Notes under the pieces: model-generated
Seen by the model: only the letters and a program-made list of their open reading frames with translations
What the model was told of the DNA's origin: nothing
The model's database searches: none
Part shown: positions 1-40,884 of the stretch, in pieces
Layout of the letters: each line of letters starts with the position of its first letter
Numbering within the stretch: position 1 is the first letter of the stretch
Made by a program: the position numbers and the translations under genes
Assembly: GCA_007695115.1 (NCBI GenBank)
Contig: REEK01000160.1
Span: 1 to 40,884 of the forward strand
Direction of reading: 5' to 3'
DNA from: Sphaerobacteraceae bacterium
GTDB lineage: Bacteria; Chloroflexota; Chloroflexia; Thermomicrobiales; Thermomicrobiaceae
Length of the DNA: 40,884 nucleotides

Positions 1-1653
1 CTAGATAAAGAACACCACCATTGCCACGGTAACAATCGCAATTACGATCGCCAGAATCCGCGGGTTCTGCCACAGCGGTAGATCGTTGAGCTCTTCAGTC
101 TCCTGGTGCCAGTGCTCACGAGACCACATGAGCTCGCCAACATCCTCGGTCGCTGGCGCCGGAGTCATCAGGCTGACCCCGATATAGATCGTCGCACTCA
201 GCAAGAGCATGAGGCCGGTGGCATAGAGGAACTGCAGCGTGTAGAGCTCGAAGAGTTGTCCGGTCAGGAAGGCGACCAGGCCAACCGGGAAGCCGATCAA
301 CAAGGTGACGAATGCCGCCTGGCGAGTTCCTCTGGCCCAGAAAAGACCACCAAGGAAGATCACCACCACCGGCATCGTAATGTGCCCCAGGAACGCCTGG
401 AAGTATTCGACGATCGTGTCGAACTCGGTCAATACCGGCGCCCAGAGCGCGGCGATGATCATGAATACGCCGATCATTCCCCGGCTCATCAGCAACAGGG
501 CGCGATCGGTGAATTGTCGCTTGCGTGTCTTGATGAAATCGTTGACGACAAGGGATGACGCGCCGTTGAGTACCGAGTCGAGCGTCGACATGAGCGCAGC
601 CACCAGTGCGGCGAAGATCAACCCCCGGAGCCCGATCGGCATGAAGTCGAAGACCAGCGCCTGCCAGATCTGATCGGCCTCGGCGAGATCGGGATAGATC
701 TCCCGCCCCATCACGCCGGGCAGCACCAGCAGGAAGAGCAACGGAAGTTGCAGCGCACCGGCAAACAGCGCACCCCAGCGGCCGTGGTTGATGTCTCTGG
801 CGGCGAGCACTTTCTGGACCACGACATGGTTGGTTATCCAGTAGTAGAACCCGAGCCATAAGACCCCGGTGAAGATACCGGGCCAGGGCAGGAATTCATC
901 GTCCGAAGATGGCGCGACCGTAAACCCGTCTTCCGGTGCGGCATTGCGAACGGCATCCCAGGATCCGAGCTCGATGAACAGGGTCACGAAGATGATCAAC
1001 CCGGCAATGAGCAGCAGAACGCCCTGCACGGTATCGGTAATCATGACTGCTCTCAGTCCACCGAGAATCACGTAGGCACCGGCCAGAAGCGCCAGGATGG
1101 TGATCAGCGCCGAGAGGGGCATGTCTGGAAAGAGGAGTTGCAGCGTGATGGCTCCGGCGAAGAGCGCTCCGGCGCTGTCGATGAACATTGCCGTGAACAC
1201 AGAGAACCCGGAGAAGACATAGCGAGATCGCCGATCATATCTCTTTTCCAGGAACTCTGGCATCGTGTTGACTTTTGATCTGAGATAGAAGGGGAGAACG
1301 AATAGCGCGAAAAAGAGGAGGACGAGCGTAGCCATCCACTCGTAGTTCCAGACAGCGATGCCTTCTTCATATCCGGCACCGGCGATGCCGATGTAGGACG
1401 TGCCGGACATGTTGGCGGCCATCAGCCCGAAACCGATAAGCGGCCAGATTGCGATGCGACCACCGAGCAGGAAATCTTCGGCGCTCTTCTTGCCGCGACC
1501 GACCCAGAATCCGAGAAAGAGGATTCCGACGATGTAGAGGGCGACGATAACGTAATCGATCGTCGCCAGTTCGAACGTCGGCCCGTTATCGCCATTTGCC
1601 TGGGCAAGCAGGACAGGACCACTCAAAGCATCAACTAAGAGTTCATCACGCAT
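1..1653 (-). CDS. Sodium:solute symporter (SSS/SLC5 family)
   Basis: Integral membrane Na+-coupled transporter of the SGLT-like solute:sodium symporter family; the substrate cannot be read from sequence. The protein opens with a short soluble stretch and then about 13-14 hydrophobic helices. Recognisable family features are the first helix followed by GRGKKSAEDFLLGGR, the segment NMSGTSYIGIAGAGY with EWM, the middle motif WITNHVVVQKVLAARD and the late Na+-site helix AALMSTLDSVLNGASSL. The frame is open to 1704, but I choose the ATG at 1653 because an AGGA lies 8 nt before it; an ATG at 1671 is the alternative. The stop is the first codon of the window, so the gene is complete (about 550 residues). 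Downstream context is outside the window. Its upstream neighbour is the divergent MNT/HEPN module, which looks unrelated. Confidence 0.93.
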   Translation of the reverse strand: MRDELLVDALSGPVLLAQANGDNGPTFELATIDYVIVALYIVGILFLGFWVGRGKKSAEDFLLGGRIAIWPLIGFGLMAANMSGTSYIGIAGAGYEEGIAVWNYEWMATLVLLFFALFVLPFYLRSKVNTMPEFLEKRYDRRSRYVFSGFSVFTAMFIDSAGALFAGAITLQLLFPDMPLSALITILALLAGAYVILGGLRAVMITDTVQGVLLLIAGLIIFVTLFIELGSWDAVRNAAPEDGFTVAPSSDDEFLPWPGIFTGVLWLGFYYWITNHVVVQKVLAARDINHGRWGALFAGALQLPLLFLLVLPGVMGREIYPDLAEADQIWQALVFDFMPIGLRGLIFAALVAALMSTLDSVLNGASSLVVNDFIKTRKRQFTDRALLLMSRGMIGVFMIIAALWAPVLTEFDTIVEYFQAFLGHITMPVVVIFLGGLFWARGTRQAAFVTLLIGFPVGLVAFLTGQLFELYTLQFLYATGLMLLLSATIYIGVSLMTPAPATEDVGELMWSREHWHQETEELNDLPLWQNPRILAIVIAIVTVAMVVFFI

Positions 1654-1834
1654 AAAGTGAATCCTATGCATATCAAGCGGGTTTTCGTGAAGAGTGCATC
1701 GCACTGGTATGCTGGTTTAGCAAATTGTTTGCCGCCGACTGTGAACTCGTACAAGCGGCGCGTGATGCGACAACCAGGGCAAGAGCGATAGAATGAGCCT
1801 GATCCTGATTCACACTTTCCAGAGGATAGAGCTC

Positions 1835-2161
1835 ATGTCCAGTTCCGATCAGATGCCAGCGATCAGGCCAGACTTCCATGAGACGGTGATCCGGCTTCGT
1901 CGTCACCTGCCAGGGTTGCGTGAGCGATACGGGGTGACCGAGCTTGGCGTGTTTGGATCATTGCTCCATAAGCCGGCTAGTGAGGTGAATGACATCGACA
2001 TTCTGGTGTCGTTCGATGATCGTCCTGTGTCACTGTTCGATTTTGTTCGCCTGAAGAGCGAGCTTGCTGACATTCTCGGCACCGAGGTTGATCTGGTGGA
2101 AAAGAAGGCGCTCAAACCTGGAATTGGGGACCGCATCATTCAGGAGGTCAGATACCTGTGA
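1835..2161 (+). CDS. MNT-type nucleotidyltransferase (first of two)
   Basis: Small minimal nucleotidyltransferase of the polymerase-beta superfamily, the kind that partners with HEPN proteins and in characterised type VII toxin-antitoxin pairs inactivates the HEPN toxin by adding AMP. The active-site signature GS-x10-DxD is intact (GSLLHKPASEVNDIDI), followed by a later acidic strand EVDLVEK. I choose the ATG at 1835, which has AGAGGA 8 nt upstream; an in-frame ATG at 1793 would add 14 residues. The product is 108 residues, normal for the family. It is the first gene of a three-gene cluster with a second nucleotidyltransferase and a HEPN protein. GC content is lower than in the flanking core genes, which fits an acquired module. 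Function as antitoxin is inferred from family and neighbours. Confidence 0.85.
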   Translation: MSSSDQMPAIRPDFHETVIRLRRHLPGLRERYGVTELGVFGSLLHKPASEVNDIDILVSFDDRPVSLFDFVRLKSELADILGTEVDLVEKKALKPGIGDRIIQEVRYL

Positions 2162-2201
2162 CTGCGCCCAGAGATTATCGATTCGTATGTTCAGGGGGTA
2201 G

Positions 2202-2522
2202 ATGATGACATTCCCCGATGACAATTTGCTCCAGGAGATTATTGATCGCATCGTCGAGGCAATAGAGCCTGAACGCGTTATTCTGTTTGGATCGGCTTCC
2301 CGCGGAGAGATGACCCGAAACAGCGATATCGATTTGCTCGTGATCAAATCGAACGTTCATCGGGGCAAAGCCACGGATGCTATCTATCGCAACATACGCG
2401 GGTGTGGATACCCCGTCGATGTCATCGTGGCGCGTCCTGAGGATCTGCAGCAGTTTGGTGATTCACCTGCATTGGTGTTTTCGTCAGCAATCCGGAGTGG
2501 CCGGGAAGTGTATGCCGCGTGA
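2202..2522 (+). CDS. MNT-type nucleotidyltransferase (second of two)
   Basis: Second minimal nucleotidyltransferase, not a close copy of the first. It carries FGSASRGEMTRNSDIDLLV, an intact GS-x10-DxD catalytic signature, and a third acidic strand around PVDVIVA. Two adjacent ATG codons (2202 and 2205) follow CAGGGGG; 2205 has the better spacing. The product is about 105 residues. Its last 11 bases overlap the start of the HEPN gene, so the two are very probably translationally coupled, making this the likelier cognate partner of the HEPN protein, while the upstream paralogue sits 40 nt away. Expected activity is NMP transfer to the HEPN partner; this is family knowledge, not something visible here. 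Confidence 0.87.
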   Translation: MMTFPDDNLLQEIIDRIVEAIEPERVILFGSASRGEMTRNSDIDLLVIKSNVHRGKATDAIYRNIRGCGYPVDVIVARPEDLQQFGDSPALVFSSAIRSGREVYAA

Positions 2523-2913
2523 TCGATTCTCAGCGGATGATCCTCGGGAGTGGCTTCAGCGCGCCAGAAGCAATCTGGCTCAGGCGCGCAATGAACATCC
2601 TGACATTTACCTCGAGGATCTGTGTTTCCAGGCGCAACAGGCAGCGGAGAAGGCGCTCAAAGGAGTGATTCTGGGATACGGCCTTGAATTCCCCTATACA
2701 CACGATGTCGCTTACCTGATTTCCGTTCTCGAGCGCCACTTTGGACCAGTTCCGGCTGATCTGGAAGATGCTGCCGTGTTGACGAGATATGCCGTGGCCA
2801 CACGATATCCTGGCGTCATTGAGCCGGTTACAAGAGCTGAATATCTTGAGGTGCTGGAACTGGCTCAGCGAGTTGTTGTCTGGGCTGAACAGGCAGTGAA
2901 TGAGCACTCGTGA
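2512..2913 (+). CDS. HEPN domain protein (COG2250-like)
   Basis: 133-residue all-helical HEPN domain protein, the usual partner of MNT nucleotidyltransferases. Family features are the central helix QAQQAAEKALKG, the following EFPYTHDVAYLI and the C-terminal RYAVATRYPG with EYLEVLELA. I use the ATG at 2512, which overlaps the upstream nucleotidyltransferase gene by 11 nt and has GGAAG just before it; the longer open frame to 2377 runs through the neighbour and is not credible. Toxic HEPN ribonucleases carry an R-x4-6-H motif. I do not find one here, only RYAVATRYPG without histidine, so this member may be non-nucleolytic or use another site. The role could be toxin, RNA binding or a scaffold for the nucleotidyltransferases. 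Confidence 0.85.
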   Translation: MPRDRFSADDPREWLQRARSNLAQARNEHPDIYLEDLCFQAQQAAEKALKGVILGYGLEFPYTHDVAYLISVLERHFGPVPADLEDAAVLTRYAVATRYPGVIEPVTRAEYLEVLELAQRVVVWAEQAVNEHS

Positions 2914-2928
2914 GTCCTACTTCCCACT

Positions 2929-2957
2929 TTGACGCCTCGACGCACTGCCTCTAGGAT
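2929..2957 (+). promoter_or_regulatory. sigma70-like promoter for the addB-addA operon
   Basis: A -35 box TTGACG at 2929-2934 (5 of 6 to consensus) is followed after exactly 17 nt by a -10 box TAGGAT at 2952-2957 (4 of 6). It lies in the 80-nt gap between the HEPN stop and the AddB-like start, pointing right. Transcription would begin near 2964, leaving a leader of about 30 nt. It separates the repair operon from the MNT/HEPN module. Confidence 0.6.
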
Positions 2958-2993
2958 GATTCGAACGTCAACCACATCGAAGATCGGGCTGGA

Positions 2994-5900
2994 ATGATGC
3001 CAGGACACACCCCACCTCGCGTTCTGCTGGGCGATATCACCGCACTGGAGCGTGAACTCGAAACCGGAATTGCCGAGATTCGCGCGAGACAGCCCCTCGT
3101 TCCGGTGACGATTCTGATCGAAAACACCATGCTGCGTGACTACCTGCGGCAGCGCCTGGCGTTTTCGGCTTCCGGCCACATCAATCTGAAGATCGTTACC
3201 CCGGGACGTTTTGCCGATCAGTTCACGCGCCCGATGCTGGCTCGGACCAGACGCCCGATGCCGCAGTACGGTGACCGGATTCTGGCCAGATCTGTGGCCG
3301 AGAGTGGTGCCGGGGATTACTTCTCGCCGGTTGCCTACTCCAACGGTTTTGCCGAGACGTTGCGGGGGTTGATTCGTGAGTTCCACACCAGCGGGATCGA
3401 TCCCTCCAGCCTGGCGGGGGTGATCGATCAGTCGGGACCGAGCGAGACATCGAAGCTGGCCGACATCGCCAGCCTGTATCGTCGTTTCGAGGAGCGGCGG
3501 ACGTCGTTCTTCACCCCGGACGACATCGTAGCGGCGATCGATCAGGTGGACCTGGAGATGATCAGGCAGCGCACAACGTCGCCAGTCTTCATCTATGGGA
3601 TCTGGAACCCGACCGGCATTCAGCTGCGTCTCTTCGAGCACCTGATGCGGGCCGGAATCGAGCTACGGGTTCTGTTGCCAGAGACCGGGACCGATGTCGA
3701 TGAGGCCCATGCAACGTTCCGGGAGTGGCTGAACGACTTCGATGCCGAGATCGAGCATGTGGCGTCCGATGGAGATCCCGGCTCGGCACTGAACCATCTG
3801 CAGCGCACGCTGTTTACCGAGCCAGAAGCTGCCGCACCGGAGAATACACGGGTCAGATTGCTTTCGGCGCCAGATGCACCGCGTGAGGTGCGTGAGGCCG
3901 CCCGGACCTGCCTGATGTGGGTTGCCGAGGGGATTCCTTTTCATCAGATGGCCGTCGTCTACCGGCACAACGAGCCATATCGCACCCTGATCGATCAGAT
4001 TTTCCAGCGTGCCGGTATCGTGACCTACCTCCACTCCGGACGGCCGCTGATAACCGAGCCAGTCGGGCAGAGGCTGTCGGCGATCCTGAGCCTGATCGAT
4101 GCTGACCTGCCGAGGTCGACGGTCATGGAGTTCATCACCGAGACGATCCTGCCAGACGAAACCCGCCAGAAATACGACGACGAACAGCGGCCGATCCAGC
4201 CAGCGGTCTGGGATCAGATCACGCGTGAGGCGGGGATCGTTCAGGGGCTGGATCAGTGGACCCATCGGCTCGATCTGCTGAAGACCAGCAAGCAGGAGTT
4301 TCAGGATCCCGATGCTGAGCTGAGTGAGGATGATCCGCTGAAGCAGGAGCTGGAAGAGATCGAACGCTTGCGGCAATTCATTACCGATTTTGCCGGGATG
4401 CTGGAGAAGATGCCGGAAGAGGCGACCTGGACTCGTCACCTGGACGCGCTCCGTTCACTGGCAACGTCCTACATCGACGGGGTGGGCGTTCATCTGGAAG
4501 AGCTCAAGACGCTCGAATCGCTGGAAGAGATCGAACCGCGGGTCAGCTTCGAGCGATTCCGGGAGACGGTTCGTCACTGGCTGCTCCGAAAGAACAGTAT
4601 GGGAGACAGTGGGGACGACGAGAACGGATTGCCTCGTGGCCAGTTCGGGCGATCCGGGGTCAATGTCTTCGATATCGGCTCGTTGCGGCATGTCCGGTTC
4701 GATGCGGTGATCATGCTCGGAGCCGCCGAGCGGCAGTTTCCACCGCCACCGAGGCAGGATCCGCTGCTGCTCGATCGTGAGCGGAGCAATCTGAACCAGC
4801 TGGGGAACTGGCACCTGCCGTTGCGGTCCCGGCGTGCTGAAGAGGAATCGATGACGTTTGCGATGGCGGTTAGCTCCGCCCGGGAGCGCCTGCAGATCAG
4901 CTTTCCACGGAGTGAGGCCGGTTCGACGCGCAGTTATCTGCCGTCGCATTTCTTCCGGGCGGCGGCATCGGCACTGGCCGGTCGGAATGTCGATGCTGGC
5001 GAGATCGATTCGCTGGATCCAGCGTTGTTCACCCGAGTACCGGCCGGGAGTTTCCGGCCACCCGAGAATACGATTCCGCTCGATGCCCACGAGTACGACC
5101 GGATTCTGCTGGAGCGTGATCCCGCGCTCGGGGTGGAAGTCGTTGGAGCACATCGGCCGGGGATTCCACGAGGGAAGTTGGCCGAGGGTTCACGTCGATC
5201 GCGCGAACTCACCGTGTTTGATGGAAATCTCGACCCGGAATCTGCCCGGCAGATTGGCTGGACCGCTGGACGCGGCCGCCGGGCGATCTCCCCGAGCCGG
5301 TTGGAGACGTTCGCGACCTGTCCATTCCGCTTCTTCCTGCGCTACGTGTTGCGGCTGGAGCAGGTGGAGGAGCCGGAAGCGCTGGAGCGGATCGATGCCA
5401 TGCATCGGGGATCGCTGATCCACGAGATTCTGGAGCGCTTTCTGGCCGATCTGCGCGAACGGCGTGAGCGGCCTTCCGCATCGCTCCGTTCACGACATCT
5501 CCCGCGATTGAACGAGATTGCCCGGGAGTGCTGTGAGCGGATGGAATCGACCGGACTGGTCGGCTATCCCGTGTTGTGGGAGTACGACCAGATCGCGATC
5601 TTCGAGGATCTCGAGGAGTGGTATGACCGGGAAGCCGCTGATCTGGACAACACGGATCTGCAACCGGAGACGTTCGAGCTTCGGTTTGGCTGGGCACGCC
5701 GCAAGGGAGAGGGTGGGGAAGGTTCTCGCGATGAGCCGTACACCCTCAGATTTCCAGCGGGGGAGCTTAGCTTTCAGGGGCGTGTCGATCGGGTGGATGT
5801 GCGGCCGGATCGCTCTGCCTTCCGGGTGATCGACTACAAGACCGGGAGAGCAGGCTACTACCGGCCGAACACGTTCGGGGGTGGGCGATCGCTACAGCTG

Positions 5901-6242
5901 CCGATCTACCTGATGGCGACGTCTGACCTGCTCGGGATCGACTGGCAGACCAGCTCGGCACAGTATTCGTTCCCGACCCGCCGTGGCGAGTTCCAGCGGG
6001 TAGTGATGCAGGGTGAGTGGCTCAAGGAGAACCAGAAAGAACTGGTCGAACTGCTCAGCGGTATTTCCCAGGGAATCGAGCACGGGATCTTCCCACAGGT
6101 GCCGAAGATCGGGTACTCGGACAACTGCCGGTTCTGTGATTTCAAGGAGCTGTGTCCCGCGAATGTGGGGACGCTAGCTCAACGAAAGCGCACCGATCAA
6201 TCAGTATTCTGGCTACGACAGGTCATTGAGGCGGATCAGTAA
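2994..6242 (+). CDS. addB: AddB/RexB-like PD-(D/E)XK nuclease subunit with Fe-S cysteines
   Basis: Probable second subunit of an AddAB/RexAB-type recombination-repair nuclease that processes double-strand ends for RecA loading. The N-terminal two thirds resembles a UvrD-like fold that has lost its ATPase: no GxxGxGK[ST] Walker A is visible near the start. The C-terminal part is a RecB-type nuclease: SPSRLETFATCPFRFF near residues 766-781, the conserved histidine in HRGSLIHEILERF near 804-816, and the catalytic DYKTG near 947-951. Cys776 together with the triplet Cys1045, Cys1048 and Cys1054 (CRFCDFKELC) matches the four-cysteine iron-sulfur staple of AddB-type nucleases. At 1082 residues it is of normal length. 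The stop overlaps the next start (TAATG), so it is coupled to the helicase subunit. The start could be ATG 2994 or 2997. Confidence 0.88.
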   Translation: MMPGHTPPRVLLGDITALERELETGIAEIRARQPLVPVTILIENTMLRDYLRQRLAFSASGHINLKIVTPGRFADQFTRPMLARTRRPMPQYGDRILARSVAESGAGDYFSPVAYSNGFAETLRGLIREFHTSGIDPSSLAGVIDQSGPSETSKLADIASLYRRFEERRTSFFTPDDIVAAIDQVDLEMIRQRTTSPVFIYGIWNPTGIQLRLFEHLMRAGIELRVLLPETGTDVDEAHATFREWLNDFDAEIEHVASDGDPGSALNHLQRTLFTEPEAAAPENTRVRLLSAPDAPREVREAARTCLMWVAEGIPFHQMAVVYRHNEPYRTLIDQIFQRAGIVTYLHSGRPLITEPVGQRLSAILSLIDADLPRSTVMEFITETILPDETRQKYDDEQRPIQPAVWDQITREAGIVQGLDQWTHRLDLLKTSKQEFQDPDAELSEDDPLKQELEEIERLRQFITDFAGMLEKMPEEATWTRHLDALRSLATSYIDGVGVHLEELKTLESLEEIEPRVSFERFRETVRHWLLRKNSMGDSGDDENGLPRGQFGRSGVNVFDIGSLRHVRFDAVIMLGAAERQFPPPPRQDPLLLDRERSNLNQLGNWHLPLRSRRAEEESMTFAMAVSSARERLQISFPRSEAGSTRSYLPSHFFRAAASALAGRNVDAGEIDSLDPALFTRVPAGSFRPPENTIPLDAHEYDRILLERDPALGVEVVGAHRPGIPRGKLAEGSRRSRELTVFDGNLDPESARQIGWTAGRGRRAISPSRLETFATCPFRFFLRYVLRLEQVEEPEALERIDAMHRGSLIHEILERFLADLRERRERPSASLRSRHLPRLNEIARECCERMESTGLVGYPVLWEYDQIAIFEDLEEWYDREAADLDNTDLQPETFELRFGWARRKGEGGEGSRDEPYTLRFPAGELSFQGRVDRVDVRPDRSAFRVIDYKTGRAGYYRPNTFGGGRSLQLPIYLMATSDLLGIDWQTSSAQYSFPTRRGEFQRVVMQGEWLKENQKELVELLSGISQGIEHGIFPQVPKIGYSDNCRFCDFKELCPANVGTLAQRKRTDQSVFWLRQVIEADQ

Positions 6243-9200
6243 TGAGTATCAGCGAGACCCCGTTGGAGCCAATGGATCAGGCGATCCGTGATCGCATCCG
6301 TACCGAGATCGATCGCAACATGTGTGTGGAAGCGGGCGCCGGAACCGGCAAGACGACGATCATGGTTGCCCGTGTGGTGGAGATCATCCGGACCGGCCGG
6401 GCCACCATCGACAGCATGGTCATCATCACTTTCACGGAGAAGGCAGCGGCTGAGCTCTCCACCCGCGTTCGGGAAGCGCTGGAGAAAGCACTTCGCAATA
6501 CCGAAGATCCGCAGGAGCAGCAACGATTCGATGAAGCGTTGAAAGGTATCTACCGGGCACGGATCGAGACGATCCACGCCTTCGCTTCGAGCCTGCTGCG
6601 GGAACGGCCGGTGGAAGCGAAGCTGGATCCGAACTTCGATGTGCTGGATGTCCTGCGAGCAGACCTGAGCTTCGATGAGCAGTTCCGGACCTGGATCAAC
6701 GAATACCTCGGCGGAGAGCGCGAGGATCTGGACACCGGAGATTTCCGGAAGGCGCTCAACCGCGGTCTCGGTATCGGGGATCTGCGTCTGGTCTGCGATC
6801 TCGTGCATGGCCACCGGCATATGCTGCCGCTCAAGCTGCCAGCGGTCGCCGATCCCGACGTCTTTGCGTTCCGGTCCTTTCTACTCGATGAGGCGGATAC
6901 CTTGAGGGAGTTGTCTCATTCGGCGATCGACCGGAGCGACAAGGGACTGCTGCAGATCTACCGGGTGCTTGATTTCGCCGCACGGTGTGAGCGGGCTGGG
7001 GACGACCGGGAACGCCTGGAGCGGGTGATTCTGGCGGCGTCGGAAACGTCGTCAACGGCCGGCAACAAGAGCAACTGGGATCCTCCCGCCTATAACACCG
7101 AGCAGAAAGCGATTCGCAAGCAGATAAACGAGGAACTGAAGCAGATTCAGCAACAGCTGCGCTCCAGTGCGCTCTGCGCGATCATGCCGCTGGCACAGAC
7201 CTTTGCGCAGGAGTATGAGAATCGGCGCCGATCTGCCGGGCAGGCGGAGTTCGAGGACCTGCTGATCTGGGCCAGAAATCTCCTGCGGGATGAACTGCAT
7301 GTGCGGCGTGATTTCCAGCAGCGATTCACCTGCCTGATGGTCGACGAATTTCAGGATACCGACCCCCTGCAGGTGGAGATCGTGATGTTTCTGGCCAGTG
7401 ACGGCCAGGAAAGCAAGGACTGGACGACGCTGGCTCCGACCGCCGGCAAGCTCTTTCTGGTTGGTGATCCCAAGCAGTCGATCTACCGGTTTCGCCGGGC
7501 CGACATCTCAATCTATGAGCAGGTCAAGACCGATGTGATGGGAGACAGTGTCGAACTGATCCAGCAGAACTTCCGATCGGTACCGGAAGTCATCAGCTGG
7601 GTGAATGATGTGTTCAGCACGCTCATCGAGCGCGAGGAACGGATTCAACCGACCTATGTCGATCTCCAGGCTTTCGTGAAGTCGACCGGACAGCCAGCGC
7701 TGCCGGTGGTGGCCGTCAATAGTCTGGAGCCGGAAACGAAGGCCGATGACGTACGCCATGAGGAAGCCCGTCTGCTGGCCGGCACGATCAAGCTGGCGGT
7801 GGAAGAGGGATGGCCAGTACGGGATGGCTCTGACGGTGAGACTCGCCCGGCGACCTATGGTGATGTGGCAATCCTGCTCCCCAGGCGGACCGGACTGAAT
7901 CACTACGAGGATGTCTTCAGCGAGGCGGGAATTCCGTTCCGGCATGAGGGCGGCAAGGAGTTCTTCCAGCGTCAGGAGATCCGTGATCTGCGAGCCTGCC
8001 TGCGAGCGATCGACAACCCCGGCGATACGATGTCGATCGTTGCGGCGCTGCGCTCGGGCGCGTTCGGGTGTTCTGATCAGGATCTGTTCGATTGGCGGCA
8101 GGCACAGCGTGGCTTCGACTACCGGCACGTTCCCGAAGAGGAATCCGGGGTGGTGGCTGATGGTCTCCGGACGTTGTGTGCATTACATGATCAACGGATC
8201 AATCTGTCATTGCCGGAGATCGTGGAGCAGACGATCGAGCAGACAAGCCTGGTGGAGTTTGCTCTGACCCTGCCGAACGGCGGCGATCAGTCTGCGGCAA
8301 ACCTGCTGAAGATGGTCGATCAGGCCCGGGCGTTCTCATCGGCCAGTGGTGGCGGGTTGCGGGCGTTCGTCCGCTGGACGATCACCAGTTCGGAAACCCG
8401 TTCCGACGAATCCGATGCCGCCGTGGCCGAGTCAACGGATGACGTTGTGCGTTTGCTGACGATTCACGCAGCCAAAGGACTGGAGTTCCCCATCGTTGCG
8501 CTGGTTAACCTCAACTCGGATCAGGGGGGGCAGCGTGGAGCGCAGACGGTGCCGTTGCACTGGGAAAGCCGATTGGAACTCCGGATCGGCAGCAAGGACA
8601 ATCGGTACGAGACGCCGGGGTTCGAGGAGGCAGCTGCCTTCGAAGATCGGCACAGCGCCGCAGAGCGACTCAGGGTGCTGTATGTGGCGGCAACCCGGGC
8701 CGAGGACTATCTGATTCTGCCGGTGGCGGCCCAGCGCGAGAAAGCAAAGGGATTGCTGGCCAGTCTCCTTGGATTCCTGCCCGAGTTCGACGAGACGAGT
8801 CGTGGGAAGGATGTCAACGGGGTCCATGTGCTCGATTCGTTTCGGCTTCCACCCCTGGAGCGTGTTGGCGCCGTCCGGGAACCGTTGACGGATGAGTTGA
8901 TTGCCCGGGAGCAGACAGATCGAGAGACCTGGGCGGAGACGAGAGCGGACCTGCTGGAACGCGGAAATACCTCACGTCGGGTTGTCACGGCTAGCAGTCA
9001 GAAAGGCTGGGAGCGGATCGAAACCGTCGAGACTGGAGCCGAGGAGACGTCGGCCGATTCTCCGGTGGAGCGGAACATTGCATTGCAGATCGGTAATGCC
9101 CTTCACGGCGCGATGGAGCAGATCGATCTCCGGTTACATAGCTCCTTTGATGATACGGTCCGCGGGCTTGTCGATAGTGCTATGGATGAGGCCCGGATCT

Positions 9201-9649
9201 CCCGGTACGATGATCACTCCCGGATGCGGGTGCGCCAGATGGTCGAGCGGATTCTTGAGAGTGATCTGATGCAGCGAGCCAGATTGTCGGTGGAACTGGT
9301 GCAGGAAGTCGAATTCGGCTATGGGCTCGATGTTGAAGGCGGTCTGGTGCAGGGGCAGATGGATCTGGTGTTCTATGAGAACGACGAGATCGTGGTGGTC
9401 GACTTCAAGAGTGATCGGGTCGATGTCGATCAGATCCAGGCCAGGGTCGAGCTCAGCTATCGCGGGCAGGCAGCCGTCTACGCCTATGCCGCCGGCCGGG
9501 TGACGGGGAGGCCGATCCGGGAGGTGATTTTCTACTTTGCCGAGGTCGACGAGCAGGTAAGTATTCCGGGCGATAAGCTGATCGAACACGGCCGGGAACT
9601 TGCGCTGCAGGGAAGATCGCAGGATCTCGGGTATGACGTGATAGATTGA
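6242..9649 (+). CDS. addA: AddA/RecB-like ATP-dependent helicase-nuclease
   Basis: UvrD-family superfamily 1 helicase fused to a C-terminal RecB-type nuclease, 1135 residues; the motor subunit of the AddAB-like complex. Visible motifs in order: Walker A AGAGTGKT at 31-38; motif Ia FTEKAAAELSTRV; motif II VDEFQDTDP near 367-375; motif III LVGDPKQSIYRFRRAD near 406-420; motif V LLTIHAAKGLEFP near 738-750; motif VI RVLYVAATRAED near 811-822; and nuclease motifs ALHGAME, GQMDLVF and VVDFKSDRV near 1038-1060 followed by YRGQAAVYA. Both active sites look complete. Its ATG overlaps the AddB-like stop. AddA with an intact helicase plus nuclease, and AddB with nuclease only, agrees with the known division of labour. 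RecB is the alternative name, but no RecC or RecD is present. Confidence 0.92.
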   Translation: MSISETPLEPMDQAIRDRIRTEIDRNMCVEAGAGTGKTTIMVARVVEIIRTGRATIDSMVIITFTEKAAAELSTRVREALEKALRNTEDPQEQQRFDEALKGIYRARIETIHAFASSLLRERPVEAKLDPNFDVLDVLRADLSFDEQFRTWINEYLGGEREDLDTGDFRKALNRGLGIGDLRLVCDLVHGHRHMLPLKLPAVADPDVFAFRSFLLDEADTLRELSHSAIDRSDKGLLQIYRVLDFAARCERAGDDRERLERVILAASETSSTAGNKSNWDPPAYNTEQKAIRKQINEELKQIQQQLRSSALCAIMPLAQTFAQEYENRRRSAGQAEFEDLLIWARNLLRDELHVRRDFQQRFTCLMVDEFQDTDPLQVEIVMFLASDGQESKDWTTLAPTAGKLFLVGDPKQSIYRFRRADISIYEQVKTDVMGDSVELIQQNFRSVPEVISWVNDVFSTLIEREERIQPTYVDLQAFVKSTGQPALPVVAVNSLEPETKADDVRHEEARLLAGTIKLAVEEGWPVRDGSDGETRPATYGDVAILLPRRTGLNHYEDVFSEAGIPFRHEGGKEFFQRQEIRDLRACLRAIDNPGDTMSIVAALRSGAFGCSDQDLFDWRQAQRGFDYRHVPEEESGVVADGLRTLCALHDQRINLSLPEIVEQTIEQTSLVEFALTLPNGGDQSAANLLKMVDQARAFSSASGGGLRAFVRWTITSSETRSDESDAAVAESTDDVVRLLTIHAAKGLEFPIVALVNLNSDQGGQRGAQTVPLHWESRLELRIGSKDNRYETPGFEEAAAFEDRHSAAERLRVLYVAATRAEDYLILPVAAQREKAKGLLASLLGFLPEFDETSRGKDVNGVHVLDSFRLPPLERVGAVREPLTDELIAREQTDRETWAETRADLLERGNTSRRVVTASSQKGWERIETVETGAEETSADSPVERNIALQIGNALHGAMEQIDLRLHSSFDDTVRGLVDSAMDEARISRYDDHSRMRVRQMVERILESDLMQRARLSVELVQEVEFGYGLDVEGGLVQGQMDLVFYENDEIVVVDFKSDRVDVDQIQARVELSYRGQAAVYAYAAGRVTGRPIREVIFYFAEVDEQVSIPGDKLIEHGRELALQGRSQDLGYDVID

Positions 9650-9670
9650 TCAACTGATTGGCGGGTGGCG

Positions 9671-10480
9671 ATGAGTGGTGGGATCGAGCAGCTCTACGGT
9701 GAATTCTGGGGACCGGGTCACCGCCGCGCCAGGGAATTGATCCAGACCACCCTGCACCCTCGCGATGATGAATCCCTCTACGAACTTTTTGCTCAGACTG
9801 GCGCCAGCGCGGGTGACTGGGTCCTCGACATCGGCTGTCGTGATGCGAAGTACGCGATCGAACTGGCCCGGCGTTTCGGCTGCCGGATGATCGGCATCGA
9901 TGCCGTTCCCTACAACATTGCGATTGCCAGCGAACTGATCACCAACTGGTCACTCGAGGAGCAGATCTCCGTGGCCGAAGGCCGGATAGAAGACCTGCCC
10001 TACGACGATGCCACCATCGACCACATCTGGTGCCGGGACATGCTGAATCATGTCGATCTGGCGACTGGGCTCCGGGAAAGCTATCGGGTGTTGAAATCTG
10101 GCGGTCAGATGCTGGTCTACCAGACGTTTGCCGGAGACCATCTGGAGCCGGATGAAGCGGCGCGGATCTTTGCCGGTCTGTCGATCGTTCCGGAAAGCAT
10201 GTCAACCGATGCAATGGAATCAGTTGCCACCGACGTGGGTTTCGAGATAGAGGTCCGGGATGTGATCGCCAGCGAATGGCGGGAGTCCTGGATCGAGACC
10301 GGCGATATGACGATTGCCACCGATCTGCTGCAGATCGCCCGGATGCGACGGGCCGAGCACGAGATGGTCGAGCATATCGGCCGGGCGCAATATGAGGCCG
10401 AGCTAGCGGTACGCCTCTGGGCGGTTTATCAGTTGCTCGGCAAACTGGTGCCGGTGGCCTATCTGCTTCGCAAACCGTAA
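9671..10480 (+). CDS. Class I SAM-dependent methyltransferase
   Basis: 269-residue Rossmann-fold methyltransferase. Motif I is VLDIGCRDAKY, with a slightly unusual CRD in place of the common CGTG; motif II acidic residue lies in MIGIDAVPYN; the post-II region has GRIEDLPYDDATIDHIWCRD and motif III is RVLKSGGQML. This pattern places it with the UbiE/sterol or small-molecule methyltransferases. The substrate is unknown. The ATG at 9671 has GGGTGG before it; a GTG two codons upstream is the alternative. It begins only 22 nt after the addA stop and could be co-transcribed, but there is no functional link I can name. Confidence 0.86.
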   Translation: MSGGIEQLYGEFWGPGHRRARELIQTTLHPRDDESLYELFAQTGASAGDWVLDIGCRDAKYAIELARRFGCRMIGIDAVPYNIAIASELITNWSLEEQISVAEGRIEDLPYDDATIDHIWCRDMLNHVDLATGLRESYRVLKSGGQMLVYQTFAGDHLEPDEAARIFAGLSIVPESMSTDAMESVATDVGFEIEVRDVIASEWRESWIETGDMTIATDLLQIARMRRAEHEMVEHIGRAQYEAELAVRLWAVYQLLGKLVPVAYLLRKP

Positions 10481-10524
10481 GCAGCATCAACTCAAGACAT
10501 AATCAGCGAAGGGACAGCGCTAGT

Positions 10525-11478
10525 ATGGACATGGAGTTTCCACGAATCGGGCTGGATGTACCCGACAAGACCTCGGCGGCGACCGCGGTCGATTCAATCC
10601 TGCGGGCCGAGAGTCGCGGCGTGCCGATGGTCTGGTCGACCGTTGGCGGCGTTCGCCCGGACGCGATGACGTTCTTCCCGGCGGCGCTGGCCCGGACACG
10701 TTCGATCAAGCTGGGCACGGCGATCGTGCCGACCTATCCCCGCCACCCGGCTTCACTCTATTCACAGGCGGCGGCGATTTATCAGATGTTTCCTGATCGC
10801 TTCCGGTTGGGGATCGGGCCGAGCCATCGTCCGACGATCGAAGGAGCCTTCGGGATCGAAATGGGCCGGCCGCTGGCCCACCTCCGGGAGTATCTAACGG
10901 TTCTTCGTTTGCTGATCGATACCGGTGAGGCCGATTTCTCCGGGGATTACTTCAAAGTGTCAATCTCCGGCGGCACACCGGCCCCGATGCCGCTATACAT
11001 CTCCGCGCTTCGACAGAATGCGTTTCGCCTGGCAGGAGAAGCGGCAGACGGCGCCATCTCCTGGCTCTGCCCGGTGGCCTATCTCAACGAGACGGCGATT
11101 CCGTCCATGCGAGCTGGTGCGCAGGATGCCGGACGAGCTGCCCCGCGGATGATCGCTCACGTGCCGGTGGTGATGTCGGAAAGCCTGGAGCGCGTGCGAG
11201 ACGTTGCCAACCCGGTGGTCAGCCGATATGCCCGGTTGCCGTTCTACGCCAACATGTTTGCCGATGCCGGGTATCCGGTTGGCCCTGATAGCAAAGTGAC
11301 TGACGATCTGCTCGATCATCTGGTGGTCAATGGCTCGGTTGAGACAGTGGAGCAGCGCCTGTCGGCTATCCTGGATACCGATATCGACGAGCTGCTGGTG
11401 ATGCTGATCCCGGGCGATGATCCGGCCGCTGAAGAAGAGGATCTCTCGGGGATTATTGCCCGACTCGCTGCGAAGTAG
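10525..11478 (+). CDS. Luciferase-like (LLM class) flavin/F420-dependent oxidoreductase
   Basis: 317-residue TIM-barrel oxidoreductase of the bacterial luciferase superfamily. Family traits are RSIKLGTAIVPTYPRHP (early strand and the His-Pro), RFRLGIGPSH (the GxGPSH turn), the REYLTVLRLLI helix, MPLYISAL and the cofactor-side segment RLAGEAADGAISWLCPV. Many relatives in Actinobacteria and Chloroflexota use coenzyme F420 instead of FMN; the sequence alone does not settle which cofactor applies. ATG 10525 and ATG 10531 are both possible; a GAAGGGA lies upstream of them at a long spacing. The C-terminus is acidic. Its substrate is unknown. It faces the MFS gene tail to tail with a 33-nt gap and no clear terminator. 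Confidence 0.88.
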   Translation: MDMEFPRIGLDVPDKTSAATAVDSILRAESRGVPMVWSTVGGVRPDAMTFFPAALARTRSIKLGTAIVPTYPRHPASLYSQAAAIYQMFPDRFRLGIGPSHRPTIEGAFGIEMGRPLAHLREYLTVLRLLIDTGEADFSGDYFKVSISGGTPAPMPLYISALRQNAFRLAGEAADGAISWLCPVAYLNETAIPSMRAGAQDAGRAAPRMIAHVPVVMSESLERVRDVANPVVSRYARLPFYANMFADAGYPVGPDSKVTDDLLDHLVVNGSVETVEQRLSAILDTDIDELLVMLIPGDDPAAEEEDLSGIIARLAAK

Positions 11479-11511
11479 ACCGGCACCAGACGTCAGGTCC
11501 CGCCTCGACCG

Positions 11512-12864
11512 TTAGTCGGATGATTCGGGGCGGGGCTCACCTTCGAACTCGGTGGGATGCCGGAGATCGAACGACGGATTCTCCTGGCTCTGCTGGTAGG
11601 TATAGGTTTCGCCACCGACCGTGCTGGCCGGCGCAATACCACCGTAGCGACCAGGAGCCTGTCGATCATAGAGCCAGCCACCAGCGACTCCGAGGAACAT
11701 CAGAAGGATTGTAGCTGGCCAGATGATCCACGGGATGCTGGTGCCCAGCAACATGCCGGCAATGAGCGAGGACAACCCCCAGCCAATACCCCAGGCAACG
11801 CTGTTGACGGCCAGATAGCGACCGCGCAATCGCTCTGGCGCCAGGTCCACCACGATGACCATGCTGGTCGGCATGAAGAGCATCTCCCCGATCACGAAGA
11901 TGCAGACGGCGATGATTGGCAGCACGAACAGCCACGGCGAGAACCCGATGAAGGCAAACGACAGCATGAACGCAATCCCGGCCAGCGAAAGGGTGATGCC
12001 ATTCCGCCAGTTGGCAACTCTTCCGGCCACTGGTATCTGGAAGATCACAAGGAGAACGGTCTTGAAGGCGAGCAACGCGCCGATGAGACTTTCGTTGAAG
12101 CCTGCCTCGGCACGGAGATAGGGCGGCATGGCGACCTGAAGCTGCATCATCCCTGCGACCATAATCAGGACGATCAACTGGCTGAACAGGAACCGACGAT
12201 CAAGCAGCACGGCCCGCCAGCCTGACGCTTCGGCGAAATCACTGAAGCTGCTGTCCTGAGACGGTGCTTTCTGATCTGGCTTGATGAAGAACAGGACGAT
12301 TAGCGCAGCGGCAACACAGCCGACCGCGCTCACGATGTACATCAGACGGTATTCGGCGGCCCCTCCCCCGGAGATCAGCAATCCACCAATCAGTCCACCA
12401 AGACCGACCCCGACTGCACTGGCAATTCTCAGCAGGGCGAACATCCGCGCCGCCTGGTAGATGTTGATCATCGAGGTTGCCAGCCCGTCGGCTGCTGGCC
12501 AGAAGAGCTGGGCAGCTACACCGTAGACAACCATTACCAGGAAGAAAAGCGGGACAGAATTGACGAACGGGAAGAGGATCGTTGCCACCCCGACGCCGAG
12601 CATCGTGATGATGAGCATCGGTCGGGTGCCGATGCGGTCAATCAATCCGGCCAGGAGAATCGTGAAGATCACGCCGGCCACAGCGTTGATCATGATTCCG
12701 GCACCGGCGGTTCCCTCGCCGAAGCCTCGAACCTGCCCGAAATAGATGATGAAGAACGGTACGGCCATACCCCGGGCGACGAGCAGAAAGCCCATTGCTA
12801 CGGTCAATGTCAAGATCGACCGGGGCAGACTCAATGATCCCTGGGCAGCCGAAACCACGGACAT
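11512..12864 (-). CDS. MFS transporter (drug-exporter type)
   Basis: 450-residue major facilitator with 12 predicted helices, a cytoplasmic charged loop after helix 6 (around FIKPDQKAPSQDSSF) and a hydrophilic tail of about 45 residues. The loop between helices 2 and 3 has the family signature form GLIDRIGTRPML. A later loop LAPERLRGRYLAVNS echoes the same repeat in the second half. Such proteins are usually proton-coupled exporters of small molecules. The ATG at 12864 follows AGGTGATG at good spacing. It is transcribed alone. Its upstream region carries paired direct repeats (12908-12938) that could bind a regulator. Substrate is unknown. Confidence 0.9.
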   Translation of the reverse strand: MSVVSAAQGSLSLPRSILTLTVAMGFLLVARGMAVPFFIIYFGQVRGFGEGTAGAGIMINAVAGVIFTILLAGLIDRIGTRPMLIITMLGVGVATILFPFVNSVPLFFLVMVVYGVAAQLFWPAADGLATSMINIYQAARMFALLRIASAVGVGLGGLIGGLLISGGGAAEYRLMYIVSAVGCVAAALIVLFFIKPDQKAPSQDSSFSDFAEASGWRAVLLDRRFLFSQLIVLIMVAGMMQLQVAMPPYLRAEAGFNESLIGALLAFKTVLLVIFQIPVAGRVANWRNGITLSLAGIAFMLSFAFIGFSPWLFVLPIIAVCIFVIGEMLFMPTSMVIVVDLAPERLRGRYLAVNSVAWGIGWGLSSLIAGMLLGTSIPWIIWPATILLMFLGVAGGWLYDRQAPGRYGGIAPASTVGGETYTYQQSQENPSFDLRHPTEFEGEPRPESSD

Positions 12865-13214
12865 GGAACATCACCTGAACAATCCTGATTGGATACCAGC
12901 ACAGCTGACTGACGGATGAGCGAATGGCCACTGACGGACGGCTCTACTCTACGTGAATTCAACGATGATTCACAGGATGTGAGCATTAATCTGTAGCTGA
13001 CGCCAGCGCTGACGAGGCGTGGACAGGCGATTTCGATCATCATCCGCACCGACGGTGTAGCTCCAGCCAGATCGAGGGCCACCGAGTTTTGATATCGAAC
13101 TGTCACGTCCGTTGTTAAGTGTGAATAGAAATGTTGTTGTTTCCGCAGATACTCTACTCAGGTAACCATTAGCCGGGCGTAAAGACCCCGTTTCCGTTTC
13201 CCGGAGGTCCAGTA
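12865..13214. other. Divergent intergenic region without a gene
   Basis: 350-nt gap between the leftward MFS gene and the rightward PAP2 gene. I see no protein-coding frame worth calling; the 91-codon minus-strand frame across 12831-13106 runs into the MFS start and has no family features. It holds two 9-bp direct repeats (12908-12916 and 12930-12938), a 6-bp inverted repeat GTGAAT/ATTCAC at 12953-12973, and a GGAGG Shine-Dalgarno at 13202-13206 for the PAP2 gene. Promoters for both genes must lie here but none matches consensus well. Confidence 0.6.
12908..12938. repeat. Paired 9-bp direct repeat upstream of the MFS gene
   Basis: ACTGACGGA occurs twice, at 12908-12916 and 12930-12938. The start-to-start distance is 22 bp, about two helical turns, so both copies face the same side of the DNA. 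They lie 44-74 nt upstream of the MFS start. This is a possible site for a dimeric regulator; no adjacent regulator gene is present. Confidence 0.4.
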
Positions 13215-14120
13215 ATGGTAGATACGATAGTTATGGGTGGGCAACTGGCGGGTTTGCCAATCAACCTTAATCCGTTCGAGTGGTCCTCGGTTGGCTATCT
13301 CCTGGCAATCGCGGTGTTGCTGATTGCCCATCAATTGATGCCCCGTGGCGGCGAGTGGTATGTGCGGCTTGGCCGTGAAATTCTGCTCATTGCTCCTGCG
13401 GTGGTTATCTACTTTGCCATCCGTGGTGTTATTGTCGGGCGGGAAGACGCCGCGTTCACCAATGCTGAACACATTATGGAGTTTCAGACGCGGCTCGGTA
13501 TCTTTCACGAGCCAACCATGCAGGCCTGGATCCTCGGTTCGGATTTCCTGGTTCGGCTGATGAACTGGATCTACATCTGGGGTCACTGGCCCGTTGTGGT
13601 AGGCACGTTGGTCTGGCTAATCGTTCGCCGACCCGTGACATTCAGCATCTATCGCAACGCCTTTCTGATCTCTGGCGTCATTGCTATGTTCATTTTCGCC
13701 ACATTCCCGGTAGCGCCGCCCAGACTCATGCCAGATCTGGACGTTGTCGACACCGTGAGCGAACAGTCGAACTCCTATCGCGTGCTTCAGCCACCTGCAT
13801 TGACCAATCCGTATGCGGCAATGCCCAGCCTTCATTTCGGCTGGAACTTGCTGATGGGTATCGCGCTCGTGCGGGAATCGAGAAATCGACAGGTCAGATT
13901 CTTCGGTTATGTGATGCCGGCGATGATGTTCCTCGGGATTGTGTTGACAGCCAATCACTATCTGGTGGATGGCGTTGTCGGGGGCTTGCTCGTGGCAGGT
14001 AGTCTCTGGATCTCGGTTGCGCTGCTGAGGGCAAGAGGCTTCGACGTCTGGAATCGAAACAGGGAAGTTCTCGAACAGGTTGAGAACACCGAATCCACAG
14101 GCAAGGGCGCAACGCTATGA
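13215..14120 (+). CDS. PAP2-family (AUR1/inositolphosphotransferase-like) membrane enzyme
   Basis: 301-residue membrane protein with about six helices, belonging to the PAP2 phosphatase/phosphotransferase superfamily, in the branch that includes inositol-phosphorylceramide synthase-like proteins. Conserved parts are FPVAPPRLMPD, the C2 motif MPSLHF with catalytic His207 and the C3 motif NHYLVDGVVGG with His248 and Asp252. These enzymes either remove phosphate from lipid phosphates or swap phosphate head groups on lipids. The ATG at 13215 follows GGAGG. Its stop overlaps the next ATG (ATGA at 14117-14120), coupling it to a glycerophosphodiesterase, which suggests a role in head-group turnover of membrane lipids. 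The exact reaction is inference. Confidence 0.87.
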   Translation: MVDTIVMGGQLAGLPINLNPFEWSSVGYLLAIAVLLIAHQLMPRGGEWYVRLGREILLIAPAVVIYFAIRGVIVGREDAAFTNAEHIMEFQTRLGIFHEPTMQAWILGSDFLVRLMNWIYIWGHWPVVVGTLVWLIVRRPVTFSIYRNAFLISGVIAMFIFATFPVAPPRLMPDLDVVDTVSEQSNSYRVLQPPALTNPYAAMPSLHFGWNLLMGIALVRESRNRQVRFFGYVMPAMMFLGIVLTANHYLVDGVVGGLLVAGSLWISVALLRARGFDVWNRNREVLEQVENTESTGKGATL

Positions 14121-14833
14121 CTATCGATCATCCACTTGCCAGAATAACACCACTGGTCACGATCGCTCATCGAGCGGGGAACAGTATCGAATTGGCCCAA
14201 CAGGCGACAGGTGCGGGCGTCGATATTGTCGAAGCGGATCTCTGGCTCCACAGTGGTCGCCTGGAAGTACGTCACTCCAAGACGATCGGACCTCTCCCAC
14301 TCCGCTGGGATCGCTGGTGGATCAGGCTGTATCCCCCAACGTGTCTGGATCTGGAAACGCTCCTTTGCGAACTCGATCCCGAAACGACGGTGATGCTCGA
14401 TCTGAAAGGGCGGAATCCAGACCTGCCCGGAAAGCTGCTCGAGATCTGCCGTCGTGTACGCCCGGATCAGCAAATCCTGGTCTGTTCCCAGACATGGCCA
14501 ATGCTGGAGCAGCTACGGCATGAACCAGATGTCGCGGTCATCTATTCAATTGGAAACCGGAGACAGCTTGCGCGCGCCTGGACCATGCTCGAAGGGGAGG
14601 GGTGCGACGCTGTTTCAATCCACAGCGATCTGTTGAACCCGGACTCGATCCGGAAATTGCTTGCACGGGTTCCAGCGATCATCACCTGGCCGATCAACGA
14701 CCATGCCCGGCTGGAGCGAGTGCGCAGGCTTGGCGTAACCGGAATCATCAGCGATTCACTGGAACTGCTTGATGAAGTCCGGACAACGATGAAACGTCCC
14801 GGTGTGCAACCGCGCCTCGTTGACGCTACATGA
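14117..14833 (+). CDS. Glycerophosphodiester phosphodiesterase family protein
   Basis: 238-residue GDPD-domain TIM barrel that hydrolyses glycerophosphodiesters to glycerol-3-phosphate and an alcohol, normally with a divalent metal. Key residues are visible: His18-Arg19 in IAHRAGNS, Glu39 and Asp41 in VEADLW, His53 in VRHSKT, the MLDLKG strand near 94-99, and late TWPIND with GVTGIISD. There is no signal peptide, so it is cytoplasmic unless anchored by a partner. It starts inside the stop of the PAP2 gene. Its own stop overlaps the convergent Nudix gene by 8 nt. It is slightly shorter than many family members but has all catalytic positions. Confidence 0.88.
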   Translation: MTIDHPLARITPLVTIAHRAGNSIELAQQATGAGVDIVEADLWLHSGRLEVRHSKTIGPLPLRWDRWWIRLYPPTCLDLETLLCELDPETTVMLDLKGRNPDLPGKLLEICRRVRPDQQILVCSQTWPMLEQLRHEPDVAVIYSIGNRRQLARAWTMLEGEGCDAVSIHSDLLNPDSIRKLLARVPAIITWPINDHARLERVRRLGVTGIISDSLELLDEVRTTMKRPGVQPRLVDAT

Positions 14834-15320
14834 ACAGTTTCCAGGAGTCCGGTGTCGCGCCAGGCATCAGGTATTCGTAGTCGGTCTTGTACTCCAGCAC
14901 GTCGGTCCCACCATTGAAGACTTTGCCGGCGACATACGAGACGAGATACACCACATCGTCCCGTTGCTCGATCTCTTCCAGCGTCATGAAACGGGCGTGC
15001 TCGATCTCTCGCCCATCTCCTTCTGGCTCTCCGGAGAGATAGTCCATTTGCCAGATGAGGTAGGTATCGGTGCCACGTTCGGTATAGCGGCAGCGAACGC
15101 CGATGATCCCCCGCGGGACGGCCTCGATGCTGGTCTCTTCCCGAACCTCACGGGCCACGGCAACATCGGCGGTTTCGCCGGGATCGAGCAGCCCGCCGGG
15201 GAGCATGTATCGACCCTGGCTGGGGCCATAGGTCATGCGGACAACGAGAAGCTCATTGTCTCGAACGACGGCACCACCGACCCCGGTGGTGTTGCGTGGT
15301 TTCCGGGGTTGCTCGCTCAT
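14826..15320 (-). CDS. Nudix hydrolase
   Basis: 164-residue Nudix domain protein hydrolysing a nucleoside diphosphate linked to another group. The Nudix box runs from Gly43: GLLDPGE, seven residues, then REVREETSI. The usual glycine two residues after EE is a serine (Ser64), a tolerated variation. Its ATG overlaps the nadC stop (ATGA at 15317-15320), so it is translated with nadC. The pairing suggests a role in pyridine-nucleotide metabolism or clean-up, for example NADH or ADP-ribose hydrolysis, but the residues that fix substrate cannot be assigned by eye. It is not an NrtR regulator: no winged-helix domain follows. Confidence 0.88.
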   Translation of the reverse strand: MSEQPRKPRNTTGVGGAVVRDNELLVVRMTYGPSQGRYMLPGGLLDPGETADVAVAREVREETSIEAVPRGIIGVRCRYTERGTDTYLIWQMDYLSGEPEGDGREIEHARFMTLEEIEQRDDVVYLVSYVAGKVFNGGTDVLEYKTDYEYLMPGATPDSWKLFM

Positions 15321-16174
15321 GAACTCGCTCCGGTGTTGATCTGAAACTGCAAACTGATATCGATCGAAGGCGCGGAGTGCGTCAGCGCACCGACAGAGAT
15401 GAGGTTGACCCCAGTCTCGGCGACGGCCCGGACGCTCTCGAACGTAATACCGCCGGATGCTTCCAGAAGCGCCCGTCCGTTGACCCGCTCAACTGCCTGT
15501 CGCATCGTTTCCGGGTCCATATTGTCCAGCAGAACAATATCGGCACCGACGTCGAGTGCCTCGTCAAGTTGCTCCAGGCTGGTGACTTCGACCTCGACCT
15601 TGAGCGTATGCGGTGCAGCTGCTCGCGCGGAGACAATCGACCGGCGAATGGCATCGTCCCCGATGGCTGCCAGGTGGTTGTCCTTGATCAGAATACCGTC
15701 TGAGAGGCCGACCCGGTGGTTATGACCGCCGCCGTGACGGATGGCCGCTTTCTCCAGCAAACGCATTCCCGGGGTGGTTTTCCGGGTGTCGATGATCGAC
15801 GCCCGGGTGCCCTGAACGGCTTCGACGTAGCGTGACGTGACGGTCGCCACGCCGCTGAGTCGCTGCAGGAAGTTCAGGCTCACACGCTCGGCAGTCAGGA
15901 CGCTGCGAGCCGGTCCGGAAACCGTGGCGAGAACGTCGCCCGGTTCGAATTTCTCGCCATTGGCGAGTAGTGGTTCGAACGCGATTTCCGGGTCGACCAG
16001 CGCGAAAACCCGTGCTGTGACATCGATACCGGAGACAACGCCGGCCGCTTTGGCGCGAAAGGTTCCGCTCGCGGTGGCGGATTCCGGCACGGTGGCGATG
16101 GTGGTGATGTCGCCGGTGCCGATATCTTCGGACAGGGCAAGGCGGACAATGTCTTCAATCCCGAGCTGATGCAA
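15317..16174 (-). CDS. nadC: Nicotinate-nucleotide pyrophosphorylase (quinolinate phosphoribosyltransferase)
   Basis: Converts quinolinate and PRPP to nicotinate mononucleotide in de novo NAD synthesis. The open frame extends to 16294, but I start at the TTG at 16174-16172, which has a full AGGAG 6 nt upstream and gives 285 residues, the standard NadC length; the ATG at 16294 would add 40 residues unlike the family. Conserved blocks: EDIGTGDITT near the start, AERVSLNFLQRLSGVAT, IIDTRKTTPGMR (about 128-138), the RHGGGHNHR active-site run (146-154), IKDNH (163-167), and EVEVTSLEQLDEAL near the end of the barrel. No nadA or nadB lies in the window. The gene is coupled to the following Nudix hydrolase. 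Confidence 0.92.
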   Translation of the reverse strand: MHQLGIEDIVRLALSEDIGTGDITTIATVPESATASGTFRAKAAGVVSGIDVTARVFALVDPEIAFEPLLANGEKFEPGDVLATVSGPARSVLTAERVSLNFLQRLSGVATVTSRYVEAVQGTRASIIDTRKTTPGMRLLEKAAIRHGGGHNHRVGLSDGILIKDNHLAAIGDDAIRRSIVSARAAAPHTLKVEVEVTSLEQLDEALDVGADIVLLDNMDPETMRQAVERVNGRALLEASGGITFESVRAVAETGVNLISVGALTHSAPSIDISLQFQINTGASS

Positions 16175-16400
16175 TCCAGACTCCTGCTCTTTCACGACTG
16201 CCAGCAGGGTGTGTTTCACCTGTGCCGGTGGCTGATTGGCAAGGCAAAAATCTACTGGCAAGAAGTTTGCTGCTAACGGTAGTATTGGTGCCACACCTCA
16301 GGCACACCGTGCGCGACCAACGAACCGACTGTCCACCAGTGATAGTCCGTTCGCCCTCCGCTTCGACCCTGGTCGGGGCCTGGAAAGCGAGGCGACCGCC

Positions 16401-16649
16401 ATGAACGTAAATGCCACGATCGTTGGTATCGTGCCGTTTGAAATTCAGGAAGACCGCTACCTGACCATCTATTACGTGCACGATGATGATTCCGAGAACA
16501 TTCTGCAGGTGCGGCTACCGGCCTCCGCCGTGTATGCACACCCGCACCCGAACGATCGCGTGTCGATCCACTACGTTCTCGGTGTGGTGACTCACATCGT
16601 CGAACGGGAAGAGGCCAGCTCAGCCGGGACGGCGAAAGCCGCCGTCTAG
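16401..16649 (+). CDS. Small hypothetical protein (82 residues)
   Basis: I do not recognise the family. The frame is open from 16236, but the ATG at 16401 with GAGG upstream is the sensible start, because the protein from there is compositionally coherent while the extension is arginine-rich intergenic translation. The 82-residue product alternates hydrophobic and charged residues in a way typical of a small beta barrel (VNATIVGIVPFEI, YLTIYYVHDD, NILQVRLPA, RVSIHYVLGVVTHIV), with a short Ala/Gly tail. There is no signal peptide or membrane helix. Its TAG and the TAG of the convergent hydrolase share the four bases CTAG. Confidence 0.65.
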   Translation: MNVNATIVGIVPFEIQEDRYLTIYYVHDDDSENILQVRLPASAVYAHPHPNDRVSIHYVLGVVTHIVEREEASSAGTAKAAV

Positions 16650-17281
16650 AGCTCTTTTCCGTCGGCGACATCCTTCATCCACGATCGCTCATTGCCGATC
16701 TGTGCCGGGAGACCGTGTCCGGGATAAACCGTCACGCCATCGGGGAGCTCCATCAGCTTCCGTATCGACTGGCGGGTCTCTTCCATGCTGGATCCGGGCA
16801 GATCGGCACGCCCGTAGCCGCCGGGAAACAGTGTATCGCCACCGAAGAGAACCTGCTCAGTTTCTTCATACAGGGAGACCTGTCCCGGGGCATGCCCCGG
16901 CGTCACCAGGATGCTGAAGCGCAGCGTCCCGACAGCGATCTCGTCACCCTCATTCAGGTATTGATCCGGTCCAATGTCTTCGACGGTGTACGGTGCCTGT
17001 CCGCCCTGGATTACCTGGCGGAGTTGCGTCATGGCGTCTTCATGGATTGCCAGCGGTGCGCCGGTCTCCTGTTTGATCCGTGCAGCGTCGATGACATGGT
17101 CGAAGTGGGCATGGGTCAGCACGATCAGCTGAACCCTGTACCCGTCGTCACGGACAGCATCGAGGAGACGATCGGCGGATTCGGGCGGCGCATCGATGAT
17201 GATCGCCTCGTGTGACGCCTCGTCTCCGACGACGAACGCGTTGGTTTCGATCGGGCCGGCGGAAATTGTCTTGATGTGCAT
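16646..17281 (-). CDS. MBL-fold metallohydrolase, glyoxalase II-like
   Basis: 211-residue metallo-beta-lactamase fold hydrolase. The metal-binding motif HAHFDH is at residues 57-62, with further ligands in VTPGHAPGQ, FGGDTLF (bridging Asp) and YPGHG at the end, the full set for a binuclear glyoxalase II-like site. It probably cleaves a thioester such as S-lactoyl-thiol, but small MBL proteins of this size are diverse. The frame is open to 17455; I use the ATG at 17281, where the family sequence MHIKTISAGP begins and a GGGAG lies 11 nt upstream. The extra 58 residues have no family character. Confidence 0.88.
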   Translation of the reverse strand: MHIKTISAGPIETNAFVVGDEASHEAIIIDAPPESADRLLDAVRDDGYRVQLIVLTHAHFDHVIDAARIKQETGAPLAIHEDAMTQLRQVIQGGQAPYTVEDIGPDQYLNEGDEIAVGTLRFSILVTPGHAPGQVSLYEETEQVLFGGDTLFPGGYGRADLPGSSMEETRQSIRKLMELPDGVTVYPGHGLPAQIGNERSWMKDVADGKEL

Positions 17282-17568
17282 GGTCTGGCTGGCTCCCTTT
17301 CTGATGGTTACCCCTGATATTTCGCACGCTTCCTGCCGGGAAGTCAATGGTGGCCCGTTTCTGGCGTTAGCATACCCGTGACACCGGACAGAGTATGTGC
17401 CGACGAGGTTGCTACTGATTCGGGTTCCTGTGGGAACTTTCGTGCAGATAATCACAATCTGCGACCGATCTTTGGGGATTCTGGTGGCACAGGAATTGTT
17501 CTGGTTACTCAGGAAGACGATGGTTCACTGGCCGAATTCATCGATATGCAGGAGATAAGGGGAACGCA

Positions 17569-17715
17569 ATGCTCTGGACGATTCTGGTAATTCTGGTCAT
17601 TCTCTGGTTACTCGGCTTCACGTTCGAGGTCGTGGGTAACCTGATTCACATCCTTCTCGTTGTTGCGCTGGTGGTTCTGGTGCTGCAGCTGATTTCCGGG
17701 CGCCGGGCGGTCTGA
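17569..17715 (+). CDS. Mini membrane protein, lmo0937/DUF5670-like (copy 1)
   Basis: A 48-residue protein consisting almost wholly of two hydrophobic helices: MLWTILVILVILWLLG, a short linker with Glu-Val-Val-Gly-Asn, then LIHILLVVALVVLVLQLISG and a basic RRAV tail. This is the layout of the lmo0937 (DUF5670) family, mostly of unknown function and often linked to envelope stress. The ATG has AAGGGGA 6 nt upstream. A second copy follows 170 nt downstream; the two share the first five residues, the HILLVVAL core and the SGRRAV ending. Confidence 0.82.
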   Translation: MLWTILVILVILWLLGFTFEVVGNLIHILLVVALVVLVLQLISGRRAV

Positions 17716-17885
17716 TCCGGTCGCGTGAATCGCGTGCCAGAAGTGCATTTGCCGAGACGATCTGCCGGCAATATTTGCGTAATGCAGCACCGGTGGCACA
17801 GAAGTTGACTGAAGCGATTTGTAACAAGCACGCGCTGGAGGCTGAGTTTGCCTCCGTAAACGCACGAAACACACAGGAGAGATAA

Positions 17886-18029
17886 ATGCTCTGGACGATT
17901 CTTGTTGTACTGCTCATTCTCTGGGCGCTAGGTCTAGTTAGTGGAATTGGTGGACTGGTTCACATTCTGCTGGTCGTGGCACTGATCGTACTGGTGCTGC
18001 AGCTGGTTTCCGGTCGCCGGGCGGTATAA
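17886..18029 (+). CDS. Mini membrane protein, lmo0937/DUF5670-like (copy 2)
   Basis: A 47-residue two-helix protein, MLWTILVVLLILWALG, a glycine-rich turn (SGIGG), LVHILLVVALIVLVLQLVSG and the same RRAV ending. It is one residue shorter than copy 1 and about 75% identical by eye, so the pair comes from a tandem duplication. AGGAGA stands 6 nt before the ATG. A perfect hairpin terminator follows 31 nt after the stop. The 170 nt between copies holds a 6-bp hairpin GGAGGC/GCCTCC (about 17838-17856), and the second copy may have its own promoter. Confidence 0.82.
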   Translation: MLWTILVVLLILWALGLVSGIGGLVHILLVVALIVLVLQLVSGRRAV

Positions 18030-18060
18030 AGCCTCGCTCAATACGGAGCGGGATGAGAGC

Positions 18061-18094
18061 GGCAGGGCCAATTTGGCCCTGCCGTTTCGTTTTT
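18061..18094 (+). terminator. Rho-independent terminator after the mini membrane protein pair
   Basis: GGCAGGGCC and GGCCCTGCC form a perfect 9-bp GC-rich stem around AATTT (18061-18083), followed by GTTTCGTTTTT. It ends the transcript of the two small membrane proteins before the fabF-like gene. Confidence 0.88.
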
Positions 18095-18117
18095 GTGACA
18101 TTCTGACAGCTATGATC

Positions 18118-18126
18118 TGGTAGTAT
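18118..18126 (+). promoter_or_regulatory. Candidate extended -10 promoter element for the fabF-like gene
   Basis: TGG followed by TAGTAT (18121-18126) matches an extended -10 element. No recognisable -35 box stands 16-18 nt upstream. It lies just after the terminator and 114 nt before the fabF-like ATG. The same TGG-TA core precedes several other genes in this window. Confidence 0.3.
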
Positions 18127-18239
18127 CCGGGGGACCTCGGGGCCGGGGAGTGGGTGGTTTCGATGTCAGTGGCAAGCAGATACATGCTGGATCGGTCCGC
18201 GCCTGGCGGGGCAGCCCGGACGCTGGAGGTAGAGAGCTG

Positions 18240-19562
18240 ATGCTGTGTTCACGTTGCAAGGCTTCCGTAGACGCAGAAGACCGATATTGTTCCCGTTGCG
18301 GTAATCTGCTGCATCCGGGCGCCAATCGACGAGTTGTGGTGACTGGCGTTGGTGCCGTGACACCACTTGGAAACACGGCCGAAGAGACATGGCAGGGATT
18401 GTGTGATGGGCGCTCCGGGATCACGAAGATCGAACGCTTCGATCCCTCTGAACTGACGGTTCAGATCGCCGGCGAAGTCCGTGAATTCGATATGGGTGGC
18501 ATTGTCGACCGCAAGACCGAACGAGGTATGGCGCTATTCTCCAAATTCGGCGTAGCCTCAGCGGGTATGGCGATGAAGGATGCCTGCCTCGATCCAACGT
18601 CGCTCGATCCGGATCGGGCCGGAGTGGTTGTGGGCACTGGTGCCGGTGGTATGGCCACGATTCTGGAGACCCAGGAAGTCGCCCTGCGACGTGGTCTCAT
18701 GCGGGTTTCACCTCATTTCATGACCACCTTCCCGCACAATCTCCCGGCTTACCATATTCATCAACTGTTCGGGTTTTTTGGCCCGAGCCTGACCGTCTCT
18801 ACAGCCTGTGCTACCGGCGCTCAGGCGATTGGTGAGGCGGCACAGTTCATCCGGTCCGGCCAGGCCGATGTGATGGTTGCTGGCGGAACAGAACACTGTA
18901 TTTTCCCGTTGTTCGTGGCCAGTTTTGCCGTTCAGCGAGCGGCATCGACGATGAACGATGCGCCCGAGAAGGCGAGTATGCCGTTCGATGCCAACCGGCA
19001 CGGGTTCGTGCTCGGTGAAGGCGCGGCGATGGTGGTGCTGGAGACGCTGGAGAATGCCCGCAATCGCGGGGCGACGGTTTACGCTGAAGTGCTCGGCTAC
19101 GGTGCCAGCGACGATGGCTATCATCCGATTGCCCCCGAACCAGAAGGCCGCGGCGCCGCCTACGCCATGAACCTTGCTCTGCAGGAAGGCGGAATCAATC
19201 CGGCACAGGTCGATTACGTCAATGCCCACGCGGCCAGCACTCCCCTGGGTGACAAGGCCGAAACCCTGGCGATCAAGAAGTCGCTGGGCAAGCGTGCCTA
19301 CGAGGTAGCGATCAGTTCATCGAAATCGATGATCGGGCATCTGATGGGTGCCGCCGGGGCGGTCGAGGCAATGGCAACGATTCTGACGATTCGGGATCAG
19401 GTGGTTCATCCAACCATCAACTATGTCACCCCGGATCCGGAATGCGATCTCGACTATGTGCCAAACACTGGTCGCGAACTGGATGTCAATGTAGCCCTGT
19501 CCAACTCGATCGGACTGGGTGGTCAGAATACCTGTCTGGCGTTTGGCCGGATTCAGGACTGA
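18240..19562 (+). CDS. fabF: Beta-ketoacyl-ACP synthase II-like with N-terminal zinc ribbon
   Basis: 440-residue condensing enzyme that elongates acyl-ACP with malonyl-ACP. The first 25 residues form a CxxC-x10-CxxC zinc ribbon (Cys3, Cys6, Cys17, Cys20; ending YCSRCGNLL), directly joined to the thiolase-fold domain starting RRVVVTGVGAVTPLG. All catalytic residues are present with a constant offset of 27 from E. coli FabF: Cys190 (TACATG), His330 (NAHAAST, where Ala replaces the usual Gly), Lys362 and His367 (SKSMIGHLMGA). The ATG at 18240 follows GGAGGT at 9 nt; the upstream open frame to 18150 is unlikely. No acpP or fabG is adjacent. The zinc ribbon is not part of housekeeping FabF and suggests a specialised partner or regulation. 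Confidence 0.9.
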   Translation: MLCSRCKASVDAEDRYCSRCGNLLHPGANRRVVVTGVGAVTPLGNTAEETWQGLCDGRSGITKIERFDPSELTVQIAGEVREFDMGGIVDRKTERGMALFSKFGVASAGMAMKDACLDPTSLDPDRAGVVVGTGAGGMATILETQEVALRRGLMRVSPHFMTTFPHNLPAYHIHQLFGFFGPSLTVSTACATGAQAIGEAAQFIRSGQADVMVAGGTEHCIFPLFVASFAVQRAASTMNDAPEKASMPFDANRHGFVLGEGAAMVVLETLENARNRGATVYAEVLGYGASDDGYHPIAPEPEGRGAAYAMNLALQEGGINPAQVDYVNAHAASTPLGDKAETLAIKKSLGKRAYEVAISSSKSMIGHLMGAAGAVEAMATILTIRDQVVHPTINYVTPDPECDLDYVPNTGRELDVNVALSNSIGLGGQNTCLAFGRIQD

Positions 19563-19700
19563 TCACGCAACAATCTGACACACGGCGGGACCGGCCTGGG
19601 TTAGACTTTGGCGAATATGATGACCATGGCCCCGTTTCCCGGTGTCACCGATACTGGCGGTCATTGAGGACAGGCATGTGGCCGGACACAGGAGAGAGCT

Positions 19701-20336
19701 TTGACGGCAACGCTGACCCGCGACGATATTCTCAAGAGCCGGATTCCCAAGCGCTCGACGCTGGTGCGTCCGGAGTTCCCGACGGCCTTCCTGCTTCGGG
19801 AAGGTGATTTTCTGCAGATTACGGATGTGCAGAGCAAGCAGGTTGCGACGATGGTCGCTTTCAACCAGCACGATCCTGAAGAGTGCCTCTCCACGTCACA
19901 CACCCGGTCTGGCAACAACTCACTGGTGCTGATCAATGAGATGGTGGTCTACAGCAACCGGCATAACCCGATGATGGTTCTGCTGGAAGACACCTGTGGG
20001 CGCCACGACATTCTCTATCCGGCCTGTGACGCCCAGTCGTATATCTCCGACTACGGGATCGAGAATCACGCCAACTGTCGGGACGGCCTGCATCAGGTGC
20101 TGAAATCGCGCGGGATCAACTACGATGACATCCCCGATCCGGTCAACTGGTTCATGAACGTCGGGCTACGACAGCGGGGCCGCTTCGAGGTGCGGGAGCC
20201 ACTCAGTGAGCGTGGCGACTACGTGCTGGTACGGGCCACGATGGACATGATCGTTGGCGTTGCCGCCTGCCCGCAGGATCAGAACGCCGCCAACGCGTTC
20301 CGGCCGACCGATATCCAGGTCCGGATCTATTCCTGA
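19701..20336 (+). CDS. DUF1989 / urea carboxylase-associated family protein
   Basis: 211-residue protein of the DUF1989 family, often called urea carboxylase-associated. Family marks are GDFLQITDVQSKQVATMVAFN, the SHTRSGNNSL run and the motif DTCGRHDILYPACDAQSY with a later HANCRDGL; the conserved Cys and His residues suggest a metal site. Relatives act in or near guanidine/urea breakdown, but no urea carboxylase, allophanate hydrolase or transporter is nearby, so function here is open. The start is a TTG at 19701 with GGAGAG 6-7 nt upstream; no ATG is available before residue 50. The stop overlaps the convergent YhaN-like gene by 10 nt. Confidence 0.85.
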   Translation: MTATLTRDDILKSRIPKRSTLVRPEFPTAFLLREGDFLQITDVQSKQVATMVAFNQHDPEECLSTSHTRSGNNSLVLINEMVVYSNRHNPMMVLLEDTCGRHDILYPACDAQSYISDYGIENHANCRDGLHQVLKSRGINYDDIPDPVNWFMNVGLRQRGRFEVREPLSERGDYVLVRATMDMIVGVAACPQDQNAANAFRPTDIQVRIYS

Positions 20337-22828
20337 TCGCTCCACCCAATTTCGCTGACAGACGGGTCAGTTCTGCGCTCCAGACGGAGTGACGGGCTGA
20401 TCCAGCGTGTCCAGGTCTCGTCTTTGGTGAAGATCAGTATCTGCCGGTCTTGCGCCAGCCTGGTGATGAGTTCTGCCGCGTTGGCAAGACGTTCCTCATC
20501 GAAATTGACACATGGATCATCCAGTAACATCGGCAGCGTTCGATCTCCGGACAACGCCTCGATCAGGGACGCTCTGATGGCGAGGTAGAGCTGGTCCCCG
20601 GCTCCCCGACTGAGCTGCTGCTTGTCGATCTCCGGGATCCCGTTGCCGGAGATAGTGGGGATCATTGACTCCCGATCCAGCTCGACGATCTGATAGCGGC
20701 CATCGGTAAGCCGGGCGAACAATTCCCCGGCCTGCTCACCTACCGGGTCCAGTGCGTGCTCCTGAAACGCGGTGACGCTGTCGCGCAGGGTCTCGATCGC
20801 CACGATGTGAGCATGGGCGGTCAGATTGACCTGGTTCAGTTCTTCTTCGAGCTCCCGGATTCGTGCCTGGAGATCACCGGCGTCTTCGCTACTGCGCGCC
20901 AGGTGCTGGCGATCCAGCCCGATCTGGTAGAGGCGCCGCTCGCTCTCCTGAATCGTCTCCTCAGCGCGCTGGACCGTCTGCTGGTAGGCGCGAACCTGTT
21001 CCGGTTCGATCTTGTGCAGCTCCGGGTAGTCGCTGCGGAGTCTCTGCGCAGTCTGCCGGGCAATGGCCGTATCCTGCTGAACGGTGGTCAGCTGTTCGCG
21101 GCGACGGGCGATCTCCTCTGGATCGAGGGGATCGATCTGCTCCAGCAGCCGCAATGTCTCGCGATACCGGCTGGCGCGCGTCTGGAGCGCTTCCAGATCG
21201 GATTCGCCGCTCTGTTGAAGCAGGGTATCGCGACGCTCCTGCAGCTCACGTCGTTTGCTCTGAGCCGCTTCGAGGTCGATGGCGGGCTGATCGTCGATCT
21301 GTGGCTGGGCATCCAGCCGGCTCAGATTGGCCTGAAACTCACGAGCCCGGCGATACAGATCGTCCAGCGTATCAACGCCGGATTCTGCCAGTAGTTGATC
21401 CTGCTGGCGCTGGTAGAGGGCAAGGATCTCTTCGGCACGCTGCAGCTCGGCGTCGATTGCCGCAATCGCGGGATCATCGACCGGTTCTGTGTCCGGCCGG
21501 GCTGATGAGCGGGTCATCATGATCCCGATGGCAATCAGCGCGATCGCCACCACCACTCCGGCGAAAAGCAACGGGTCTACGACGATGCCGAGCCCGATTG
21601 AACCAACGGCAATCACCCCGGCTGCGGTCCTCAGCAGTTTCGGCGTGTTGTCCGGTGCTGGACGTGGTGCAGCGGCCTGTTGCTGTCGCAGGGTGCGTTC
21701 TCGCCGGGATCGAAGCTCGTCGACGGCACGGGCGGCCTGCTCGGTATGGAAACCGATCTCCCGGACGTCTCCGGGATCGACATCGCCCGGAATCCGGTGC
21801 TTCTCCAGTTCCTGTATCAGGAAATCGCGTTGTTCCTGCAGGCTCTGATTGCGCTCGGCATCCTCGGAGAGCGATTCGATGCGCATGTCGAGACGCTCGA
21901 TATCCCGTGCCAGATCGCCGATCTCCCCGGGATCTGGATCGTCCGGTATACGCAGCTCATCCCGGGCGGCCTCCAGTTTTGCTCGACGTTCCTGATCTGA
22001 TTCCAGCCGACCAAGCTGCTGCTCCAGCTCGCTCCAGGCGAAGCGCTTCTGGTTTTCCTCAGCAATCGCTTTCTGCAGATCACTCGCGTTCTGCGCGAGA
22101 TCGGCGTATCGCTCCTTTGTCTGCTTCGCTTCAGCCTGTTGCGCATGGAGCAGGCGTTCTTCCTCGATGAGATCGACAACCTGCCGCTGGATCGTCTCTG
22201 CGGCGGCATGACGCTCCCGGAGATCCTGAATCTGCGCTTCCAGGTCTTCCTTGCGGCGATTGGTGCGCTTTCTGGGTAGCTTGATCAACGTATCAAGCTC
22301 AGCTTCCAGATCAGCGATGGCCGTCTCGTAACTGGCTTCCCGAGTGCCGCTGATGAGTCGCTTGATCTGCGCGGAAAGACCGTTCAATCGACCGTCTTGC
22401 AGGCCATCCTGACTGATGAATACGGTGCGCAGGAAGACATCGTGTTCGGCAAAGCCGATCCACTCCTGGAGCATCGATCGGTAGCGTTCATCCTCGGCTG
22501 TATTGCGCTCAACTAGCCCACGCCCGTGGAAGACCTGTTCTCCGTTGATGTGGACGATGACCTGTTGCTCGAGGAAGTGACGCTCGATCCGGATCTGCTG
22601 GTCATTGGCGGTGAGGTCGAGACGCCCGAGCATCGTGGGCGGTCCATGCCAGGGACGGTATCGCTCGGGATCCAGAATGCCGAAGATGGTGCCGGTGAGT
22701 GCCGTCATCAGGTGCGATTTTCCGGCTTCGTTCGGGCCGATAATCAGGTCTGGCTGCCCGTGCCGAAACGTCAGATCAACTGCATCGTGCTGGGCGAACC
22801 CGCGGAGGGAGAAATGCTCGAGCCTCAT
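20327..22828 (-). CDS. YhaN/SbcC-like ATPase with internal membrane hairpin
   Basis: 833-residue SMC/Rad50-like ATPase, partner of the upstream exonuclease. Walker A GPNEAGKS is at 31-38 in the half beginning MRLEHFSLRGF; the C-terminal half has the ABC signature region LSRGAGDQLYLAIR and Walker B LPMLLDDPCVNFDE near 762-775. Between them lie long glutamine/arginine/glutamate-rich coiled coils. In the middle (about 405-445) are two hydrophobic helices, where Rad50/SbcC would have its zinc hook; this layout is that of Bacillus YhaN rather than SbcC. The complex is therefore probably tethered to the membrane at the coiled-coil tip. Its ATG overlaps the stop of the exonuclease gene (ATGA at 22825-22828). 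The symbol is withheld because YhaN and SbcC are easily confused. Confidence 0.88.
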   Translation of the reverse strand: MRLEHFSLRGFAQHDAVDLTFRHGQPDLIIGPNEAGKSHLMTALTGTIFGILDPERYRPWHGPPTMLGRLDLTANDQQIRIERHFLEQQVIVHINGEQVFHGRGLVERNTAEDERYRSMLQEWIGFAEHDVFLRTVFISQDGLQDGRLNGLSAQIKRLISGTREASYETAIADLEAELDTLIKLPRKRTNRRKEDLEAQIQDLRERHAAAETIQRQVVDLIEEERLLHAQQAEAKQTKERYADLAQNASDLQKAIAEENQKRFAWSELEQQLGRLESDQERRAKLEAARDELRIPDDPDPGEIGDLARDIERLDMRIESLSEDAERNQSLQEQRDFLIQELEKHRIPGDVDPGDVREIGFHTEQAARAVDELRSRRERTLRQQQAAAPRPAPDNTPKLLRTAAGVIAVGSIGLGIVVDPLLFAGVVVAIALIAIGIMMTRSSARPDTEPVDDPAIAAIDAELQRAEEILALYQRQQDQLLAESGVDTLDDLYRRAREFQANLSRLDAQPQIDDQPAIDLEAAQSKRRELQERRDTLLQQSGESDLEALQTRASRYRETLRLLEQIDPLDPEEIARRREQLTTVQQDTAIARQTAQRLRSDYPELHKIEPEQVRAYQQTVQRAEETIQESERRLYQIGLDRQHLARSSEDAGDLQARIRELEEELNQVNLTAHAHIVAIETLRDSVTAFQEHALDPVGEQAGELFARLTDGRYQIVELDRESMIPTISGNGIPEIDKQQLSRGAGDQLYLAIRASLIEALSGDRTLPMLLDDPCVNFDEERLANAAELITRLAQDRQILIFTKDETWTRWISPSLRLERRTDPSVSEIGWSDQE

Positions 22829-23970
22829 TGTGCGCTCCGTCGTTCAAGCTGGATCAGCCCGAGCTGGAGCGCGAGTTCAGCGATCTCACGTTCCTGATGG
22901 GTCTCGGCAGTGGCAATTCGATCGCGCAACTGTCGCACGAACTCCCCACGGATTGTGCGCTCGTTCTCGATCCGGCGGACATAGCCGGAATCCACCACGG
23001 AGGTCGCATCGCGAACCTGCAGATAGCAGAAATGGTGGGCTGCCCGGGCCTGTAAAGCGTCGGTGTCCGGGATCTCCTGCGGTGCGCCGGTCAACTCCGC
23101 GGTCAGGATCAGATGGTCATCGGCGAGCTGCTCGATCCGGGTGATGATCTCCTCGTCGGTGAGGCTGGTGGTATCGATCTGAAAACGCTCGGCGCGTCGT
23201 TGCCCACAGGGGATCGTGGTCAGTTCTGGTGGGCCGCCACGGAAGGTGATCAATGTGACCGAACGGGGCCCGGTTTCCCGGATGTGCAGTGGCTCTGGTG
23301 ATCCGGGATAGGCGGCCATGCCGGGTCTGCCGGGATTGATCGTTCTGGCCCGGTGCAGGTGCCCGAGGGCGATGTAATCGAGCCCGGTGCTGGCCAGATT
23401 GGCACTGCTGAGTGGCAGGTAGCGCTCGGCGACATCGATATCGGCTCTCGGATCGACGGTGGCGTGCATCAGGCCGATGTGGACATCGCCCTCTGCACGT
23501 CGCCGGAACCCCGGCAGGACATCCCGCTGGCGGGTGTGATCGTGCGCGATGCCGTACAGCATCACGTTGAGCCCGCTGGCGTAGATCTCCACCGGTTCGG
23601 TACAGGTCGTCTCCTGAAACAGGGTCGTGTTCTCGGGAAAGCGCTGCCGGTAGACCGAATCTTCGTACCAGTAGCTGTCATGGTTCCCGGAGATCATCAC
23701 CACCCGGATGCCATCCTGCCCGAGTGCGCCCAGCCACTGCTGGAACCGGTTGACGAGCGCGGGATCCGGATTGTGCTTGTCGAACTGATCGCCAGCCAGC
23801 AGGAGCAGATGCACCCGGTTCTGGCGGGCAATCGTTCCGATCTGCTCAAGCGTTTCCAGTATGTCCTGGTGGCGGTTTGCTCCGGCTGGCCCCCAGCTCT
23901 GGAATGTCCGGCCCAGGTGCAGATCGGCACTGTGCAGGACCCGGAGCTGACTGACGTTGATGATCTGCAT
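22825..23970 (-). CDS. YhaO/SbcD/Mre11-like DNA exonuclease
   Basis: 381-residue calcineurin-like metallophosphoesterase that trims DNA ends with its ATPase partner. Metal ligands follow the Mre11 order: Asp16 and His18 (SADLHLGR), Asp61 (LLAGDQFDKHNPD), Asn96-His97-Asp98 (ISGNHDSYW), His169 (LMHATVDP) and His204/His206 (GHLHRAR). A C-terminal region of about 120 residues is the capping and ATPase-binding part. AGGAG stands 8 nt before the ATG at 23970. The gene is the first of a two-gene operon and is coupled to the ATPase. The window thus has two independent end-processing systems, this one and AddAB. Confidence 0.9.
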   Translation of the reverse strand: MQIINVSQLRVLHSADLHLGRTFQSWGPAGANRHQDILETLEQIGTIARQNRVHLLLLAGDQFDKHNPDPALVNRFQQWLGALGQDGIRVVMISGNHDSYWYEDSVYRQRFPENTTLFQETTCTEPVEIYASGLNVMLYGIAHDHTRQRDVLPGFRRRAEGDVHIGLMHATVDPRADIDVAERYLPLSSANLASTGLDYIALGHLHRARTINPGRPGMAAYPGSPEPLHIRETGPRSVTLITFRGGPPELTTIPCGQRRAERFQIDTTSLTDEEIITRIEQLADDHLILTAELTGAPQEIPDTDALQARAAHHFCYLQVRDATSVVDSGYVRRIENERTIRGEFVRQLRDRIATAETHQEREIAELALQLGLIQLERRSAQ

Positions 23971-23998
23971 GCGGCGGACTCCTGTGATTGATCGTGAT

Positions 23999-24568
23999 CT
24001 ACATGCGCTGACCGGTGACGTGGGTCACCTTGCCGGTTTCGACATCGAAGATGTGCCGGTGTGACCGGGTGAGGTTGCCACCGATGACGTGCAATGAGTA
24101 GCTCGGTTCGTCTCCGACCGTCTCGATGGTGTGAATATCTCGCGGAGCGACCAGCGCGTGAACCTCACCGCGCTCGCGAACCCGATGCTCCAGCAGGGTC
24201 AGTTCGGCGTAGTCCGGGTTGCTGCCATCGTCCACCCGCTCGTGCAGCGTGGTGAGCTGTTTGCCGCCGCAGACGCCGATCAGTCCCCAGTTGACATGAT
24301 CGTGGGTGGGAGTAGGCATTCCCGGTACGAACTCCACCACATAGATCAGCAGTGATTCGTCTGGCGCACGATAGTGGTAGAAGCGAGATCGTCCGCTCTC
24401 CGGTGGCACGCGTTTCGATTCATCAAGCAGGCCATCCAGCCAGACGGCACGCTCTACGAGCGGGAAGAGGCGGGGTGCGGCTTCGTTTCCGTCGTGACCG
24501 GATTCCGCGATGATCCGGGAGGCTTCTTCGATGAACTGTTCCATGCTGTAGTTGTCTGTGCTGTTCAC
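23999..24568 (-). CDS. Cysteine dioxygenase-like cupin protein
   Basis: 189-residue cupin of the thiol dioxygenase family, which oxidises a small thiol (cysteine or 3-mercaptopropionate) to its sulfinate using Fe(II) and O2. The three-histidine iron site is visible: His89 and His91 in PTHDHVNWG, and His160 in SYSLHVIGG. The stretch WGLIGVCGGKQ puts a cysteine (Cys100) near the position of the Cys of the Cys-Tyr cofactor of animal CDO. I start at the GTG at 24568 with AAGGGA 6-7 nt upstream; the ATG at residue 9 is the alternative, and the frame up to 25219 overlaps the divergent J-domain gene and is not credible. It is transcribed away from the thiol oxidoreductase region. Confidence 0.85.
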   Translation of the reverse strand: MNSTDNYSMEQFIEEASRIIAESGHDGNEAAPRLFPLVERAVWLDGLLDESKRVPPESGRSRFYHYRAPDESLLIYVVEFVPGMPTPTHDHVNWGLIGVCGGKQLTTLHERVDDGSNPDYAELTLLEHRVRERGEVHALVAPRDIHTIETVGDEPSYSLHVIGGNLTRSHRHIFDVETGKVTHVTGQRM

Positions 24569-24604
24569 GGTTTGTCCCTTCGTATCGAGTGGTATCCAGT
24601 TCGG

Positions 24605-24633
24605 CTGTCGAGTGTGCCTGCCTCTACGATAAT
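24605..24633 (+). promoter_or_regulatory. Candidate promoter for the J-domain gene
   Basis: CTGTCG (24605-24610) and GATAAT (24628-24633, 5 of 6 to consensus) are separated by 17 nt and point to the J-domain gene, whose GTG is about 59 nt downstream. The -35 box is weak (3 of 6), though a similar TTGTCG serves the tetR promoter in this window. Confidence 0.4.
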
Positions 24634-24691
24634 ATTCCCGGGAGAGCCGCGCCACGTTCGCGATCGTGATGAACCGGAATACGCAGGGGTT

Positions 24692-25177
24692 GTGACTGCT
24701 CATCGTCGCAAGTTCGATCCGAATGTCAATTACTACGAGATTCTGGACGTGCCGTACTCGGCGAATCGTACCGAGATCACCCGTGCCTACCGGCACCTGA
24801 TGCGGTATGCCCATCCGGACAACCATGCCGGGGAGCAGGATCGCCGGAAAGCCGAAGAGCGAGCCAAAATGCTCAACGCCGCCTACGCGGTGCTGGGCAA
24901 GCCGGATGTCCGCCGGGAGTACGATCAGGTCTTCAAGCGCCAGGCGGTCTCCGATGCGATCTTCCAGCGATATACCGGCAATACCCCCGGTCAGAACGCG
25001 GGGCAACGGCCGGAACGCCCACCGCTCGATCCGGAGCTTCGTCGCCAGCAGAATCGGGCGAACCGTTCGGCGTTCTTTCAGATCATGCTTTTTGCGGCGA
25101 TCTGCGCCGGTGGGGTGATCGTGTTGATTGTAGTGCTGAGCCTGGCCGGGCAGTTTGCCGGCTTTCTGTTCTCGTGA
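24692..25177 (+). CDS. Membrane-anchored J-domain protein
   Basis: 161-residue protein with an N-terminal J domain (NYYEILDVPYSANRTEI, then HLMRYAHPDN with the essential HPD, then AAYAVLGKPDVRREYD), a proline/arginine-rich linker and a single C-terminal membrane helix (FFQIMLFAAICAGGVIVLIV). J proteins stimulate DnaK; this one would recruit DnaK to the inner face of the membrane. The glycine/phenylalanine and zinc domains of DnaJ are absent. The start is uncertain: no ATG is in frame near the domain, and I use the GTG at 24692, which has AGGGG immediately before it. A longer start would collide with the divergent cupin gene. Confidence 0.82.
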   Translation: MTAHRRKFDPNVNYYEILDVPYSANRTEITRAYRHLMRYAHPDNHAGEQDRRKAEERAKMLNAAYAVLGKPDVRREYDQVFKRQAVSDAIFQRYTGNTPGQNAGQRPERPPLDPELRRQQNRANRSAFFQIMLFAAICAGGVIVLIVVLSLAGQFAGFLFS

Positions 25178-25229
25178 TCTTCGTCGCCCGTGTTCAAGAG
25201 CATTCCCGACGGTGATCACCCGGTCTGCA

Positions 25230-25238
25230 TGGTACGAT
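25230..25238 (+). promoter_or_regulatory. Candidate extended -10 element for the DsbA-like gene
   Basis: TGG plus TACGAT (25233-25238) resembles an extended -10 box, 37 nt before the DsbA-like ATG. No good -35 box is present. It shares the ATGGTA core with candidate elements at 34174-34183 and 38442-38451. Confidence 0.33.
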
Positions 25239-25275
25239 TTCGCGAGTCAATAGTGGGAAGCAGACAGAGAGGTTG

Positions 25276-26070
25276 ATGCGCCCAATGGCGGATCAGGAAA
25301 AATCGCGAGGACGCCGTGCGCGTCGTGGTAAACAACGTCAGCAACGCGAAGAACAAGAGGCAAAACAGCGCCAGCGCTATATGATCGGCGGCGGGATCAT
25401 TGCCGCAATCATTCTGCTTATCGTGGTGCTAACCGTGATCGAATTTGTTGGTAACGGTGATGATGACGACGTGGCGGATGATGATTTTCCCCCGGTGGCT
25501 GCCGCTACATCGGATCACGGCGACATCAACGCAGAGCCGTATCTGCTCGGGGATCCGGACGCGCCGGTCCACCTGATCGAGTGGAGCGACTATCAGTGAC
25601 CAGGCTGCGGATTCTTCGCCCGTGAGGCGAAGCCACAGCTGGTGAGCGACTACATCGAGACCGGTCTGGTTTATCTGGAATACCGCGATTTCGCCCATAT
25701 CGGCGAAGAAACGATCCGTGCAGCCGAAGGTGCAGCCTGTGCTGCGGAGCAGGATCCAGATGCGTACTGGGATTACAACGAGACGCTGTATCAGAACCAG
25801 CACACGCCACCGGTGAACTCCGGGGGATATTCCGACAGCCGGTTGATCCAGATGGCCGAAGAGCTTGGCCTGGATGTCGAAGCCTTCGAATCATGTATGG
25901 ACGATGAGACCTATCGGGATCAGATCGAAGACAGCACAGAAGAGGCACAGGATACCGGAATCGCCAGCACGCCACAGTTCCAGATCAACGGCCGGATCGT
26001 GGAGTGGGAGAGCTACGAGCAGCTCGCTGCCGAGATCGATGCCGAGCTGGAAGAGGCCAGCGACGATTAG
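25276..26070 (+). CDS. Membrane-anchored DsbA-like thiol oxidoreductase, probable selenoprotein (in-frame UGA, UPGC active site)
   Basis: 264-residue product if the TGA at 25597-25599 is read as an amino acid. Order: basic N-terminus, one membrane helix (36-59), an acidic linker, then a DsbA/thioredoxin domain outside the membrane beginning LLGDPDAPVHLIEWSDYQ. Homologues continue with C-P-x-C; here codon 108 is TGA and the next codons are Pro-Gly-Cys, giving U-P-G-C. The frame after the TGA carries the rest of the domain in order: FFAREAKPQL, VYLEYRDFAHIG, the helical insert, and the cis-proline loop GIASTPQFQING. No other stop or frameshift occurs, and a terminator follows 27 nt after the final stop. 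A SECIS-like stem-loop starts right after the TGA. AGAGAGG stands 3 nt before ATG 25276; ATG 25285 is possible. Alternatives are a nonsense mutation or a sequencing error; conventional callers will split it at 25599/25642. Confidence 0.82.
25600..25642 (+). promoter_or_regulatory. Candidate bacterial SECIS element directly after the in-frame UGA
   Basis: The RNA after the TGA can fold into one stem-loop. Lower stem: CCAG (25600-25603) with CTGG (25639-25642), a bulged G at 25604, CTG (25605-25607) with CAG (25636-25638), then after a C/A mismatch GG (25609-25610) with CC (25633-25634). An ATT bulge (25611-25613) precedes a perfect 7-bp upper stem CTTCGCC/GGCGAAG (25614-25620 with 25626-25632). 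The loop is CGTGA, with GU at its second and third positions and 21 nt between the TGA and the loop. Bacterial SECIS elements need this: a short stem-loop in the coding region, a G among the first loop bases, and a bulge below the upper stem. Confidence 0.72.
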
Positions 26071-26097
26071 TTCCTGAAAACAGATCAAGCGAATGAA

Positions 26098-26130
26098 ACG
26101 GGAGGGCAATCACTGCTCTCCCGTTTTCTT
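26098..26130 (+). terminator. Rho-independent terminator after the DsbA-like gene
   Basis: An 11-bp stem (26098-26108 with 26114-26124, one G/T wobble) around the loop ATCAC is followed by TTTCTT. It separates the DsbA-like transcript from the tetR promoter starting at 26143. Confidence 0.88.
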
Positions 26131-26142
26131 CTGTTCCGGACC

Positions 26143-26171
26143 TTGTCGAACACTAGACCGGTCTATATAAT
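26143..26171 (+). promoter_or_regulatory. sigma70-like promoter of the tetR-ABC operon
   Basis: TTGTCG (26143-26148, 4 of 6) and a perfect TATAAT (26166-26171) are 17 nt apart. The tetR ATG is 18 nt beyond the -10 box, so the leader is short. The spacer contains a 12-bp palindrome. Confidence 0.8.
26154..26165. promoter_or_regulatory. TetR-type operator in the promoter spacer
   Basis: TAGACCGGTCTA is a perfect 12-bp palindrome filling the spacer right up to the -10 box. Palindromes with the TAGACC/GGTCTA core are known operators of TetR-family repressors of the LmrA/YxaF kind. Binding here would block RNA polymerase, so the downstream TetR protein probably represses its own operon, including the exporter. 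Confidence 0.75.
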
Positions 26172-26189
26172 TCGTTGTCAGGAGATAGT

Positions 26190-26792
26190 ATGAAAAAGAA
26201 AGTCCGAACCAAACGAGACGAAATTCTCTACGCGGCCTGGGGCCTGTTCGAATCGCAGGGCTATCACGCCACGGGAATCAACCAGATCATCTCCGAGAGT
26301 GGCGTGCCGAAGGGCTCCTTCTACCACTACTTCCCGGAAGGCAAGGAAGGTCTGGCGCTGGAGGCGATCGACGCCATTGGCGAGGGCATGATCGAGGGTG
26401 TGCGCGCGGCCTGTGCGACGCGGGATGATGTGGTTGAGGGCATCGTTAGCCTGCTCCAGATAATTGCGACCAAACTGGACGAGACAGAGTACCGGCATGG
26501 TGGGCCGCTGACGATTGTGTCACTGGAGACGGCGACTACCAATGAACGCATCAACGCCGCCTGTCGATCGGCATATCACGGTGTACAGGCTGAACTGGTT
26601 AAAAAGCTGATACAGGGTGGGTTCACTGAGAGCGATGCTCGTGACCTGAGCACGACGATAGTTGCCTCTCTCGAGGGCGGGATCCTCCTCAGCCGAGCGT
26701 TCCACAGCACTGAACCGATGGAGCAGACAGCCCGCCAGCTTCACAATCTCCTCAGCGAGCGGCGCAGAAGTGCCACAATCGCCAACAACTGA
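26190..26792 (+). CDS. TetR/AcrR-family transcriptional regulator
   Basis: 200-residue repressor with an N-terminal helix-turn-helix (RDEILYAAWGLFESQGY, then GINQIISESGVPKGSFYHYFP at about 25-46) and a variable ligand-binding C-terminal domain. The KGSFYHYFPEGKEGL form of the recognition region and the middle RHGGPLTIVSLE stretch are those of the LmrA/YxaF subgroup. The start is the ATG at 26190 with GGAGA 5 nt upstream. It stands first in an operon with an ABC exporter 30 nt downstream, and its probable operator lies in its own promoter. The likely inducer is a compound pumped by that exporter. Confidence 0.92.
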   Translation: MKKKVRTKRDEILYAAWGLFESQGYHATGINQIISESGVPKGSFYHYFPEGKEGLALEAIDAIGEGMIEGVRAACATRDDVVEGIVSLLQIIATKLDETEYRHGGPLTIVSLETATTNERINAACRSAYHGVQAELVKKLIQGGFTESDARDLSTTIVASLEGGILLSRAFHSTEPMEQTARQLHNLLSERRRSATIANN

Positions 26793-26822
26793 TCCTCACA
26801 GGAAGAGAGCACAGCTACCATC

Positions 26823-27839
26823 ATGACTTCGCATGCAGACGCGGCAATCCGCGTGGAAGACCTCCGGAAGACATTTGGTGATCTGGTTGCCCTGGATGGC
26901 GTATCGATGACGGCTCCGACCGGGAAAGTACTCGGACTGCTCGGTCCGAACGGGGCCGGGAAGACAACCCTCGTCCGTGTGGTGACGACATTGCTGCAGC
27001 CGGACAGCGGCCAGGCGTGGATCAACGGAATCGACGTGGTACGTGATCCGCAGCGGGCCCGGATGTCGTTCGGACTGGCCGGGCAGTATCCGGCTGTCGA
27101 TGAGAACCTGACCGGGTTCGAGAATCTGGAAATGGTTGGTCGACTCTACCGGCTCAGCCGCCGGGGTGCCCGGGATCGGGCGCATGAGTTGCTGGATCGC
27201 TTTGACCTGAGTGACGCTGGAGATCGGACCGCCAAGACTTACTCTGGCGGCATGCGGCGGCGGCTCGATCTGGCGGCGAGTATCGTCAGTGATGCACCGA
27301 TTCTGCTCCTCGATGAGCCGACCACCGGGCTGGATCCCCGCACACGAATGGGACTCTGGGAGCATATCCGGGAGCTGGTAGACAGCGGCGTGACGGTTCT
27401 GCTGACGACGCAGTATCTGGAAGAGGCTGATGAACTTGCCGATCGGATCGTGGTGATCGATCACGGCCGGATCATTGCCGAGGGCACGTCAACGCAGCTC
27501 AAGGCGCAGATCGGTGGAGACGTGATCCAGTTGCAGTTCCATCAGAGTGACCAGCTTAATCGTGCGGCGGGCGTTCTGGATCGGGTCGGCGCGGCCGATC
27601 CTCAGGTCGACGAATCGGAACTGACTTTGAAACTCCCAACCGGGGACGCGGTGAGCGACCTGATGGCCACGGTCCGACTTCTGGATACGCACGACATCAA
27701 ACCGGACGATCTGCGTATCCGGAAGCCATCCCTGGATGACGTCTTCATGACGCTTACAGGCCAGCCAGCTGACGCGTTCGACGACAACGGCGATTCGACC
27801 GGTTCTTCACAGAACCAGACAGCAGGAGCAGCAGACTGA
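26823..27839 (+). CDS. DrrA-like ABC exporter ATP-binding subunit
   Basis: 338-residue ATPase of the daunorubicin-resistance (DrrA) type. Walker A is GPNGAGKT (41-48), the signature is YSGGMRRRLDLAAS (about 139-152), Walker B and D-loop are ILLLDEPTTGLDPRT, and the switch region has LLTTQYLEEADELAD. A C-terminal domain of about 110 residues, ending with KPSLDDVFMTLTG, is typical of DrrA ATPases. The last 25 residues are a hydrophilic tail. It overlaps the permease gene by one base (TGATG), so the pair is coupled. It energises export of a hydrophobic compound; the substrate is unknown. Confidence 0.93.
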   Translation: MTSHADAAIRVEDLRKTFGDLVALDGVSMTAPTGKVLGLLGPNGAGKTTLVRVVTTLLQPDSGQAWINGIDVVRDPQRARMSFGLAGQYPAVDENLTGFENLEMVGRLYRLSRRGARDRAHELLDRFDLSDAGDRTAKTYSGGMRRRLDLAASIVSDAPILLLDEPTTGLDPRTRMGLWEHIRELVDSGVTVLLTTQYLEEADELADRIVVIDHGRIIAEGTSTQLKAQIGGDVIQLQFHQSDQLNRAAGVLDRVGAADPQVDESELTLKLPTGDAVSDLMATVRLLDTHDIKPDDLRIRKPSLDDVFMTLTGQPADAFDDNGDSTGSSQNQTAGAAD

Positions 27840-28669
27840 TGAGCGATCAGGCACTGAAACGACCAATCTCCCAGCCCCGGGATCGTCAACCGGACCTGAC
27901 CTCGACCTGGCGTGTGAGCTGGGTAATCTCCGACACGATTGTGATGACCAAACGCAACCTGATGAAGTACATCCGGTTGCCGCAACTGCTCGTATTTTCA
28001 ACGATCCAGCCGGTGATGTTCGTGCTGTTGTTCGCCTTCGTTTTCGGCGGAGCGATCGATACGCCGGGTGTCGATTACATCAATTTCCTGATTCCAGGGA
28101 TTCTGATTCAGTCAGTTGTGTTTGGCTCATCCCAGACGTCGGTTGGTCTGGCCGATGATCTCAACAAAGGGATGATCGACCGCTACCGATCGCTGCCGAT
28201 GACCCGGGGCGCGGTGATGGCCGGCCGGACCCTGGCTGATTCGATCCGTAACACGTTCGTCGTCTTTCTGATGCTCGGTGTTGGAACGGCGATCGGGTTC
28301 CGCTATCAGGATGGATTGCTGAAGGCACTGGCTGCGGTGGCGTTGGTGGTGCTGTTTGGCTACGCGTTTTCGTGGATCGCCGCGTTCATCGGCCTCCTGA
28401 CCAGAAACCCGGAGATCGCCGGGGTGGCCGGGTTCATCTGGGTCTTTCCGCTGGTCTTCGCCAGCTCGGTCTTCGTGCCAGTAGAGACGATGCCGTCATG
28501 GTTGCAAGCGTTTGCTGAAGTGCAGCCGATTTCGGCGACAGCGGATACGGTGCGGGCATTGATGCTCGGTACACCGGTCGAGAAACTCTGGTACATGCTC
28601 GCCTGGATGGCTGCGATTCTGGCGGTGTTTATCCCGCTATCGGTCTGGAAGTACCGGCGCCTGACCTAG
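27839..28669 (+). CDS. DrrB-like ABC-2 type permease
   Basis: 276-residue membrane subunit with a cytoplasmic N-terminus and six helices. Family marks are the first segment LVFSTIQPVMFVLLFAFVFGG, then FLIPGILIQSVVFGSSQTSVGLADDLNKGMIDRYRSLPM, the amphipathic loop before helix 2 of ABC-2 exporters, and FPLVFASSVFVPVETMPSWLQ near the end. It forms the channel of the exporter with the preceding ATPase. The gene ends 8 nt before the convergent methyltransferase, with no visible terminator. Confidence 0.92.
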   Translation: MSDQALKRPISQPRDRQPDLTSTWRVSWVISDTIVMTKRNLMKYIRLPQLLVFSTIQPVMFVLLFAFVFGGAIDTPGVDYINFLIPGILIQSVVFGSSQTSVGLADDLNKGMIDRYRSLPMTRGAVMAGRTLADSIRNTFVVFLMLGVGTAIGFRYQDGLLKALAAVALVVLFGYAFSWIAAFIGLLTRNPEIAGVAGFIWVFPLVFASSVFVPVETMPSWLQAFAEVQPISATADTVRALMLGTPVEKLWYMLAWMAAILAVFIPLSVWKYRRLT

Positions 28670-28677
28670 AGGCGGCT

Positions 28678-29484
28678 TCAGCGCCGAACCAGCACCACTT
28701 CGAGATACCGGGACTCGAGCAACAGATCGGGGCCCGGTACGGTGTTATTGCTTGCCGCCAGATCGCGCAGGTCGGAGATGAAGGCACGCTGGCGCTCTTC
28801 GTCGATCTGCTGCAGGATCGTAATCGCCGGGCCGAGATTTCCGGTGATACCGCTCACCCACTGATCCACCGATCGTGACCGGGTGCGGGAGATGCGCTCC
28901 GACATCTGCCGGTACTCGACATCGTTGCCGAATAGCTCGTGCAGGCGCTCCTCGGTTCCCCAGAGGACTCCTGGTTTCTCGGGAGTCGGCGATTTTTGCA
29001 TCTTCTTCGGGGCGTAATCTGCCATGAGCTTGAAGAAGTGCCCGAAGTATGGCCCGGGTGTCCAGTTCGTCAGGCCGATGCGGCCGCCAGGCCGGCAAAC
29101 CCGGATCAGCTCACTGGCCGCGGCGTGCTGATCGCCGACAAACTGCGCTCCGAACGTCGAGAGTACGACATCGAACGAAGCATCTTCGAACGGCAACGCC
29201 TCGGCATTGGCTTCCTGAAACGTGATCTCAATCTGCTCGAACTCGGCCCGCTTCCGGGCGGTCGCCAACGAGTTCGAAGAGAAATCGACACCGGTTACCC
29301 GGGCCTGTCGCCGGGCTGCCGAGATCGAGGTCACCCCGGTACCACAGGCGACATCGAGCACCAGCTCTCCAGCCCGGAGATCGACTGCCTCACAGAGTAG
29401 CTCGCTCGGCAGAATGGATTGTTCCGCGACGTTCGAGTAGTTTCCAGATTCCCAGGTCTCTTTCCGCGGATCACTGCTAATCAT
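28678..29484 (-). CDS. Class I SAM-dependent methyltransferase (UbiE-like)
   Basis: 268-residue methyltransferase. Motif I is VLDVACGTGVTS, the acidic residue of motif II is in VTGVDFSSNSL, the post-II segment is AEALPFEDASFDVVLSTFG and motif III is CRPGGRIGLTNW. The insertion TPGPYFGHFFKLMADYAPK after motif III and the C-terminal half with many arginine/glutamate residues are seen in small-molecule methyltransferases. The ATG has AGGAG 9 nt upstream. It is a separate family branch from the methyltransferase at 9671. Substrate unknown; no pathway neighbour hints at one. Confidence 0.88.
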   Translation of the reverse strand: MISSDPRKETWESGNYSNVAEQSILPSELLCEAVDLRAGELVLDVACGTGVTSISAARRQARVTGVDFSSNSLATARKRAEFEQIEITFQEANAEALPFEDASFDVVLSTFGAQFVGDQHAAASELIRVCRPGGRIGLTNWTPGPYFGHFFKLMADYAPKKMQKSPTPEKPGVLWGTEERLHELFGNDVEYRQMSERISRTRSRSVDQWVSGITGNLGPAITILQQIDEERQRAFISDLRDLAASNNTVPGPDLLLESRYLEVVLVRR

Positions 29485-29536
29485 TGCTGGCTACTCCTGA
29501 TGGTGCGCTCGAAAATCCCTGATCAGTTCAGTCATC

Positions 29537-30823
29537 TTACTCCAGCGGCGGGCCGTATCGATAGATGGTGTCGGTGCTGGAGAGATAGAGCGCGCCATCG
29601 GTTCCTTCGGAGATGTCCAGATTGCAGGTGACATCGATCGACGTCTCGTCGAGCACCTCGAGATCGTCCGAGATATCGAGAATCCGGGCGGTACCGGAAT
29701 TCCAGTCACAGAACATCACACGGCCGCCGAGTTCAGGGATTGCCTCTCCGGTTGGAATCTCGATACCGGTCGGGCCGATCGCTTCGGATTCCCCGGTGGC
29801 CCAGATCGGACGCGTGTACTCATCGGAGCCTTCGAATCCCCGGGCCTCTGGCCAGCCGTAATTCTCCCCGGCCTGAATGAGATTGAGCTCATCGAACCCG
29901 TTGGGACCGTTCTCGGTGATCCAGAGGTCGCCGGTTTCCGGATGGAACGTCATCCCGTACGGGTTTCGCAGGCCATAGGCGTAGACCGGGTTGTCCGAGC
30001 CGAGCGGATTGTCCTCGGGCACGGCGCCATCGGCGGTATAGCGCAGGATGCTGCCGGCGATGTTCTCCGGATCCTGGCTGACCTGCTCGTTTTCGATATC
30101 ACCGAGTGTTACGTAGAGGTGCCCGTCTGGTCCAAAGGTCATCCGGCCGCCGTTATGGCAGCAATTGGGACCGAACGGGAGTCCGTCGACGATGATCTCC
30201 TCATCGACAGCGCTGTTTCCGTCGGCCGTCAATCGGACAATACGCTGTTCTGCGGGATTTCCGGCCTCATCAGGCACCGTGTGGAAGGCATAGACCCAGC
30301 CGTTCTCCTCGAACTCCGGATGCAGTGCCAGTCCGAGGATGCCGTGCTCGGTAAAACCGTCTGCCTGAACGATGTCGAGTGTGGCGAATGGCTCATCGAG
30401 CAACTGGCCGTCCTGGACCACCCGGATCGTTCCGGTCCAGACTTCGATGAAAAACATGCGGCCGTCTGGCGCGAAGGTGAGACTGCTCGGCATGTCTACG
30501 CCTTCGACGAAGGTGCTCAGCTCGGGATCGGCCGGTTCGGGCTCTTCTTCAGCGGCATCATCGTCGTCTTCTTCGACTGGAGCGGGCTCCGGTGTCGGTT
30601 CGTCGACGTCGGTATCGTCGTCGACCGGAGCAGGTGTCTGGGTGTCGTCCGTTGAGTCATCTGGAACCGGAGTTGGCTCGGGATCGTCGTCGGTAACTTC
30701 TTCGACTGGTTCAGGGGTTGGAGCATCGTCCGTAGCGGCGTCATCGCCATCGTCGTCTCCGCCACAGGCGGCAATGATGAGCATGAGTGCGGCGAGGAAC
30801 GTCAGGATCGAGAAACGAGGCAT
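29537..30823 (-). CDS. PQQ-dependent sugar dehydrogenase-like lipoprotein
   Basis: 428-residue exported lipoprotein with a beta-propeller of the soluble glucose/aldose sugar dehydrogenase family, which oxidises sugars with PQQ. The signal peptide MPRFSILTFLAALMLIIAACGG has a lipobox ending at the Cys. Next comes a linker of about 80 residues of Asp, Glu, Pro and Thr, then the propeller: LTFAPDGRMFFIEVWTG, HGILGLALHPEFEENG, CCHNGGRMTFGPDG, YAYGLRNPYGMTFHPETGDLW and NLIQAGENYGWPEARG. I use the ATG at 30823 with AAGGAGA upstream; the frame upstream to 30886 precedes a signal peptide and is unlikely. Whether it really binds PQQ is not provable here; many relatives use other ligands. Confidence 0.88.
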   Translation of the reverse strand: MPRFSILTFLAALMLIIAACGGDDDGDDAATDDAPTPEPVEEVTDDDPEPTPVPDDSTDDTQTPAPVDDDTDVDEPTPEPAPVEEDDDDAAEEEPEPADPELSTFVEGVDMPSSLTFAPDGRMFFIEVWTGTIRVVQDGQLLDEPFATLDIVQADGFTEHGILGLALHPEFEENGWVYAFHTVPDEAGNPAEQRIVRLTADGNSAVDEEIIVDGLPFGPNCCHNGGRMTFGPDGHLYVTLGDIENEQVSQDPENIAGSILRYTADGAVPEDNPLGSDNPVYAYGLRNPYGMTFHPETGDLWITENGPNGFDELNLIQAGENYGWPEARGFEGSDEYTRPIWATGESEAIGPTGIEIPTGEAIPELGGRVMFCDWNSGTARILDISDDLEVLDETSIDVTCNLDISEGTDGALYLSSTDTIYRYGPPLE

Positions 30824-30951
30824 AGGGTCTCCTTGTCGCCTGTGGTGCATGGTGCAACAAATGTGAACTCGTTGATGATAAAGCATGCCAGATCAGTGCC
30901 GCCGGTCGGCACGTTCATCGCTGAAGCCAGAGCCGGGCTTGCCGGGTGAGA

Positions 30952-32112
30952 TCAACTCCAGTCTCGCTGGAAGGCAAGGCGCTGGTGATGGATCCTGACG
31001 CTTTGTAACAGTCCGATTGCCGCCAGACTGGTCCAGAGCGAGGAACCGCCGAGGCTGACGAACGGCAATGGAATACCGGTTACCGGCATGATGCCGACAT
31101 TCATTCCGATGTTGACGAACGCCTGGAAGAAGAACATGGCAGTAACGCCGGCCGCCAGGAGTTGTCCGAAGGGATCCTGGGTTTCCTGAGCTACGCGCAT
31201 CGTCCGCCAGAGCAGCAGGCCGATGACGGTAAAGAGCGCAATCGCGCCGATGAACCCGAACATACCCATCGCGTGTGCAAAGATGAAGTCCGTGGTCCGG
31301 ACGCGCAGGAGATCCATCTGTGACTGGGTTCCACCGGTCAGGCCGTGACCGAGCAATCCGCCCGAGCCAATGGAGATCTGGGCCTGAATAATGTTGTAGC
31401 CAGCACCGAGAACGTCTCGCTCCGGGTTGAAGGAGATCAATAGACGGTCTCGCATGTAATCCTGCAGCAGGAACATCCAGGCGAAGATCGCCGTCGGAAT
31501 AGCCAGGAGAATGGTTCCGACGATGTAGATCAGCCGGGTGCGGGAGATCAGCATCATCGTCAGCCAGATGAAGGCGAACACGCCGGTGGTGCCGAGGTCT
31601 GGCTGAGTGTAGACGAGCGCAGCCGGAATGGCCACGATGACGCCGGAGAGAACGAAGTTGTAAAAGCGGTCCATCTCGTGCCGGCGATCAGCGATGAACA
31701 CCCCGAGTGCGATGATCACCGCGAGCTTGGCGATCTCCGATGGCTGGATGTTGAGCGGCCCCAGGACGAGCCAGCGGGTGGAGCCGCCGATCGTGGTTCC
31801 GGCCACCATGAGCGAGGCCAGTAGTAGCAGTGAGGCACCATAGATGACCCAGCAGAACGTTTTGACGTAGCGGTAATCGAGCAACGTCATTCCGATGAGA
31901 ATCGGGACACCGACAATGGTATAGACGATCTGCCGGAAGACCGGATGGTAGAGGGTGATATCGCCACCACCACCGGCGCTCCAGATGGCGACGAGCCCGA
32001 AGCCGAGCAGCACCAGCATGCAGACGATCATGTAGTAGTCGAAGTTGGCCCAGTTGGTCGTCCCCCGTGGTTCGGATCTGCTCAGGCTGAATGGAGAGGA
32101 CAGTGTGCTCAT
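30952..32112 (-). CDS. rodA: RodA-like SEDS peptidoglycan glycosyltransferase
   Basis: 386-residue membrane enzyme that polymerises peptidoglycan from lipid II during cell elongation, usually with a class B penicillin-binding protein. It has about 10 helices. SEDS family marks are GSTRWLVLGPLNIQPSEIAKL, TQPDLGTTGVFAFIW, a large outer loop with GAGYNIIQAQISIGSGGLLGHGL, FIFAHAMGMFGFIGA and the last helices NIGMNVGIMPVTGIPLPFVSLGGSS. Those marks fit RodA/FtsW; the length and GPLNIQPSE point to RodA. GAGGAG precedes the ATG. It lies 7 nt after the HD-domain gene, forming an operon. No mreB, mreC or PBP gene is adjacent. Confidence 0.9.
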   Translation of the reverse strand: MSTLSSPFSLSRSEPRGTTNWANFDYYMIVCMLVLLGFGLVAIWSAGGGGDITLYHPVFRQIVYTIVGVPILIGMTLLDYRYVKTFCWVIYGASLLLLASLMVAGTTIGGSTRWLVLGPLNIQPSEIAKLAVIIALGVFIADRRHEMDRFYNFVLSGVIVAIPAALVYTQPDLGTTGVFAFIWLTMMLISRTRLIYIVGTILLAIPTAIFAWMFLLQDYMRDRLLISFNPERDVLGAGYNIIQAQISIGSGGLLGHGLTGGTQSQMDLLRVRTTDFIFAHAMGMFGFIGAIALFTVIGLLLWRTMRVAQETQDPFGQLLAAGVTAMFFFQAFVNIGMNVGIMPVTGIPLPFVSLGGSSLWTSLAAIGLLQSVRIHHQRLAFQRDWS

Positions 32113-32119
32113 TGGCTCC

Positions 32120-32890
32120 TCACAGGAGTGCTACGTCATTGATTTCAATATGGAAGTCACACCCGAGAAACTCTGCAGCACGCCGGCACATCAGCATACG
32201 TGGCAGGAAGATCTCGAAATAGTGCATGACCTGTGAGATCTCGGTATCGATCTTCAGTTCCAGCGTGATCGTCTTGTTGTCGGGATCGACCCGCAGGAAC
32301 GATGACTCCGACGCATAGTTTACCCGGTCGTGCTGATCGAACATGTTCTGATCGATATTCCTGACCCGGCTGCGATGGACATCCGACTTGTCAGCCAGGA
32401 TCAACGCAGCTGATACGGGATGAACGGCTTCACCCAGACGCTGGGAGTCGTCACCGTGGCTGCCGATTGCGCCCATGATGAGGGCAATATCTTCGTGAGG
32501 AACCTTGTACCGTATCAGGATTTCCCGGGCCAGCAGTGCGCCAGTCAGACTATGGTCGTAGCGGCTGACCACATTGCCGATATCGTGCAGGTAGCCAGCG
32601 ATCCCGGCCAGTTCCTGCATATGCTCGTCGTAGCCGAGGCGCTTCAATACGTTGCGGGCGATCCGGGAGACCAGACGAAAGTGCCGCGGGCCGTGTTCGG
32701 TAAAGCCGAGCACGCCGAGATTGGTGTTGGCGACATTCGCCAGCACCTTGACCTCTTCATCTTCTTCCAGATCCGTCACCGTGATCGGCAGGCTCAGAGT
32801 ACTGGGTGCAGCGGATGCTTCAGGATGTTTCGGGCGTTCTTCACCGATCTCTTCGACCAGCCGTCCGACGTTTCGTTTGCCTTCATTCAT
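32120..32890 (-). CDS. HD-domain phosphohydrolase
   Basis: 256-residue protein with an HD metal-dependent phosphohydrolase domain: histidine in TEHGPRHFRLV, the HD pair in AGYLHDIGNVVSRYDHS, then GAIGSHGDD and a late ALILADKSDVHRSR with the conserved aspartate. The first 50 residues are charged and likely disordered. HD domains of this kind act on nucleotides or cyclic nucleotides, or as regulators; the substrate is unknown. The frame is open to 32941, but the ATG at 32890 has GAGGAG 6 nt upstream. It is followed after 7 nt by rodA, which suggests a link to envelope growth. It also resembles HD proteins of Chloroflexota that sit near cell-shape genes, though I cannot check that. Confidence 0.85.
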   Translation of the reverse strand: MNEGKRNVGRLVEEIGEERPKHPEASAAPSTLSLPITVTDLEEDEEVKVLANVANTNLGVLGFTEHGPRHFRLVSRIARNVLKRLGYDEHMQELAGIAGYLHDIGNVVSRYDHSLTGALLAREILIRYKVPHEDIALIMGAIGSHGDDSQRLGEAVHPVSAALILADKSDVHRSRVRNIDQNMFDQHDRVNYASESSFLRVDPDNKTITLELKIDTEISQVMHYFEIFLPRMLMCRRAAEFLGCDFHIEINDVALL

Positions 32891-32945
32891 CGAGGGCTCC
32901 TCAGCTACAAGTCGCGGCCAACAAGTATATCCAAACCGCACCGGC

Positions 32946-34061
32946 TCATCGGAAGCGCTCGATACTCAGCTCGTCAACCGGAGTCGACGGCTCACCTGTG
33001 GAGACGAATTCCCGCATGATTACGCCGATTTGCGGGCTGAGGGCGAACCCGTGCCCGGAGAAGCCGCAGGCGATCAACAACCCCTGAACCTCGGGCACCG
33101 GGCCGATGATCGGGACGCCATCGGTGGCGATCGCTTCCAGGCCGGTCCAGGCCCGGAGCAGGCGGGACTGTTTCAGCAACGGATAGATGGTGGACGAGTG
33201 TGCCGCACTGCCGGTGATGCTGCCGGAGCGAACCCGTCCGAACCGGCGATCCTGATAGACCGATCCATCCCAACCACCACCGATCAGGTAGCTACCGGTG
33301 GGAATCTGTTTCAGGCTGACCTGTTTGCTGACACAGCCGAGCACCTGCTTGAGCTTCGGCGGCATCTGCTCGGTCAATAGCATCTGGAGTGCCCGCGTCT
33401 CCACCGGAAGATCGATCCCCGCGAGCTTCGCCAGCTCCCGGCCCCAGGCTCCGGCGGCGTTGATCACCCAGTCGCAGGCGATCGTCCCCTGCGATGTCTC
33501 AACGCCGGTAATCCGGTCCCGTTCGATCGTCAGACCGGTGACCTTCGTGAACTGGTAGAGGATGGCGCCGTGTTTAACGGCCGCACGGGTGTAGGCTTTC
33601 GCGACCCATGGCGGCATGGCGTGGCCATCGGTCGAACAGTACGAACCGGCGATGACGTGGGGTGCCACACCGGGAACCAGCTCCTGCAAGTCCTTGCCGT
33701 AGACCATCTCGATGTCCAGCCCGGATTCCTGCTCTCGTTTGACACGGGCTTCGACGGCCGGCAGATCAGATTCGAACTCGACCAGGTTGACGTGTCCCTC
33801 TTGCAGGTAGTGGAGATCGGCATCGAGCTCCTGCTCCAGGTGCGGCCAGCGCTGGATCGCCTTGATCGCAATCGGTAACTCGCGTGGATCACGACCCTGC
33901 TGGCGGACGCCACCGGCGCTGGCACCCGAAGCAACAGAGCCGACTTCGCCAGCTTCGACGATCGCGGTGCTGATGCCAGCTTTGCTCAGTTCATAGGCCG
34001 ATGCGGCACCGGTAACCCCGGCCCCGATCACGACGACCTCGACTCCCGGCAACCGGCTCAT
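32946..34061 (-). CDS. FAD-dependent amine/amino-acid oxidoreductase (DAO family)
   Basis: 371-residue flavoprotein of the D-amino-acid oxidase family, closest in pattern to sarcosine oxidase beta or glycine oxidase-type enzymes. The FAD-binding GAGVTG is at 13-18 in VVVIGAGVTGAASAYELSK, the second block is VASGASAGGVRQQGRD and the C-terminal FAD motif is GLLIACGFSGHGFALSP. The central AYTRAAVKHGAIL and DWVINAAGAWGRELA are typical. It oxidises a secondary or primary amine; the exact substrate is unknown. I choose the ATG at 34061, with AGGGA 9 nt upstream; the 36-residue extension up to 34169 precedes the dinucleotide fold and is unlikely. The HD gene follows 55 nt later. Confidence 0.88.
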   Translation of the reverse strand: MSRLPGVEVVVIGAGVTGAASAYELSKAGISTAIVEAGEVGSVASGASAGGVRQQGRDPRELPIAIKAIQRWPHLEQELDADLHYLQEGHVNLVEFESDLPAVEARVKREQESGLDIEMVYGKDLQELVPGVAPHVIAGSYCSTDGHAMPPWVAKAYTRAAVKHGAILYQFTKVTGLTIERDRITGVETSQGTIACDWVINAAGAWGRELAKLAGIDLPVETRALQMLLTEQMPPKLKQVLGCVSKQVSLKQIPTGSYLIGGGWDGSVYQDRRFGRVRSGSITGSAAHSSTIYPLLKQSRLLRAWTGLEAIATDGVPIIGPVPEVQGLLIACGFSGHGFALSPQIGVIMREFVSTGEPSTPVDELSIERFR

Positions 34062-34174
34062 GATGCAGTGTCCCTTCCCGTGTGGTGTGTTTCTTCGAGT
34101 ATGGCTGCTGGGTTCGATGGACACAAGGAGAACGGCACCCGGAGACGCCGCAAACAGGGGCTTTCCCAATACTA

Positions 34175-34183
34175 TGGTAGTCT
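34175..34183 (+). promoter_or_regulatory. Candidate extended -10 element for the S9 peptidase gene
   Basis: TGG plus TAGTCT (34178-34183), 42 nt before the peptidase ATG, with no good -35 box. The longer string ATGGTAGTCTGA (34174-34185) recurs upstream of the MFS gene at 38386, on the opposite strand. Confidence 0.38.
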
Positions 34184-34225
34184 GACCCGGTATCGGACAT
34201 TCACCATTCAGGAAAGATCAGCCAA

Positions 34226-36115
34226 ATGAATGCCAGACGGTATGACGCTTCGCTCGCGGTCAGTCTTCAACTGCCAACCGATCTCCACCTCTCTCCGGAT
34301 GGAACGCGCGCGATATTCAATGTGGCTCCGATCGGGCATGCGGAAACGATTCCCACCAGCCATCTCTGGATGGCGGACGTGACGGGCGACATCAACGCGC
34401 GTCCCTTTACTACCGGCAAATCGAACAACACCTCGCCTCGCTGGTCGCCCGATGGACGGACCATCGCTTTTCTCTCGGATCGTGCCGAGCGTGGAACTTC
34501 CCAGTGCTACCTGATTCCGACCGATGGTGGGGAGGCATTGCAGGTGACCCGTATGAAGCGGGGTGTCGATGCCATCTGCTGGACTCCGGACGGCCTGTCG
34601 CTCTCTGGAACGGTTGATCGCCGGACGCTGGCCGGAGAGCAGGATGCACCGACTGATGTCTCGGTGGCGAGCCTGTCCGTCAGAACCCGGGTGATTGTGA
34701 AGATCGATCCCGGGAGTGGGCGGCTCAGTGTGCTCGGGCCGGCATCTGGCCACGTCTGGGCCTATTCCTGGCGGCCAGACGGGCAGCAGATTGCCGCACT
34801 GGTGACCCAGACGAACCTTCTGGACGATCCCGGGAATGTCTATCTTCTTCTGATCGATCCAGTTACCCGTGCAGCGCGAACTCTCGCCGAGTTCACTCGG
34901 GTGCCCGATGCGCTGGCCTGGTCGCCGGATGGCACCTGTATTTCGATGGTTGGCAACACCGGGCAGTCGCTCGATGATCAGGCGGTTATGGTGATCGATG
35001 CTGAAACCGGCAGCATCAACCACCTCGATCCCGGCCCGTCAACGCCGATCTGGGCTGGATGGGTTGATTCATCAACGTTGATCACGGCAGCGCAGGATAA
35101 TCTCTGGGCACGGGTCGATCGTGTCGATCTGGATTCTGGCAGTGTAGAGACACTGGACCTGTTGCCCGAGAACGGGTCGATTCAGGCACCGTTGAGCCTG
35201 AGCAACGATGGCGGGTCGCTGGGGATCATTCGTACCAACCCCTATTCGCCACCGGAGGTCTGGGCAGGTGCGCTGGATGGCAGCCAATTCTCGCGGCTGT
35301 CTCATCTGAATCCGCAGCTGGACGGCGTGCAGCTGGCCACGATGGAGCCGATCCACTGGACATCGAAAGATGGGATGCAGATCGATGGCTGGCTGTTGCT
35401 TCCGCCGGATGCACCCGACGACACGCGACTCCCGCTCATCGCCGATGTTCACGGTGGTCCAACCGCAGTCTGGGGAGCAACGTTCCACGCGACCTGGCAC
35501 GACTGGGGACAGTTGCTGGCGGCCGAAGGCTATGCGGTACTGTTGCCGAACCCACGGGGGAGCACTGGCAAAGGGCGAGACTTCACGTCTGCCAACCATG
35601 CTGATCTCGGCGGGATGGATTTCGAGGATGTGATGGCGGGCATCGATCATCTGGTGATCGAACGTGGGATCGCCGATCCAGACCGGCTCGGGATTGCTGG
35701 CTGGAGCTATGGTGGCTTCCTGGCCGCCTGGGGGGTCAGCCAGTCGGATCGGTTCAAAGCGGCGGTCTGTGGCGCGGCCGTGACGAACTGGCCGAGCAAG
35801 GTGGGAACAACCGATATCCGCCCGTACAACGAGGAACGCTTTGCCGGACCGCTTCACAAGGAACCAGACGATCTCTGGAACCGGTCGCCGATTCGCTACC
35901 TCGGGAACATCGCCACGCCGACGCTGGTCGTTCACGGGGAGGCCGACCCACGGGTGCCGCCCGGCCAGGGAATGGAGCTCTACCTGGGGCTCCGGGCGAT
36001 GGGCGTGCCGACCGATTTCGTGACCTACCCACGTCAGAAGCATGCCTTCCATGAGAAGGCGCACCAGTACGATATTATCGGACGTATTACCGGCTGGTTT
36101 CGCCGGTATTTGTAA
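34226..36115 (+). CDS. S9 family serine peptidase (acylaminoacyl-peptidase/DPP-like)
   Basis: 629-residue cytoplasmic prolyl-oligopeptidase family enzyme: an N-terminal seven-bladed propeller with repeated YRW-like strands (PRWSPDGRTIAFLSDRA, WTPDGL, AWSPDGT), then an alpha/beta hydrolase. The catalytic triad is Ser494 in GWSYGGF, Asp574 in HGEADPRVP and His606 in RQKHAFHE; PLIADVHGGP holds the oxyanion loop. No signal peptide is present, so it trims peptides or acylated peptides inside the cell. AGGAAAG lies 9 nt before the ATG. It is followed 42 nt later by a RidA gene in the same direction, and the two are probably co-transcribed. Confidence 0.92.
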   Translation: MNARRYDASLAVSLQLPTDLHLSPDGTRAIFNVAPIGHAETIPTSHLWMADVTGDINARPFTTGKSNNTSPRWSPDGRTIAFLSDRAERGTSQCYLIPTDGGEALQVTRMKRGVDAICWTPDGLSLSGTVDRRTLAGEQDAPTDVSVASLSVRTRVIVKIDPGSGRLSVLGPASGHVWAYSWRPDGQQIAALVTQTNLLDDPGNVYLLLIDPVTRAARTLAEFTRVPDALAWSPDGTCISMVGNTGQSLDDQAVMVIDAETGSINHLDPGPSTPIWAGWVDSSTLITAAQDNLWARVDRVDLDSGSVETLDLLPENGSIQAPLSLSNDGGSLGIIRTNPYSPPEVWAGALDGSQFSRLSHLNPQLDGVQLATMEPIHWTSKDGMQIDGWLLLPPDAPDDTRLPLIADVHGGPTAVWGATFHATWHDWGQLLAAEGYAVLLPNPRGSTGKGRDFTSANHADLGGMDFEDVMAGIDHLVIERGIADPDRLGIAGWSYGGFLAAWGVSQSDRFKAAVCGAAVTNWPSKVGTTDIRPYNEERFAGPLHKEPDDLWNRSPIRYLGNIATPTLVVHGEADPRVPPGQGMELYLGLRAMGVPTDFVTYPRQKHAFHEKAHQYDIIGRITGWFRRYL

Positions 36116-36157
36116 TCGATCGAGTTTTTCAGCAGGGAAGATGAAGGGATACGCACG

Positions 36158-36607
36158 ATGACACCAGAACAGAAGCTGCAAGAGCTTGGTATCGAACTGC
36201 CACACGTCGAACTTGGCGATCGGCCGCTGATTCCGTGGGTACGTACCGGGAATCTGCTCTATCTCTCGGGTCGCACGCCATCGAAAGGCCCGAAGGGTCA
36301 GGCCGGCGGCGAGGTATCCACCGAGGACGCTTATGCCGCCGCACGGGATTGTGGCATTGGCCAGCTGGGTGTGGCCAAGGCAGCGCTCGGCGATCTGAGC
36401 AAGATCAAGCGAGTGGTCAAGGTACTCGGAATGGTGAACACCGTGCCGGGCTACACCGAGCAGCCACAGGTGATCAATGGCTTCTCGGACCTGATGGTGG
36501 AAGTGTTCGGGGAAAATGGCCGCCACGCCCGCTCGGCAGTCGGTATGGCGAGCCTGCCCGGGAATGTCCCGGTTGAGGTGGAAGTGATCTTCGAGATCGA
36601 GGACTAG
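36158..36607 (+). CDS. RidA family (YjgF/YER057c/UK114) protein
   Basis: 149-residue small protein of the RidA superfamily. The conserved C-terminal region HARSAVGMASLPGNVPVEVE contains Arg125, the residue that in RidA enzymes deaminates reactive enamine/imine intermediates. The N-terminal LLYLSGRTPSKGPKGQAGG and middle DLSKIKRVVKVLGMVN match the family barrel. At 149 residues it is longer than E. coli RidA and fits the YER057c-like group, where the exact substrate is less certain. It sits after the S9 peptidase; amino acids released by that peptidase and then used by PLP enzymes could generate such intermediates, which is inference only. Confidence 0.88.
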   Translation: MTPEQKLQELGIELPHVELGDRPLIPWVRTGNLLYLSGRTPSKGPKGQAGGEVSTEDAYAAARDCGIGQLGVAKAALGDLSKIKRVVKVLGMVNTVPGYTEQPQVINGFSDLMVEVFGENGRHARSAVGMASLPGNVPVEVEVIFEIED

Positions 36608-36640
36608 ATAGGTCGGTCTGGCAGGATCCTTGCGTTGTAA

Positions 36641-36676
36641 CTCCAGTGATGACGGTTTCGTCACATAACGCTGGAG
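36641..36676 (+). promoter_or_regulatory. Leader hairpin that can mask the Shine-Dalgarno site
   Basis: CTCCAG (36641-36646) is complementary to CTGGAG (36671-36676), which contains most of the Shine-Dalgarno sequence of the 97-residue gene. Inside lies a second 5-bp stem TGACG/CGTCA with loop GTTT (36650-36663). Folding would hide the ribosome-binding site, and melting or a ligand or protein could open it. Confidence 0.5.
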
Positions 36677-36682
36677 GAACAC

Positions 36683-36976
36683 ATGTCCGACCACGAAAAG
36701 AAGCAGAAGAAGCACGAAGACGACCAGGAACAGGAACAGCATCACGACCCTGCAAACCATTCTGGTGACCTGGTTGATTACGACCCGGACAAGGCGCAGG
36801 ACATGATCGATGTCGACGAAGCGGCCGAACACGCCAATCAGGTGAGTTCGCCGAATCCGGACGATCCACAGCATCCGAAGCAGGGCGTTCCGCCGAATCA
36901 GGAGAACGTTTCCGAGGGCTTCACGACAGGCCGCGGTATGCAGGGTGGATCGGCTAACCGCCGCAAGCGTTCCTGA
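36683..36976 (+). CDS. Small acidic, charged hypothetical protein (97 residues)
   Basis: I do not recognise a named family. The product is almost devoid of hydrophobic segments: a lysine/glutamate/histidine-rich start (KKQKKHEDDQ), an acidic middle (VDYDPDKAQDMIDVDEAAEH) and a proline/asparagine/glutamine-rich tail ending in NRRKRS. It is probably intrinsically disordered and cytoplasmic, of the sort seen among stress or desiccation-related proteins, but no repeat motif supports that. GGAGGAA stands 5-6 nt before the ATG, inside a hairpin. It has its own 75-nt gap after RidA and ends before a strong hairpin. Confidence 0.7.
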   Translation: MSDHEKKQKKHEDDQEQEQHHDPANHSGDLVDYDPDKAQDMIDVDEAAEHANQVSSPNPDDPQHPKQGVPPNQENVSEGFTTGRGMQGGSANRRKRS

Positions 36977-37003
36977 CCGGTCGCGCAGCAATGAAACAAG
37001 AAC

Positions 37004-37037
37004 AGACGCCCGGCTCCGTTAGAGGGGTCGGGCGTCT
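37004..37037. terminator. Bidirectional hairpin between convergent genes
   Basis: A 14-bp stem with two G/T wobbles (AGACGCCCGGCTCC with GGGGTCGGGCGTCT) around the loop GTTAGA. Rightward it is followed by TCTGTGTTGCTG, a poor U tract; leftward it is followed by GTTCTTGTTTC, a better one. It lies between the ends of the 97-residue gene and the convergent MFS gene and probably serves both. Confidence 0.75.
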
Positions 37038-37057
37038 CTGTGTTGCTGCTTGAGGTG

Positions 37058-38386
37058 TCAGGAGCGCGCTTTCCCCGGCTCGAGCGGTGGCGCGGCTTCC
37101 GAATCGCTATCGCTGGCGGGTGTTTCTTCTTCTGGTTTCGGTTCGGTGTTGCCTGAGACTGGCGGGCGGAGATCACGGAGGTTTGGATTCAGGATCAACC
37201 CGACGATGGCCAGAATGTAGCTGAAACCGATAATCAACAACGTCTGCACCAGGCTGGTCCACTCGATCAGCAATCCTGCCAGCAAGCGACCGGGAACCAT
37301 TGCGGTGAAGATCGCCGCGTCATACAGGCCGAAGACCCGTCCCCGGAATTCGGCTGGGGTGTTCTCCTGAATCATGGTAAAGACCAGTGGGATCATCGGA
37401 CCATTCATCAGCCCGGTGATGAACATCCCCACCAGAATGATCCAGTATGGTGGGGTAGCCGCCAGCATGAAGAACATGAACCCGAGGCTGCTGGCGCCGA
37501 TCAGAATCACCCCCCGCCGCGGCCAGCGATGCCCCCAGATACCGAAGGCGATCGCCGTGACCAGTCCACCGGCGCCCATCGCCCCGAACATGAACCCGAA
37601 CGCTGAAGCGCTCTGGAAGATGTCGTGACCGTAGACCGGCAGGATGACCATCTGGTTTGCCCGGACGAACTGCACCGCCATGACGGTGATCATCAGCGCC
37701 AGAATGATCCGGGTGCCGAAGACGAACGACAATCCCCCCTTGAGTTGTCCGAGATACCGGGTCTGGCTCTGTACCGAGCCCTGGGAACTCGGGACCAGAG
37801 TGGGGATGAATAGCCCGACGGTGGTCACCGACACGAAGAACATTCCGGTTGAGATCCAGAGCACCGAGCTGGAGCCGATGATGCCGATCAGAATCCCGGC
37901 CGAGGCCGGAGCCAGCAGCATGGCCGACTGCATCAGCGTCTGAACCATGGAGTTGGCCCGTTCGAGACGAATCCCGGCTCGTCCGGCGATATCCGGCATC
38001 ATGCTGTGCCGGGCGGTGAATCCAGGGGTATCGAAGGTCGCCCGCATGAAGACGAAGAAGAGGAGCTGCCAGAAGGTGATCCCGGTGGTGTAGTAGAGCA
38101 ACGGGATCATGCCGAAGGCAAAACCCGCCACCAGGTCGGAGATCATCGCAGTTCGTTTGAAGCCGATCCGATCGACGATCACCCCACCAAAAATGCCGGC
38201 GAAGATCATCGGGATACCCTGAATCGCGGCCACGATGCCGGTCCGGGCCGCGCTTCCGGTTGTCTCCAGCACGAACCACGGTACCGCCACCAGGGCGATC
38301 ATCAGGCTGAAATAGACCATCGCGTAGCTGACGAGCAAGGCAAAGAACGGCGTGCGATCTCTCTGTTGCTCTGCTGCGGTATCCAT
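37058..38386 (-). CDS. MFS transporter (EntS/MdtG-like exporter type)
   Basis: 442-residue major facilitator with 12 helices and a hydrophilic C-terminal tail of about 40 residues. The helix 2-3 loop signature is GGVIVDRIGFKRTAMI, followed by the helix 4 segment RATFDTPGFTARHSMMPDI, whose PGF and ARHSMMP pattern is typical of the MFS_3 group of exporters (enterobactin and drug efflux). Near the end is PAEFRGRVFGLYDAA. GGAGGATC lies just before the ATG at 38386. It is a second, distinct MFS protein from the one at 11512. Substrate unknown. Confidence 0.9.
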   Translation of the reverse strand: MDTAAEQQRDRTPFFALLVSYAMVYFSLMIALVAVPWFVLETTGSAARTGIVAAIQGIPMIFAGIFGGVIVDRIGFKRTAMISDLVAGFAFGMIPLLYYTTGITFWQLLFFVFMRATFDTPGFTARHSMMPDIAGRAGIRLERANSMVQTLMQSAMLLAPASAGILIGIIGSSSVLWISTGMFFVSVTTVGLFIPTLVPSSQGSVQSQTRYLGQLKGGLSFVFGTRIILALMITVMAVQFVRANQMVILPVYGHDIFQSASAFGFMFGAMGAGGLVTAIAFGIWGHRWPRRGVILIGASSLGFMFFMLAATPPYWIILVGMFITGLMNGPMIPLVFTMIQENTPAEFRGRVFGLYDAAIFTAMVPGRLLAGLLIEWTSLVQTLLIIGFSYILAIVGLILNPNLRDLRPPVSGNTEPKPEEETPASDSDSEAAPPLEPGKARS

Positions 38387-38441
38387 GATCCTCCGGAGGC
38401 GGTTGACCCTGGGCCGAACCCACCACAGTCGACCCAGGTTC

Positions 38442-38450
38442 AGACTACCA
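38442..38450 (-). promoter_or_regulatory. Candidate extended -10 element for the MFS gene at 38386
   Basis: On the minus strand TGG (38450-38448) is followed by TAGTCT (38447-38442), about 55 nt before the MFS ATG, inside a 12-bp string identical to that before the S9 peptidase gene. No -35 box is evident. Confidence 0.38.
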
Positions 38451-38469
38451 TGCAGATCGCGTTCATGGG

Positions 38470-39423
38470 TCAGTCTTCAGGGTTCAGGACCTTCCGGACA
38501 GCGAGCTGACCGGCCTGGTAGAGCGCCTCGATGCGTTCGGGCGGGAGATCGAACTCGGTAGTGCCGACGCCGAGTGTGGGAATTGCCACACTCCGGGCGA
38601 TCTCGTCGGCATCGAGGTAGCGCCGGTCGTGCGCTTCCATCAGCGTTCTGGCCATGCTCTCTACGTAATCGACAAGCTGCCCGAAGCGTGTGCGAGCCAG
38701 TGCCGGAACGGGCAGGAGATTGACCAGACTGGTGTCTGGCTGATCCTCGACCAGACGCAGGCCGACGACATTGGCGTCAGGCTCGGACTGGCCATCGAAG
38801 ATCCAGAGGGGGAAGTTGGAGAGCATGCCGCCATCGACCAGGAGGTGCTCGGCGTTGTCAGCCGCGCTGTTCAGGCGAACCGGCTCGTAGACGATCGGGA
38901 TACTGGAGCTCATGCGCAGTGCCAGGGCAACGCTCAGGTCATCGGGTTCGATGCCAAAGAGCGAGGCGTCTCGAGGGAACAGGAGAATTCGCCGGGCGGT
39001 GATGTCGGAGACGACAACCTGCAGCGGATCGTAGGGGTTGCCATCTCGCAGATCGCCGAACGTCTGGATACCGCGGGCTGAGAGTAGCTCGGTGAGTCGT
39101 TCGATCAGGCGGTTGCCGGGATGCAGGCCCATTTGGAGAAAGACCGCCAGTGGTTTACCGATTGCCGGGAGACGGGCATACCAGCGGGTGTCCAGAAGCT
39201 CGGGGAATGGCTCGGTCTCGATAATCTGCCGGAGCTCAATCGGGGAGTAACCGCTGGCGGTCAACCCGGCCACCAACGCCCCACCCGATGCCCCGGCAAT
39301 GCGACGGATCGTGACATTCTGCCGCTCGAGCTCATCCATACCGCCGACAAGGCCGATCGCCTTGATGCCGCCGCCTTGCAGGACGAGATCGATCGGCCCA
39401 GACGATGATCGCATCAGAACCAT
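38470..39423 (-). CDS. Patatin-like phospholipase family protein
   Basis: 317-residue lipid acyl hydrolase with a Ser-Asp dyad. The anion hole LQGGGIKAIG is at about 16-24, the nucleophile is Ser46 in GASGG and the aspartate lies in LLVDGGMLSNFPLW near residue 196. No signal peptide or membrane helix; it acts on membrane lipids from the inside or on neutral lipids. The bacterial relatives include RssA-like proteins. The gene stands 38 nt after the GNAT gene and is likely in one transcript with it. The start could be Met1 or Met4. Confidence 0.9.
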   Translation of the reverse strand: MVLMRSSSGPIDLVLQGGGIKAIGLVGGMDELERQNVTIRRIAGASGGALVAGLTASGYSPIELRQIIETEPFPELLDTRWYARLPAIGKPLAVFLQMGLHPGNRLIERLTELLSARGIQTFGDLRDGNPYDPLQVVVSDITARRILLFPRDASLFGIEPDDLSVALALRMSSSIPIVYEPVRLNSAADNAEHLLVDGGMLSNFPLWIFDGQSEPDANVVGLRLVEDQPDTSLVNLLPVPALARTRFGQLVDYVESMARTLMEAHDRRYLDADEIARSVAIPTLGVGTTEFDLPPERIEALYQAGQLAVRKVLNPED

Positions 39424-39461
39424 CAGGGCCGTCCTTTCGGTATTGGGCTGTGCGCGGTTCG

Positions 39462-40016
39462 TCAGTATTCTGGTCTGTCGGAGATGTTCAGGGTAGGTCG
39501 ATAGCCAACGGCAGGATGCACCCGACGCTTCTGCATAAGCACGCCGTGTCGATTCCGGCCGTAGTAATCGCGCAGGTCACCGGCAGATTGATAGCCATGA
39601 CGGCGATAGAGTGCCTGGGCGGCGAGGTTCTTGTCTTCGACCATGAGGGTCATATTGTCGTGATCGAGGATTCGCTCGATGGTGCTGAGCAAGGAGGAGC
39701 CGAGGCCGATGCGCCGGTAGTCGGGATCAACACAGATGTTGAGCACGCGTGCCTGCTGCTTCTGAGTATCGCCGATTACACAGCCGACGATGTCCTCGTT
39801 GCGGCGGGCGATCAGAACTTTGGCTCTCGGCCAGAGATGAAAGACGAGGAGCGTTATCAGCCCGTAGGACTGGTCCCCTTCGAAGCAGCGACGCTGGAGA
39901 TTTCGCAATCCCATGAGGTCGCCGGTACTGGCGGGTGTGATGACGATTTTGTCCTGCGATCGGGCAGACTGGGCATTCGACGGGATCGTGCGCGACGGTC
40001 GATTGATCGTTGCCAC
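39462..40016 (-). CDS. GNAT-family N-acetyltransferase (RimI-like)
   Basis: 184-residue acetyl-CoA-dependent acetyltransferase. The acetyl-CoA loop is the region VDPDYRRIGLGSSLL (the R-x-x-G-x-G/A form), preceded by ARVLNICV and followed by LMVEDKNLAAQALYRRHGY, the RimI-type C-terminal half. It could acetylate a protein N-terminus or a small molecule. The frame is open to 40103; I use the GTG at 40016 because GGAGG is upstream, at a long spacing of 11 nt, and the upstream residues have no family character. It precedes the patatin gene. The likely operon order is GNAT then patatin. Confidence 0.82.
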   Translation of the reverse strand: MATINRPSRTIPSNAQSARSQDKIVITPASTGDLMGLRNLQRRCFEGDQSYGLITLLVFHLWPRAKVLIARRNEDIVGCVIGDTQKQQARVLNICVDPDYRRIGLGSSLLSTIERILDHDNMTLMVEDKNLAAQALYRRHGYQSAGDLRDYYGRNRHGVLMQKRRVHPAVGYRPTLNISDRPEY

Positions 40017-40065
40017 TGAGTTTTGAACCTCCACGTCATCGACAATCTGCAGTGAGTGTGCCCGA

Positions 40066-40848
40066 TTATACCCGGATTTCGGAATTTCGCAGCGCAGCAG
40101 CACCCAGCCGACGCAGTAGCACCCGGTGGCGTTCCTCGTTATCCGGGTGCCACTCGAAGACGGCGCGCTCGAAGTATTGCACCGTCATACCGTCTTCTTC
40201 GATCTCATCGGTGAGCGGATACCCGAAGACCATCAGACCCCCGCGATTCCGCCAGTAGTCCCAAAAGGCCCCACCAACGAAACATTCTGTTTCTGCAAAG
40301 TACATTCCTTCAGTCGCCATCTTCGCCTCATCTCGATAAGGGAGTACAAATTCGTCCATCAGGGTTCCCGGGCAAGAGGTCCAGTCAACCTCCTGATGCC
40401 CGATCACCGCGGTAGCCCGGAAGTCATCATCGGTCCGCATCGTATCCACCAGGCGAAAGAGCGCCCCTAATTGCTCCACCGTCGCCTTCTGTTTCCCGCC
40501 CAGAATCACCAGTACCGACCAGTAGGTCCGGTTTTCGGGCCATGAGCCGCAGTGCCACAGCACATCGTACTTGTGGCGAGTCCGGTAGATCGTCCCGGTC
40601 CGGCCCACAACAAAGTGGTACATGATCCCGTCGCCGAGAATCGGCCGGCCGGATCCCGGGTGGGCAGACCAGTCCCGGTTCATGTGGTGCTGGTTCACCA
40701 TCGCAATATACTCGAGCTCGTTGACACCCCAGGCAACCTCCGGCCCGTTGTAGTGGATCACGACACCGTGACGGTTCGCTAGCCACTTCTCGCCAGCGCC
40801 GCCGTGCTGGGTCGGGAGTTGTTCCACAAGGTCCATGTCGTGCATCAC
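40066..40848 (-). CDS. N-acetylmuramoyl-L-alanine amidase with Chloroflexota-type C-terminal repeat
   Basis: Amidase_2/PGRP-fold zinc enzyme that cuts the muramoyl-L-alanine bond in peptidoglycan. Zinc ligands are His32 in VVIHYNG, His151 and Cys159 in GHQEVDWTSCPG; MYHFVVGRTGTIYRTR and SVLVILGG are core strands. The last 70 residues (FWDYWRNRGGLMVFGYPLTDE, QYFERAVFEWHP) form the glycine/aromatic repeat that I associate with Chloroflexota surface proteins. No signal peptide is visible, but the reading frame is open past the first start codons (GTG 40848, ATG 40845) to the window edge at 40884, so the 5' end may lie outside. The upstream promoter is not in the window. Confidence 0.85.
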   Translation of the reverse strand: MMHDMDLVEQLPTQHGGAGEKWLANRHGVVIHYNGPEVAWGVNELEYIAMVNQHHMNRDWSAHPGSGRPILGDGIMYHFVVGRTGTIYRTRHKYDVLWHCGSWPENRTYWSVLVILGGKQKATVEQLGALFRLVDTMRTDDDFRATAVIGHQEVDWTSCPGTLMDEFVLPYRDEAKMATEGMYFAETECFVGGAFWDYWRNRGGLMVFGYPLTDEIEEDGMTVQYFERAVFEWHPDNEERHRVLLRRLGAAALRNSEIRV

Positions 40849-40884
40849 ACTTCCACCAATCCCAGCCGCACCGTCGTTGTCGTG

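Follow-up and report, generated by a model that had tools for sequence, protein, structure and literature searches.

Does the TGA that interrupts the gene at positions 25276–26070 of a 40,884-nucleotide contig from a Sphaerobacteraceae bacterium (the window, hereafter) end a broken gene, or does it encode selenocysteine (Sec)? The first-pass annotation had favored the latter, placing Sec at the active site of a DsbA-like oxidoreductase. Translation with TGA as U revealed an otherwise intact frame, as that annotation had described, with a single internal stop, the TGA at codon 108, and closure with a TAG at 26068–26070. The TGA falls exactly where the CxxC motif (here UPGC) begins, in the context WSDYQ-U-PGC-GFFAREAKPQL, and the translation also contains a TP (cis-Pro-type) loop, STPQFQING, so that the flanking residues and cis-proline loop named earlier are all present. 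One random stop has a chance of about 1/264 of landing on codon 108, and ten other homologous loci share a TGA there, so the placement is not due to chance. General recoding of TGA was considered and rejected, as it had been at the outset, since TGA is the terminal stop of 14 of the 22 longer ORFs in the window, taken from a hand-picked ORF list, and the code is therefore standard. The features of the locus are collected in Table 1.

Table 1 Features of the predicted selenoprotein gene and its surroundings in the window.
Feature	Position	Strand	Comment
Predicted Sec-containing DsbA/BdbD-like oxidoreductase gene	25276..26070	+	264 residues including U108; ATG 25285 is an alternative start
Predicted Sec codon (UGA) opening the active-site motif UPGC	25597..25599	+	TGA at the same codon in L010, L011, L016, L018, L021, L026, L033, L058, L059 and L073
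Candidate ribosome-binding site AGAGAGG	25266..25272	+	read from the sequence; purine-rich GGAAGGG/GAAGAAAGG at the equivalent place in the congeners
Intrinsic-terminator-like hairpin 3' of the gene	26095..26127	+	14 pairs, 7 of them GC, then a T-rich tail
Predicted single N-terminal transmembrane anchor	25384..25452	+	about residues 37–59; Kyte-Doolittle maximum of 3.0 over 19 residues at 37–41
Predicted bacterial SECIS element, hairpin starting at the UGA	25597..25646	+	apical stem CUUCGCC/GGCGAAG, loop CGUGA (25614–25632)

The gene may start at either of two codons, ATG 25276 or ATG 25285 (MADQ...). Among three congeners the first site is TTG in one and the second is ATG in all three, which suggests that ATG 25285 may be the true start. 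The ribosome-binding site proposed in the first reading is present, but its spacing of 3 nt to ATG 25276 and 12 nt to ATG 25285 is suboptimal in both cases, leaving the start less firm. The gene lies between a DnaJ-domain gene upstream and genes for a TetR regulator and an ABC exporter downstream; a terminator-like hairpin separates it from the latter, in agreement with the earlier claim that the gene has a terminator of its own. The downstream genes (26178–28666) encode a TetR-family regulator, then an ABC transporter ATPase and an ABC-2 membrane protein, and resemble an ordinary exporter operon.

The translated gene matched the Pfam families Thioredoxin_4 (PF13462; 115 bits, E 4.5e-33) and DSBA (PF01323; 45 bits, E 1.6e-11), and its best phmmer match among solved structures was BdbD from Bacillus subtilis (3eu3, E 6.4e-21). 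An AlphaFold2 model, built from 22 window and relative sequences with Cys substituted for Sec at position 108, had a mean pLDDT of 85 and consists of a long N-terminal helix (residues 13–58) followed by a DsbA fold in which helix 109–127 begins straight after residue 108. Foldseek searches with this model returned BdbD as the top PDB match (TM-score of 0.85 by target length), and the best fold matches overall were BdbD and DsbA. Pfam, phmmer and the model together thus reveal the attributes of the DsbA/BdbD group, namely a thioredoxin fold with an inserted helical domain, a CxxC at a helix start and a TP loop. The hydropathy profile contains one strong hydrophobic stretch, at about residues 36–59 and preceded by a basic N-terminus, and this stretch and the model helix support the membrane anchor proposed previously. 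There is no Cys ahead of residue 108 in the translation and hence no lipobox, indicating that the predicted anchor is a transmembrane helix and not a lipid.

Decoding of UGA as Sec requires dedicated machinery, and the first-pass annotation had asked for selA, selB, selD and a tRNA-Sec. All four were found in the window genome, a 3.68 Mb draft assembly of 186 contigs that is 98.5% complete: a tRNA-Sec gene with anticodon tca (UCA) at C176:378-474 (74.7 bits), SelB on contig C184 (361 bits), SelA on C178 (429 bits) and SelD on C39 (locus L049, G000:C39; 367 bits). The selD gene carries an in-frame TGA of its own, in the sequence CAGUASK and followed by G+C-rich hairpins, at the position where this enzyme usually has Sec. 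SelD of this genome is therefore itself a predicted selenoprotein, and its TGA provides a second, independent sign that the genome uses Sec. Among the eight other genomes carrying the Sec form, tRNA-Sec scored above the cut-off in six (G001, G004, G005, G023, G025 and G037; not G035 or G044) and SelB was found in seven, the exception being G004 (a bin at 70% completeness, with tRNA-Sec); none of the eight thus lacks both. SelB was also above the cut-off in 80 of 101 genomes of the class and, being so widespread, its co-occurrence with the Sec form is necessary and not discriminating.

To see which codon the relatives use, we searched 101 relatives and 61 genomes of the order with the translated protein (P0001). 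The motif codon is TGA at eleven loci, spread over nine genomes of the order (the window locus L009 and those in Table 1), and a Cys codon in the remaining 24 homologues, the alternation between TGA and Cys that is looked for in a bacterial selenoprotein. Both congeners that have the gene (L010 and L011, 77–79% identity) carry the TGA, as do eight further loci in the order; two additional genomes of the window genus, G002 and G003 (87% and 84% complete), gave no P0001 match. The relatives, whose comparison had been proposed at the start, therefore support the reading, with TGA in close relatives from separately assembled genomes and TGC or TGT in other homologues. The refutation tests set out in the first-pass annotation left the Sec reading standing. 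A contig scan with P0001 returned two close and three distant relatives, with a motif pattern written for a Cys codon. In one genome, G025, the motif codon is TGA in each of three DsbA-like homologues (L021, L058 and L059, with UPGC, UPHC and UPGC, respectively), and L073 (G023:C227) is a distant homologue with UPTC. The two nearest named relatives that we found are Thermomicrobiaceae MAGs whose isolate names start with CSSed; judged by these names they may be soda lake sediment MAGs like those described previously (PMC6146748, PMC6704655).

In a tree of the 35 homologues, parsimony placed six changes between Sec and Cys, with the direction unpolarised, and at least three of these fall on well-supported branches; L058, L059, L073 and L061 form long branches. 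Two close homologues from one genus differ at this position, as G005 (L016) has UPGC and G010 (L012) has CPGC, which points to a recent switch between Sec and Cys within that genus.

The 50 bases from the TGA fold with a minimum free energy of -24.8 kcal/mol (z of -3.66), and an apical hairpin with the loop CGUGN is found at equal distance in most Sec homologues. The region thus contains what is expected of a bacterial SECIS element, a hairpin just 3' of the UGA with a conserved apical-loop G, with modest covariation support. The mean fold z was -1.72 in the 11 Sec homologues versus 0.02 in the 24 Cys homologues (Mann-Whitney p of 5.7e-4, with related sequences counted as independent). In the Sec alignment 75.9% of cells were paired, and no more than 49% on sliding; all 11 Sec sequences have GC, AU or GU at pair 22-32. 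Covariation alone is weak, as the whole-structure score was reached by shuffles in 47 of 500 cases; the lower stem differs between lineages, and L033 and L058 show no significant fold individually. An Rfam scan of the region returned chance matches only and no SECIS match, with the qualification that Rfam models may not target bacterial SECIS elements.

Codons on either side of the TGA are under similar constraint. In pairwise comparisons of the three congeners Ka/Ks was 0.09–0.11 after the TGA, and it was 0.08–0.15 before it in the two computable pairs. The 12 codons that follow the TGA show zero amino-acid changes and a Ks of 0.27 compared to 1.2–1.5 elsewhere, a value that reflects small counts (2 synonymous changes per sequence pair, in three non-independent pairs). 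Such near-frozen synonymous sites are the expectation for a coding region that overlaps an RNA element. The downstream Ka/Ks of about 0.1 and the conserved TGA also agree with the initial view that the gene is not decayed.

The gene, its conserved TGA, the decoding machinery, the hairpin and the downstream selection are direct observations, and the Sec reading of the TGA at 25597–25599 is strongly supported. From the machinery, the conserved TGA and the SECIS-like hairpin we infer, as the first-pass annotation did, that Sec is inserted. The genome is a draft in 186 contigs and a single base separates the codon from TGC, so a sequencing error, a private nonsense mutation or a pseudogene might be suspected, with the true codon Cys or the gene dead. 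The same-codon TGA in ten other loci, nearly all from separate genomes, and the purifying selection downstream refute this explanation, which we regard as extremely improbable. Low-level UGA readthrough is common in bacteria and the part of the gene upstream of the TGA is conserved as well, which would fit readthrough by a near-cognate or suppressor tRNA (Trp or Cys, for example) or a functional 107-residue product. This, too, we judge to be very improbable, given that the genome has tRNA-Sec and SelB, that among homologues the codon alternates with Cys only and that a hairpin and near-frozen synonymous sites follow it; moreover, a 107-residue product would, according to the model, stop ahead of the catalytic motif and lack the greater part of the fold. 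The gene very probably encodes an extracytoplasmic, membrane-anchored thiol-disulfide oxidoreductase of the DsbA/BdbD fold with Sec as the attacking residue (U108-P-G-C111). SelA, SelD and tRNA-Sec would provide Sec-tRNA, which SelB would deliver to the UGA at 25597 under the guidance of the SECIS hairpin beginning there. Once complete, the protein, with the predicted topology, would be exported via its N-terminal helix, and exported proteins would have their dithiols and disulfides exchanged by way of its U-C selenylsulfide.

The gene immediately downstream of the DsbA gene of G005 (L016) encodes VKOR, and most family genomes, together with several others in the order, have a VKOR match no more than about 150 bases from the DsbA match. 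All five genomes of the window genus (G000 and G001–G004) are without a VKOR (PF07884) match, while one was found in every other genome of the family except one 54% complete bin. DsbB (PF02600) and the DsbD transmembrane domain likewise gave no match in the window genome. The Sec form and VKOR are found together in G005, G025, G035 and G037, so that loss of VKOR is not tied to Sec generally. A divergent partner beyond the reach of a Pfam match may exist in the window genus. Among the papers searched, none connects VKOR, DsbA and selenocysteine.

These data bear on whether the protein is a DsbA-type oxidase or instead a reductase or an isomerase of the DsbG/DsbC-like kind, or else an enzyme that handles peroxide or polysulfide. 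An activity other than that of an oxidase would accord with the closest family model, NF041057, which is classed as DsbG-like (PMC13188914), and with the finding of neither VKOR nor DsbB to reoxidise a DsbA. Against it, no DsbD/CcdA-type electron donor was found either, the relatives adjoin VKOR, the partner of an oxidase, and the AlphaFold2 model resembles BdbD and DsbA most closely and is free of an extra DsbG dimerisation domain; we therefore consider it unlikely, though deserving of serious attention. A further idea, which we hold to be quite improbable, is that in the window genus the Sec enzyme works as a DsbA without VKOR or DsbB: its more reactive selenol would be oxidised again either by a small oxidant acting directly (for example oxygen, peroxide or polysulfide) or with the help of an unknown membrane partner, in which case Sec would have replaced the protein partner in extracytoplasmic disulfide formation.

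The kind of selenoprotein described here is already known, and the novelty implied by the first reading is correspondingly lower. The Sargasso Sea and bacterial genomes have both yielded UxxC-containing DsbA-like and DsbG-like selenoproteins (PMC1088965, PMC1794560), 45 DsbA-like selenoprotein genes were counted across 41 organisms (PMC5029168) and a 2026 review lists a DsbA-like form 1 (PF01323, UxxC) and a DsbG-like form (model NF041057) (PMC13188914). The window protein shares with the DsbA-like forms, by description, the DsbA type, Sec first in the CxxC and a SECIS hairpin downstream, and differs in matching PF13462 (115 bits) better than PF01323 (45 bits). The best NCBIfam model was NF041057, the Rcas_1661 (seleno)lipoprotein, which covered residues 88–256 (E 2.1e-45) with 155.2 bits, below the cut-off of 190; ten relatives scored singly also all fell below 190 bits. 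That family likewise has a UxxC motif and both Sec and Cys forms, whereas the window protein has a transmembrane anchor and no lipobox Cys. The family takes its name from a Chloroflexota locus, Rcas denoting Roseiflexus castenholzii; none of the papers searched names Rcas_1661. These comparisons place the window protein on a divergent, transmembrane-anchored branch beside NF041057.

BdbD (3eu3/3eu4), the closest solved protein in sequence and fold, is a membrane-anchored DsbA that uses Cys and a DsbB-type partner, BdbC, whereas the window protein is predicted to use Sec and its genome has no DsbB match. In the DsbA-VKOR pairs, such as that of G005, the DsbA gene is homologous and in G005 likewise has Sec, but VKOR follows it directly, where the window has the TetR regulator gene and its genome no VKOR match. 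What is new is that relatives in the family keep VKOR, mostly adjacent to the DsbA gene, while the window genus has no detectable VKOR and the window genome no DsbB or DsbD either.

With this gene the Thermomicrobia gain a divergent, membrane-anchored branch of extracytoplasmic selenoproteins, one that automatic annotation would probably split or drop, as it scores under the NCBI family cut-off. The three or more switches between Sec and Cys within one small tree (six by parsimony) offer a good natural series on the benefit of Sec to a disulfide-exchange enzyme. Finally, since VKOR is absent from this genus and kept beside the same gene in relatives, it can be tested directly what the redox partner is.
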